A stretch of 64,000 nt of DNA, from positions 12,082,932 to 12,146,931 of the forward strand of contig NC_092679.1 in NCBI RefSeq assembly GCF_964355755.1, given 5' to 3'. Below the pieces are notes generated by a model, which saw only the letters and a list, made by a program, of their open reading frames with translations, searched no databases and was not told the DNA's origin. The translations under genes and the position numbers were made by a program. Numbering within the stretch: position 1 is the first letter of the stretch; each line of letters begins with the position of its first letter. Shown here in pieces: positions 1 to 64,000 of the stretch. This DNA comes from Antedon mediterranea. Lineage: Eukaryota; Echinodermata; Crinoidea; Comatulida; Antedonidae.

Positions 1-960
1 TTATGTTTTTCCAGCCTTTTCTAGTAATTTTACCAAATTTTAAACAATTTCGACTTAAAGATACGTCATACGAGCACGTCGAATTGGACAATTTGCGCGC
101 GTTTTTTATGAAAAGGTTAAAAAATTCCGTTTAAAATATGCCTTTTTTTAAACAGTCGTAATTTCTAAACTAGACGGTCAAATTTTTGTGGATGACATAT
201 TCTAGAAGTAGATGAGTTGTAGATATCGGATCAGGTATTAATATGGCTAACCGGACATTGTGACGTCATCGTATGGCCACGCGAATATAAAATTTAGGAT
301 TTTTGTATCTTTCGTCATAGCTCATCACATTGAATAGAGCGCATCTCCACTTATCCGTTTTCCATTTTCACCCCGATTTTGATATTGTCTAGGTCAATCA
401 ACTATCTTTCGCATGAGTTAAAAATATTTTAATTTTTTTGACGTCATCGTGCCTAAAAATTTAAATCACGTGTGGCATCAATTTCATCTTTACAGTAAAT
501 TTTAATCTGTTATAGCTCGTAAAAATAAAATGTGATAATCACGATTAAAACTTTTTCTGGAAGCTATTGGATTGTAGATACGAAATTATGTAAAAATGTT
601 GCCAATCGGATGTTGTGACGTCATCATATGGCCAGTTAAATAAAAAAGGTCGTATTTTCATCTTTTGTGTCATAATTCATTACATTTAAAAGAGCGCGCA
701 TCAATATTTCACGTATTCAAATTTCTCCTACACGCTAATACGTTGTTGCTGAGATAATTTCCTTTCGGAATTGCTACCTTCGCGTTTCATTTTAAAACCG
801 TCAACATGTTAAAAATTGCAATAAATAGCGGGTCCCGTAATTTCACCTATTCTACACTGTATGTGATATGGATACAGATTATACTGTGTATACTATATAT
901 GAATTTAAATAATAAAATTCAGCAATAACAACATATCATATTCTTCAGTTCAGGTCATAA
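1..960. repeat. Degenerate 355-bp tandem repeat
   Basis: TGTGACGTCATCGTATGGCC near 259 recurs as TGTGACGTCATCATATGGCC near 614, with following TCATAGCTCAT/TCATAATTCAT blocks also in register. Non-coding. Confidence 0.5.
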
Positions 961-3645
961 TGCCAACGTGAACACTTCCTTTTGTCCTCAACCTATCCCC
1001 TTAATGTTAATGTTGCACCACTTGCGCGGCGGATAACCAAACTCGTCAAAGTGACGAGTTACATGTCTAGTATTGTTTTTGATTTTGTTATTGAAATAAA
1101 AGATTTACATACAAACAGATCAAATCAATCAATTATATCAACAGCTACTGTATGCCTATACCACAGTACACATAAGCAGCATACTGAACCAAAATATTGT
1201 AGTTTTTATTTAACAGAATAAATGTTAATTGACTTGACTGTTCTGAATAATTAATTTTTATAACAATTTATTTACAAGATATCCCTGACTGTTACACACA
1301 ATTTAAAGGAAATTAGGAAGGCGGGGCAACTGTCTAGTTTGACGGTATCTTATAACCAGCTCAGAGAAATCAACTACCGGTAAGCACAAACCACAAAAAT
1401 AGATGCAAGACACAGTCACTCATAATACAAGTATGTCAAACAATAAAATTCAAGATTAATTATTTTATTACAGTAATAAATAGCAGGGCACATTGAATCA
1501 TTGATTTTTTTTAATATAAATTAAAAAGTAGTTCATCCTTTCATTTTAGGTGCCAAATGAGTGGAGCACCTACAGCAGAATGATGTGCTCCTGAATATGT
1601 CAATTAAATTTGTGTAATATTTAAACATTAGTATCTCTGACTAATATTTTGTATGCTACTAGAGAAACCATGAACAATAGAATATAAAATGATATTTTAG
1701 ATCACAAAATATTGAACAGATGGTATGTGCCTACTATCTCTACGCTTTTTATATTGTAGAAAATAAATGTCAAATTGACTGTCATTTTCACAATTTAGTT
1801 TTTTGTGTTTATTATCCGAAATACTGTGTCCAAAAGATATAATTACTCAAGATCTATAGTAGTTTCAACTTTAAATTACAACTTATTTCAACTTTAAAGG
1901 GTGTACATACAATGCAAGTGAGTTGGCCAGTTACCTCACTGTGTGTGTGACCTAGTGGGAACCAATTTTAATAGCTGTATTTTGTAGTGAGACAAAAAAC
2001 AGTCAGTATGGCAACCATACACTTTTTTTTTTTTTTAATGTTACTCATTTAAGCTTTTAAATAATCTTTTTGTGAAAAATGGCCATTGTTGTGCAGGTTG
2101 GGGAGGACAGGCAATATGGCCATGAAATGCATTATTAATTTGCTTTGTGGTATTGTTCTTTAACTCGATCGGATAACGACCTTTTAACAGATACAGATAG
2201 AGATACAGATTCATTTATTATCCAAAATATTAATGGAAATTACAGTGCTCATAAACCTTTAACATTCTCGGCTTGGTACGGTTGGAGCACAACTAGTCCT
2301 CAGTTGTACACACGCGCACCAGAAATCAAATTGATACGCCAGCATCTATTCAGTATTTTTATTCACGAAGCAGGATCTCCGAAGAGATACTTATACTGTA
2401 TACAGTACATATAAACACAACAGGTATAGAAATCAATTCTAAACCGCCCGGTGATTCACTGAACATTAATTAATTCTTTTTTTATATTTATATACCTGTA
2501 TATATTTTTTTTCCTTTATATTTATAATAATGTAGACAGTTTTGTTCTTGAGCTATGGAGAATTTTGTACTCTGTATTCTTTTTTCCGAAAAAAAAGATG
2601 AAATAAATTTATGAAAGCTACTAACTAAACACAAAATAATCTAAAGAAACTAAATCCATAAATCACTGACAGTATTCAGGTAAAAACATTTAACCAACAT
2701 CTAAAAATTGTGTACTAGTAAAATAGAATCAAACGACAAATTATTGAATACCTAAAAATTGTCATGGTACTGTACTGTAATAAAAACATTAATCCTGATT
2801 TTCAACACAATGGTATTGTGTAAAGAGTGATATCTTTTTGTGGTTCATTGCACATCAAATCAAACAACCAATTGGATTACTGATTAGTAGAGTAGCCATA
2901 TCATACTGAAACACTGGTGGTATTACATCACATTGACGGATATATCAGTTAAAGTTTATATACCACTTTTTTATTTTAATCTACATATTTAAGGTATTAT
3001 TATAAACCTTTAAAAATTCACCCATACTTACTATACTACACAACCTGTTATATGATTAACCCTTAATTAACACCTTTGCCATCTGTGTGGAAGATTTGTT
3101 TTTAAAAATTTCCTTCTTCCAACCATGGATGGAGGTAAAAAGTAAAAGTGAAGCGGCAATATATTCAACACAATAAATTGTTGTATGTGCAGCGAGTAGC
3201 AACAGGAAAGTTGTTCTTTTTTCTTGAATGCGTATGGTTAGTAAAATACAGTATTGAGAATAGCAAGCATATTATATACAGCCCCTGTCCTGATGATCCA
3301 TCTAGACAGAGTTCTCAACTTGATTAACTTAATTTCAGTAGTCTTGCCTGGCCCTCATAGCTAGCTAGCTAGCTAGGCCCAGGCCGGGCCTAGCATACTC
3401 AAAATTATAGGCCTAGCCTAGGCCACTAGATAGGCCCAAGTTACAGGTTTTTAGAAAGCCTAGAAAGAAGCTAGGCTAGATATCTACACAACACATGTAG
3501 GTAGCCTGCCCGGCGCCTGCCCTAGCCTACTTACTAGGCCTAGTAGTTAGGCCTAGGCCTAGTATGCCTTAGCCTATAGGCCTAGTAGGCCTAGCCCTAG
3601 ATTACACGTATGTATGGCAATTAAACGTCTTAAATACCATCTTTG
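961..3645. other. Non-coding DNA with a TAGGCCTA-rich cluster
   Basis: Short ORFs here (982-1221, 2145-2414) show no domain. At 3340-3600 there is a dense run of TAGGCC/GGCCTA motifs, including GCTAGCTAGCTAGCTAG. The same motif is scattered near 19050 and 25130. Confidence 0.5.
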
Positions 3646-3646
3646 T

Positions 3647-3864
3647 TAAATTAAACATAACTCACCTATAGTATCAAATCGTGTTGTCACATTTCTAGAG
3701 TTATGCCACCTCTTTTTAACTACGATCTCAGATGACGAATGTGTTGATTTTTTTACTCGGCGCGGCGGCAGTGTGTGGTGGTGGTGGTGGGGTTGTGTTG
3801 TTTTGGTGGTTAAAAAAAGATGATAAAAAAAGAGGGAGTCCTCCATGTTTTCTAGATGTACGTA
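3647..3864 (-). other. Candidate minus-strand first exon
   Basis: An ATG at 3844 begins MEDSLFFYHLF and continues open through RRVKKSTHSSSEIVVKKRW to FDTI. A strong donor (ATAG/GTGAGT) follows at about 3664. Downstream exons were not recognised in 1-3640, so the gene, if real, leaves the window or is non-coding. Family unknown. Confidence 0.3.
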
Positions 3865-4073
3865 CACAGTAGTTTAAAAATATAAGCTATAAGAGTCAAT
3901 GAATATTTCCCCAATATTTCTGGGAAATGTATGAATAGCGTATAGCCTAGGCACACCCATATGTACAGATAATTAATTTTGACATTAATTAATTTAATTT
4001 TTATTCAAAATTTATGACGCTAAAAAAAATTATTGAAATCTGATGAAACTTTTCCACAAAACCTACTCAAGCT

Positions 4074-4797
4074 AGGTATTGCTAAACACCGCAAACCCCG
4101 CAAACCTCGCAAACCTCCAAAAAAACATAGCAAACCCCACCGAACCAACATAAAACTGATTGAATCATGTAGTGTACAACCCACTGGGTATATCCATGTA
4201 AAAAGAATATTAAATTTCTACTGTTAACTACTTATTTTTGGGGTAAAACATCATTTTTTGGTCAAAAATGATTGCTAAACCCCGCAAACCTCCAAAAAAC
4301 CATAGCAAACCCGACCGAACCAACATAAAAGTGATTGAATAATGTAGTGTACGACCCACTGGGTATATAAATTATTAAATTTCTACTGTTAACTACTTTT
4401 TTGGGGATAAAACATCATTTTTTGGTTAAAAATTAGCCATCATTTTAGACCAAAAAATGATGTTTTACCCCAAAAATAAGTAGTTAACAGTAGAAATTTA
4501 ATATTTTTTTTACATGGATATACCCAGTGGGTTGTACACTACATGATTCAATCAGTTTTATGTTGGTTCGATGGGGTTTGCTATATTTTTTTGGAGGTTT
4601 GCAGGGTTTAGCAATCATTTTTGACCAAAAAATGATGTTTTACCCCAAAAATAATTAGTTAACAGTAAAAATGTATTATTTTTTTTACATGGATATACCC
4701 AGTGGGTTGTACACTACATGATTCAATCACTTTTATGTTGGTTCGATGGGGTTTACTATGTTTTTTTGGAGGTTTGCGGGGTTTGGCAATACCCCTA
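4074..4797. repeat. 0.72-kb palindrome of two repeat units per arm
   Basis: Two forward units (AAACCCCGCAAACC, ACTGGGTATATCCATG, AAACATCATTTTTTGG) are followed, from about 4437, by two reverse units. Arms about 360 bp, spacer a few tens of bases at most. A 64-codon ORF in the left arm (4033-4227) is a by-product of the CGCAAACC repeats. Confidence 0.88.
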
Positions 4798-4976
4798 AAG
4801 CTTGGTTCCCACTAGAACGTAACGCAAGGACGTAAACGCAACGCAAGTATTTTAACCAATGACAAGCGAAGTTATAGACAGTTAGCAATCACAAGCGAAT
4901 AAGCCATCGCTTGTGATTGGTCAATTCACTTGCGTTGCGTTACGTCCCTGTGTTGCGTCGCTAGTGGGAACCACGC
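4798..4976. mobile_element. Small palindromic MITE, copy 1
   Basis: Ends TTGGTTCCCACTAG and CTAGTGGGAACCA enclose ACGCAACGCAAG-type inverted blocks and a central CAATCACAAGCGA/TCGCTTGTGATTG hairpin. It abuts the 4074-4797 palindrome. Confidence 0.85.
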
Positions 4977-4979
4977 TTT

Positions 4980-7900
4980 GCTATGGTTTTAAACCAGATG
5001 CTAAATATACCAAATTTGGATCCTGGGCCTTCAGATATTTATTGAATTTGTTGTTATTAATGTCAATTAATTATATACTGTAAATCATCTGTATAAACAT
5101 ACAATGACAAAATAAAGCAAACAAATATAAATGGCACCAATGCACAAGCACATATATTCTTCATTCTGGAAATACTGTATATACAAAATAGACCCTATAT
5201 AACATACAATAATCATATCACTTTGTGATTGTTTTGAAATGCAACCAATAGTAAGCACAGATTGAAACATGAGATAAAAAATATTCTTTCAACAGAATCT
5301 ACACACTTTTCAGATTGCTGCAGTTTTAAAATATTTCAAAAACTTCTTGCACTACCCTCTCTGTATCAAATCATATTTATTTATTTATATAACTATTACA
5401 GTATGTTTGCACTTGATTAAGAATACATGGTACTACGTGGGTTTAAGCTTAATCTTAAATTTAGTCATTCTCCTGCATTGATGCAACTATAGGCCCAGCC
5501 TGGATATGTTGGTCACCAGAAAGCCAACCCAGGCCCCAAAATTTATATTCAAGATACCTTATACAAGAGTCAGTACTCACTGTAATATAGTACAAGCATG
5601 AGCTACTGCTTTTATTGGATTGGAAGCAACTGCTCTTAAAGAAGCACCAAATATTTCATAATACTGTACAAAATGCCATGTTTGTCACAATAACAATAAA
5701 ATATATAACCACAATATAAAAAAAATGTAGGATAGTTTGTAAAGCAAGGCTTGTTGAAATTAAAATTATTATATTTGCTTGCTTTTTAAAATTTACCAAA
5801 ATGTATTAGTTTACTTTAATCGTACTGTTCTTGGCACCATTTAAACAATAACCTTTCCCATAGTCTGGCATAACATTAACAAGTATGTGGAGATACCGCT
5901 TTGCTACTTAATGTTACCGTTGATGATGTCATTATCGACGTAATGTTTGTAATCCTTACAAACGTACGAGTTATGCATAGTAAAAACCATGATAGTTAAT
6001 TGCTTACAAAATTATCTACAAACAGAACATATTGCATTAGAATATATTTCAACTCATCAAAATTGATAGAATAGTCAATAATTAATGTAAAATATCTTCA
6101 GATCAGTTATATAACTTAAAATATTATGTCCATAGTTCAGTTTATGTCTTAAAAAAATAAAAAAAATAATTACAAGATATTTACAAATCCTCCTTTAGTA
6201 CACTATTGAGTTTTGGATTAGGAGAATACTACCAACCTCATTACATAGGTTTGATTATAATGCAAACTTGTTTTCATCTGAACAATGCTTAATAAATTAA
6301 AAAAAACTTAGTGTTTTACTGTACATTGTAATGATAAAAATATTATTGAGATAAAGACTACAACATAATTGGCAGGTTTTAAAAGGCATTTTGTTTTCTT
6401 GAATAATAGCAGCAATCAAAGAATACCTGTACCTGAATTTAAACAGCACAAATTTCAATGAAATATGTATGTTCTTTTACTACAAAGAGACATAAGTTTG
6501 CAACAAATATTCCATAAATACTTAGTTGACACTAAGGGCCTATTTCCATTGAACAAGAGAATAAGTTTTTGAAACAATAGTTTCAAGAACAGTATTTTCT
6601 TGCCATGTAAAGCACTTATGATCTTTGGGAATGACGTTAATTTTTTTTTTAAACCATAAAAGAGAACTCATTTAAGGGTCCTTCACACTTGTTCCAGCAC
6701 GGTTCGGTGCCGACAAATCAAATGACAATTTTTCGTTTTAACATGGCTACTCACATGTTAATTGGTGCATAGCTGTGCAGAGAGTCATAAAAACAAAGCA
6801 TCAATGTTCGATTTGATTTGCCGGTGACATACCTGTCCCGGAACAGGTGTGAAAGCCCCTTTACACAGTGCCCTCACTGGCTTATTATTAAAACAAGAAT
6901 TGCAAAAAATAAAAATTATTTCACTTACAGAATATATGTAATTGTTTTTGGCGAATTAAAATATTCTTCATCATAACCTATTCAGGTTTGACCCTTTAAA
7001 CATTGGTGCTTTCAAACTCCCCCTTTCGGCAATACCTACACTTTCCGCTTCTGGTTCGCAATATTAAATTATTTTGATTTATAATAATCACAATAATTAA
7101 ATTATGGAAACTGAGTTGAAATTGTACTATTTGAAAATAAAGAATAACAACTTAAAACATTGACAATTAATCATTTAATTATAAATACTTTAAATGCCGT
7201 TGAAATGTGGAGCTAATGTTTACCAGATCATATAAATTATAATAAAATAAAATTACTAAGAATTTATGCCACAAACAAAACGTTGTTGAAATATATAAGC
7301 CCTGTGCAAAGGAACTTTACTTACTAAATTTTGTATTTACATAGTTAAAACATTTTAGTGATAAAAAAAGTTAATACATCGCAATGATCACATTATTTTA
7401 GCCAATTTTCACAACCACCATATTTCATTTGTTTTCATTAATCAAATGCAAATTTTAAGGTAAACAATTATCTATAAGAATATTAATTCATTTTCTGAAA
7501 ACAATTTGTGCTTTTAAAATTTCACGATATTGACAAATAAACAGTTTCAGTTTAAAAAGAAATATTATTGCAGATAAGCAAAATGGGCAGAAATGGCTTA
7601 TTCAATTCCTAGTAAGGTATACAATACAGTACTTATTTAAAAAGACATTCTAAAATTAGTTAAACATGAGTAATTGTAATATTTAAACAGTATGTACATA
7701 AATGTACAAATTGACAATGCTATTTTAAGTTCAAAATATCATGAGTAAACAACATTTTTGTACATATCACTATAACTGTAATACATCTATGAAACATAAC
7801 ATGCCATAAACAAACGATGCATGTATGTTTGTATGTATTCTGTAGGGATTTATTTAACAGGTTATTGACCACTATTCACATAAGTAAAAAAACCATTTTA

Positions 7901-8035
7901 CATAATATTATATAATACTTAATACAAAATATGGCCAAAAAATGCAGGCATTTATACAAGTCAGTTGCCTACCACAGAATACTATTATATGGAAGGCTTT
8001 CAGATGGCAAGGATATTTGCTGTTGGTTACTGGTG
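4980..8035. other. AT-rich DNA, probable ARID4 3' UTR and flank
   Basis: No ORF of interest. The part next to 8035 should be ARID4 3' UTR on the minus strand. Several minus-strand AATAAA signals exist (TTTATT on plus, for example near 7850), but the real end cannot be chosen. Contains the MITE at 6674-6862. Confidence 0.4.
6674..6862. mobile_element. TIR MITE downstream of ARID4
   Basis: AAGGGTCCTTCACACTTGTTC and its inverse GAACAGGTGTGAAAGCCCCTT bound about 190 bp. TTTA/TTAA-like flanks. Confidence 0.72.
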
Positions 8036-11000
8036 TCATAAGCCATCATTGCTATTTCTATCCGATGACTTGCGGTCTGATGATCCATTGGGTGTCGCAA
8101 CAGCAGTGGCAGCAGCAGCTGAAAAAAATTAAATGTAAGGTTAGAATTTCACGCTAGATAATTTGTGAAAGTGACATAAGCAGTGACACTGAATGTGTTT
8201 ACCTCATTTTTAGTAATAGCAACATAATTGTAACATTTTAAAAATTGTTTTGGTTGATTTAAGGTGCTTTCACATGCCCTGATTTGGATTGGTGCCCTGA
8301 GAAAAATATCGTGGAAAATAAATAAAAAGAATAAAATTGTATGATTTAAAATCGGATGATTTTTTTCTTTCGTACAATCAGCAGTGAGCATTAACTTGAC
8401 ATGCTTGACAACGAATAACTGAATTTGCGCTCGATGTGAAAGCACATATGCGATATTTTTCTCAGGGTGTCGGACCGAATCCGGGCCAGATGAAATATGA
8501 AAATGTAAATAACTTAAAAAGGGATTTCGACATTATCATATAAATAAAGGCTATGCTGCAGGATATATTTTACCCTTTTTTTTTTTAATGTTTACCTTTT
8601 ATTCAATCTTTGGCCAACAAATCGATAGGTTGACCACATAAGGTGAATAAATGTCACATACCTTTGTTTTCTCTCTCTTTCCTTCGTAACTTCTTTCTCC
8701 GTCTATCAATGCTTGCAACTTCACTTTTGAGGCTCATGTAAATTTTACGCATTTCATTTAACTGATGTTGAATAATGGATATTCTTTCTTCTGGATCGTG
8801 AATATTTGTCAAGTCTATAAGAAAATGGAAATATTTTATTTATTGTTTCTGGACCAGAGACAATTATTATTAGTGTTCTCTATTCTTCTCATAATATAAG
8901 TTATTCAGGGGCTGATTCAAGTGGGAGCCTAGGCAGCCCCAACCCCTTTCTCTTTAAATTTAAAAAATTAAATTAAACTTATTTAATTTAATTATTTGTA
9001 TGCCATGGCACAAACCCCATTTCAAAACCTTTGATCCGCCACTGTTACTCATACTTAAAAACAAATATTTCCATCCATAAAATATGGTATACGCAGCTAA
9101 GCTCTTATTAAGCAGTAACTGGCCAAAATAAAATTAAGACTTGACTATACTTGTAAAACAAAAAATGTAACTGAAAACAATGAAAGAACACTGAGAATGA
9201 ATTTTTAATGTTCTCTCTGTAATTTGTTGGTTGCTTCGTTACTTTACAACTATGAAATTGATGATGTCATCAATTTATTTATACAGTATGCTAATGAACT
9301 TACCAACTCTAAAGTTGTACTTTGGTGTGCGTCCAGATCTGATTATAGGCCTTCCATTGTGATCTGTCGGTGTTTTGGGGACTACCTTTTCTGCTCTTGT
9401 TTTGTTATCATTGTTTGAGGTATCATCAGTGTCACTACTACTGTGTCTTATTGGTTCTTTAATGTGGCGTTTCTTTTTTTCATCGTGGCTGGAATGTTTA
9501 TGACTCCGTTTCTTTCTCTTGCTTGGTGTATCACCTGAAATGGTACGACGCCGCTTCTTGGAACTACCTGATCGCTTCTCTTGGCTGGTGCCATTCAGAC
9601 TGTCTGCGCTAGTATTTGAACTGACACTAGCATCGCAATGTGGTGACCGATTGCCAATGGGTTGTACATCAGTCACACCCGCTACATCAATTAATCCATC
9701 ACTATCACTTCTATTGCTTGGTTCATCATGGTGAACTTCCATATTCACTGATTGGTCAGCAGGAGATGATGGGTTTGGAGGTGAATTTTCTGGGGTAGTT
9801 GGAGGTGTAAGTGACTTGCACTTCTCTTGAAAAGCAGTACTAGGGTTGTAAATGTCCATTAAGGCTGCTGCACCCTCTTCCTCTTTTGAACGTGGCACTG
9901 ACATCTTCTTATATTCTTTACTTTCATCCTTGTCTTTAAAATCAACATTTTCTGTTTCTTTTGATCTTCGTTCTGATATACTCTTCGACCGTCTTCGCTT
10001 CCTAGATTTCTTGCCTTCCGATTTGCTTTCTTTCTTTGGTTTTTCGTCAATTTCAATCTTGCAAGACGGTGTTTTCTCTTCTTGCATGTCCTGTACACTT
10101 TCCAGATTTTCCTGATAACCACTAGTTGATTCTAATACTACAGTTGTGATGTTTTCTAGCGACTTTTCAACATTGTGGTCTTTTTTCTCCTTTTTACCTT
10201 TTCCTTCCTTCTTCTTTTTAATTTTTCCTTCCTTTTTCTCTTTCTTCTTTTCTTTACCCTTTGGTGTTGCTATTTCAACTGGTACATCTATATGAGGTTG
10301 TTCTGATTGCTCTTCCTCAACCACAGGAACTTCATTTGCAATGTTCTCCTGTTTAATTTCAACGGTATCTTTCTCAGGTTCTTCCATTTCATCTTTGCTT
10401 TCCTCATAATTTTTGTTTACTTGCTCCTTTTCAACTTCATTTTCCTCTATCTGCACCTTAATGTCTTCACTTTCTTTTACAGGTTCCTCCTCTTGTTGTT
10501 GATCTGCATCTTTAACTTCTTCAGTCTTTTCTCCTTCATCTTTAACAGAGATTGAACTTTCACTTTCTGAATCTAAATTGTGTTTAAAACATAAAATATA
10601 ATATTGTACTATTTTATTGAAATGTGATTAGTGTTATAAATGGAAAGACATTAGCAGATTCTATCAATATAATCAAGGATGACTTTATTTTTAGATTAAG
10701 GTAAGCTCAACATTTTAAATGGTGAACATTTGTCATATATATATATTTCGCTATCTTTTATTCAACAACAAGTATATACATAAAACAATTCATGGCAGTA
10801 TAAACTGAATTGCGAACTGAGTAGTTAAAAACATTATACAAAATATACAGAATTAGACAAAATGAAGATTAATACAATACAATACAATATATCATTAATA
10901 CAATACAATATATCATAGGATAGGATATCTTTTGCAGAGTTCTCACCACATTTTCTGGCTGGGTCAGCCTGTTTGGGATTTAAAAAATAGGTTCCCGACT

Positions 11001-14000
11001 GGCACAATTTGTTATTTAATGAATAAACAATAAAACTATTTGTGTTGAATATGCCATTCTAATGTCACATACTTACTTACTTACTTGAAAAAAAATAGTT
11101 TAACCCTTTCACTGCGGAGCATTATTCCCACCTCTGAGCGTAATATATATTTAGGAAAAACATGATATTTTAATTAATTGCAAAAAAATACCAATTGAGA
11201 TAATTGTTTTTTTTCCTGGAAAAATTTTTAATGACTTGCAAAAATATTCAAGTCATCGAAAAAATACAGAGGGTGCTATATATTATAGGCAAATACGATT
11301 AAATCATTGTTTTGCCCATAACCGTTATTACCTGGTATACGTATTTCAACGACATCTGTTTATACCCGGTAGTACCGGGTATACGCAGTGAAAGGGTTAA
11401 AGAAAAAAATTGTGTCAGACAATGTAAATGGGTTATTTACATTACAAGTTTTATTATAAGTGTAATCAATATTTTTTTTTTCCTATGGGAAGTGAATTTC
11501 ATTAAAAGATCAAAATGGCCTATTCAAGTTCAATTGTATAAATCTTTATTATTCAGTATTTTCTGTAACAACTTACCATACTCTTGTTTCAGTTTAGTAT
11601 CAGAGTGTATTGAGGTTCTCCGTGTCCTTGGTTTGACTTAAACAAAAAATAAATAAACAAGATTTAATAATTAAATTTAAAATTTGTGTAACTAAAAATT
11701 AAAAAAAAAACACATCATAATTTAGAAACCAGAAAAACAATAATATTTAGTAATAGAAATAGAAAGAACATATTTACCATCAAGACCTGCTGCGAAGGGA
11801 GATTCACTCAAGCTATTTCGATCTGATCGACGAGTTCTTGTTAGCTTTGTTGATGAGACAGGTGAAGGAACTTTACGTGTTACACTATTGCTACGAGCGA
11901 CAGGAGTTGTGCTAGACTTTAATGAAGGTCGTCCTCGTTTGCCTGGAGTCTTTGGCCGTTCTACTTCGCTTTTCTCAGGTTGGTCCTCTTTTTCTACCTT
12001 ATCTGTATTGCTCGTTTCTAGTTCTTCTCTTGATCTGGTTACCTTTCCCTTTCCTTTACCCTTCTCATCCTTCTTTTCTCTTTTCTTGCTTTCTAAACTG
12101 TCCGCTATTTCCGAATCTTTCAATCTTAGTTGCTCGTCTTCCTTTTCTTTTTTCTCTAGTTCCAGTTTTTCTTTATCTTTCTTCTTTACCTCCTTTTCCT
12201 GTTTTTCACGTTCTTTTTCAAGTCTTTCGTTTTCTCGAATTTCCTTTTCATGTTTTTCTTTCTTTTCCTTTTCCATTTTTTCCTTCTCCTTTTTGATTCT
12301 TTCCTTTTCTAATCGCTCTTTTTCCTTTTCTTGCTTTTCTTTTTCCTTTTTGTCTTTTAATAGTTTTTCATGTTCTTTCTGTGTTCGCTCTTTCTCTTCT
12401 CGCTGTAATCTTTCTTTTTCTTCTTTTTCTTTCTTCTCTTTCTCCTTAAATTTTTTTTCTTTTTCTTTATCTTTATCTTGCTTCTGTTTTTTCCTCATTT
12501 TCACTCTGTCTTCCGAGCCAACTATTCGGTTGTTACCAATCCATTCGTCATGTCGTATATTCCACCCAACATAATGAACTCGATACATCTTTTGCCAGTG
12601 TGCTTCAACGTCAATTTCAATTATCTATACAAAAATTAAAAAATTATATTTAAATGTATTGAAGTAAATATATAAGATTGACTATAGTATAAAAATCAAT
12701 ACAAAAGTTATTATTTTATTAATTGTTCACATTCAAACATTTTAAAGCAACTGCGTAAATTTAAAAGAGATTGCACAAAACAGAAAAGAATGGAGAGAAA
12801 ATGTGTATTTAGACTTCTTGTCAAGTGACAAGGCTTTAAATAAGTCATTTATATTTCAAAGCTCAAATACAGTAGACACTACTTACTTTAGCTTCATAAA
12901 CTTTTTGTGTTCTTCCTCTACCATATAAAACTTTAATCTTCTCACCAAGTTGATAATCTGTATCAGTCTCGTGTATTTGGCTCAAACTACAAAAAAATGT
13001 AAATATTTGCTTACAATTTAATTTTAATAATGAATAGCAAGTTATAATTATGAACCATACATTTTGAAAAAAAGCTTCGACTCTGATACTAGATCTAAAA
13101 AGAGGTCTTTATTACAACTTTCTACACCAAGACACCTACACCTTTAAAATAAGGTTTTAAGCATGGTATAATAACAGTTGTTTGATGTAAATTGAAATTC
13201 AAAGAAAGGAAGGCTAAAAACCTTTTTAAAATACATTTTTGTACCTATTAATATATAATAAGCTAATGTAAAACATTGCTAGGTTAAAATGTACTGTCTA
13301 CAAAAAGTTTTCGGAAAAAAATAATTAAATAAATGAATTTTTTGCTTGAGTAAAATTTCAACTGTTAGGCTAAATTTATAAGGTAAATTATTAATAGAAT
13401 CCGAGTGTAATACCAACACCTAATTCATACATGGGAGAATACTTATTGATAATTTTTGTAAAGAAAAGTAATCTTGTGTTATTAAAATTTCTATTTCTTT
13501 TTGAAGATATAATATCTCCCTTTGTTTTTGTTGAATATGCCATTTTAATGTCGCATAATAATTTACTTTGACCAAAAACTGGATTTAAAAAAATTATTTA
13601 CATGAAAAAACTATAATTTAAGTCCAATTGGCTGAAAGAGAATGCAAGACAATGCTTGTGGTTGAATTTAACTGTTTACTGCTTTTTTATAAAAGTGATA
13701 ACATTTTTTTTTCCTACAGAAAAACTGCGAAATGGCCTATTCGAAGTATTTTTTTATTAATCCTTATTTTTCATGTTTTTGAGGGACAATAGGTTTAAAT
13801 AGGACAGTGGTTGACGCATATTTTTATTGCATACTTACTCTTCAGTCTCTGTGATTTGCTTTTCTTTTCCTTTCTTGCTACTGTCGCTTGCTTTACTCTT
13901 TACATTAATCTTTCCTTCAGTATCATCTTCTTTATCTAATTCCTCTTTCTTGATATCTTTTGCCTTTTGTTTTTCCTCTTTCTTGTTTTGTCTTTTGACA

Positions 14001-17000
14001 GGTTTCTCCTCTTCTTCTTCAAGTTCAGTAATTGTTACCTGTTAGAAAAAACATAAATTATCATTATAAATTCCCTCTTTTTCAACGTAATCAACAATTT
14101 CTTCTTTTTCGTTGGTAGGAAATAACCATTTGGTGGTCTTGCATTTTTCAAATTACATGCAATCCACAAATAATATGGATTCTTCATGACTGATCATGTT
14201 GCTTCGATAATGAATGCCATGCTAAAATTAAATGTAAAACTACAAATGAGCACAAACAGTAAGTTACAGTGCATGATTGAGAAGTATAGCTTAATATTCA
14301 TGTGTTCACACATTGCCATGCTTTGTACAAATATTGTCATGGCCATAATAAGGTTAAAGTAATGTAATTGTTAAAAACTAGCTAATGTTTTCTGGTTGGG
14401 GTTTGTGAATAAATAGGTACTTTTTAACCCTTATAATTCATTACTACCTTCACCAGAATGGCGAGAGGTTATGAGGTTAATCGGGTGTTTATTTCTTTCT
14501 ATATTTGTTAGCAGGATTATGCAAAAAGTTATTGCCCGATTTTCAACAAATTTTTGGTGATGGTTTCATAGATGGATTTTCATATGCTTAGGCGGAGGTT
14601 TGCGCTAGTCCTAGTTTAATTAGTAAAAGACACTGTAAATAAAATACATACCCTTCTTTTTAGCATCGGAGGTTCTCGCTCAGTATCACTTTCTCCATCT
14701 TCATCTATTGTTCTTGTAGTGCGTGGTCTTATAGGAGAAAGTGTTGGACGTTCAAATGATGAGCGTCTTCTAGTTGTACGAGTTAATGGGCCAGGTAAAC
14801 CAGGCCCCAGTTTTCTATTGTATTCTTCAAATGCATGTAGATATCTAAAACACAAGAAATGAATTCATTCTACATCCAATAAATCCCAAAACATAATCCA
14901 CATGTATTTTAAGAGGCACTATATGTCAACAAATAATTATTAGTCCTCTCTCCATGACGGTTGTCACATAATGCTTTGTATTATTTACCTCCGCCAAGGA
15001 GGTATATGTAATCGGTAGCGTGTGTTTGTTTGTTTGTTAGCAGGATTACTCAAAAAGTAATTACAAGATCTTTACCAAAATGAATAGACAGATAGATATG
15101 TGGTCAAGGACCATTCCATTAAATTTTGGGACCATTTGGGACCACAGTCCCAATTCTGGACCACTTTTTAGTATACTTTTTTAGACCTGCTAGTGTTAAA
15201 AGATAGGACAGAATTTTTCAAAAGCCGGCGAGCAGTCTTAAAGTAACAAGTAAACTGAAATTGCATTTTCTCAAGAACTACTTGTCCAAAAAACTTCATT
15301 TTTGAAGAAGAGGCAAGAGTTATAATTTGTGATTTGTAATTTTAAAACATAATTTGATTTAATGTGCACGTTTTTTTGATGCGAGTAGTTTAAAAAAACT
15401 ATTTCTTTTCAAATTCACTCGTTTGATTTTCGCGTTGCTGTTCTATTGTTAGTCAACTGAAGCTATTGTTAATTGAAAGGCTTGTTACATAACCATTACA
15501 CCAAACTCGCATACACATGCTTGTAATGAAATTAGCCTAAATCACAAACAGCATTAAGACACACACAAATATATATATATATATTTTTTTTTACCGGAGA
15601 AATCTTATGTAGGAGAATTTTACAGTAGGCGGAGGTATGCCCTCTCGGAGTGGCTTTCTAGTTTTTTATTGTATTTATAAGTTTCATATGGACAGTTTGT
15701 CTGAAATAAAGTTGAATTGATTGAATTGATTGATTGATAGCATTGTGGGCCTGTAAATCTGTAAGCTTTTAAGGCACAATACAACTGAGTGTATCTATCT
15801 TTGATTGATTAACATCGTATTACATTTCTGTTCACTATTGCGTATATTGAGTGATTCTCATGGTATCTCTCATTCACTATACGTAATATTTAGTCTTTTA
15901 GTTAACTTACTTCATATAAGATGCTTTAATGTTATGATGACTGGAAGAGTTGATAACTGGTATACCCATTTTGAATGAGATCTCGCGCCACTTCTGCTGA
16001 TCAGTAACTTTGCGAAATCCACCAAGATCTTGTACTAACTTGAATAGTTTGAACAGGTTTAAGTCTTGATATCCAAGCACAGGTGGTTTATTGATAGGTG
16101 TTCCTATTAACAAGCAAACATAATAGAAATACAATAGTCAAAACCATGTCAGTTTAGTTATTTGGGCATGAGGGCGTGTGGCGCAGGGTGTTGGACGTTG
16201 GACTACTGATCGTGAGACCGAGGTTCGAATCCAACTCTCGCCGCATTGCTTGTATCCTTTGGCAAGATACTTTACTTACGTTTGCCTCTCTCCACCCAGG
16301 TGTATAAATGGGTACCCGGTTAGATCAAAACACAACTTTGCACTGATTACTAGCTACATTATGGGAGTATGTGTCCATACGTGTTTGATCCGAAAAATGA
16401 CTGGGGTAATAATGTTCAGCGCTTAGAGAAGCTTGCTTGTAGAGCGCTATATAAGAATGAACTATTATTATTATTATTATTAAAACCATGTGTCAGCTTA
16501 GTTATTTGGCCTTTTGTCAAAACATAAATTGAAATATTCTCATTTTCATTATCCCAAAAAGTGTATGTATATGTAAACATTTTTATCAGATTTCAGAAAC
16601 TTTAATTCAAAGAGTAATCATTCAATAAATCCTTACTTGTAATTTATATTTTAAATCATTAACATTTATTTCCAGAAAGAATTATTTACAGATGCCTAGG
16701 TAAATCAAAGTGAAGAAATTACATTTTTAGAAAATTATGTACGGAGAATAGATTATTTAAATTCTGGAAAACAACAGTAGCCATTGCTAAAATCCTAAAT
16801 ACGCCTTGGATATGTGTACCTAGCATACAAGAAATTACTGGGTTGGCATTATATTTGCTTATATTTTTGCTTAAGCTGAAATATTTAAGAAGTGCTTAAG
16901 CAAATAACTTAATCTTATTTATCAAACCGTCTTAGCAATGTCTTAGCAGAAAAATTGTCTTAGGTAAATTTTACTTTGCACATGCGCAAAATTAAACTCT

Positions 17001-20000
17001 AGAGGGCAGCAAATTATGTCTTAAGACGAAAAATTCTTGCTTACGCATGCGTATTAGCTTTTTTCTCTTAGCGATGGCGGCGCTATAACATTTTTATCTC
17101 CGTATTTTCACTCCCAACAAGAGAGGGCGCATTCTGGCTACTATTGTTTTTATTACTTGAAATAGAGAAAGAGCACAACAGTCGGAAATACATACGAAAA
17201 TCATTCGCTCTAAACTTAAATCAAATCAACATTTATTTATTTTTATCAATGACAGCGACCCTTGGCAGCCGATACAGTTTTCTAAAAGCTAGTCAATTGG
17301 GTCGTACCTATCCCGAAAATATTAGTTTTGCTCGTCCAATTTCTAGGCCATCTTTATGAAGATCGATATCATTATTTTAGCGTCCGTAGTACAGCGTAAA
17401 ACGCACTAGCGTAGCCTTTCCGAATGTTCAATGTTCCGGCCTAGCGCGCTCGCGTTGTCAAAAAAGAATGTTTCTGTTGCAGAAATGAGATAAGACAAAA
17501 TTTTTCATCTTAAGGCAGGGTGTTGTTCGTCTTAGATTTAAGACAAAATTAAGCAAATTTTTTTGCTTAGATATATTGATAAATCTGACTTAGGCAAAAT
17601 CAAGGATTTAAGGCAAAGTTAAGACGATTTTTTTGCTAAGCAAGTTTGATAAATCCGGCCCCTGACCTCTTTCTTCCATGAATTTATATAAAGATGCTAG
17701 CCAGGCATCAGTTTCAACATCAAAGTCCTCATCACTTTCTTCATCACTATCTACTTCATCATCCGATTCAAATACAAAGTCCTCCTCCGTGATGACGCTA
17801 CTATCCCAGTTATTTGGCAGGTTACCAGTCTCAATGTATGATACTGCTTTACTAACAGCTAACATGAAACAAAACAAACAAAATGTTCATTAAAAAAAAA
17901 TTTTGCAACAACAATAAGTCAACTACTTAATTCAATTTTAAAAACTTGTGGCTGATTCAATTCAAACTCATTTAATATTCATTTCAGAAATTGAAGCATA
18001 TCAACTGTGCTGAAGCTGCAAAACTATGGGAGTACATTTCCATACGTGTTGGATCCAAAAATGACAGGGGTAATCATGTTAAGCACTTTATAGGCTTTGG
18101 GCATGAAGTGCTATATAAGAATGAAATATTGTTGTCACTATCAAGCTATAATAAGAATGACATATTGTTGTCATTATCAAGCTATAAGAATGACATATTG
18201 TTGTCATTATCAAGCTATAAGAATGACATATTGTTGTCATTATCAAGCTATAAGAATGACATATTGTTGTCATTATCAATTTTGTTGTAGAATAAGAAAA
18301 ATAAACCGTAGAACTGTACATATAAAATTACAACAGTGACAAACAAGGAAAAAAGAATAAATCTGTGGATTCTAGAATTAACATCGTAACAATTACTGAA
18401 TAACTTACCTGATTTTAGGGTGTTGTTATCACCTTTATACAAATGATCTTTTGTTGTGAAAGCTTTAGTATTGTTCTTTGCAATGTTGTATCTGAAATAA
18501 AGATAATAAGCAAAATATATGTTGGTCTGTTGAAATCTGACAGATTTCCGGAGAAAAATAACAAATTTTAGGAAAGGTAGGGAAATTAGTGATCGGAAAA
18601 ATCCTAACATTTTAAGGAGATTAGGACCTATATGATTATCCACAACTGTGCTGAGGCTGCAAAACCATGGGAGTATATAGCATGACATACTATTATATTA
18701 TCAATGTGCTGTGGAGCTCAACCTATCTCAGAAAATTCAAGAATTAGTAATGCAAGTACAGTAGAACCTTCGTTTTACGTACCCTGATTTTACATTCCCT
18801 GGATTTTACGTACGCTTAAAATAACCGATGACGTCATCATTTTCTTACATTGAGGGCGCAATTTAACAACAACAAAGCATAATAAAAATGGCTGTGTGAG
18901 GAATTCTGCTGTGTGAGACAAGCTACACACGTGCATTCCCCTACAGCAGCGACTGTTTTTATTGATAGAAAATACAAGAACATTGATATTTTAATTTACA
19001 CTTTATTTAAACATTGCACAGCCTGTATACTGTACTTTTTTAGTTAGGCCTCACATCTTGCTAGGCCTGCTAGCCTGGCCTGAATAGTCTAGGCAAGGCC
19101 TAGCTAGTGACCACCACCTGCATGCTGTAAATTAAAGTAGGCAAACACGGTAGCCTTTATACAGTAGCTACGATCTCTACATATTTGGGGTCAATTTAAG
19201 GTCAACCTTGATTTTACGAATCCTGTGTTTTACGTACGCCTTTCGGTCCCGTACCGTACGTAAAATGAAAGTTCTACTGTAAAATTAGGGAAACAAAAAG
19301 GGAAAATGCTCTTACATTTTGTTGTCTTTGAAGGACTTCAATATAAAGTGTTCTTTATTTTTCAAAACCTCTTTTGTTCTCTTTGGGTGAATAACCTAAA
19401 AAAAATAATACAAAAATAATAATCAACACATTGTTTACAGTATGAAAGATTAAACCTTATTAATAATTTCACTTCAAATTTGGCTTGTAATTTGAAATAT
19501 AAAACTTTAAAAATGTAATTAAAATCTTTTATTATCATAAAATTTTATTTTATCGAAGCAATACAAATTTGTTTCATTTATTATACTGTAATTGTGAAGC
19601 ATTAACACATTCTGAGAACTTACAAATACACCACACAAGTTCCTGGAAAATACTATACATTTGATTAAATGTTCTAAATTAATGACTGCTTCACAGAATT
19701 TTACAAAAGAAAAACAAAATAAATAATTTCTTCTACAACTTACCAGAGCTGGAAACCAACTGTTTTTCCTTTTTTCATTAATATCAACAATAACAACTTT
19801 CCCAACGTCCGCTGAGCCTCTGTCTCTAGTAGCAACGTTGGCAGTTCCTTTCCGTGAGCTGGGTGACACACCACTGTGCATTTGCTCTTCATCTATTTCA
19901 CTGTAAAGAATAACACACATTTTCAAATATGTCAGATCTCAGGTTTTCTTTAGGTTTGAAACATATTTTAAGCACCTTAATTTAATGGCTCAACATTCTA

Positions 20001-23000
20001 CTCATTTGCATAAAAACGTAGTTTGTGTTAAAGTACCTATTCCTTTTGATTTGGCTTCGACGGTAAGTGTACAAAATAACATAAAGAACTCTCATAAAAT
20101 AAATAATGGAAGGTCTTGGGAATAGAAACTATTTTTCTGAAATAAGGTTCTTGACACACATAACAAGGTTTTCCTAATACTTGTAACACAAACAGATCGA
20201 TTTGAGTTGGCAGAGCATGCATATTGCATGTTGGGAAATCGCACTAAAGCTGCTCCTGCAAAAGCTCCCTATTATCAGAATAGCCAATCATTAAATAGTA
20301 GACTTTTGTTTTGGATCATAGATTTTGTATCTCCAATGGTACTTACATGGGTTTTCGTTTCTTTCTCTTCTTCGCATCTCTGACAACAGGTGTTCCAAAA
20401 TTCTCAGGATCTGTTAGTGGTAGATGATCCAATGTCTAAAAGAAACATAAAATATGGGTATTATGAGATCCCCTAAAGATTTTATTAGGTAAACTACAAG
20501 AACTATTTAACTACAATATCAGACAAAAATGTTCCTTATAAAACAAAAACAATCATAAAGGTGAAATCTAAAATCCAAACATCATGGTTATGATATAAAG
20601 TATCATCATAGTTCGTCGCAAAGAACTAACTCGTTTAAGGATCTCATTGTCATGTCGCGATTAGTATAATAATATTTATATAATTTACATTATTAATGAT
20701 ATTAAAAGGTCTCCATACAGTCATCCAATAGCCCAAGAAGACTATGATAAAATGTTTGTGCAAAAAATGTCTGTGACATGACAATCATTATCAATGCTAA
20801 TGGAAGAAAGTTTTTAAAGAATTTTCAAAATAATATTTTTGCATTTTTAATTTAAATGTAGCCCATATTCAGATTACACTTGGAATGTAGTTGTCAAATC
20901 ATAGAGGAATTATCCTCCTCCATGGTTGAATGTTGTGAACAATTTTAAAATAAACACACAATCACCATCCACATTTGTTCACAAATGTCAGGGCAAGTAC
21001 AATATCTGCCAGTATGCTACAGTACTATAAACACTTTTTTTTCTGAAACTGTTTAGAATAGCTTGATTAATTTATCTAAATAATGAAACATAAAAGCAAT
21101 TAATAAACTTGACATTGTTATTGGTGTCAGTGGAGGACAGGAAACTGTAGAGAGACACAGGGAATGACTAATACAAAACCATTAAGGAAATCGCAATATC
21201 CTTATTTGTGTACAAAACAACAAACCCAGCAATGAAGACTTTAGCTACCAACTTATTATAGGTAACAAAAATTACTGGCATGTCATAACATTCTCTGAAG
21301 AATTGTTTGTAAATGGTTTTAAATATTTGAATTAGATATTTTTAATATGTTCATTTCTAATATTTGAATACACCACTTTGTATGCCACTCTTGTTTTGAT
21401 TCAATAGAATTATTCATTAATTAGTCTGTTATTAAAAGTAAAAGAAAGAATACAGAAACTTCCAATGATAATTGTCAACAATATTAAATTAGAATATTCT
21501 AAACCTTACCATTTAAAATCGAAATTAAAGGGCAAACGCTAGAAAAATCAAAGATACCTTATAATAATATAAAGAGTTTAAAATAATAAATGATATTAGA
21601 CTATCATTAAGCTCACCTCGCTTTCATTAAAGTGGCGTTCACCTTGAAGGCAAAGAGATGATCTTCTAAGTGTCTTCTCATCTCCATCATCAAAAACTAT
21701 AAGAATTATTAAAAAGTAGTTATTTAAAAAAAAAGTATTTATATGCCAAATGACCTCTTAAACTTGTGGACAGTACCGTAGTATTGTACTCGCTATCTAC
21801 AATCTCCATGACAACCTACATACAATAACAATTAACATTTACAATCACTTTTCAATTTCAGGTTACTGTATTAAGCTATAGTCAAAGTAATTTAGCATGC
21901 CCATTTACACTAGGACGATAACAATCGACGATAATAATATGCAATTTTTATACATAAAACATAGGATATCTAAAAAGTTTTCATCCTAAAACTATAGGAA
22001 AACCATCTATGCTTCCTTTGATGAAAATAATATCACATAACCAATCAAATGACATGATTAGTAAGAGCAATAATACCGTGACAATACGACGATGTTATTG
22101 TTTTTATCGATGACATCATTTGATTGGACTTTTTAAAATATTGTTTTTATCAAAGACAGCATAAATGATTATCCTATAGTTCTAAAACGAAAACTTTTTC
22201 CAATTTATTTTGTTTTATGTAAGAAAAATGTATACTTATTTATTGTCGATCGTTATCGTCCTAGTGTAAATACCCCTTTAAACTCAACAATCGTATAGTT
22301 GTCACGTTGTTGAATTAAAAAGTTGCTACAGCATGTAAACCATCTAAAGACTTACCCACTGTATACATGCTAGCATCGGTAAGTTTTGTGATAACACCGT
22401 CAAGGTAAACACCTTGCTCTGGATGCCTTGCACTAACTCCAGCTCCAATCTTTTTTTAAAGAAAAATAACATACAGAAACATTGAAAATGAAACACACGA
22501 CATACTCAGTAAAATTGTTGTTGTTCAAATTATTCAGCTTATATTACCATGTAATTCTAAGACTGAGAATGAATATGTTGAATATAAAGCATCTTTCTCT
22601 TTCTTTGGATACAACATGCTTCGTCTTATTCTTCCTTTAAATATTTCCTTTAAAACCAGTATGGCCGATTATTTTTAATTCAATTTTTTATTTGAAATCC
22701 CTTTTAAAGATTTTTATACATAAATTCATTAACATAATTATGTCATTCATTATTTTTTAACACAAAGTTTGTGGTACAGTACACGAAAAGGATGCGGTTC
22801 TGAAAAGAACTGTTAAGTTTCTCAACATTCTTCGTCCCAGGAGTGAGAATAATTATTACATTATTTATTTATAAATTGTCTGTATTGTTCTGAGGATACC
22901 TAATAATCAGCATTGACTGGATGGACAATATTAAAATGTTTCAGGTCAGTCTTACCTTTAGTGTACCATTTACAAATTCATCACTAACAATAGCTGCAGA

Positions 23001-25654
23001 AAGTCCCTTAAAATTTATCTATAAAGAAAAATATTTATAAATTATTTAGATTTATAGTATAGTATATATAGAATATAGATTTCCAAAAATTGTATTTAAT
23101 TGGTTTTTAAATTATGTACAGTAAAAATATGTGTTATAATTTAATGTGATGTAAAGCAAGGAAATTGCTTCTTGCTTATTTTAATCATTCAAAAAATAAA
23201 GGTTTAGAATTAAATATGCTATAGGAAGTTCATTCCATGGGCTAGACATAAGACTAGCATTGCGACCAGCTGTTTCTATGCTTGAATGGACAAGCAATAA
23301 TCATAACTTACTGCCAGTATTAAATACCATTACAAATATGTCCATTCAAAATTTCCAAAACCAATAAACAAACTGCTTTAATAGACTCATTTTATATGTA
23401 TAATGTTGGAAGAGTTTTCATACATAGAAAGCAAAACTATGGATTTAGTTCAAACTTACTTTGCATTTGACATGCTTTGCTGTAGTTTTCACTTTGGCTT
23501 CACAGAAAGCCCCTCTGTACTTGGCACTAACATCAGTGCCCACTGTCAAGTATGCTGGACAGTCTCTATCCTACAAGCAAATTAGAGAGCAGACAAAATA
23601 ATAACAATGGGCAAAAATAATTAAATATCAGTTACAAAATAATTGCAAGCTTCAAAACATTTTAGCGAAATAAATAAAGGTCAACTTATTTTTAAGCTTA
23701 ACCTAAATGTAGTCTAAGTGTATTCATGAACAAACTCATAATGTCATAAAAAAAATGAAACAATATATATTAACAATTTAGCTACACAGACAGCAAAGTA
23801 TCTTGCCTATAAAAAGATAATGTATTAAAAACAGTATGCAAGCGAGTTCAGACAGTAACTGCATTTGTTTAAATATAGCAACGAACACGCCTCAATATCA
23901 CAGTATGGAGAAATGCTATGTATTTGTATACCATAGGAAACAGAAAGACATTGAATACATTGACCTTTTATGGGTCAGCGATTATGATTGCAATTTACTG
24001 AGCAGTACAAAACTTCAGCCTTCAATTTCTCCATGAAGCATTATCTGGCTAGTTGCCAAATGTTGCTTACTTGGCAAAATGAGTATTTTAATAACTGCAA
24101 GAACAGAAATAAATTTCTCCTACAGAGCCCGACATCTGTCAAAATGGATGACAATATTAAAGCTACTAAACAACATAGGTTGAGGAAAAGAAATACATCA
24201 TACACATAGTACAGTAATCTACTGTATAATACCATGCCATCTATATATATAATTATAAGTAACACTATTTTCATTGATTTACTGTAAATGTACAGTTTAT
24301 GATTACTGTCCACAAGAATCTATATTCTTTTTTATATTCATTCAAAGAATATTGGTTGAATTATCAGTATTCAATCATAATTTTTCCTGTACTTAATCTT
24401 CAGTAAAACTTCAGTACATATACTTAACAATATGTACAATTTCAACCAAATATCTAGGCCTAGATTCATAATGTAGATTATGTGTAATATAGGCATATAG
24501 GAATGTACTCTTTTAAAATTTGGCTAGCATGGCTTTTGTTCAGTCACTGGTGGGAGGCAGTAACCAATGCACCATTACGATATTACTAAGGTAATCATAC
24601 CAAGTGGTAGACGAAAGATTTTTTAATAGACCATGTATCAATATTGACGGAATACTATGTTGTGTCTTGGGTCAGCCAGTGTGGGGTTCCAATAGTGAAA
24701 GACCTTTTAACATTTTTTAGGGTTATTTTTACTCACCATTGTCTGGCGGACAACACCCAAAAAAGACTGGTTTTACTCACCTTTGCCTAGCAATTTACTG
24801 TACCTTTTAGCAGCCACAAGCTGTGATACAAAACTGTGTCCCTAGCCACAGCATTATATTTACATTTAATTAACACAAAACAATAAAATACAGTCAAATC
24901 TACCAATACCAGACTCTCTGAAAACCAGACATTTTTTTTTTCAAAAGGAAAGGTACAAAATTCATTTTTACCATTAAAAACACCTTCCGAACACAAGACA
25001 CATTATAGGTCAGCCCAGGCGAAAGTGTCTGTTATTGGGAGAGTTGACTGTACAACATATACCTTAAATAATCATTATTATTTTGTTTAATTTTGGCCAA
25101 AGAAAATCCTGAATTTAGGCCTAGGCTAGGTTTCTAAAAGTTTTATTTATATTTTATTTTGATTGACCTGTCTGCAATGATCGTAGCCAAAGCTGGAATG
25201 GAATACTAGGCCTAGTCTAGTTAATAACCTAGTCTATGAATAATATTGTAGCTCACACATAATCCTACAATATGGAAAACATTGTCTTCCTTTTTTGCTA
25301 CTCTATATGCAATGCAGCAGCAGTTAGAATGACATTGACAGCAAAGTGAGTGGGTGGGTTGCATTTGAAACAAAAAACACTTCTTTCAATTTCAACATGC
25401 ACTGTAACAAAAGCAAAATGGTGTTAAAAATCATTTAGTATGTATCTTAAACCACATTAATATTAAACCAAAATTGAGTGAAATGTTAAGCTCTAGCATA
25501 ACTGAGGGTTGAGTAGCAAACGGATACAGTAAAAAGACTCAATCACCTGCATGCACTCCGCTCCGCCGACAGAATCCTCATGTTTGTCTCTACTCTGTGT
25601 GTAGAACTCTCGGAGAGGGGTAGGACAAAACTACATATAATTCGTACTTACCAT
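8036..25654 (-). CDS. ARID4: ARID4 (AT-rich interaction domain 4) chromatin regulator, complete, 19 coding exons
   Basis: Seen: exons on the minus strand at 25652-25654 (ATG only), 23460-23570, 22956-23018, 22356-22449, 21617-21696, 20347-20435, 19744-19900, 19316-19395, 18409-18491, 17667-17858, 15911-16103, 14652-14844, 13839-14038, 12887-12986, 11778-12624, 11577-11636, 9304-10572, 8662-8814 and 8036-8118. All have AG/GT borders and joining phases, total 4,050 bp, 1,349 aa. Domain order: N-terminal Tudor (motif [19 protein letters not shown], residues 8-27), Tudor/RBB1NT region (60-250), ARID (about 300-392, with [17 protein letters not shown]), chromo-barrel (about 520-588, [15 protein letters not shown]), a K/E-rich helix (589-725), a serine- and acid-rich tail, and a C-terminal coiled coil with [20 protein letters not shown]. 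Known: human ARID4A/B (1,257 and 1,312 aa) bind RB and the SIN3-HDAC corepressor in the nucleus. Inference: a single pre-duplication ARID4 orthologue. The start is fixed by the ATG sitting directly before a GTAAGT donor. Confidence 0.95.
8262..8497. mobile_element. TIR MITE in the last ARID4 intron
   Basis: CCCTGAGAAAAATATCG at 8296 is inverted at about 8450, and GATTTGGATTGG pairs with CGGACCGAATCC. About 235 bp, diverged. Confidence 0.6.
9304..10572 (-). CDS. ARID4: ARID4 long low-complexity exon
   Basis: A 1,269-bp internal exon reading [15 protein letters not shown] at its start and [11 protein letters not shown] at its end. It includes basic stretches ([42 protein letters not shown]) that could act as nuclear localisation signals, and [13 protein letters not shown], resembling the TPPTTPE motif in vertebrate ARID4B. 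It begins and ends with matching phases (G/AT and G/AC codons). Composition is mostly disordered and acidic to basic. Confidence 0.92.
11104..11396. mobile_element. piggyBac-like MITE
   Basis: CCCTTTCACTGCG at the left and CGCAGTGAAAGGG at the right, flanked exactly by TTAA (11100-11103 and 11397-11400). 293 bp, non-coding. It interrupts a repeat whose uninterrupted copy is at 13527-13749. Confidence 0.9.
11778..12986 (-). CDS. ARID4: ARID4 exons with the chromo-barrel and charged helix
   Basis: Exon 12887-12986 encodes the first strands of the chromo-barrel ([20 protein letters not shown]). Exon 11778-12624 continues with [19 protein letters not shown], keeping the aromatic and tryptophan residues typical of MRG-like chromo-barrels. 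About 135 residues of nearly uninterrupted K, E, R and Q follow (residues 589-725), likely one long charged helix, then an [12 protein letters not shown] patch that resembles an AT-hook. The antisense strand of this exon is also open only because the K/E codons read as F/S/L-rich; that is not a gene. Confidence 0.92.
13527..13749. repeat. Repeat D, uninterrupted copy (empty site)
   Basis: TTGTTGAATATGCCATTTTA to GCGAAATGGCCTATTCG. It aligns with 11035-11525 on both sides of the piggyBac-like MITE. Around 13617 it carries an intact ATTTAAG where the MITE is inserted in the other copy. Confidence 0.75.
14440..14625. mobile_element. Short relative of repeat A
   Basis: TTGTTAGCAGGATTATGCAA and GGCGGAGGTTTGCGCTAGTC resemble repeat A's internal block and end, but the middle differs and is much shorter. 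Likely a deletion derivative or a sister family. Confidence 0.45.
14988..15663. mobile_element. 676-bp repeat A, uninterrupted copy
   Basis: Begins ACCTCCGCCAAGGAGGTATA and ends GGCGGAGGTATGCCCTC, then GGAGTGGCTTTCTAG. It shares long blocks with 29131-30166 and 59368-61804 (for example GACTGCTCGCCGGCTTTT in reverse). Superfamily unknown; ACCTCCGCC near one end is inverted near the other. In an ARID4 intron. Confidence 0.82.
15911..17858 (-). CDS. ARID4: ARID4 exons carrying the ARID DNA-binding domain
   Basis: Exon 17667-17858 ends inside ARID helix 1 ([12 protein letters not shown]) after an acidic linker. The intron inserts within a glycine codon. Exon 15911-16103 then supplies [10 protein letters not shown], the LFKLFKLV helix, a GGF turn, and GIPVINSSS. 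The next exon (14652-14844) finishes the domain with YLHAFEEY. All of these match the conserved ARID helix pattern. The 1.56-kb intron between them holds a tRNA-derived SINE and a TTTATCAAAC inverted-repeat element that reaches within a few bases of the donor. Confidence 0.93.
16167..16481 (+). mobile_element. Full-length tRNA-derived SINE with target duplication
   Basis: tRNA-like head GGGCGTGTGGCGCAGGGTG with B-box GGTTCGAATCC, a body containing TGCCTCTCTCCACCCAGG, and an end CTATATAAGAATGAAC with a TTA-repeat tail. The bases AAAACCATGTCAGTTTAG before it and AAAACCATGTGTCAGCTTAG after it form a duplication of about 27 bp, showing retroposition into the ARID4 intron. Confidence 0.9.
16917..17663. 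mobile_element. Inverted-repeat element beside an ARID4 splice donor
   Basis: TTTATCAAACCGTCTTAGCAA at the left is inverted at the right as TTGCTAAGCAAGTTTGATAAA, ending TCCGGCCCC. Many CTTAGC/GCTTAA blocks occur inside each end. The right end lies 3-4 bases from the donor of exon 17667-17858. Confidence 0.65.
17993..18127 (+). mobile_element. 5'-truncated tRNA-derived SINE
   Basis: Matches the 3' body of the SINE at 16167-16481: GCTGAAGCTGCAAAACTATG, GGGAGTACATTTCCATACGTG, ATGACAGGGGTAAT and a CTATATAAGAATGA end. The tRNA head is missing. A further short fragment of the same body lies near 18640-18690. Confidence 0.8.
18128..18286. repeat. 33-bp minisatellite derived from a SINE tail
   Basis: Five near-identical 33-bp units (GCTATAAGAATGACATATTG, then TTGTCATTATCAA), for example at 18181 and 18214. 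They start exactly where a SINE 3' end (CTATATAAGAATGAAATATT) finishes, and repeat its last bases. In an ARID4 intron. Confidence 0.92.
18759..19279. mobile_element. pogo/Tigger-like MITE
   Basis: Ends CAGTAGAACCTTCGTTTTAC and GTAAAATGAAAGTTCTACTG, flanked by TA (18757-18758, 19280-19281). 521 bp, non-coding, with an internal AGGCCT-rich stretch. Confidence 0.88.
21900..22276. mobile_element. TIR MITE in an ARID4 intron
   Basis: CATTTACACTAGGACGATAA near the left end and its near-perfect inverse TTATCGTCCTAGTGTAAATA at the right, about 38-bp inverted repeats. Superfamily unknown. Confidence 0.8.
24891..25050. mobile_element. pogo/Tigger-like short MITE
   Basis: CAGTCAAATCTACCAATACC and ATTGGGAGAGTTGACTG are inverted repeats flanked by TA on both sides. 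160 bp, in the first ARID4 intron. Confidence 0.75.
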
Positions 25655-25854
25655 TCTGGAAAATAACAAATCAACGCCCTTCAGATCACTGACATACACT
25701 TAATGCAATGTGACCAATCTGTCTAAAATCGTGGCTAAAACACTGTAAATTCAAACAATTTTCAAGCATCACTTTTCTAACATTCTCGTCAGGCAAGCTC
25801 AAAAACGGAATCCGTGGAAAGACAACAACTTGTCATGGGGGGTCGAAGGCTCTG

Positions 25855-25873
25855 ATTGGCTTATGGTCACGTG
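25855..25873 (-). promoter_or_regulatory. CCAAT box and E-box upstream of ARID4
   Basis: On the minus strand, CACGTG (25868-25873) lies about 215 bp and CCAAT (25855-25859) about 200 bp before the ARID4 ATG. Both are common in TATA-less housekeeping promoters. Placement fits a proximal promoter, but the transcription start is not known. Confidence 0.4.
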
Positions 25874-26144
25874 GCACATAGAATACGCAATTAATGAATA
25901 GGGTTTTAAGTTTTAAAAATCATGATTTATGGCTGCAATATACTTGTACATTGTGTAGTATTTTAATCAAATTTTATTTTAAATTATATGATTTTTTTTA
26001 AATGTAAAGAAATTTTGACAATAATACATATAGGAGGTAATGATATAATATATAACAGTATTAACACCCGTAAACAAATTGTAAATTCCAAAAAGGTTGT
26101 TTGTTGACCTGTAGGTTCAAACGACATAGCGTGTCATTGTACAA

Positions 26145-26239
26145 AATATGGCGAACAAAGAGAGAAAATTCGGAAGTGATAGGCAAATGAACGGTCAACG
26201 TACCTCTGGACGACTTAATATTGATTGTATTATAAGGTA
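26145..26239 (+). other. Candidate divergent first exon
   Basis: On the plus strand, 490 bp from the ARID4 start and pointing away, an ATG opens MANKERKFGSDRQMNGQRTS and continues open for 31 codons. An AG/GTATCT-type donor could follow, and a possible acceptor lies near 26331 after a T-rich tract. Frame continuity past that acceptor is short, ending in a stop within about ten codons. It could be a bidirectional-promoter transcript, a small ORF, or chance. I recognise no family. Confidence 0.2.
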
Positions 26240-27103
26240 TCTATTTAGTTTAGATATTTTAGGTATAATTGATGGTTTTAATTTTTATTAAAGAATGACT
26301 AAAGATAACATTTTTGATACTTTTTAAAACAGAAGCTCTTCTCTTTCCGGAAACTTGCATACGTAATGAGGACCCTGGAATCTGTATACTTTGTCAGGCT
26401 ACAGCATCAGTGTGAACCCTGCACTCTGTATTATCTGTACACGGAGACTTTGGAACTGTCAACAATTTTACAGTTGGGGTAGACCTATGAATTGATGCCT
26501 AGGCCTATGTGTTGATATGTAGGCCAAGTGTTTTAATTTAATATTAATAATAAATGTACATTTCATATGTACATTTTCTGTACAGACAGGCAGCATGCAT
26601 TTGCAAGATTAAGAATACAACAAAACTTTTTGTAATTGATTGTCGACTCTTGATCCATAACTTTTTCCCCTTTTTTTTAAACTTAATTAAAGACACTAGA
26701 CCTACTTTTTTATCGACCTACACTACATTTGATGTAAAAATATATACCTATTAACCTATTGCGATAATTTTTTTCATCTTTAAACGGTTAAAAATATGAA
26801 AAATAAGGCGATTCCACTGTGATCGGTCGCGTGAAAGCTAAACAAATAAAAGAACCATAACTTTTCAGCGAAAATACCAGGTCTTCTCCAATTTGTATTA
26901 TGAATTAAAGAAAGACAATTAATTTAGCAATGAGACAACGTCAGGCTAGGCCTGCAGCTAGCGTATGATGTTCGCACGTTACCGCTACATTCGACGCGAG
27001 CTACTTTGTGCATTGTTTCTCTTTTTTATCATAATTTACCATAAAACGTACATTTGAGACAAGGAATGATCTGGTTTAATGTTTTTAAAGTAGTATATAC
27101 AGT

Positions 27104-27350
27104 GGAGTTGTTGATAGCCGAGTGGTTAGGACACTTGACTGTCATACAGATAGACCCGGGTTCAATTCCCGACAACTCCCAGTCCACTCAGCTGTAAATG
27201 AGTACCTGGTTGAAAATACTAGGGAGAAAAAAGGCGGCGTGGAAAGGAACTGGCCACCCTACCACATAATGCCGAGGCTTAGTACAATGAGCTCCTAACA
27301 GCTCATTCCCCTACGTTCAGAGAACACGGGACTCACCTTTACCTTTATAT
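27104..27350 (+). mobile_element. tRNA(Asp)-like SINE, copy 1
   Basis: Head GGAGTTGTTGATAGCCGAG with GGGTTCAATTCCCG B-box. GGAGTTG pairs perfectly with CAACTCC as an acceptor stem, and GTC sits at the anticodon position. A 170-bp body follows (AAAAAAGGCGGCGTGGAAAG, CGGGACTCACCTTTACC). The same composite occurs at 44049-44280, so it is a repeat family, not a lone tRNA gene. Confidence 0.85.
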
Positions 27351-27549
27351 ACAGTATATGCATTATTTTTACAAAATGTCAACATTTGTAGGTCAAGTGT
27401 CGTTAATTTGAAAAATGCAGTACATCTTGGTATTAAGAACAAACATGAAACTACTGTACTCCATCCTAGCCATATACTGTAGCATACAGTGTAAAAATTA
27501 AAATGATTATGAAAGAATAACTAATTTGTAGATCAAATTTTTAAAATTG

Positions 27550-27620
27550 GTTTAGAGGTATGAATGACAGTGATACTGGAGGTCATGGGTTCAAGCCCAC
27601 CCGAGAAATACTTGCAAAAA
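27550..27620 (+). mobile_element. tRNA-like SINE head, diverged
   Basis: GGTTTAGAGGTATGAATGAC, GGAGGTCATGGGTTCAAGCC and CACCCGAGAAATACTTGC match, with changes, the tRNA-like unit at 57765-57845 (minus). A third tRNA-derived family, fragment only. Confidence 0.6.
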
Positions 27621-28327
27621 AATGTGTAAGTGTTCTCAATGTACAGTACTTGGTATAACACAATTACGTGCTGTAGTGTAGGGCATACATCGCTGGCCAA
27701 TCATTTAATTTCCATATTATAGTACTTGGTATCAAATGATTTATTTGTGGTTTAACAAATTGTTATCAAGTACTGTACAGTCTATATACTAATAATATTT
27801 GCCAATATAAAAAGAAATTAATGATTAATTATTCTTTATTAATAAATGTTTAATGTAATTCTGATTTTGCAGGTGATTAAGTTATTGGTAGAGCATGTTT
27901 GTTCTGAGTTCCTGCAGTGAAATGATACAGTATACAATTTTGGCACCAGCAAGCTATCTTTCACAATGGAGATGTTGTTTGGCTAAGCGTCACTCCAACT
28001 GGTATGTGATTAGGAACAACAGCGGTATCAATATTTATGCCTTTATCATCAAGAAGGATAATAACAGGTATTAATATCTCCAATTCTATGCTATGTTTAC
28101 CTGGGAAGAGTTCTCCATACGATACATTTTTGGGCGAACACTGGATACATGTCCTGCCCATCAAAGCTGGTTTTTTTTAACAAGGCCTCAATGCTAGTGA
28201 TCTAGTTTCAAGATTGGTGATGAAGTCACTCTACGATATTTAGAATGGAACATAGACAGATCAAGATCAGTATATTCTGATCCATGAGAGTTATCTGTAT
28301 ACTGTACACTGATCTTTGTATCTGTAT

Positions 28328-28602
28328 GGGCATGTGGTGCAGTGTGCTGTTGACTTGGACTACAGATCGTGGGTTCGAATCCAATGCTCGTCATTTCCTT
28401 GGTCAAGACACTAGACTTACATTTGCCTCTCTCCACCCAGATGTACAAATGGGCACCTGATAAGGTCAAGACACGACTTTGCGCTGATTACTAGCTGCAT
28501 TATGGGAGTATGTTTCCATGTATGGATTTACATGTATGTATGGAGTATGGTTTCAAAAATGTCCGGTGTAATAATGTGTATAGTACAGCGGTTTCACAGC
28601 AT
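28328..28602 (+). mobile_element. tRNA-derived SINE, second copy
   Basis: Same family as the SINE at 16167: GTGGTGCAGTGTG head, GTGGGTTCGAATCC B-box, TGCCTCTCTCCACCCAGATG, and ATTATGGGAGTATG. It is more diverged and contains a small internal ATGTATGG duplication near 28520. Confidence 0.82.
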
Positions 28603-29130
28603 TAGGCCAACCAGTGTGATGAATATTAATTATTAAATCTTAAATAATTATGGTAAATTTTACGATTTTTTTATTTATTAATTTCAGAAAAATTTCACCA
28701 TACATCTATTTTTACAATGGAACTGCATACAAACTGAGAAGACTACGATGATCAAAGTGCTTGATATCATCAAGTGCAGCTGACAGTATACAATACAGAT
28801 AATTATGAGACGTTAAAGTATGCATTGCAAATAGAGGATCCATTAATTCAAGATTCAGTTGTAAGTATATAAATTGACATTGTAAACTTCATCAGGGTTC
28901 TCACCAGAGCCGACTATAGTGCATTCACACTTACACAAATCACTCATTTGACCATCTGGATAGATGAGCGCTTACTGGCTAAAGAGTTTAAGGGACACCA
29001 GAGCATGAGCAGTCCAATGCAACTACCCAGCGTTGCTGGAGTGCTAAACCTTTGCCCACTGTATTACGCCACTGCCTGTAGATGTAAAATACTGCATACA
29101 TTATACAAGCTTAAAAATAAAGTAGTGAAA

Positions 29131-30166
29131 CTAGAAAGCCACTCCGAGAGTGCATACATCCGCCTACTGTAAAATTCTCCTACATAACATTTCTCCGGGA
29201 AAAAATATATATATTTGTGTGTGTCTTAATGCTGTTTGTGATTTAGGCTATTTTCACTACAAGCATAAGTATGCGAGTTTGGTGTACCGTAATGGTTATG
29301 TAACAAGCCTTTCAATTAACAATAGCTTCAGTTGACTAACAATAGAACAGCAACGCGAAAATCAAACGAGTGAATTTGAAAAGAAATAGGTTTTTTAAAT
29401 TACTCGCATCAAAAAAGGTGCACATTAAATCAAATTTTGTTTTAAAATTACAAATCACCAATTATAACTCTTGCCTCTTGTACAAAAATGAAGTTTTTTG
29501 GACAAGTAGTTCTCGAGAAAATGCAATTTCAGTTTACTTAATACTTTAAGACTGCTCGCCGGCTTTTGGAAAATTCTGTCCTATCTTAACACTAGCAGGT
29601 CTGAAAAGTATACTAAAAAGTGGTTCAGAATTGGGACCATGGTCCCAAATGGTCCCAAAATTTAATGGAATGGTCCTTGACCACATATCTATCTGTATAT
29701 TCATTTTGGTAAAATCTTGTAATTACTTTTTGAGTAATCCTGCTAACAAACAAGCGAGTGAGTGGCCGAGGGGTTAAGACAGTGGAACCGTAATTACGTA
29801 CAGTAGCCATAACATCGGCATGGGTTCGAGGCTCACTCGCTCCATGGTTCTGGTGGTAGAACGAGTCTTCTCGGATAAGGACTATAAACCGTAGGTCCAG
29901 TGTACAGTACACATAGCTCATGCGCACTTTAAAGAACCTAGTACATCTTTTGAGACGAGTGGGGGGTTACCCCGGTGTACTAGTCCACACAAACACAGCC
30001 ACTGTCACACACAGCCACTGTGCAAATTGGGACTGGACCGTTTTAGAGGTGTTTACCACCTGTTGGTCCAGATCCTTCACTAACTGAGTTAGTGAGAAGT
30101 CGAATAAATAAACAAACAAACAGACAAACAAACATCGATCGATTACATATACCTCCTTGGCGGAGG
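29131..30166. mobile_element. Repeat A with an inserted SINE
   Basis: Reverse-oriented copy of the 14988-15663 element (CTAGAAAGCCACTCCGAGAG to ACCTCCTTGGCGGAGGT). It is lengthened by about 360 bp because a tRNA-type SINE sits within it. Confidence 0.82.
29756..30118 (+). mobile_element. tRNA(Ser/Leu)-type SINE nested in another repeat
   Basis: Head GCGAGTGAGTGGCCGAGGGG pairs with GCTCACTCGC. The long variable region and GGGTTCGAGGC B-box are of class II tRNA type. The tail is AATAAATAAACAAACAAAC. It sits inside the AACAAACAGAC stretch of the 676-bp repeat at 29131-30166, whose length becomes normal once this insert is removed. Confidence 0.78.
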
Positions 30167-30504
30167 TAAATGAATGATAAAATAAATATACCACTCTGAA
30201 TGCAACATTTAGAGAACATTAGGAGATGGGATTACTATAGGATTTACTGTACTGTACAACTATAATATCTGCAACGTTCACCATGTTTCAAGTACGGCAG
30301 GGATGTAATTGTGCAAGGCCAGGTGGAGCCGCCCTATCTAAAAGCTTCCCGACCGGTGTAAAGCTAATTTCTGATCCGCCCACCCTAAATTATTTCGTTT
30401 CTTCGGTATATTCAACTTCAATTTATTTTCCACTGATTAATTCTAAATATAGTATCAGAACGTTCAGTCGATTGCATGCTAAACAAAAGATGTACCTAGA
30501 TTTT

Positions 30505-32108
30505 GTTCAATACATTTATACCTGGAACATCATTGATTCACATTCATATACACTGATGTTCAATACATTTATATCTGGAACATCATCGATTCACATTCAT
30601 ATACACTAATGTTCAATACATTTATATCTGGAACATCATCGATTCACATTCATATACACTGATGTTCAATACATTTATACCTGGAACATCATTGATTCAC
30701 ATTCATATACACAGATGTTCAATACATTTCTATCTGGAACATCATTGATTCACATTCATATACACTGATGTTCAATACATTATACCTGGAACATCATTGA
30801 TTCACATTCATATACACCGATGTTCAATACATTTCTATCTGGAACATCATTGATTCACATTCATATACACTGATGTTCAATACATTTATACCTGGAACAT
30901 CATTGATTCACATTCATATACACCGATGTTCAATACATTTCTATCTGGAACATCATTGAATCACATTCATATACACTGATGTTCAATACATTTATACCTG
31001 GAACATCATTGTGATTCACATTCATATACACAGATGTTCAATACATTTATATCTGGAACATCATTGATTCACATTCATATACACTGATGTTCAATACATT
31101 TATTCCTGGAACATCATTGATTCACATTCATATACACCGATGTTCAATACATTTATACCTGGAACATCATTGATTCACATTCATATACACCGATGTTCAA
31201 TACATTTATATCTGGAACATCATTGATTCACATTCATATACACTGATGTTCAATACATTTATACCTGGAACATCATTGATTCACATTCATATACACTGAT
31301 GTTCAATACATTTATACCTGGAACATCATTGATTCACATTCATATACACCGATGTTCAATACATTTATACCTGGAACATCATTGATTCACATTCATATAC
31401 ACCGATGTTCAATACATTTATACCTGGAACATCATTGATTCACATTCATATACACCGATGTTCAATACATTTATACCTGGAACATCATTGATTCACATTC
31501 ATATACACCGATGTTCAATACATTTATACCTGGAACATCATTGATTCACATTCATATACACCGATGTTCAATACATTTATACCTGGAACATCATTGATTC
31601 ACATTCATATACACCGATGTTCAATACATTTATACCTGGAACATCATTGATTCACATTCATATACACCGATGTTCAATACATTTATACCTGGAACATCAT
31701 TGATTCACATTCATATACACAGATGTTCAATACATTTATACCTGGAACATCATTGATTCACATTCATATACACCGATGTTCAATACATTTATACCTGGAA
31801 CATCATTGATTCACATTCATATGTACACCGATGTTCAATACATTTATACCTGGAACATCATTGATTCACATTCATATACACCGATGTTCAATACATTTAT
31901 ACCTGGAACATCATTGATTCACATTCATATACACCGATGTTCAATACATTTATACCTGGAACATCATTGATTCACATTCATATACACCGATGTTCAATAC
32001 ATTTATACCTGGAACATCATTGATTCATATACACCGATGTTCAATACATTTATACCTGGAACATCATTGATTCACATTCATATACACTAATGTTCAATAC
32101 ATTTATAT
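30505..32108. repeat. 53-bp minisatellite, about 30 copies
   Basis: Unit of 53 bp (TGTTCAATACATTTATACC, then GGAACATCATTGATTCAC, then ATTCATATACACC) measured at several places (for example 31141 to 31194). Variants include TATATCTGG and CTATCTGG, CACTGA versus CACCGA, and some units with small indels. Each unit carries GAACATC and GATGTTC, a 7-bp inverted pair. Short ORFs inside are by-products. Confidence 0.96.
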
Positions 32109-32113
32109 GTATG

Positions 32114-33418
32114 TGCTGTATAGGCCTATATTTGATGAGAGGGTTGTCTCATAAACGTCGACATGTTCGTCCATGTTATAGGAAAAGAAATTTTTGCCGT
32201 GTAAAGTTGGATTTGAAAGAACGTAAACGGCTATCAACGACATCTGTTAAAGCCTTGCCCCTCTCGTATTAGAAAAACCTGTAAGGATTGTGATGTGTAA
32301 TACTTTCATTTTCTTATACTCAAAATATTTCATACATAGGACTTGTGATGTGAATCTATATAACTACCATTATATTGCACCTCAGCTCTTGTTGCCTTTA
32401 GTCCAATTGATTTTTTTTCGGGTAAACCAAAAGTTTCTGCTACTGTATATTCTGGAGGATTGTAAAATTTATTTAGCTTGTCTGCGGGTATTTCAAACTC
32501 AGACGTTTAAAAAATGTAGAGAAAAAAAAATGTTGTATATAAAAAATGTGGATTGTTATAATGGTACATAGGATAGGCACACTGTGTTTAAAAGTTAAAT
32601 ACATACCTTTGGACTTTCCATTAAACGGATATAGTTTACATTAAGCTTTTTTGTTACTGTATGTTTAATGATTCTTACAAATCTTCCATTGGAGATTTTG
32701 TGCTGTAGGCCTATATTTGATGACAGCGTTGTCTCATAAACGTTGAAATGTTCGTCCACGGTATAGGAAAAGAAATTTTTCCTGTGTAAAGTTGGATTTG
32801 AAAGAACGTAAACGGCTATCAACGACATCTGTTAAAGCCTTGCCCCTCTCGTATTAGAAAAACCTGTAAGGATTGTGATGTGTAATACTTTCATTTTCTT
32901 ATACTCAAAATATTTCATACATAGGACTTTATTAGTGATCTAAAAAAAAATGTGAATCTATATAACTACAATTATATTGCGCCTCAGCTATTGTTGCCTT
33001 TAGTCCAATCGATTTTTTTTCTGGCAAACCAAAAGTTTCTGCTACTGTATATTCTGGAGGATTGTAAAATTGATTTAGCTTGTCTGCGGGTATGTAAAAC
33101 TCAAGACGTTTGAAAAATCTAGAGAAAAAAAATGTGGATAGGGTAGGCACACTGTGTTTAAAAGTTAAATACAATACCTTTGAATTTTCTGTTATAGGAT
33201 ATACGGATACGGATATAAGTAGTTTGCATTAGGCTTTTTTGTTACTGTGTGTTTAATCATTCTTATGAATCTTCCTTTGGAGATTTTGTGCTGTAGGCCT
33301 ATATTTGATGAGAGCGTTGTCTCATAAACGTTGACATGTTCGTCCATGGTATAGGAAAAGAAATTTTTCCAGTGTAAAGTTGGATTCGAAAAACGGCTAT
33401 CGACGACATCTGTTAAAA
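32114..33418. repeat. About 587-bp tandem duplication (2.2 copies)
   Basis: The block beginning TAGGCCTATATTTGATGA starts at 32121, 32706 and 33294, i.e. 585 and 588 bp apart. Copies 1 and 2 are nearly full length; copy 3 stops after about 125 bp. It directly abuts the end of the 53-bp minisatellite. No protein of known type is encoded. Confidence 0.85.
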
Positions 33419-33441
33419 TAAGAAAAATGACTGCTTGTCAA

Positions 33442-34034
33442 AGCTCAGGTACAGGCATGAATTTTAAATATAATATTTGGTTAATTGTACATTAATGAAA
33501 TATTTGTAACAGAAATCGAGACGAAAAAACATGAATTTCCCTTAATATGGTCAAATACAAAATTTGGCAAAATTCTTCCATAAAAACCAGGAAGACTTTT
33601 TTCAGTAGTTAGGTAGTTAACTTAATGTAAAAACATGTCTGGTGACTCCCTAGACGGTGAAAAAAGATGGTGGATATACGGTGGATAATTTTTGCTATAG
33701 CATGAAAATAAAAATCTCAAGTTGAATAAAAATATCAGAAATGTAATATTCAAGTTGTATTACCTATATTTGGTCATCTGATAACATTTTTTACCACACC
33801 ATTTATTTTTCATAGCTTTTTAAAATGCCTCTCTATTTACAAAATTTGTGTACAAAAGAATAGAGATTTTACTGTGTAATTTGAACTATCCCCCCACTGA
33901 TATGAAAGTGCTTATTTTCAACAAGCTCGTGTAACACAAATAAAATCCCTAAAATTATGAAACATAGGGGAAACTATAGATCGATAATTATTGGAATGTA
34001 TGATCAATAGAAATTTGTTGCCCGCACCTGGCCT
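33442..34034. mobile_element. TTAA-target element B, intact copy
   Basis: AGCTCAGGTACAGGC to CACCTGGCCT, followed by TTAA (34035-34038) and preceded by TCAA, probably a mutated TTAA. Non-coding. Confidence 0.82.
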
Positions 34035-34039
34035 TTAAA

Positions 34040-34990
34040 CTTCTGATATAAACCAATGATATGACCTCTCCCACTTCAATCACCAGACAACAATCCAAAA
34101 ATGTTACCATTGCTCTCATCTAATACTTTCTTCTCGCATGTTAATTCCTTATCTTTGTTCGTCAGCAGAACATATCCTGACCTGCACAAAAACAAACAAA
34201 CAAAAATCAGTGGATGGCACCAGTGTTACATAGCCTGAGGAATGGTTTCTGTAGGTCACTCCCTGAAATATAAACATGCTTCTGTTCCTTTGAGGAATGG
34301 TTCCTGTCCACTCTTGAAATTATAAAAGCGATGTGATTTCCATATGATGGTGTATACCGCAGGGTTGACTTTTGTAATACATTTATTAAGGACCTCTACC
34401 TCATGACTAAGGGCATCATAAAAATCTTCTGCTCTTTTTTTTTGTTAATTTTCTTTACTATAGGCTACTGTGGGTCCAAATAGGTGTGGGAACCAGTTGT
34501 AACATGAGGTTTTGTATGTACTGTATTGTCCCCTTTTCCCTGTATAGTAGTTCACTCTTGGTAATATAAACAGCGATGTGATTTCCAAATGCACTGACGT
34601 TACTTACTCATTTACTAATGCTGGAATTTCTTAAATTGTAACTATTTTTTTGTTCAACAAAAAATTTTGCAGGATGATGCGGATGTTCCTCGGAAAGGTG
34701 AGCCAACTGCAGGACCGAGCACCCTGGTTGCACTTGAACGCACCAAGGTCTTCAGGCACCCCACCCAACCTCAAATCCATCTCACCGGAGGCGATGTAGC
34801 TCCTCTACAGACAGATAAGAAGGAGGATCGCAGAAAATGCCACCCACAAACCAACCGGCTGGTTTGACTCATAGAACTTCTCTGAGTGCTGCACACTTCA
34901 GATGAGAGCGCAGCCGATCAAGATGAAAATGAGAGTCGAAAGCTCTTGGCTTCTTGTACGCCGTCTTCTTGACCTTTATGGACTTAAAGT
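34040..34990. other. Unassigned intergenic DNA
   Basis: Contains two diverged copies of a short block (GCGATGTGATTTCC near 34325 and 34572). It also has a plus-strand ORF (34667-34867, QDDADVPRKGEPTAGPSTL) preceded by a T-rich tract and TTTTGCAG, with a possible donor AAAG/GTGAGC shortly after. No recognisable protein; could be a non-coding exon or chance. Confidence 0.3.
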
Positions 34991-34999
34991 TTCATGTTT

Positions 35000-35705
35000 C
35001 AATTTTAAATGCTGGACACTTGCCACCCATAATATCCAGTAAATTCACACAAAATATCACACTCATCAAACAAGACAAAAAGATCAATATCACCTGCCAC
35101 TTACCCGAACCAGTCTTAAAATATATTTTGTAGTTGTCCCTGGAAACCATTGTTCTCTGGGGTCTTATTATCCCATTTCCCAGAGGTTTCATCTCCCGGT
35201 TGTTTTTAATAGTTGCAGGGATATTTTGATCTGCTACAGGTTTGGAAAAAGAAAGTACTACTTGAAAAGTGATATCTATATCATCGATAAATTCAACAAC
35301 CTCGGATCCATCAATATATTTGAAAGCATTATAGGCATTTTAAGGTCCATGTTTGAATGTTTGGTCATGTTGCTTGTTCTGTTGTCTGTTGGGTTCTGCG
35401 AAAAACTCCTTCTATATCTGTCGAAGATTCAACTGGTTTTATATAATAATCTGCTTGAATTCCTGTGTGGTTAAAATCTTCAGCATTTTATCCAGAGTCC
35501 GATTATCCTCTTCGTATAATATCTCATGGCTTTTGTTGACGTTTTTATTGTTTTTATTAGGTGGTAACGAATAATACCATCTTCAACATCACCAAAGTTG
35601 CAAGTTTCTGCTATAATTTTCGTAGAGCAGTCAGTTGGTTTGCTGTCTCACCATTGTGTTCTGTTGTAGAACTTGTCACTCTAAAATGTCTGTTTCTTTT
35701 GTGAA
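35000..35705 (-). pseudogene. Ty3/gypsy-type gag (and possibly protease) relic
   Basis: Minus strand contains the short blocks ALRK, AETCNFGDVEDGIIR and LDKMLKIL in successive frames, the order seen in gag proteins of Ty3/gypsy elements. A later MKPLGNG block resembles the start of a protease-flanking segment. Several stops and frameshifts interrupt it. No LTRs or reverse transcriptase were identified. Dead copy. Confidence 0.45.
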
Positions 35706-35709
35706 CAGT

Positions 35710-36009
35710 TGGATCTCCTGATTTTTTTCCCTGGCCGTATACTCGACGGGTAGCTTCCAGTAAGTTTTCGAAACTGTTCATGATTTAATTGAATAACACG
35801 GTATGGCGTTGGTTGTTGTCAATTCTCCATGACAACAACGTAATCTCGCGGGGTAAAGATGTCGCCTACAATTTTACGCTCAATCGTTGCATGCATGCTG
35901 TCCACCTCCATTTGTGTATGTTCCGCGACAAGATATTTTTGTGTTATTTTATTTTATTTTTTTTCCATCGCCAACTGCAGATATGCATTAGCGACAGCTG
36001 CATTGCGAT
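35710..36009 (-). pseudogene. Transposase-like relic, C-terminal part
   Basis: Minus strand reads YRNAAVANAYLQLAMEKK, then after a stop ITQKYLVAEHTQMEVDSMH, and later YPSSIRPGKK followed in another frame by KSGDPTV. The block HTQME-D-S-H-x-IERK followed by SSIRPG-K-GDP is characteristic of the same transposase-like family as the relic at 43290-43740. It is broken by stops and frameshifts. Its gene was cut in two by the adjacent transposon. Confidence 0.6.
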
Positions 36010-36890
36010 AGTCTGGGAGCCCAGAAGGTTTTAATTAGCAATTTGAGTACAAAAGGTTTGAGGTGTGGAGTGTGTAGATATGGTCTATGTGACCCAGAAA
36101 TGGCAATTCTTAAGTGACGGGTCCTGTTCAATTTTAGGGGGGAGCCACCCAAATGACCCCTAAAATTGAATTTAATTAGCATATCGAGTACATCGATCAA
36201 ACCAATCCTAAAATGTTCTCCTAACTATCAGGAATCAAGATCCATAATTCTTAAGTGACCATTCCTGTGCTAAATTAACTTAAGAACGCACTTAATTAGT
36301 GCTAATTAGACATTTAATTAGCATTTTGAGTACATCAACGAAATTCACATGACATATACTTATGAACATACTGATTAAGGATTCATCATTCTTAAGTTTG
36401 AAATCCGGGGCCAAATCCACTTAAGAATGGGTCAAAGGTTAAAATAATTAAAATTTAAATTTAATTAGCATATCGAGTACATCGACCAAACCAATTCTAA
36501 AATGTTCTCTGACCTATCAGGAACCAAGATCCATAATTCTTATGTGACCATTCCTGTGCTAAATTAACTTAAGAACGCACTTAATTAGTGCTAATTAGAC
36601 ATTTAATTAGCATTTTGAGTACATCAACGAAATTCACATGACATATACTTATGAACATACTGATTAAGGATTCATCATTCTTAAGTTTGAAATCCGGGGC
36701 CAAATCCACTTAAGAATGGGTCAAAGGTTAAAATAATTAAAATTCAAATTTAATTAGAATATTGACCAAACCAATTCTAAAATGTTCTCTGACCTATTAG
36801 AAACCAAGATCCATTCCTGTGCTAAATTAACTTAAGAATGCACTTAATTAGTGCTAATTAGACATTTAATTAACATTTTGAGAAATTATG
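36010..36890. repeat. Left inverted arm of 289-bp tandem units
   Basis: Anchor GATCC occurs at 36239, 36528 and 36808: spacing 289, then 280 because one copy has lost a short TAATTAGCATATCGAGTAC segment. Units are rich in CTTAAG and TAATTAGC motifs. The outermost ~170 bp is unique to the end and holds the terminal repeat and a short internal hairpin (CAATTTTAGGGGGGAG region). Confidence 0.9.
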
Positions 36891-37198
36891 AACATACTCA
36901 AAGAACATTAGTTCACTTAAGAATGGGTAAAATATCAAATAGAGTATCTCTGATATATTCAGATCCAAAACCAAATGTGATTTGTGGGCTGTCTGGAATT
37001 AGGACAGGTCCTTTGCATCATCATATTTTATCTTATTGTTTAAGTGAATGTCTCTGGAATATATCAGATACAGGAATTTGTCTCCATGGATACATCTATC
37101 TAGGCTTGGGTGTCCAGCAGGAATTCCATCCCCATGTGCTATTCCATTATTTCAAAATCATTGAACCAACATTACCATTTGCTGATTTTACTCTATAG
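36851..37198 (+). CDS. Possible small ORF upstream of the transposase
   Basis: An ORF of 115 codons occupies the unique DNA between the left arm and the transposase, ending 92 bp before its ATG and in a different frame. An internal methionine (MGKISNRVSLIYSD) would give about 90 residues. Composition includes several H, C and hydrophobic residues but no domain I recognise. It may be an accessory protein, a regulatory upstream ORF, or chance. Confidence 0.3.
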   Translation: MLIRHLINILRNYEHTQRTLVHLRMGKISNRVSLIYSDPKPNVICGLSGIRTGPLHHHILSYCLSECLWNISDTGICLHGYIYLGLGVQQEFHPHVLFHYFKIIEPTLPFADFTL

Positions 37199-37290
37199 TA
37201 TAGATTAGTAGAGTTAACACAACAGGATCATCTTTTCTCAGTATTATAATTGCTATATGTTTATGTTGTGCGTGAAGACATCTAATTGTA

Positions 37291-40200
37291 ATGGAAAGCT
37301 TTACGGACCCAGATCAGACTCTTGAAAGTAGTGCTGAAACTCAGATGAAATCGTCCAACGTTTGCATTCTCCACATTGAAAAGCCCAAGCAAAAGTCAAA
37401 GTGGGGAAATATCCTCTCGTTCAGTGATAAACATTGGAAAGCGGTTTTACTGGCAGCAGAAAGTAGACGTAAAAAGCGTAATTTTGTGGAATCTGTATAT
37501 CACAAAATTGTGCAAAAATTACCGACATCTCCTGACGAAAATGAAGGTTATCATGTGATGTGTTACAAGAATTTTACTGCTATACCGTCAGAAACTGCAT
37601 CCACGGATAAGGCACCACATACACACAAGTTAGGAAGCACTGCTGAGAGTCCACATTTACGTTCAGCTACACCCGAAAGCGATAGGTCGCTGTCATCAAC
37701 ATCTGGTATTTTCCCTCCTCAATGTATATTTTGTGGAAATGCAAGAAAACGCAAGAAAGGTCAGTATGAAGTAGCTGGTAGTTGTGAGACAATTGAAGCT
37801 GGTCAGAGCATCCATGAGGCAGCTTCTGCTTTAAATGATTCCAAACTGTTATCCAAAATAAGTGGTATTGACTTAGTAGCCAAAGAAGCAAAATATCACC
37901 ACTCTTGTAAAAGTGCATATTTGATGTCGGCCAAAAGGGTTTCAAGTCAGAGTGAATTGGATTCAAATGAGTCATCCAAACTAACCATGATACAAAATAT
38001 CCATAACTATGTAGAAAAAGCAATCATCTGCAACAAAAGACCTGAGCTTTTGACATCAGTGTATGCCAGATATACTGATATGTGTACACTTTCTGAAACA
38101 ACACCCATAAATAGTGCACAGAGTCTTATGCGTAATTTGATAAACAAATTTGGTAAGAAACTACGTTTCCACACAGAAACAAAGAAACTGGGAATTATTA
38201 TTTACAATTCTGACACTGCCGATAAATCTGTACGTGTTGCATATGACTATGCATCGGATGATGAACACATTGTTACCAAGGCAGCTTTTCTACTTCGTAA
38301 AAACATATTTGGCATTCAAAAGAAAGACCTTCCTGAAAATCCTACCCTGGATGATTTAAAGGAAGGGGATGCTTTTCCCCCCAAGTTGTTATCCACATTT
38401 TTCACTGCATTGTACAGCGGAGCAGAACAAACTAAGTGTTCTGAGCAGGTGAAGCGACGTGTTAAATCATCTTGTGATGATGCACTTTTCATTGTCAAAA
38501 GAGGTAAAGTGAAACCAGCAAAGCAAGTGGCATTGGGTATGGCTGTAAAGACTGTTACAGGTAGCAAAAAGTTAGTACAGGTTCTAAATAGGTTTGGACA
38601 TAGCCTAAATTACAACTGCCTTGAAGAACTTGAAACAAATACGGCTGAGAAAATACAAGAGAGGATGCTGGCATGCCCCATTGGAACCGTTAAACACATA
38701 CCAATGGGACTTGCATTTGATAATTTTGATGAAATGACTCAGACACTTTCGGGTGCCAACACACTTCATGACACAATGGGAATACTATACCAAAATATAT
38801 CAGACGAGCAAGAAACTAATGAAACAAATGTCACAGAAGGCCATTCCTGTGTAACTAACAAACAACAGAAAGGTAGAAAGCGATCACTAGCGCCACAGAT
38901 GTCTGCTCTAGAGCCATATCGTAAGAAACCAAAAATGACCGTATTTAACTACAATGTTACAGATATTTCTAGTCTCCCTGATGTCAGCGCAGTGGCATGG
39001 AATATGGACTTCCTTTGGGTGTTAAAACATGCCTTGAAAGAGAATTACATTCCTATGTGGGTCGGTTACAATGCTGCATCATATCAAGACAATTTGCCAA
39101 AACAGGCAGTTCTATATATGCCAAATTTGCAACAACCAATCACTAGGTTAGATGTCATACAAGAGACACTCTTGATAACCCAAAGATGCACTAATGAATG
39201 TGAGCAGAAATTCGGAATCGTGACTTACGATTTAAATGCAGCAAAGCCAGCTATGCAAATACAAGCAACAGAAAAACCAAGGTTTGATGACATATTTATC
39301 ATGTTAGGTGCTTTCCATGTGGAAATGGCCTTTTTTAAAGCTGTTGGAAAGCTTCTTTCTAATTCAGGAGGTCCTGATATGCTTACCAATACTGATGTGC
39401 TTGCTCCCGGGTCACTTAACGGTTTTCTAAGTGGAAAACATTTCAATAGATGTAAACGTTTACACCCCATATTGGCTCTTGCTTTTGAAATTCTACATTT
39501 TCGGGAATTCAGGAAAGACTATAGCAACAGAGAACAGCTAACGGAATTAACCAATGAACCAAGTCATGAAGAAGCCATCAACTCCGCTACATTTAGTCAT
39601 GCATGTACAGCATACAAACAGTTTGCAGATTTGACACGTTCGGGAGCACATGGATTCACTGCTCAATTTTGGCTTATGTACATTGACTACATCCATAGCT
39701 ATCATAACCTAGAGAGGTCAATCCGAACCAATAACATCAGTCTTTACATCTACTCTCTTACTCCCATTATTGGTCTGTTTTTTGCCACAAATCACATCAA
39801 CTATGCACGATGGTTAACAAAATTCCAACTCGATCTCGCCAATATTGATAACTCGCATCCTGGACTCCGGAGTATATTAGAGAAAGGTGCATTCAGTATC
39901 CGGCGTACAGACAATGCTTTTAGTCGAATACCAGTAGATCTGACACTTGAGCAAACAGTAAATGCCGATGCTGCTTCTAGACTTAGTGGAATAACATCTG
40001 CAACTAACAACTATGGTGCTCGTCTACGATGGATGATTACAAGATCCACCCGTGCGTCATTTGTTAGCATTGTTCATGAAATGGCAGGACTGCTTTCAAA
40101 AGACGACATTGCTTCAGAGATTAAACCTGCACGAATACATCGTGACAACCGGGATCTAACTGCTGTAATAAAACACATAGAGGATACACATAATCCTTTT

Positions 40201-41943
40201 GATAGAGTGATAGACACATCTACTAAACTATTTAATATCAACACAGGCAAAGCCGTCAGTACTGTGGTAAAGGAAAGCTTACTGAACATACCTCAATGCG
40301 GACAGTCTAGACATCAGGAGTTTGTACAGTCTTGTGTCAAAGATCCTAGCAGATTTGAGCAAAGAATAAAGAAGACGCCAATAAAGACATTTGCATATGA
40401 TTGTGCCAGCAACAAGAGCACAAAAGATAAACGCATAGCAGAGCTCAAGTGTAGCAGAGATCTAATGGGTCGACTAGTGTTGTTAGCGACCAAACGCAAC
40501 CTTGACATGCCATATATATTTAGCTACCCCTTGACGCCTGTTCCGCTTTCTCTTTGTAATGCAGATGGAACTATGACCAAAACACCAAAAAGTTCACTGC
40601 TTGGTGTACTTGAGTCAAAAGTGAAAGATGGGAATATTAATCCTCAACATCCATGTGCCTACATAATAGATGGCCAATTCTTATTACATACGTTACCACC
40701 ATACATTCCACCAAACTATGGAGGACTAGCCAGAAGTGTGTTGATTCAGGCTTTATCAGCAAACACACAAACCAAGGAAGTCCACCTGCTCTTTGATGAT
40801 TATCCACAACCATCACTGAAAGATTTTGAGAGAGGTAGAAGAGGAGTTGAAGAAAGAGAGTATCTAATAACAGGACCAGAACAAGTTAGACCAAAACATA
40901 TCAATGATGCCTTGAAATCCAGATCATTTAAATCTCAATTGCCTCAATTTCTCGCAAAAGAATGGCAGGACCAGACTTATGCTGACATATTCCGGGATAA
41001 AAAGGTGTTTCTTGATGTACCTGGAGAGTGCTACCTTTTTCGAGTTGTTGATGGTGTAGTTACTCGAGAAGATGTTGCAGCCCTCAGAAGCAACCATGAA
41101 GAAGCAGATACCAAAATATGTCTGCATGCTAAGTTTATTGAAAGTATTGGTCTGAGAGGAGATATAGTCATACGAGCATCGGACACCGACATAGCAGTTA
41201 TAATGTTGTATCATTGCAATAAGTTTGCCTCTAAATTGTGGATGGATGTTGGTATATCTGCTAAAAATAGTCGTAGATACATCTGTTTGTCGAGTATACA
41301 TCAGATACTTGGTTTGCAGTTATGTTTATCACTACCAGCATTTCATGCTTTTACTGGGTGTGATTATACATCTTCATTTGTACGGAAAGGCAAAGTGCAA
41401 CCATTTGCTAAACTGTTGAAGAATATTGAAGCCCAAAAAGCATTCAATGAAATTACATGTGAAGGTTCATTAAGTGGAGATGCACAAACTACTCTTCAAA
41501 AGTTTACCGCTCAAGTATATGGTGCCAAAAACTCATATAAAGGCACACTGAATGAATTCCGGTACAGCATATTTGAACGAGGCTATAGTCCAAGTGCAAC
41601 GTCAAAGAATCCACTTGAGAAACTGAAAGGCATTAATGCAAGTGTCATTCCACCATGCGAAGCTGAACTTAATTGCCATATTAAACGTGTATCTTTCATT
41701 GCTAAAATGTGGGCAGATGCTGACCAGACAACAATCCAACAACATCCAATTATTTCAAATGGCTGGGACTTTCAAAGTGGTCTTTATCAACCTATTTGGC
41801 ATGAAGGGGCTCAGCTTCCAGATTCATTAATTCCAGAGAATAAAGACATAGATTCAGATTCAGATGATGATGACGAGGAGGATGATATGACTGTATCATC
41901 AGATGATGAATCTGCATCAGAGAATGAAGATGATCAACAGTAA
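37291..41943 (+). CDS. 1,550-aa transposase fused to a FEN1/XPG-like nuclease
   Basis: Intronless and intact. N terminus: two similar modules that look metal-binding, C25-x2-H28 with YH88-x2-C91, and C145-x2-C148 with C165 and YHHSC206. Core: AFDNFDEM (D477), VTYDLN (D646), LGAFH (H676), NHINYARW (834-841) and LEQTVNAD (E887). These match the layout of a family of uncharacterised metazoan transposon proteins and are candidate RNase-H-fold catalytic residues. C terminus: IIDGQ (D1127), FDDYPQPSLKDFERGRR (1168-1184), NHEEADTK (E1270/E1271/D1273), ASDTD (D1298/D1300) and TGCDYTS (D1358). Their order matches the acidic metal-binding positions of FEN1/XPG nucleases. An acidic tail (1520-1550) ends the protein. 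Inference: transposition enzyme with its own flap/structure-specific nuclease. The start is the first ATG after an in-frame stop-rich leader. Confidence 0.88.
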   Translation: MESFTDPDQTLESSAETQMKSSNVCILHIEKPKQKSKWGNILSFSDKHWKAVLLAAESRRKKRNFVESVYHKIVQKLPTSPDENEGYHVMCYKNFTAIPSETASTDKAPHTHKLGSTAESPHLRSATPESDRSLSSTSGIFPPQCIFCGNARKRKKGQYEVAGSCETIEAGQSIHEAASALNDSKLLSKISGIDLVAKEAKYHHSCKSAYLMSAKRVSSQSELDSNESSKLTMIQNIHNYVEKAIICNKRPELLTSVYARYTDMCTLSETTPINSAQSLMRNLINKFGKKLRFHTETKKLGIIIYNSDTADKSVRVAYDYASDDEHIVTKAAFLLRKNIFGIQKKDLPENPTLDDLKEGDAFPPKLLSTFFTALYSGAEQTKCSEQVKRRVKSSCDDALFIVKRGKVKPAKQVALGMAVKTVTGSKKLVQVLNRFGHSLNYNCLEELETNTAEKIQERMLACPIGTVKHIPMGLAFDNFDEMTQTLSGANTLHDTMGILYQNISDEQETNETNVTEGHSCVTNKQQKGRKRSLAPQMSALEPYRKKPKMTVFNYNVTDISSLPDVSAVAWNMDFLWVLKHALKENYIPMWVGYNAASYQDNLPKQAVLYMPNLQQPITRLDVIQETLLITQRCTNECEQKFGIVTYDLNAAKPAMQIQATEKPRFDDIFIMLGAFHVEMAFFKAVGKLLSNSGGPDMLTNTDVLAPGSLNGFLSGKHFNRCKRLHPILALAFEILHFREFRKDYSNREQLTELTNEPSHEEAINSATFSHACTAYKQFADLTRSGAHGFTAQFWLMYIDYIHSYHNLERSIRTNNISLYIYSLTPIIGLFFATNHINYARWLTKFQLDLANIDNSHPGLRSILEKGAFSIRRTDNAFSRIPVDLTLEQTVNADAASRLSGITSATNNYGARLRWMITRSTRASFVSIVHEMAGLLSKDDIASEIKPARIHRDNRDLTAVIKHIEDTHNPFDRVIDTSTKLFNINTGKAVSTVVKESLLNIPQCGQSRHQEFVQSCVKDPSRFEQRIKKTPIKTFAYDCASNKSTKDKRIAELKCSRDLMGRLVLLATKRNLDMPYIFSYPLTPVPLSLCNADGTMTKTPKSSLLGVLESKVKDGNINPQHPCAYIIDGQFLLHTLPPYIPPNYGGLARSVLIQALSANTQTKEVHLLFDDYPQPSLKDFERGRRGVEEREYLITGPEQVRPKHINDALKSRSFKSQLPQFLAKEWQDQTYADIFRDKKVFLDVPGECYLFRVVDGVVTREDVAALRSNHEEADTKICLHAKFIESIGLRGDIVIRASDTDIAVIMLYHCNKFASKLWMDVGISAKNSRRYICLSSIHQILGLQLCLSLPAFHAFTGCDYTSSFVRKGKVQPFAKLLKNIEAQKAFNEITCEGSLSGDAQTTLQKFTAQVYGAKNSYKGTLNEFRYSIFERGYSPSATSKNPLEKLKGINASVIPPCEAELNCHIKRVSFIAKMWADADQTTIQQHPIISNGWDFQSGLYQPIWHEGAQLPDSLIPENKDIDSDSDDDDEEDDMTVSSDDESASENEDDQQ

Positions 41944-42097
41944 TGTTATTACAATATCGACACTAGAAGAAAAAAACTGTTGTTGTGGATTTTATCTGAA
42001 GTTTATGTAGACTTTTATGATAGATTTTTTTACATTTTGACATTTAGTGAAATATTCATTTAGAGAAATATTCTTAAGTGGATTTTGTGATATACCA

Positions 42098-42103
42098 AAT
42101 AAA
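42098..42103 (+). terminator. Polyadenylation signal of the transposase gene
   Basis: AATAAA lies 155 bp after the transposase stop and about 30 bp before the right arm begins, where a transcript of the intronless ORF would be expected to end. Confidence 0.55.
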
Positions 42104-42129
42104 GAAACCGTATTCAAACAATCCAGTCA

Positions 42130-43289
42130 AGTGTAATTAAGTGCGTTCTTAAGTTAATTTAGCACAGGAATGGTCACTTAAGAACTATGGATCTTGGTTC
42201 CTGATAGATCAGAGAACATTTTAGAATTGGTTTGGTCGATGTACTCGATATGCTAATTAAATTTGAATTTTAATTATTTTAACCTTTGACCCATTCTTAA
42301 GTGGATTTGGCCCCGGATTTCAAACTTAAGAATGATGAATCCTTAATCAGAATGTTCATAAGTATATGCCATGTGAATTTCGTTGATGTACTCAAAATGC
42401 TAATTAAATGTCTAATTAGCACTAATTAAGTGCGTTCTTAAGTTAATTTAGCACAGGAATGGTCACTTAAGAATTATGGATCTTGGTTCCTGATAGGTCA
42501 GAGAACATTTTAGAATTGGTTTGGTCGATGTACTCGATATGCTAATTAAATTTAAATTTTAATTATTTTAACCTTTGACCCATTCTTAAGTGGATTTGGC
42601 CCCGGATTTCAAACTTAAGAATGATGAATCCTTAATCAGAATGTTCATAAGTATATGCCATGTGAATTTCGTTGATGTACTCAAAATGCTAATTAAATGT
42701 CTAATTAGCACTAATTAAGTGCGTTCTTAAGTTAATTTAGCACAGGAATGGTCACTTAAGAATTATGGATCTTGGTTCCTGATAGGTCAGAGAACATTTT
42801 AGAATTGGTTTGGTCGATGTACTCGATATGCTAATTAAATTTAAATTTTAATTATTTTAACCTTTGACCCATTCTTAAGTGGATTTTGCCCCGGATTTCA
42901 AACTTAAGAATGATGAATCCTTAATCAGTATGTTCATAAGTATATGTCATGTGAATTTCGTTGATGTACTCAAAATGCTAATTAAATGTCTAATTAGCAC
43001 TAATTAAGTGCGTTCTTAAGTTAATTTAGCACAGGAATGGTCACTTAAGAATTATGGATCTTGATTCCTGATAGTTAGGAGAACATTTTAGGATTGGTTT
43101 GATCGATGTACTCGATATGCTAATTAAATTCAATTTTAGGGGTCATTTGGGTGGCTCCCCCCTAAAATTGAACAGGACCCGTCACTTAAGAATTGCCATT
43201 TCTGGGTCCCATAGACCATATCTACACACTCCACACCTCAAACCTTTTGTACTCAAATTGCTAATTAAAACCTTCTGGGCTCCCAGACT
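42130..43289. repeat. Right inverted arm of 289-bp tandem units
   Basis: Anchor ATCTTGGTT (or ATCTTGATT) occurs at 42191, 42480, 42769 and 43058, exactly 289 bp apart, in reverse orientation to the left arm. Between-copy differences are few, so the array expanded recently or is kept homogeneous. One more unit is present than in the left arm. Confidence 0.92.
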
Positions 43290-43740
43290 ATTGGGTTTTC
43301 CTCAATTACTTTGTTGAAGTGAGGGTATTGTGCACTTGTAGTTTTGTTTTGTAGTACATGGTACTGGCTTGTCAGAGGACATAACAGACCAGCCTGTAAA
43401 TCCATGGTCTACACAGACACCTCATCACTTGCACTATCTTGCACCTCAGACTTTTCTTTTCTGGCTTAGTTTTTACTCAAAATATGAGCCTCATGCTTAG
43501 CAGCATCAATTATGTTCCCGTGTTTTGCACTAATGCAAACATCGCACTGGTCCTTCCTCGGTATGAAAACAGACAGGTTTTGTTCATGAAACATTTGAGT
43601 AAATCGTGTTTGGCACACGGCTCGATACCCACCATTCTCTGCAGAAGATTTATACTCTGGGTAAAAATATTTTTTATTTCTGTAAGTGGAACTGTTTCTA
43701 CAATAATTTGATGGTACTGACGGTAGACCATTTAGCCACT
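43290..43740 (-). pseudogene. Transposase-like relic, upstream part
   Basis: Minus-strand reading shows TMDLQAGLLCP and then, after a frame change, TMYYKTKLQVHN. I recognise this pair from a widespread family of uncharacterised invertebrate transposase-like proteins (pattern TMDLQ..LLCP...YYKTKL..HN). Stops and frameshifts break the frame. The C-terminal part of the same type of protein lies on the other side of the 7.3-kb element in the same strand and order. A short intact stretch (MVYRQYHQIIVETV onward, 43510-43731) may be its more N-terminal portion. Confidence 0.55.
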
Positions 43741-43747
43741 TCCTAAT

Positions 43748-43924
43748 GCGTGGTTCCCACTAGCGACGCAACGCAAGGACGTAACGCAACGCAAGTGAAT
43801 TGACCAATCACAAGCAATGGCTTATTCGCTTGTGATTGCTAACTGTCTATAACTTCGCTTGTCATTGGTTAAAACGCTTGCGTTGCGTTTACGTCCTTGC
43901 GTTACGTTCTAGTGGGAACCAAGC
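43748..43924. mobile_element. Small palindromic MITE, copy 2
   Basis: Reverse-oriented, highly similar copy of the element at 4798-4976, about 460 bp from the right end of the 7.3-kb transposon. Confidence 0.87.
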
Positions 43925-44048
43925 TTAAGGTAATCCACGTCTCTCGTTTCTACATACGCAATCTTTCCTATAGATAAAAACCAAAGCAGGGTAAGTATTT
44001 GAATAATAGTGAAAAGATGCTATTTGCATAGCATTATACATTGTTTGA

Positions 44049-44280
44049 GGAGTTAGCTGAGTGATTAGGACACTTGACTGTCATACAGATAGACCCGGGT
44101 TCAATTCCCGACAACTCCCAGATCACTCAGCTGTAAATGAGTACCTAGTTGAAAATACTAGGGAGAAAAAAGGCGGCGTGGAAAGGAACTGGCCACCCTA
44201 CCACATAATGCTGAGGCGTATTACAATGAGCTCCTAACAGCTCATTTTCCTACGTTCAGAGAACACGGGACTCACCTTTA
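44049..44280 (+). mobile_element. tRNA(Asp)-like SINE, copy 2
   Basis: Closely matches the copy at 27104-27350 over head and body. Its acceptor side reads GGAGTTA, so one pair is lost. It ends in CTCACCTTTA. Confidence 0.85.
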
Positions 44281-44856
44281 TACATTGTTGTTAGAATGTA
44301 ATATGTAAGATGTAAATAAGGCACAGTACCTTTAAGTTGTAGTGTTTCTTACATTCCCTGGGCCAAGTGTGGTCTTAAATGGCAGTGAAAATAGATTCAG
44401 CTATACTAATTTAGTCTTCCTCAAATGACACTAATTGAAGCTTTAGAGATGTTCATATCTCTTTTTTAAGGTGCTCGACTACATAAATTTGTCAGTACAC
44501 CAAACGATTGGTTCATAAACAAATAGTATAGGCTTCCTATTACCATGTAATTCAATCACACTGATGACTTGTGTCCTTTTATTCCTGTCATGGTATGATC
44601 ATTCTAATTAATGAACTTCATTTATACAGCAGAAAAGCATTGTAATCAATCATTTCAACTTTAAAATGTTGTCCTGCCTTTTGGCACATTTATATTTGTA
44701 ATGTTTAATATCTGATTCTCCTCTCTATACCCTTAATTCTCTTTCCTAATCATTGCATTGAATTAATATTAAGCGAAATGACTATGGTCAATGCTTCCTC
44801 GATTCCATGCCAAAACAGCTGAATACAGGCAACATGTTTAACACATTTGGCACTTA

Positions 44857-45107
44857 AATTTCTTCAGTTCTTTTCCACTTAGTGCTGTTATTCTGTGCGC
44901 GTCTGGAGTATATCTCTTTATAGATTGCTATCGCCCTTCCATAGAATGGCATTATCAAGTATTTTCCAGAAATTTGGAGGTCATTGCAGAATTGATGCTG
45001 CTGTTCTTTGTAATTTGACACGGAGTGATAGAGCTCTGCCATCATTTGGTATTTCATGAGCATTGCAGCTTGAACTTTTACCTGGTAATTCGCTGTTTGA
45101 CACAATG
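44857..45107 (-). CDS. Unrecognised terminal exon
   Basis: After a TTTTTAG acceptor, an open frame runs YYRNAMSLCQTANYQ, MLMKYQMMAELYHS, SGKYLIMPFYGRAIAIYKEI to a TAA at about 44857. It is amphipathic and helical, somewhat TPR-like. I do not recognise the protein. The preceding open segment (45160-45398, donor CCAAA/GTAAGT) does not join it in frame, and its own reading seems to shift at an A8 run, so the locus may be degraded. Either a small gene or a pseudogene. Confidence 0.3.
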
Positions 45108-45399
45108 ACATAGCATTTCTATAATAGCTAAAAATATGTGTATTGCTTTACTTACTTTGGAGAGACTGGAAACAATTATCATTATCGTCACATTGTTCTG
45201 ACACCCCAAACTGCTTGTTGTCATTTGGTTTTTTTTAATCCCCAACAACTTCGGCATATTGAAACTTTTATTCAAGGAATTGTTGAACATTTCTTGGCTG
45301 GCTGAATGATGATCATTGAAATCAATAGTACAATTGTGCTTGTAGAATCCAAAACAACTCTGCTTTCTTGATACCTTAGATGAAGACCACTGTGACACA

Positions 45400-47531
45400 G
45401 TTTACTGCTTTAGAGATAGAACAGTGGAAGGATTGTTTACTTCAATTTTGACTCCTTTAGATTTTTCATGCTATGGTTCCGTCACACCAAGTTTTATAAT
45501 TGTAATGTAAAAGCTTTTTATAAACACACATCATTAAACAAAAACATAATTGTGAAAGTTTAATACTGATTATATTTATTATAATAATGTTGTTGTTAGC
45601 AGGCAACACATCAAACTGTTAAGAGCAATAGATAGCTGATCATACCTGATTAATGGTAGTTACATAAGTATCAATACTTTTATTCATACAAGACTGAGTA
45701 TTTAAAAACATATAGTATAAACATTAAAAATACACAAATTGATTTATAAATTGTTATTATAAACATTGCATGTGTGATCATCACATGAATATTACACTGG
45801 GAATTCAGTGCAGAGTGTGACGAAAGCTAGTTTATATTTAATTGACAATATCACTTTTATATTAGTATGATTTTTATTATTTTTGTATTTCATTAATTTT
45901 ACAATATTTATTTTTGAATACTATGTAATTGAATTCATGTAATTTCAAACTTAATTTAATGACTTTTTATATACTTATCTGTATATTTATTTTAAGGCTT
46001 CATATTATTTGATAAGACAAGAATAAATTGTTGAATTATATCATAATTTAGATTGGCGTACAGTACCTTAATTTTATATATCAGAAAGACAAACTTGTGA
46101 TAGACAAAAATACTAATGCTCTTGAATTATATGTATTAGAGTTCATGCCTAATTCCAACATCTAAACTACGTACTTTAAATTGGTTTTTTGCATTTACTG
46201 AATACAGTATATTATATATATTATATTTTTTGTACAGTTTATGTTATCTATAAAAGTGAATTTTCGAAATAAAGATGAAATGAAAAGAAATATAGTCACT
46301 GGTTACTAGTTTTTTTCACTATTGAATTTCCATTAATACAAATTTATTTCAATTTCAATGCACCAAACAGACAGTAAAACAAAATTATGTGAACACGTTT
46401 ATTAGTACCATACAGTAGATTCCGACTTAATGCTTACACAAACAGTGCTCATTTTTTTTTCAGAATATGATCATTTGACAGGAACGCAACACATTTGATT
46501 ATTAAATTTATATTAATTTATATATCAATCAAAGGCAAAGTACTTAAAAAATGACAATGCTGTGGGTATCATAAATATATATAAATATATTTTTACAGTA
46601 ACTTGATACAAAAAGTTGAAAACAAAATTGATTGATTTATTGATTGTTTATGACAAGTAATTAATCAACAGTAGAACCTTTATTCAGAACCCACTAAAGT
46701 GTCCCCTGAATAGTGTTAAAATATACAGTAAACCCGCTCCTTTGGGGCACCCCCTGGTCCAAATCAGTTAGTGTCCATTTTGCTATAGCTTTTTGGTGTT
46801 TTTTTTTTGGTAGTGTCTACTCTTTTTCCATATTTTATGGTGCCAGCGGTGTTCTACTGTATTGGCCCCCCAAATTCCTTGAGGGGGAAATGTCCCTTTA
46901 ATATGAGATCCACCAAGGGGATTCTATTGTATACATTCTTGGAAAAATATATGAAAATATGATTATTTTTTTTAAGTTTGAAAAATGTTTCTACATAAGG
47001 GGAAAAAGTTTTGTCTTATTGGGTGTAAAAATTATAATAAATCTATACCAAAAATATTTGATTGGTTGACAGAATGGTTATAAAAAGTGTAAAATGATTC
47101 AAGGGAGCTCACAAAGGTTCTCTTAAAAGTAACAGAGTATTTACAAAAATATTTCTCATTTTATTTACAACAGTATTGCAAAGCAAAAATATGTAAAGCT
47201 AAACAATCTATAAAGCAAGAAACAATAAGCTAAATTAAAAATGTATCTCAACAATTATCACAATACAAAACATCAAAATATAAAAAGAAACAATAGGAAA
47301 ACAGAAGAAATTAAAATGTGTAAATGTACCTCAACAAATCACAAATCCTATCCTAAGTTTCTAGAATAAAACAACAAATATGAACATAATATAGAATGTT
47401 GCATGTAAAACCTGTTTTTGTTTAAATGGTTGAGTTGCGTTCAAATTCAAACATTGGCAGCGATTTGAAGACTCAACGACACTTGGCACAATTCAACGTG
47501 GACAGTAAAACAGGCTTTACAGCACATACAA
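45400..47531. other. AT-rich intergenic DNA and receptor 3' UTR
   Basis: No supported gene. The side next to 47531 is the 3' UTR of the SEFIR receptor. A possible pogo-like remnant lies at 46679-46929. Confidence 0.4.
46679..46929. mobile_element. Possible pogo/Tigger-like remnant
   Basis: CAGTAGAACCTTTATTCAG at the left and a diverged GGGATTCTATTG at the right resemble pogo-type ends. Target copies are not clear. Confidence 0.35.
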
Positions 47532-48445
47532 TCAAACATTTGTGGCACTAGGATCATAAAATGAAGCTGAAAAGGGGATACTAACAGTACCCTGTAAGTT
47601 ACCAGATATATCATTGACTCCAGAGTCGTTACTTGGACATCCCTCTCCAAATGAAGAACTGCTTCGTGAAGTAAGTTGTCGTAGTGAATTCAGTGCAGAC
47701 ATCTGGTATTCATTGTCGCTGACAGGATCCACAGTAGGCGAGACATCTGACATAGAGATTATGCTAATGTCGGGATTCGGTTTGTCGTCAATATTGGTCT
47801 TTTTTGCCAATATTTGTCGCTTTTTATCAGCTGATATTTTGTTCATGTGAAAGAACCAGTCTGGATCTGAATGAACTTTCTTCATCTCTTCAATGGCCTT
47901 CTTCAGTTCAACACCTGCATCACTATATGTATCCCACTCCTGTAGTGCTTTGCAATAGTGATCTTGTGTTGCATTGTATTTCTCCAGGTCATTGACACGA
48001 TAGAACATTTTTTCTACATGATCCATCAACCGATACTTTGGTAAAAACCTTAATGGTTGCGGTATGTGTTCTTCAGACGAATAGCTCATGTACGACACAA
48101 TGAATTTCTGTGAGTTTTTCAGAAATTCAGGTGTTTGAAGCCGCATGAACGGTAAAAATAAATCCCCCATATTATCCTCGCAAACATCAATTTCTATTTG
48201 CCGGGACATGGCCCTCCATTTAATTTGAGTTCCTTGAGAGCACAATATGATAACTTTATCAGCTTCTTCGCATTCTCGGTTCATCCATTCATTTACTCCG
48301 ATGCCAATTTCATTGGAACTCCAAAGGGCAGTGCGCACATTTAACTTGCAGAGGTTTTTAAGAAACACACAGAGTTTCAGAACGACCTCATTGTGATATT
48401 CATGATCATAGGAGTGGATTAAAAACACGCGTCTCATATAAATTT
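47532..48445 (-). CDS. SEFIR-domain terminal exon
   Basis: A 914-bp last exon begins after a TTACAG acceptor and ends at TGA (47532-47534). SEFIR box 1 (VFLIHSYD) and box 2 (EEADKVIILCSQG) are both present, with the intervening LNVRTALWS strand and EIGIGVNEWM helix. About 120 residues of lysine-, then serine/aspartate-rich tail follow, ending FYDPSATNV. No TIR-domain BB-loop proline is seen, supporting SEFIR over TIR. Confidence 0.92.
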
Positions 48446-51400
48446 CTGTAAGATAAGAAATTTCAATGTTTTGGTTTTTTTTAATTTAATGAAGGGTTTT
48501 ACTATAATAGCTATTTTTATTTATAACAAACTAAAATGTGATCAATATCATGCTTTCACTATCTATTAATTTTATCTGGAACCAAATGATTGATTTACAT
48601 GGGTAACATTTATTTTTTCTTGTAGTGAATGTTTACGAGGTGAACGGTGAGAATATTTCATTCATTAAAAGATTGACTCAGCTCTGCCTTGTTAAATAGA
48701 GCAGTCAATCTTTCAAGTAATGAAATATTCTCCCCACACAACAAATGCAAAACATTCATTATTATATATTATTATACACACCTACAAATTAATCGGATGC
48801 TAAGATCTTAAACATTATTGTCGATTTCACGCAACATGGTGATTTAAGTATGTACATGGCCACAGATAATCAATGGAGCATGAAGCTTCTGTGCCTGCAC
48901 CGAAAAACCATGTTTACCATTCACAAATCGCAGTTTTATAGCATTGAACTTTTCATTTTTGTAATCACAACATTGACACATTGTATAATGTTGTGACATT
49001 TCAATTTACATTAGAACTGTTATCATATGTAAGAAAAAAGTTTTTTTTTAATTCTAAAATGGGAGGAAAGATCTAAGCCATCATTTAAAAAGGCAGCACA
49101 TTTTGGACACAAAGTAGATCAATTGTAGATGCCACACATTACTACAAGTTGATTTTTGGAAGTTCATCATACAGTAACAAAATGCTGAAAGTACTTTAGT
49201 GCCGTTTTAATTATCAATTTTAGATTTCATCTTTCTGTTCAATAGAGCTAATACCGAATGACTTGGGATAAATATTTAACCAATGGCAAGGATAAAATGA
49301 GGTGTATCATAATTATTATAGTAATCGTAATTTCAGTCTAAATTAAGGCTCAATTGTATAATACGGTATCTATGTTTACAACAAAGACCAGACTGGAAAT
49401 AACATCAGCAGACTACTTTTGCAAAACATAGTTGTAAGAATTCTATTGTAATTTCTTTTCTTTTTTCTAACAAAAAAATAATGATATGTTATTTCTCATT
49501 TCCAGATTACATATAACAAAGTTATCTTTTCAAACATGTTTAAAAACATTGGGTAAAAAGACACTACTCTACTAGAAATTGCAAAGTGCAAGTGAGTGCT
49601 GGCATAACATAGTTTTGATGACGCTGCAGGCTCTCTAAAGACACAAACCGAATGTCTATATTACAACGTCTCTCATTGGATAACAAAAGACCTCCCACGG
49701 ATGGATACAGTGGTACAATCGCCACCTGCAATAATTGATTTTACCGACAGAAAGTTAAAGCCGTAAACTTAGCCTCGGTCATATTAGGCAAATTTTTTTG
49801 TAGACAAAACATGACCTTTTGGATTTGACAAGCAATGATGCGTAATGGGTGGTGGAATTTAAATAATAAAAAAAAAATAAAGAAGAAAATATGAATAACT
49901 TCTACGCAGTAATTAAGTTTTTAAAACTTTGTAATTCGACAAAATTGATGAATGATTAAATTACCTTCGTTTTGCCCTTTATTATCTGTAATTAAAAAAA
50001 TATTGATATTATATTAGTTTAAAGCAAATTTGATTTATCAACAGGATACTACAAATCAAATACGAAAGTAAAATAGTGGTTTTTTATTTGGCAGAGGTAT
50101 CAACTTTAAAAAGCAAAATATATTGGGGAAATTTAGCAAAAATTGTAAAAACACTTTAAAACTATAGAGTGCACTTTTAAAACAATCTTAAGCATCAGCA
50201 TCTATCATGAACAATGGCTAGTCGGTTTATTTATTAATTATTATATGTACATTTTTTTTATCAAAAATATTCAAGAGAAGTTGCACCTTAAGTTGACACA
50301 AAATATTGGTAAACATCAACGATTATTGGGAGTTTTTGGAGGTCTGAGGTATAAAGTTAAACAATTAGATGGATAACCTCATTAAATCTAGCTTCTTCGG
50401 AATTCAATGTTTTTACATTGTTTTAGAGAAGAGTAACTATTAATAACTGAATCAACTTCCCACTGTAGTACGACATACAGTAACTTAGAAAAGAATGCAG
50501 AAGCCTACATTGTACATTATGTAAGTATGTTTATATTTTTTCCCAAGTACATTTAATTTTCAGGTTTTCAGAAAATACAGGACAGAAAAATCATTTAAAA
50601 TAAAGCAGATAACCACTTGCCATGTTGAATAATATATACATATTGTTATGTCATTTAAACTGGTAACAGAGACATCCAAATGCCTACTGTTTCCTACTCT
50701 TTATGCAGTGTTTTTTAATGTTGCTACAATCAAGCAAACAAATTAGGAAACTTTCCGACCTAATCTATATATATTGTGCACATGCAGGGGTGATGCAACA
50801 TGCTTTCTCGCTCCCCACCTTCACAGAGTTTTGTTTATAATACATTCAAAATCAATTTCTACCTACCGTATATTGTTTTTTCGTCATTATCTGAAAATTA
50901 AAGTATTTTACATAATAAGTTTAATTTGATTTTTTTTCAACATAATTATGTCAAATATTAATTTTAATATTAACATTAGCAATGGGAACAAACAAATTTA
51001 TATATCTTGTGTACAGTAAATATATATACATCTTGCTTTAAATTTCTACTGAACTATTATGGTAAATCAGATCATCTAAAGTGCTGAATTGTCTGAATAT
51101 ATCTGAAAAGGTCCTGTCCAGTCATGAATGATTGATTGATTAAATTATTACTACCTGTACAATAGTTATTATTACTACAGGACTAGGACAGTAGTAAAAA
51201 AAAGTGTATCATCCCACTATCCTAAATAATTGTAAAAGTCTTCATAAACTAAACATTGTGTTCTTTTCTTTCAATTGAAGGATGAAATGTTTTGCATGTT
51301 TAAATTTTTAATTTTGAAGTGTTTTTTGTATGTGTATGGAATCTTACCTTTATTTTTGCATACTAGCCATACAACAATTATGATGGCAATAAGTCCAATC

Positions 51401-54400
51401 AAGCTACCAATCACAGCAGGAATAACATAATCTTTAAATAAATATTTAAATTACAAATTACCATAGCAAACAACATAAATAAATACTAGAAATTGCGAAG
51501 TGCAAGTGAAAGCTGTGAGCAGATCTATAGTCAAGCCTACAGAAATAATTGATTATTAACCAATTATTTTTTAAGCGATTATTTTTGGATGATGGATGAC
51601 ATGATTTTTAAAAAGTGATTACCAGATAACATTTTCAGTTGCAACACAGTCAATTCTGTGATTTGTGTAGGGACTTGTTAAACAACTCCCTGATTTGTGG
51701 TACTTAGGAAAAATAGATTATTTTTATTTTTTCAGCAGAAACAGACCCTAAGACTACCTTTACCAACAAATGCTTTGTAATAATTATAGTAGTTTCCCTA
51801 AAAAAAACAACAAATCTTAAACATTTATAAATTTGACAGTTATAAACAAATTCTAAACCGCACAGAGACTGAAAATTATTTTTTACAAAATGGTTATATT
51901 TTCTTCGTCAGGTTTAATGAGTGAACTTTAGAGAGAGAATTTTAAAATGTCCAGAAAAGTCAGTGAAATGAAAGTAAGGTGAGTTGCGTTTAGTTGCTAA
52001 GAGCGCTTATGTCGATACAGTTAAGTTGAATGATTTACATAGAACTGTGTGTCGACATAAAATATCTTGATACCAAAAAATGCTTTGTAAATTATAGTAG
52101 TTTACTTTACCATTTGGTTCACCATCTAGTTTCTCTAAAAATAAAAAAAAAATAAATCTTAAAAAACATTTATAAATTTGACAGATATAAACAAATTATA
52201 AACGACACAGTGAATGAAAATGAATTTTCACAAAATAAAATGCAGTGTATTTTGTAGTATTCCAATATAATATTTTACAAGGTTTTTCTAAATAGACAAA
52301 ATTAATTTTGGCATAAATTTCATTACGTATTTGCTTGTATATTCTTTTATTCTCATTACAATGTTGGCCTATACATTCATGTTTTATCCTTTGCAGTTCC
52401 GTGTATTTGTTTAATGTTAACCATTTGAAGACATGGCCCATATCCCATACAGGGTAATTTACTGTCCAAGGACGCAGGCCCGTAATTGCAGAAAGATACA
52501 TTTACAAAAATGTATTTTGCATTTTTCCTAAACCTATTAAAAATACCTTATTTAGCTTCAGTCACTTGGGGTAGAAACCTTGCGTATTCAAAGGGTTAAT
52601 GCACAATGCAGTGTATTCTGTAGTATTCCAAAATACTAAATGTAACTTTAGGCCTACCTGAGCATATTCCATTATCAATCTCAAAGCCATCTTCACAGGA
52701 ACAAACAGGCTCACCATCTTCAACAACGTTACATAGCATATTGTCTCCTCCACAAGGGTCTGGAACATTTTCACAAGGGCGTTCTTCAAATCAAACCAAT
52801 ATTTATAAAGATAGAATTATTAAAATTTCATTTAGCATAATAAGCATTGTACAAATCATTATCTACTATAACACACCTGATTGTATCTTGCTATTTGATT
52901 GGTTAACATTACGTGACATTCATTATTTGTACTAAGATGAACATTACTAATAAACATTCAACTTTTTATACATTTTTGGAAACACGCAAGGTTGTTGACT
53001 GATTCCTGTTTGAAAATCAACCTTAAATGTGCGCTGGTACAGTTGAACCTCTGTGAGTGGCCACCTCCTTTACAGCCTCACTTTCAAAAGCCTATTTGTT
53101 CTTCCCATCTAATTAGTGCATTTTGTACCTCCCGTAAGCGTTTCTCCTACCCTAAGCGGCCACTTTTTTAAAAAAATTATTCACATTTTTTTGTATGATA
53201 AATTACCTCCCGTAAGTGGCCACCCAAAAAATTTACGATTTGCGATTTTACTAAAAATTTCTGTGAAGAACATTCCTGTGTTTTTTAGATGATGAGAAAA
53301 CTAACTGACTATTTTTATGTGATAAAAGTATTTAAAATTTGTCTGAAAATCATAAATAATACTAAACCACCGGATTATAAACAATAAAATACAATTAGCT
53401 GGAGAATTTAGAGGCCATTTCCATAGTCAATACATGATTTTGGCTCTCTATTGGCAGAACCTCCTGTAAACGGTCACCTCTCGTAAGCGGCCACTTTTCC
53501 CGGTCCTGAAGGTGGCCGCTTACGGGAGATTCAACTGTATAACTGTTGGAGCGCTGACTTTTGAATGCCTAGCTGTCATGCTCTACCTGCTTGTTCTATA
53601 CTTTTTCATCATACACTAAACTCCCCTACTCTCCTCCAGACTCTTTTCCAACATACTCTATATATACTCTTCCATCATACTCTATACACTTCCATCATAC
53701 TCTATACACTTACATCATGCTCTATACACTTCCAACATCCTCTATACACTTCCATCATACTCTATACACTTCCATCATACTCTATACACTTCCATCATGC
53801 TCTATACACTTCCATCATACTCTATACACTTACATCATGCTCTATACACTTCCAACATACTCTATACACTTCCATCATACTCTATACACTTACATCATGC
53901 TCTATACACTTCCAACATCCTCTATACACTTCCATCATACTCTATACACTTCCATCATGCTCTATACACTTCCATCATACTCTATACACTTACATCATGC
54001 TCTATACACTTCCATCATACTCTATACACTTCCATCATACTCTATACACTTACATCATGCTCTATACACTTCCATCATACTCTATACACTTACATCATGC
54101 TCTATACACTTCCATTATGCTCTATTCTCTTCCATCATACTCTATACACTTCCATCATGCTCTATACACTTCCATCATGCTCTATACTCTTCCATCATGC
54201 TCTATACTCTATGTAACTCTTCTATCATATGCCCTATAGACCATGTTTCACTATGCTTTATACTCATCTTTTATACTTATTCTCTTCTGTTTGCCCTAAA
54301 TGGTATATACAGTAATACTCTTAATATAAATGATGAACCTGTGTACCTTTAACATAAACATCACTTCTTTTTATCGTACAGTCAACCGCATGATTTGTTG

Positions 54401-57400
54401 AACACTTTTGTCCATTAGAGGTTGGTCGTGGTTGCAACTTTATGTAAAAATAAAAAAAGATATTATTTATTTTTTTTAAATTGCTCAATATTGTAAAATA
54501 ATCTAGCTATATATATATAAAAACACAAAAAATGTGTCCATAATGCATGCCGCCATCCGCAATCCGATCCGTTTAAAATGTGCACCTTGCTATGGAGATG
54601 GTCATGGGCTACAGTATATAAAAAGTTGGTAAACAAAAGATTTACTAAATTATGACTAAAAAAATTACCTCTGCACCAAAAGGCTATCAAATATGAAATT
54701 TCCAGAGGGAATCATTCAAGCTTATAAAAGCTGAAACTCTGCAGATGGCATCATTACCATTTTGAAAGGTCAGGTGATAGGTACAATTTTAAGTATAAAG
54801 GAAGCCACATGGACGATTATTTATTTACAGTAATAATAACTGTATATATATATATATACGGCCCAATATCCGTCATGACTTGTCTACGGATGTGGGTTCT
54901 GTTGAGTTGATTGAAAAAAAAATATTTACCTGAAAAAAATGTATTTTAAAGCAAAAATAGTCAAATTGGCTGCCAGCCAATAGGTTTTTGGTTGAATTTA
55001 GTGTAAATATTAAAATTTACAAATGGCATATTAAAAGTCTGATTTTATTCATCTTTATTTTTTATGCTTTTTAGGGAAAATACATCTAAGAATATTAATG
55101 GTGTAATTTTTACCTCAACATAGTAGAAAGCCTGTGGAATGTCAGTCCAAATAACTTGTACAAATGTTTCGTTTTTATCCTTCCAGCTACTGACCTCAAA
55201 CTGTAACAGGATGTTGAGATAATGATAAGTAAATAACTCAATTTTGAATAACTGTTGTAAAAAATCCATAAAATTTACAATTTGCCTACAAAATACCATA
55301 TTAATAAACATAACATTTGTAAACCTTAATTTGTTTTTTAACTTAATTTTAAAACCGATCATCTTCATCGGCCAGTTTACACAAGAGAGAGAGAATCTGA
55401 AAGTATGAACTTTTTTTTTTACTATTAAAAAACTAACCTCTGCGAAATACTAAGGTAGAGTGGATAGGTTAAGTAATTTTAACACTAAACGCATGAATGA
55501 ATGAATAATAATGAATAATTACTATATTTGTAAGTATAATTATTTTATTTGTTGAAATATTTTATGCTATTGAGGCTATGTTTCCTACCTGAAATTCCTC
55601 ATCTTTTAGACATTTTGTATAGTTAGTCATATCAAAGTTCTCCTAAAAAAGGAAATGCCATGTAAAATTAAAACCATATAAAGGAAATATTTTCTGGATC
55701 TGTGACTATATGTGATAAAAAAAATGTTGACTCAATATTATATCAATATTGTAGGTTTTCATGGTATTAAGCCCCATTACTGATGAATAAAAATCCTGCG
55801 AACTGTTTGACGATAATGGCAGCCTAAGCCATACATTCTTTTCTATATTTAATGTGGTACATTGTTATATAAAATACTGGCCATTTAATCTTTTTAAATA
55901 AGTTGAACTGGACGCTTGGTCCCATTTCTTGCGGTTACATAAAAATCTCACCATAAGAAATGATTCAAGAGACAACAAGACAAATACTTTCTTACCACGT
56001 ATATACTAAGACAGTACAGATGGCCTGAAATTGTTTCGTATACATAACCAACAAGTTCCTTCTCTGTAAGATATACTATGTACTTATCAAAATTGTATGG
56101 CGCAAGGTTGAAGACCAATTCAACTCGCTTATGCCCGCTAGGATCAACTTCATACTCAGATGGTGTCCACACACCAGGTAAATCTATATATTAAAACACA
56201 CAAGTCAATTACAAAATAAATGCGCGTATAAAACAAATTTGTTTTAAGTATGGACCCAGTACGATACTACAGTTAGGTACTGTATTGATTTTGTTTGTTT
56301 TTATAAACAAACAAAAAGGGTTCAAGTGAATTTAAAGCTCTTTTTATTTTTCTACACAAGTACTAACAATCAAATATGTATAATACAATATTCAATCTGA
56401 TATTTTATTTGTATACATTACCTTCTTCATGTGTGTCTTGACAATAAAAATCATTTCTCCTGTAGACGCAACCTTTTAAAAAACAATAACAAAGATTTTA
56501 ATCTTTGTTATAGTGAGTGATACAAGGAATCGTTTGATATCAGTATCATAAATCACAATAACAGTAACCCATGCTCCGCACAGTCTTTTTAATTGTGCAC
56601 TGTATTAAAAGTACTTTGACAAATTATCAAAATAAATAAAAAAATTGAAATTTTTTTGTATGGGAGATTTGTTAGCTACTTGCTACTTTTGTAATTAAAT
56701 TATGGTCTACCAGTAACCAGTGCTACTCACGGTTTGTCTGCCTTAATAATAATTTGCATGGCATGATTAAGTATATGTGGCACATGCAAGGGGAAGCAGA
56801 TATAAGTCGGAATTTTCAAAATTGAGATTTTTACAATACTAAAACTACATAATCCAAGATTTAAAATGCTGAAAAAAATATCTTGATACCATGTCTACTT
56901 GCAGAGATATCTCAGTCTAAAATTTGGGCTATTACAATCAGTGTTTTGAGAAAAATGCTTTTAAAGTTTAAAGATGTATTGTCGACCCTTTGTCAAATTC
57001 CAAAAAAATAAAAATTAGAAGATTTAAAAAAAAAGTGGGTCACTTTGAAGTATCATAATAGTTATTAACTTTCTCCAAAAATTAGTCGAAAAAAAAAATT
57101 ATTTAACTGAAATATAGACGTTTTTCAGTTTAAAAAAAAACTGTGACTTCCAGTCAAAGTTTTCGATCAAAACATATCTCATAATGCAACGCGCTTGTTT
57201 GGCTACTCTGTATGCATAATCATAAAACTTCCTCGCGATCTGTGTGAAAACACCTTCTTAACCATGACGAGTTATAAACAATCCTAATTAGGATCATGCA
57301 TAATGCATACTCTTGGTTTGAAATCTTTGTTTACTTTCGCTCGTGACAATTTTCCAGACGAAATGTAATCAAACTAATTTACCTGTTAATTACGTAAAAT

Positions 57401-59164
57401 TGTTGTTTTTGGCACGAATTTTCGACTTAAAGTGAATAACTTTATATTACTTTGATATGGCCAATTTAAATTTAGAATATTTTGACTTTCATTTTTTTGT
57501 GTTTCAAGGGACAATACATCTTTAAGTATACAGGAAATGACAAATACAAACAAATAAACAGGCCGTTTCAGTTTTACGCCTTAGCAAAATGGTATTCTAA
57601 TTGTTTTATTTCAATGAAACTTTGCACCTTCGAAAATTAATTATTGTTCTATTGTAATTGTAGTTTTTGCGTCAGGGAGTTTAGTAATTAGATGTTTTGC
57701 CCTACTCTGACGTAATTTGTACTGTATACTAAGTACATTTGAGAATACTTGCGAAAAAATTCGCAAGTAGTTCTCAGGTGGGACTCAAACCCACGACCTC
57801 CAGATCACTAGCCTGGCGTTCATACCTCTAGACCACCGAGCTTGCGCTGATGGCTAGTGGTTAGATTCGAGCCCAAGCTCGGTGGTCTAGAGGTATAAAG
57901 TACAAATTACGTCATCTAATTATTTATTGTTCTATTATTATGCAAAATTTTCATTAAAATCAACCCACTGGAACACTTTCAATTTAAGCATAAAACATGA
58001 TAGGTTTTATAAAAATCATACATAATTTGACACCATCTTTTTAACCAACATACCACACAAAATATTAAAGTTTACTTATTTATTTGTCTACAAATGCGAC
58101 TTATGCCCGATTTCCCTTGCATGTGCCACATATGCACACTCTTCCTGACCCTTGACAAATTATTTATTTTTTTAAACAAAAAAATTGTCAAGAATACAAT
58201 TCGGAACTATTTACGGCTATTGATTTTTTTAAACATGGAGTAATTGCTTTGAAATATCTGTAAGCTACAAAATGAAAGCAATACTGGATATGGGACTTTG
58301 TGCTGTGTGAATATTAATTAGGGTGCGCCTCAGAAAGTGACAACGTGCATGTCCCTCATATGCACGTTGAAGTCTGTCCATCAGTCGGCAGATTAAAACA
58401 TTTTAATGATAAAATATGAATTGGTATATTTATAATATTATAATAATAATGCTTACGGAATCTGAAATCAACACAAAAAGTAGTCGAAATTACATGATGC
58501 ACTCGGAGACAAACTTTTACATTTTGGGTGTATTTTTTGTTGATATTTAGCGGATATTTTGATTTGTTTTATTTTTGTGTGTTTTTTTGTTCATTTACAT
58601 TTTTTTTATTTCATGGTTTTTTTATATTTTGCAATTTTTTTTTTGTGAGGTTTCGTATCGTATCTTCGACTAATAGTTTTTGGCGGCCCAGCATGGTATT
58701 TGTAGATCCGGCCATGGCAGTACACAACAGAAGAGGTTTCGTAGTTTATAGTGACGTAACATGGTCGCTGAGATGTCAAATTACTGCTATTTTTGTGATT
58801 TTTTTTGTGTTTATCCTTAGAATTCAGGAAAGTGACATAGCCTCTCGTGTGCGGCCCATCAATAAACATCAGTGTGCCAGAGGCACATAACGATCAGTGG
58901 TTTTGGAGGAGATATGTAAAAACACGAAAAATTTAGTAGCATTAATATATAGATTATTCCTTGTCTGTGAACATTGCACTTCGTTAAAAATGTAATGTAC
59001 TTTAACATGCTACCTATTTTGATCACAACATCATACTTACTTGGTGTCCAATAATACTTAAATGTTGGTTCTGATTCAACAGTATATGGCAATGTTTTAA
59101 TACTGATCAAGTACTGCATGTTACCTGGTACCAAAATTGCTGTGCAATCAAAGAATATCCGTTT
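47532..59164 (-). CDS. IL-17 receptor-like SEFIR receptor (5' end not found)
   Basis: Seen: 12 exons, minus strand: 59041-59164, 56422-56472, 55996-56183, 55589-55642, 55114-55200, 54347-54437, 52658-52783, 52111-52134, 51348-51431, 50867-50890, 49965-49985 and 47532-48445. Phases agree throughout and give 595 aa plus stop. The predicted order is: ectodomain with beta-strand patterns such as VWTPSEYEVD and VELVFNLAPYNFDKY (fibronectin-like in IL-17 receptors); six-cysteine EGF-like domain (residues about 199-240); transmembrane helix (about 250-272, VIPAVIGSLIGLIAIIIVVW); SEFIR domain from about 295 (RVFLIHSYDHEYH, then WMNRECEEADKVIILCS); serine-rich tail. Known: SEFIR domains recruit the adaptor Act1/CIKS in IL-17 signalling. 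No exon with a signal peptide was found, so the N terminus is missing here, either beyond 64,000 or in an unrecognised exon. Closest vertebrate subtype not assigned. Confidence 0.88.
51765..52240. repeat. Local 310-bp tandem duplication around a receptor microexon
   Basis: TGCTTTGTAA, TTATAGTAGTTT, ACATTTATAAATTTGACAG and ATAAACAAATT recur in order at about 51765 and 52080. The copy at 52080 contains the 24-bp exon (52111-52134). The copy at 51765 lacks that exon and its donor sequence. Confidence 0.7.
52658..52783 (-). CDS. Juxtamembrane EGF-like exon of the SEFIR receptor
   Basis: One exon encodes a complete EGF-like module with six cysteines (CENVPDPC, NMLC, VCSC, DGFEIDNGIC), starting in phase 1 and ending in phase 1. 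An exon of this symmetrical phase can be gained or skipped without a frameshift. It joins in frame to a 24-bp exon and then to the transmembrane exon. Confidence 0.88.
53040..53537. mobile_element. pogo/Tigger-like MITE
   Basis: CAGTTGAACCTCTGTGAGTG and CTTACGGGAGATTCAACTG ends with TA target copies (53038-53039, 53538-53539). It holds several GTAAGCGGCCAC internal repeats. In the receptor intron beside the 20-bp VNTR. Confidence 0.86.
53640..54225. repeat. 20-bp VNTR inside a receptor intron
   Basis: About 29 units of 20 bp (CTCTATACACTTCCATCATA type), with TAC/TGC and TCC/TAC variants arranged in short higher-order patterns. Because 20 is not a multiple of three and the unit has no stop, all three plus frames stay open, giving spurious 139-253 aa ORFs. 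Lies in the intron between the receptor exons at 52658-52783 and 54347-54437, about 120 bp from the latter. Confidence 0.95.
56972..57521. mobile_element. TTAA-flanked MITE in the receptor intron
   Basis: AGATGTATTGTCG and GGGACAATACATCT are inverted repeats with TTAA directly outside (56968-56971 and 57522-57525). 550 bp, non-coding; Kolobok- or piggyBac-type. Confidence 0.8.
57641..57936. mobile_element. Head-to-head tRNA-SINE palindrome
   Basis: A minus-strand tRNA-like unit (B-box region GGGTTTGAGTCCCACC in reverse) is followed by an inverted second head. ATACCTCTAGACCACCGAG at 57822 is repeated in perfect inversion at 57874-57896. TTATTGTTCTATT occurs on both sides (57641 and 57924), a 13-bp direct repeat typical of retroposition. 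In the receptor intron. Confidence 0.7.
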
Positions 59165-59629
59165 CTATAAAAAGATTGTACAGCTCAGTGAATTATAAGC
59201 AAATTATCTGTGACAATGAAATGCCTAAAGTGCTAGATTATGAGTGGAATTAATTGAAAGAAGCGTAATATTCTAATTTATAAAGTTCTGTGAATTCGGA
59301 AGTAAATTTTTATCTCCTCTACGAAACACCTCTGCACTACTTTTCACACTCAACAGTCACAATTTCAACTAGATAGTCACTCTTGTACATATATATATAT
59401 ATTTGTGTGTGTCTTAATGCTGTGGGTGATTTAGGCTAATTTCACTACAAGCATGTGTTTGTGAGTTTGGTAGCCAGCCTTTCAACTAAAAATAGTTTCA
59501 GTTGACTTACAATAGTAAGATTGTAAATCTGTATTTTGTAATACAAAAACAAACAGGTGAATTTGAAAAGAAATAGGTTTTTTAAAGCTACTCGTATCAA
59601 AACTTCTGTACATTTACTTGTTACTTTAA

Positions 59630-61543
59630 AGGCCAGGTGCGGGCAAAAAATTTCTAGTGATCATACATTCCAATAATTATCGATCTATAGTTTCCCCTAT
59701 GTTTCATAATTTTTTGGATTTTATTTGTGTTACACAAGCTTGTTGAAAATAAGCACTTTCTTATCAGTGGGGGGATAGTTCAAATTACACAGTAAAATCT
59801 CTATTCTTTTGTACACACATTTTGTAAATAGAGAGGCATTTTATAAAGCTATGAAAAATAAACGGTGTGGTAAAAAATGTTATCAGATGACTAAATATAG
59901 GTAATATAACTTGAATATTACATTTCTGATATTTTTATTCAACTTCAGCTTTTTATTTTCATGCTATAGCAAAAATTATCCACCGTATATCCATCATCTT
60001 TTTTCACCGTCTGGGGAGTCAACAGACATGTTTCAGTGGCGGATCTAGCGGGGGGCGTGTGGGGCGTACGCCCCCCCTATTTTTTAAAGATTTTTTTTTT
60101 TTTTTTTTAAATTAAATAGATTTTAAAAACACGTATCGTTTCGACGGTCATTTTCATAGTGAAAATAGTACGTCGGAGCACATCGTCAGCTTGATCGCAT
60201 TTCACCAAGCATGTACGTCGACATCCTTTGTGTACTATCAATCTCTAGCGTTACCAACGATCATTCACAGTTAAGTGTAAAACTAAAAGGAGCAAGTTGA
60301 TAAAAGCCACGTGGTGAGCTTGGTCGTGTTTTACTAAGCAGGTCGGCATCCTTTGTGATCGTCACTCCCGTTGTAGAGTAGCGGTACGTACCTCCGACGA
60401 TCAATAGAGTTTATGAAGTCACATGGTCAGTGCTACACTACGCGCCCATTTATTAAATACAATAAAAACAAAGGCTAGGACTGTAGTGCCTATGAAAATT
60501 ATCCCGTTAGGCCTATATTTTATTAAAACATATTACTATTAAAATATTAACAATGCTGCATGCAGCATTTCATGACCGGGCCTTGTAGTGTTTTATTTGC
60601 TTTTCCGTCGATGAGTCTCATAAACAAATCGCGATGACAAAAGGGGTGTTTTGTTTTTTTCAAATCACTAAATATAATGTAATGATGATCGAGCCGGACC
60701 GCTAATTTTTAAACGATCGTTTAAACCAGGTCGTTGAATATGCCGTGATTTTAATTGTCAAAAACATGATCGTCAGTCGATGGCTCGGAGTTTCGATAAA
60801 TCTCGCGTCGCATGTGTTGCGTGGTGGTGGAAAACACTCTCAGCAAGTTTGCTTCATTAATATGCATGAGACTCTGTGACGACCCGCTTTAACGTGACGT
60901 CATTTTACTTTAGCTGCATGGATGATGGATGCGAAGAAGTAGACGTCACCGCGATCGACCCGGCCAGCGTGTAAGAAAATAATACCGGCCTAGGCTAGGA
61001 CAAGTTTATGCTTATATAAAAGCTGAAAAACATCGTCGCGTTGTAAAAATTTAGATGTAAAGTACAGGCAAGTTGTTAGCTTGCTTTGGTACCCTAGGTA
61101 AGTATCAGCTGCATGTTTCACATGTCGTAATTTGCGAGCTTTAGAGTGTTTGGTAAATGACATTATGAATTGTTTGTAAATCGTTTTAAACGACTTACAA
61201 TGCGCTAGAACGCCAAAATTTCCAGGGGCCTTCGCCCCCCCGACCCCGACCGGGGGCCCTTGGCGGCCCCCTGGCCCCCAGCCAGTGTTTGCTCGCTTCG
61301 CTCGCAAACCTACGCCCCCCCTATTTCAAAATCCTGGATCCGCCCCTGTGTTATTACATTAGGTTAACTACCTAGCTACTGAAAAAAAGTCTTTCTGGTT
61401 TTTATGGAAGAATTTTGCCAAATTTTGTATTTGACCATATTAAGGGAAATTCATGTTTTTTCGTCTCGATTTCTGTTACAAATATTTGATTTATGTACAA
61501 TTAACCAAATATTATATTTAAAATTCATGCCTGTACCTTAGCT
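59630..61543. mobile_element. TTAA-target element B, interrupted
   Basis: Ends AGGCCAGGTGCGGGC and GCCTGTACCTTAGCT, with TTAA on both sides. It matches the uninterrupted 593-bp copy at 33442-34034 in reverse; removing its insert leaves 594 bp. TTAA targets suggest a piggyBac- or Kolobok-type non-autonomous element. Confidence 0.85.
60034..61348. mobile_element. hAT-like non-autonomous element, innermost insert
   Basis: Terminal inverted repeats CAGTGGCGGATCTAGCGGGG and CTGGATCCGCCCCTG. TGTTT before and TGTTA after match a 5-bp duplication of TGTTT in the uninterrupted element B, with one later change. CAGTGGCGGATC ends are hAT-like; 5-bp duplications fit the hAT5 type. No transposase ORF. 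Internally GC-richer than its surroundings. Confidence 0.78.
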
Positions 61544-61809
61544 TTAAGACTGCTCGCCGGCTTTTGAAAATTCTGTCCTATCTTTTAACACTATCATGTC
61601 TGAAAACAATACTAAAAAGTGGTCCAGAATTGGGACCGTGGTCCGAATTGCCTCCAAAATTTAATGAAGTGACCAAATATCTATCTGTATTTTTATTTTG
61701 TTAAAGATCTTGCAAGGTAACCTTTTGAGTAATCCTGCTAACAAACAGACAGACAAACAGACACACAGGATCGATTACATATACTGTACCTCCTTGGCGG
61801 AGGTATAGA

Positions 61810-64000
61810 AAGCCTTGACCCAGGCAGGTAAACATGGAATCGCAGAGGTCTGAAAACAGACGTCGGGTTGAATATAATAACCATTTTAAAAGATGTATAG
61901 ATATGAGAGCCGAATTGGTATATCAAGGAGATCCACCTGTGATGTGTATCAACACCGTATAATGGAAGATTCTCGATGTTATGCATTGACATATAGCCAG
62001 TGATTTGTTTAATCTTCCAAAAAGACTGTAACTTCCAAGAACCTAGAGGTCTATAATCTATAATAATCCAAAAATGTTCTTATCTCAACCCCAACCACTG
62101 TGGGTCTAAGGTAGCAAGTCTTTAATACATTTAATTTGACATTCAGACCCATGCTATTCAAACCTGCTGAAAAGTTACTGGTACCGAGATATTTAATGCA
62201 ATTACACGGAAACTAGGGGTTCAAATTCTGAAAACTCAGGCGAATGTATGAATCGAGTTATTAGTAGAGTAATAGTGTAGGCTGGTATGTCGTTTATATG
62301 AATGTCGTGTATATTTTTTGTTAAAAGCAAACTTTGACTTTATTTCATATCTTGATAATATAAGGAATGAAAAAAAATATGTTGCCATTTTTTCAAAAGA
62401 CCTTTAAAGGACCAAATTCAAGATGGCCGCCAACATTCAAATAACCCTATTAAAAATCAGAATATCACCAATAATACAAATTATGAATGTGGAACAAGTC
62501 CGTTTTGATGGTATTACTGTACCCATTATACAATCCTAACTATGTAAAGCGATAATCTGTCGGCCATCTTGGATTTCAAAATGGCCGCCACTAAAAATTA
62601 AATTCTTTAAATAATATTTTTTAAATGTGTGCATAAATTGTTGTTTGTACACAATGTTCTAAAATTGTTGTCACTTCTCACAGGATTGTAAACTGTAAAT
62701 ATAAGGCTAAAGTTGTCAATGTCCTGTATAACAGATATATAATACCCCACTATGACTATTAAATTAAATAATCGTTCAAAGTTGAAGTTGCAAAAGTATG
62801 GAACAAATTAACAATTTATATCAAATATATTCAACATCAATTACGTCTAACTAGAGAGTTAGACCTCTAGTTCGCTCGCTCCCCTCTAGGAAGTGTAAAC
62901 GAAGGTTCTCGGAAGGATAATGACTCGGGTAAAAATGTTTTAGGAGGACGTTCTCCTTGTACGTTTTCTGTCGGTTACCATTATTGAAAATGCTTGACAT
63001 TCAAAAAACTAAACCTACTCTGTTTCACAGTGTCTTAGATGATTAATAACATTTTAAAGTATAGTGTTTATTGTTTAATAGGGCGGAGGTGGGGAGGCAG
63101 AGTTCATTTGAGGGAGAAGCTTATTCGAGGAATTTTTTAGTTTTAATAATATCGTAACATTTATAATCAAATAAAATCCTCTAATAGATATGAAAAGTGG
63201 TAAAAAATTATAACAAATGCTTGGTAAATTATAGTTAACAGTGTAATGAATTCTATTATAAATAGTATATACAATATTGTGTGTATAATTAATGTAGATG
63301 GGCGTTTATTAGATAGTTGGGTAGGTGGGGGGGGGGGGGTGTAGGCGATTATTATTCAAAGTGATGTTTTATTGGGAGGCGTTTATTCAAATAAATACCA
63401 TCATAATACATTATTTCATTTAAACATCTTTTAAAACTAACTTCCGCGACAGTGTAGGCCGTTTCGGCCCAAGAAGGAAGATGTTTTTAGACTGCTTGCA
63501 ATATGGGCCCTAATGGGACACAGATAGCCTACAGTTATTCCTGCCAGCTTACTCAATAAAACTCGGCTATCGGGATTTTATTTTTTAACTACTGTACCTT
63601 CACACGCGCGGTCCAATCCGAAAATAAACAAAAAACTAAAATAGCTATAGCCACTAACGACCAACTTAACTGAAACCAGGTAGTTGCAAGGTGAACCTGT
63701 GAACTCATCGTGAACCTGGAAATTACTTTGACCGCGTACAATTGAAATTGAGTTGAAAATCTACCGATGAATCAGAAATTTTGTTTAAAAACTCTTTATA
63801 ATATATTCCTAAGATAGAAATATGGAACAATATCGTAATGGTGAAAACTGTTTTACATTTCGCGGTACACCTGAGATAATTCAGGTAGGTATCCAAGGCA
63901 GAAATTTGTTCCAAAGTTTTTCCATTGTGCTCGCCTATGTCAGAATTAACCATAATTTATATATAGATTCTAAATTACAGATCTCAATTCTTTTCATGAA
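61810..64000. other. Unassigned DNA at the window end
   Basis: Contains AAGATGGCCGCC-type dispersed repeat pieces (62424, 62570) and a G-run near 63330. An ORF (63723-63953, minus, VNSDIGEHNGKTLEQIS) has an AG/GTGTAC donor but no family resemblance or signal peptide. The missing 5' exon of the receptor was looked for here and not found. Confidence 0.4.

Follow-up and report, generated by a model that had tools for sequence, protein, structure and literature searches.

This locus, which lies within a 64-kb stretch of the Antedon mediterranea genome (the window), raises the question of what use a repair-type nuclease is to some cut-and-paste transposons. An initial annotation had described here a recently active autonomous transposon with a transposase-nuclease fusion. 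The element at 36010 to 43289 is borne out, but its tips shift outward by one base, giving an element of 7,282 bp at 36009 to 43290 on the plus strand, with the tips TAGTCTGGGAGCCCAGAAGG...CCTTCTGGGCTCCCAGACTA. The true tips are TAG...CTA, because a second copy (copy 2) and six sibling loci elsewhere in the genome show TAG...CTA with 3-bp TSDs; a 2-bp AT repeat considered as the TSD of the window copy was dropped on the same ground. With up to 3 mismatches allowed, the window contains the 19-bp tip AGTCTGGGAGCCCAGAAGG at just two places, the two element ends, and shuffles contain it nowhere. The left inverted arm (36009 to 36882, plus strand) begins with about 152 bp of outer sequence and continues as a tandem array of 2.6 units of 289 bp (36161 to 36882) with a degenerate innermost unit, and the right arm (42134 to 43290, minus strand) has an outer part of the same length and contains 3.5 such units (42134 to 43138). 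A 14-bp perfect inverted repeat with a 16-nt spacer (36127 to 36170, plus strand) lies in the outer part of the arm. The earlier picture of roughly 1-kb arms with well-preserved, paired ends is correct: the inverted repeats at 36008 to 36765 and 42534 to 43291 match at 99%, and 725 of the 730 outermost positions are identical (5 differences).

Between the arms, the single uninterrupted frame of 1,550 codons reported earlier is present at 37291 to 41943 on the plus strand. Its product contains a probable zinc module, suggested by conservation (residues 145 to 206, 37723 to 37908; C145, C148, H203, and C206), a predicted RNase H-like DDE core (residues 477 to 887, 38719 to 39951; D480, D647, and E887) with a helical insertion ahead of E887, and a predicted FEN/EXO1-type nuclease domain (residues 1099 to 1486, 40585 to 41748; D1127, D1169, E1271, D1273, D1298, D1300, and D1358), all encoded on the plus strand. 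Structure prediction assigns a FEN-type fold to the C-terminal part and an RNase H-like core to the transposase part, in agreement with the ten catalytic sites; the proposed fusion of a transposase with a FEN1/XPG-type nuclease is thus supported.

The genome (354 Mb, 18 contigs) was searched with the protein, yielding at least 34 scored matches (30 of 714 candidates scored). Copy 2, on contig 11, is full length, with an open frame of 1,550 codons, identical tips, and a TSD of AAA; its flanks are unrelated to those of the window copy, and therefore it arose by transposition and not by segmental duplication. Alignment of the two copies shows 32 mismatches and four indels, one of which is a whole 289-bp unit; 9 synonymous and 12 nonsynonymous changes separate their frames (a rough dN/dS of 0.37 from small numbers). 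This comparison supports the earlier reading of the element as intact and recently mobile. Ends were sought in 10 fetched 10-kb stretches, in copy 2, and in the decayed copies in L011, L012, and L013, out of the 34 matches; one end was found among the decayed copies, in L011. Six sibling loci of other families, of which L016 and L017 form one family, have TAG...CTA tips and exact 3-bp direct repeats (ACA, CCA, CTA, CAA, AAT, and CAT), so that an exact 3-bp TSD is seen in 7/7 resolved insertions, copy 2 included, each with a chance probability of about 0.02. In L016, L017, L019, and L020 the TAG boundary was set by the inverted-repeat search itself, while in L021, L022, and copy 2 it was shifted by 1 to 3 bases in one direction or the other with knowledge of the TSD; L014, L015, L018, and L023, with unresolved ends, were excluded from the count, and L018 and L023 have common flanking sequence. 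L016 (C8) and L017 (C5), both 7,742 bp long with open frames of 1,235 aa and different 3-bp TSDs, represent a second recently mobile family in the same genome.

Copy 2, L014, and L015 encode the DDE triad and all seven nuclease acids; L018 and L023 encode the two aspartates of the triad without its glutamate, plus the seven acids; L022, whose 5' part is cut, encodes the glutamate and the seven acids; and the longest frame of L021 stops ahead of the nuclease. In L016, L017, L019, and L020 the TIRs are no longer than about 16 to 20 bp, yet these loci encode the DDE triad and the seven FEN-type acids, and thus the nuclease is not tied to long arms. The same four loci speak against the role inferred in the initial annotation, in which the nuclease processes flaps or hairpins that arise from long inverted arms during excision or re-replication; we consider this role, whether or not it is extended to cruciforms, improbable.

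Assignment of the element to Academ stands by way of the nuclease-bearing AcademX lineage and follows its published description (PMC10045372), not a sequence comparison. As far as that description goes, the window family has in common with AcademX a DDE transposase and an XPG-type nuclease in one element (here from predicted structure and the catalytic sites), TSDs of the 3- to 4-bp class in copy 2 and the siblings, and animal hosts. It differs in the absence of a TSD at the window copy, in the arms of about 0.9 to 1.2 kb built of tandem units, and in the short TIRs of its siblings. The same account gives TSDs of 3 to 4 bp for AcademX and 9 to 10 bp for AcademH and proposes a connection with the enzymes they encode. 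Academ elements are described as abundant and amplified in bivalves (PMC10294476), and one Academ-1 gain is recorded in Daphnia mutation-accumulation lines (PMC8594854); among the literature matches listed, no paper tests an Academ nuclease. The element is very probably an autonomous, recently mobile animal DNA transposon of the known AcademX type.

P and hAT elements have 8-bp TSDs. The window transposase differs from those of the P element and Hermes in its 3-bp TSD, its fused nuclease, and a sequence identity of only 7 to 8%. What it resembles in Drosophila P-element transposase (PDB 6pe2, 6p5a) and in hAT Hermes is the predicted RNase H-like DDE core with a helical insertion between the second D and the E, which provides a structural lead for the transposase; the P-element layout is that of the published account (PMC8230255). 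The published P/hAT motif between these residues is given as C/DxxH (PMC9587614), whereas the window protein has GxxH (GAFH at 673 to 676), with G673 and H676 invariant in 39 sequences and H676 found in 119/120. Because C/DxxH is absent, we regard the element as one that would work like P or hAT elements yet is not classed as either. With the FEN1, EXO1, and XPG 5'-nucleases, the window domain shares the predicted fold, the seven acids, and K1177 and R1184, all of which we take to correspond to FEN1 residues. Unlike these enzymes, it is embedded in the C-terminal part of a transposase and hence has no free N terminus, and a Pfam XPG profile search of the window protein gave no match up to an E value of 10, HMMER filters dropping most weak matches. 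In the structural comparison, identity was 12 to 14% to the EXO1, FEN1, and XPG rows listed and 10 to 14% over the wider FEN/Rad2 rows.

The arms have a repeat organization of their own. Their outer units differ at 1 site between left and right and their second units at 3 sites, whereas comparing the first unit with the second inside an arm gives 9 differences on the left and 11 on the right; since differences between arms are fewer than those within arms, homogenization between the arms came later than the divergence of first from second units. Units 2 and 3 of the right arm are identical. The arms, 2,092 bp in total, contain the motif CTTAAG 25 times, against 8 times in the remaining 61,908 bp (arm Markov model mean, 0.63); these occurrences are not independent, because the arm units are repeats, but they may represent candidate binding sites. 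The 289-bp unit is a diverged dimer, with best lags of 141 and 148 and an identity of 42% (maximum over 200 shuffles, 38%). An arm period of about 145 bp or its double is found in three related families with a GCCCAGA tip, namely, the window family, L021 (145 and 292, at 985 to 1970 and 8286 to 9356 of that locus), and L022 (142 to 165, at 7924 to 8476), although the unit sequences differ among them. One idea is that this period may reflect nucleosome length.

The window copy itself is flanked by CGA and TTG, with no direct repeat and no TSD. Both flanks encode, on the minus strand, one decayed transposase from another transposon, the first part on the right (43291 to 43747) and its continuation on the left (35720 to 36008); its relatives are P0124 to P0158, and P0131 has a DUF7869 match slightly under the cut-off. 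Among 35 relatives, one had no room for the test; of the 34 testable, 29 show a gap of 16 residues between the flanks (P0152 and P0156 with weak right-hand scores), and the remaining five have gaps of 60, 60, 11, 0, and 6 residues. The gap reaches both element ends to the base, and its 16th residue is N in those 29 relatives; had this residue been encoded by AAT, the T that remains on the left flank would be explained. Judged from protein relatives rather than from a DNA empty site, the insertion point appears to lack 46 of 48 bp, a single base remaining on either side. A short palindromic repeat pair (4794 to 4979 and 43745 to 43930, 96% identical) has one copy adjoining this relic.

For the nuclease, we propose tentatively, and at somewhat less than even odds for the scheme as a whole, that it acts during insertion. 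The N-terminal Cys/His modules would bind the repeated arm sites, and the P-element/hAT-like DDE domain would cut at the TAG tips and link the 3' ends to the target at positions separated by 3 bp. Fill-in of the 3-nt gaps would displace the unjoined 5' ends as short flaps, which the fused FEN/EXO1-like nuclease would trim to ligatable nicks, leaving the 3-bp TSD; excess trimming or resection would remove target DNA and leave no TSD, which is the course suggested here for the window copy. Enzyme class, short TSD, and independence of arm length are best brought together by flap trimming at the junctions formed on insertion. Support for it in print is indirect and consists of the TSD lengths given for AcademX and AcademH and their proposed connection with the encoded enzymes (PMC10045372). 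The stronger claim, that the AcademX 5'-nuclease acts at the target-side junction and decides between a clean 3-bp duplication and target loss, with the window copy as the over-resected outcome, seems to us rather unlikely. Since the decayed relic carries a further gap of about 30 residues near 43327, the missing 46 bp may instead reflect a deletion unrelated to the nuclease, either one that the relic had already undergone or one that arose next to the element later; a normal insertion followed by loss of adjacent DNA on one side would leave the same picture. Against this, the protein of the relatives stops no more than one base short of either element end, and an older deletion would have had to fall independently, and by coincidence, at exactly this place; we give this account a somewhat less than even chance. 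Least probable of the identities we considered for the domain is that of an XRN-like 5'-3' exonuclease directed at RNA or at resected ends instead of a flap nuclease.

The domain might also serve mainly as a DNA-binding or structural module with dispensable catalysis. In favor of this reading, seven homologues (P0084, P0092, P0095, P0096, P0107, P0109, and P0110) that form one clade (SH-aLRT 100 in a quick tree of 115 rows) have lost D1298 and D1358 in 7/7 and the other acids variably, while the domain is retained and the DDE triad is kept in 4/4 members covering it. Against it, all seven acids are present in the window protein and in 79 to 80 of the 85 homologues covering all ten sites, and we hold a noncatalytic role to be unlikely. 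Eight homologues with changed nuclease acids entered the tree; P0061, with one changed site only, falls outside the clade. At matched transposase identity, nuclease identity in the degenerate clade versus other pairs was 0.381 (12 pairs) versus 0.418 and 0.415 (7 pairs) versus 0.470, with standard deviations of about 0.04, and was about equal in a third bin of 2 pairs; relaxed constraint on this nuclease is thereby faintly hinted at. If trimming at the target-side junction is correct, this nuclease-dead clade would be a natural control in which altered junctions are expected. The genome itself offers an intact two-copy family, long- and short-ended nuclease-encoding siblings, exact 3-bp TSD readouts, and one copy in a deleted target; together with the acid-less clade, these copies allow the role of the nuclease to be probed by changing individual residues.

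Two further homologues, P0022 and P0077, are filed under Candidatus Thiodiazotropha MAGs. Because a scan of prokaryote contigs gave no relative, both are probably sequences of the bivalve host that were binned together with its symbiont. The window holds little long-ORF sequence, which, along with a SEFIR-domain ORF, marks it as animal DNA. An inverted pair at 15030 to 15664 and 29128 to 29753 (93% identical, about 14 kb apart) could be the ends of another element or two copies, and a tandem array of about 30 copies of a 53-bp unit occupies 30504 to 32107. A short-period minisatellite at 53646 to 54207 keeps long plus-strand frames open, and an ORF on the minus strand at 47535 to 48437 encodes a SEFIR domain (E value, 1.7e-31).
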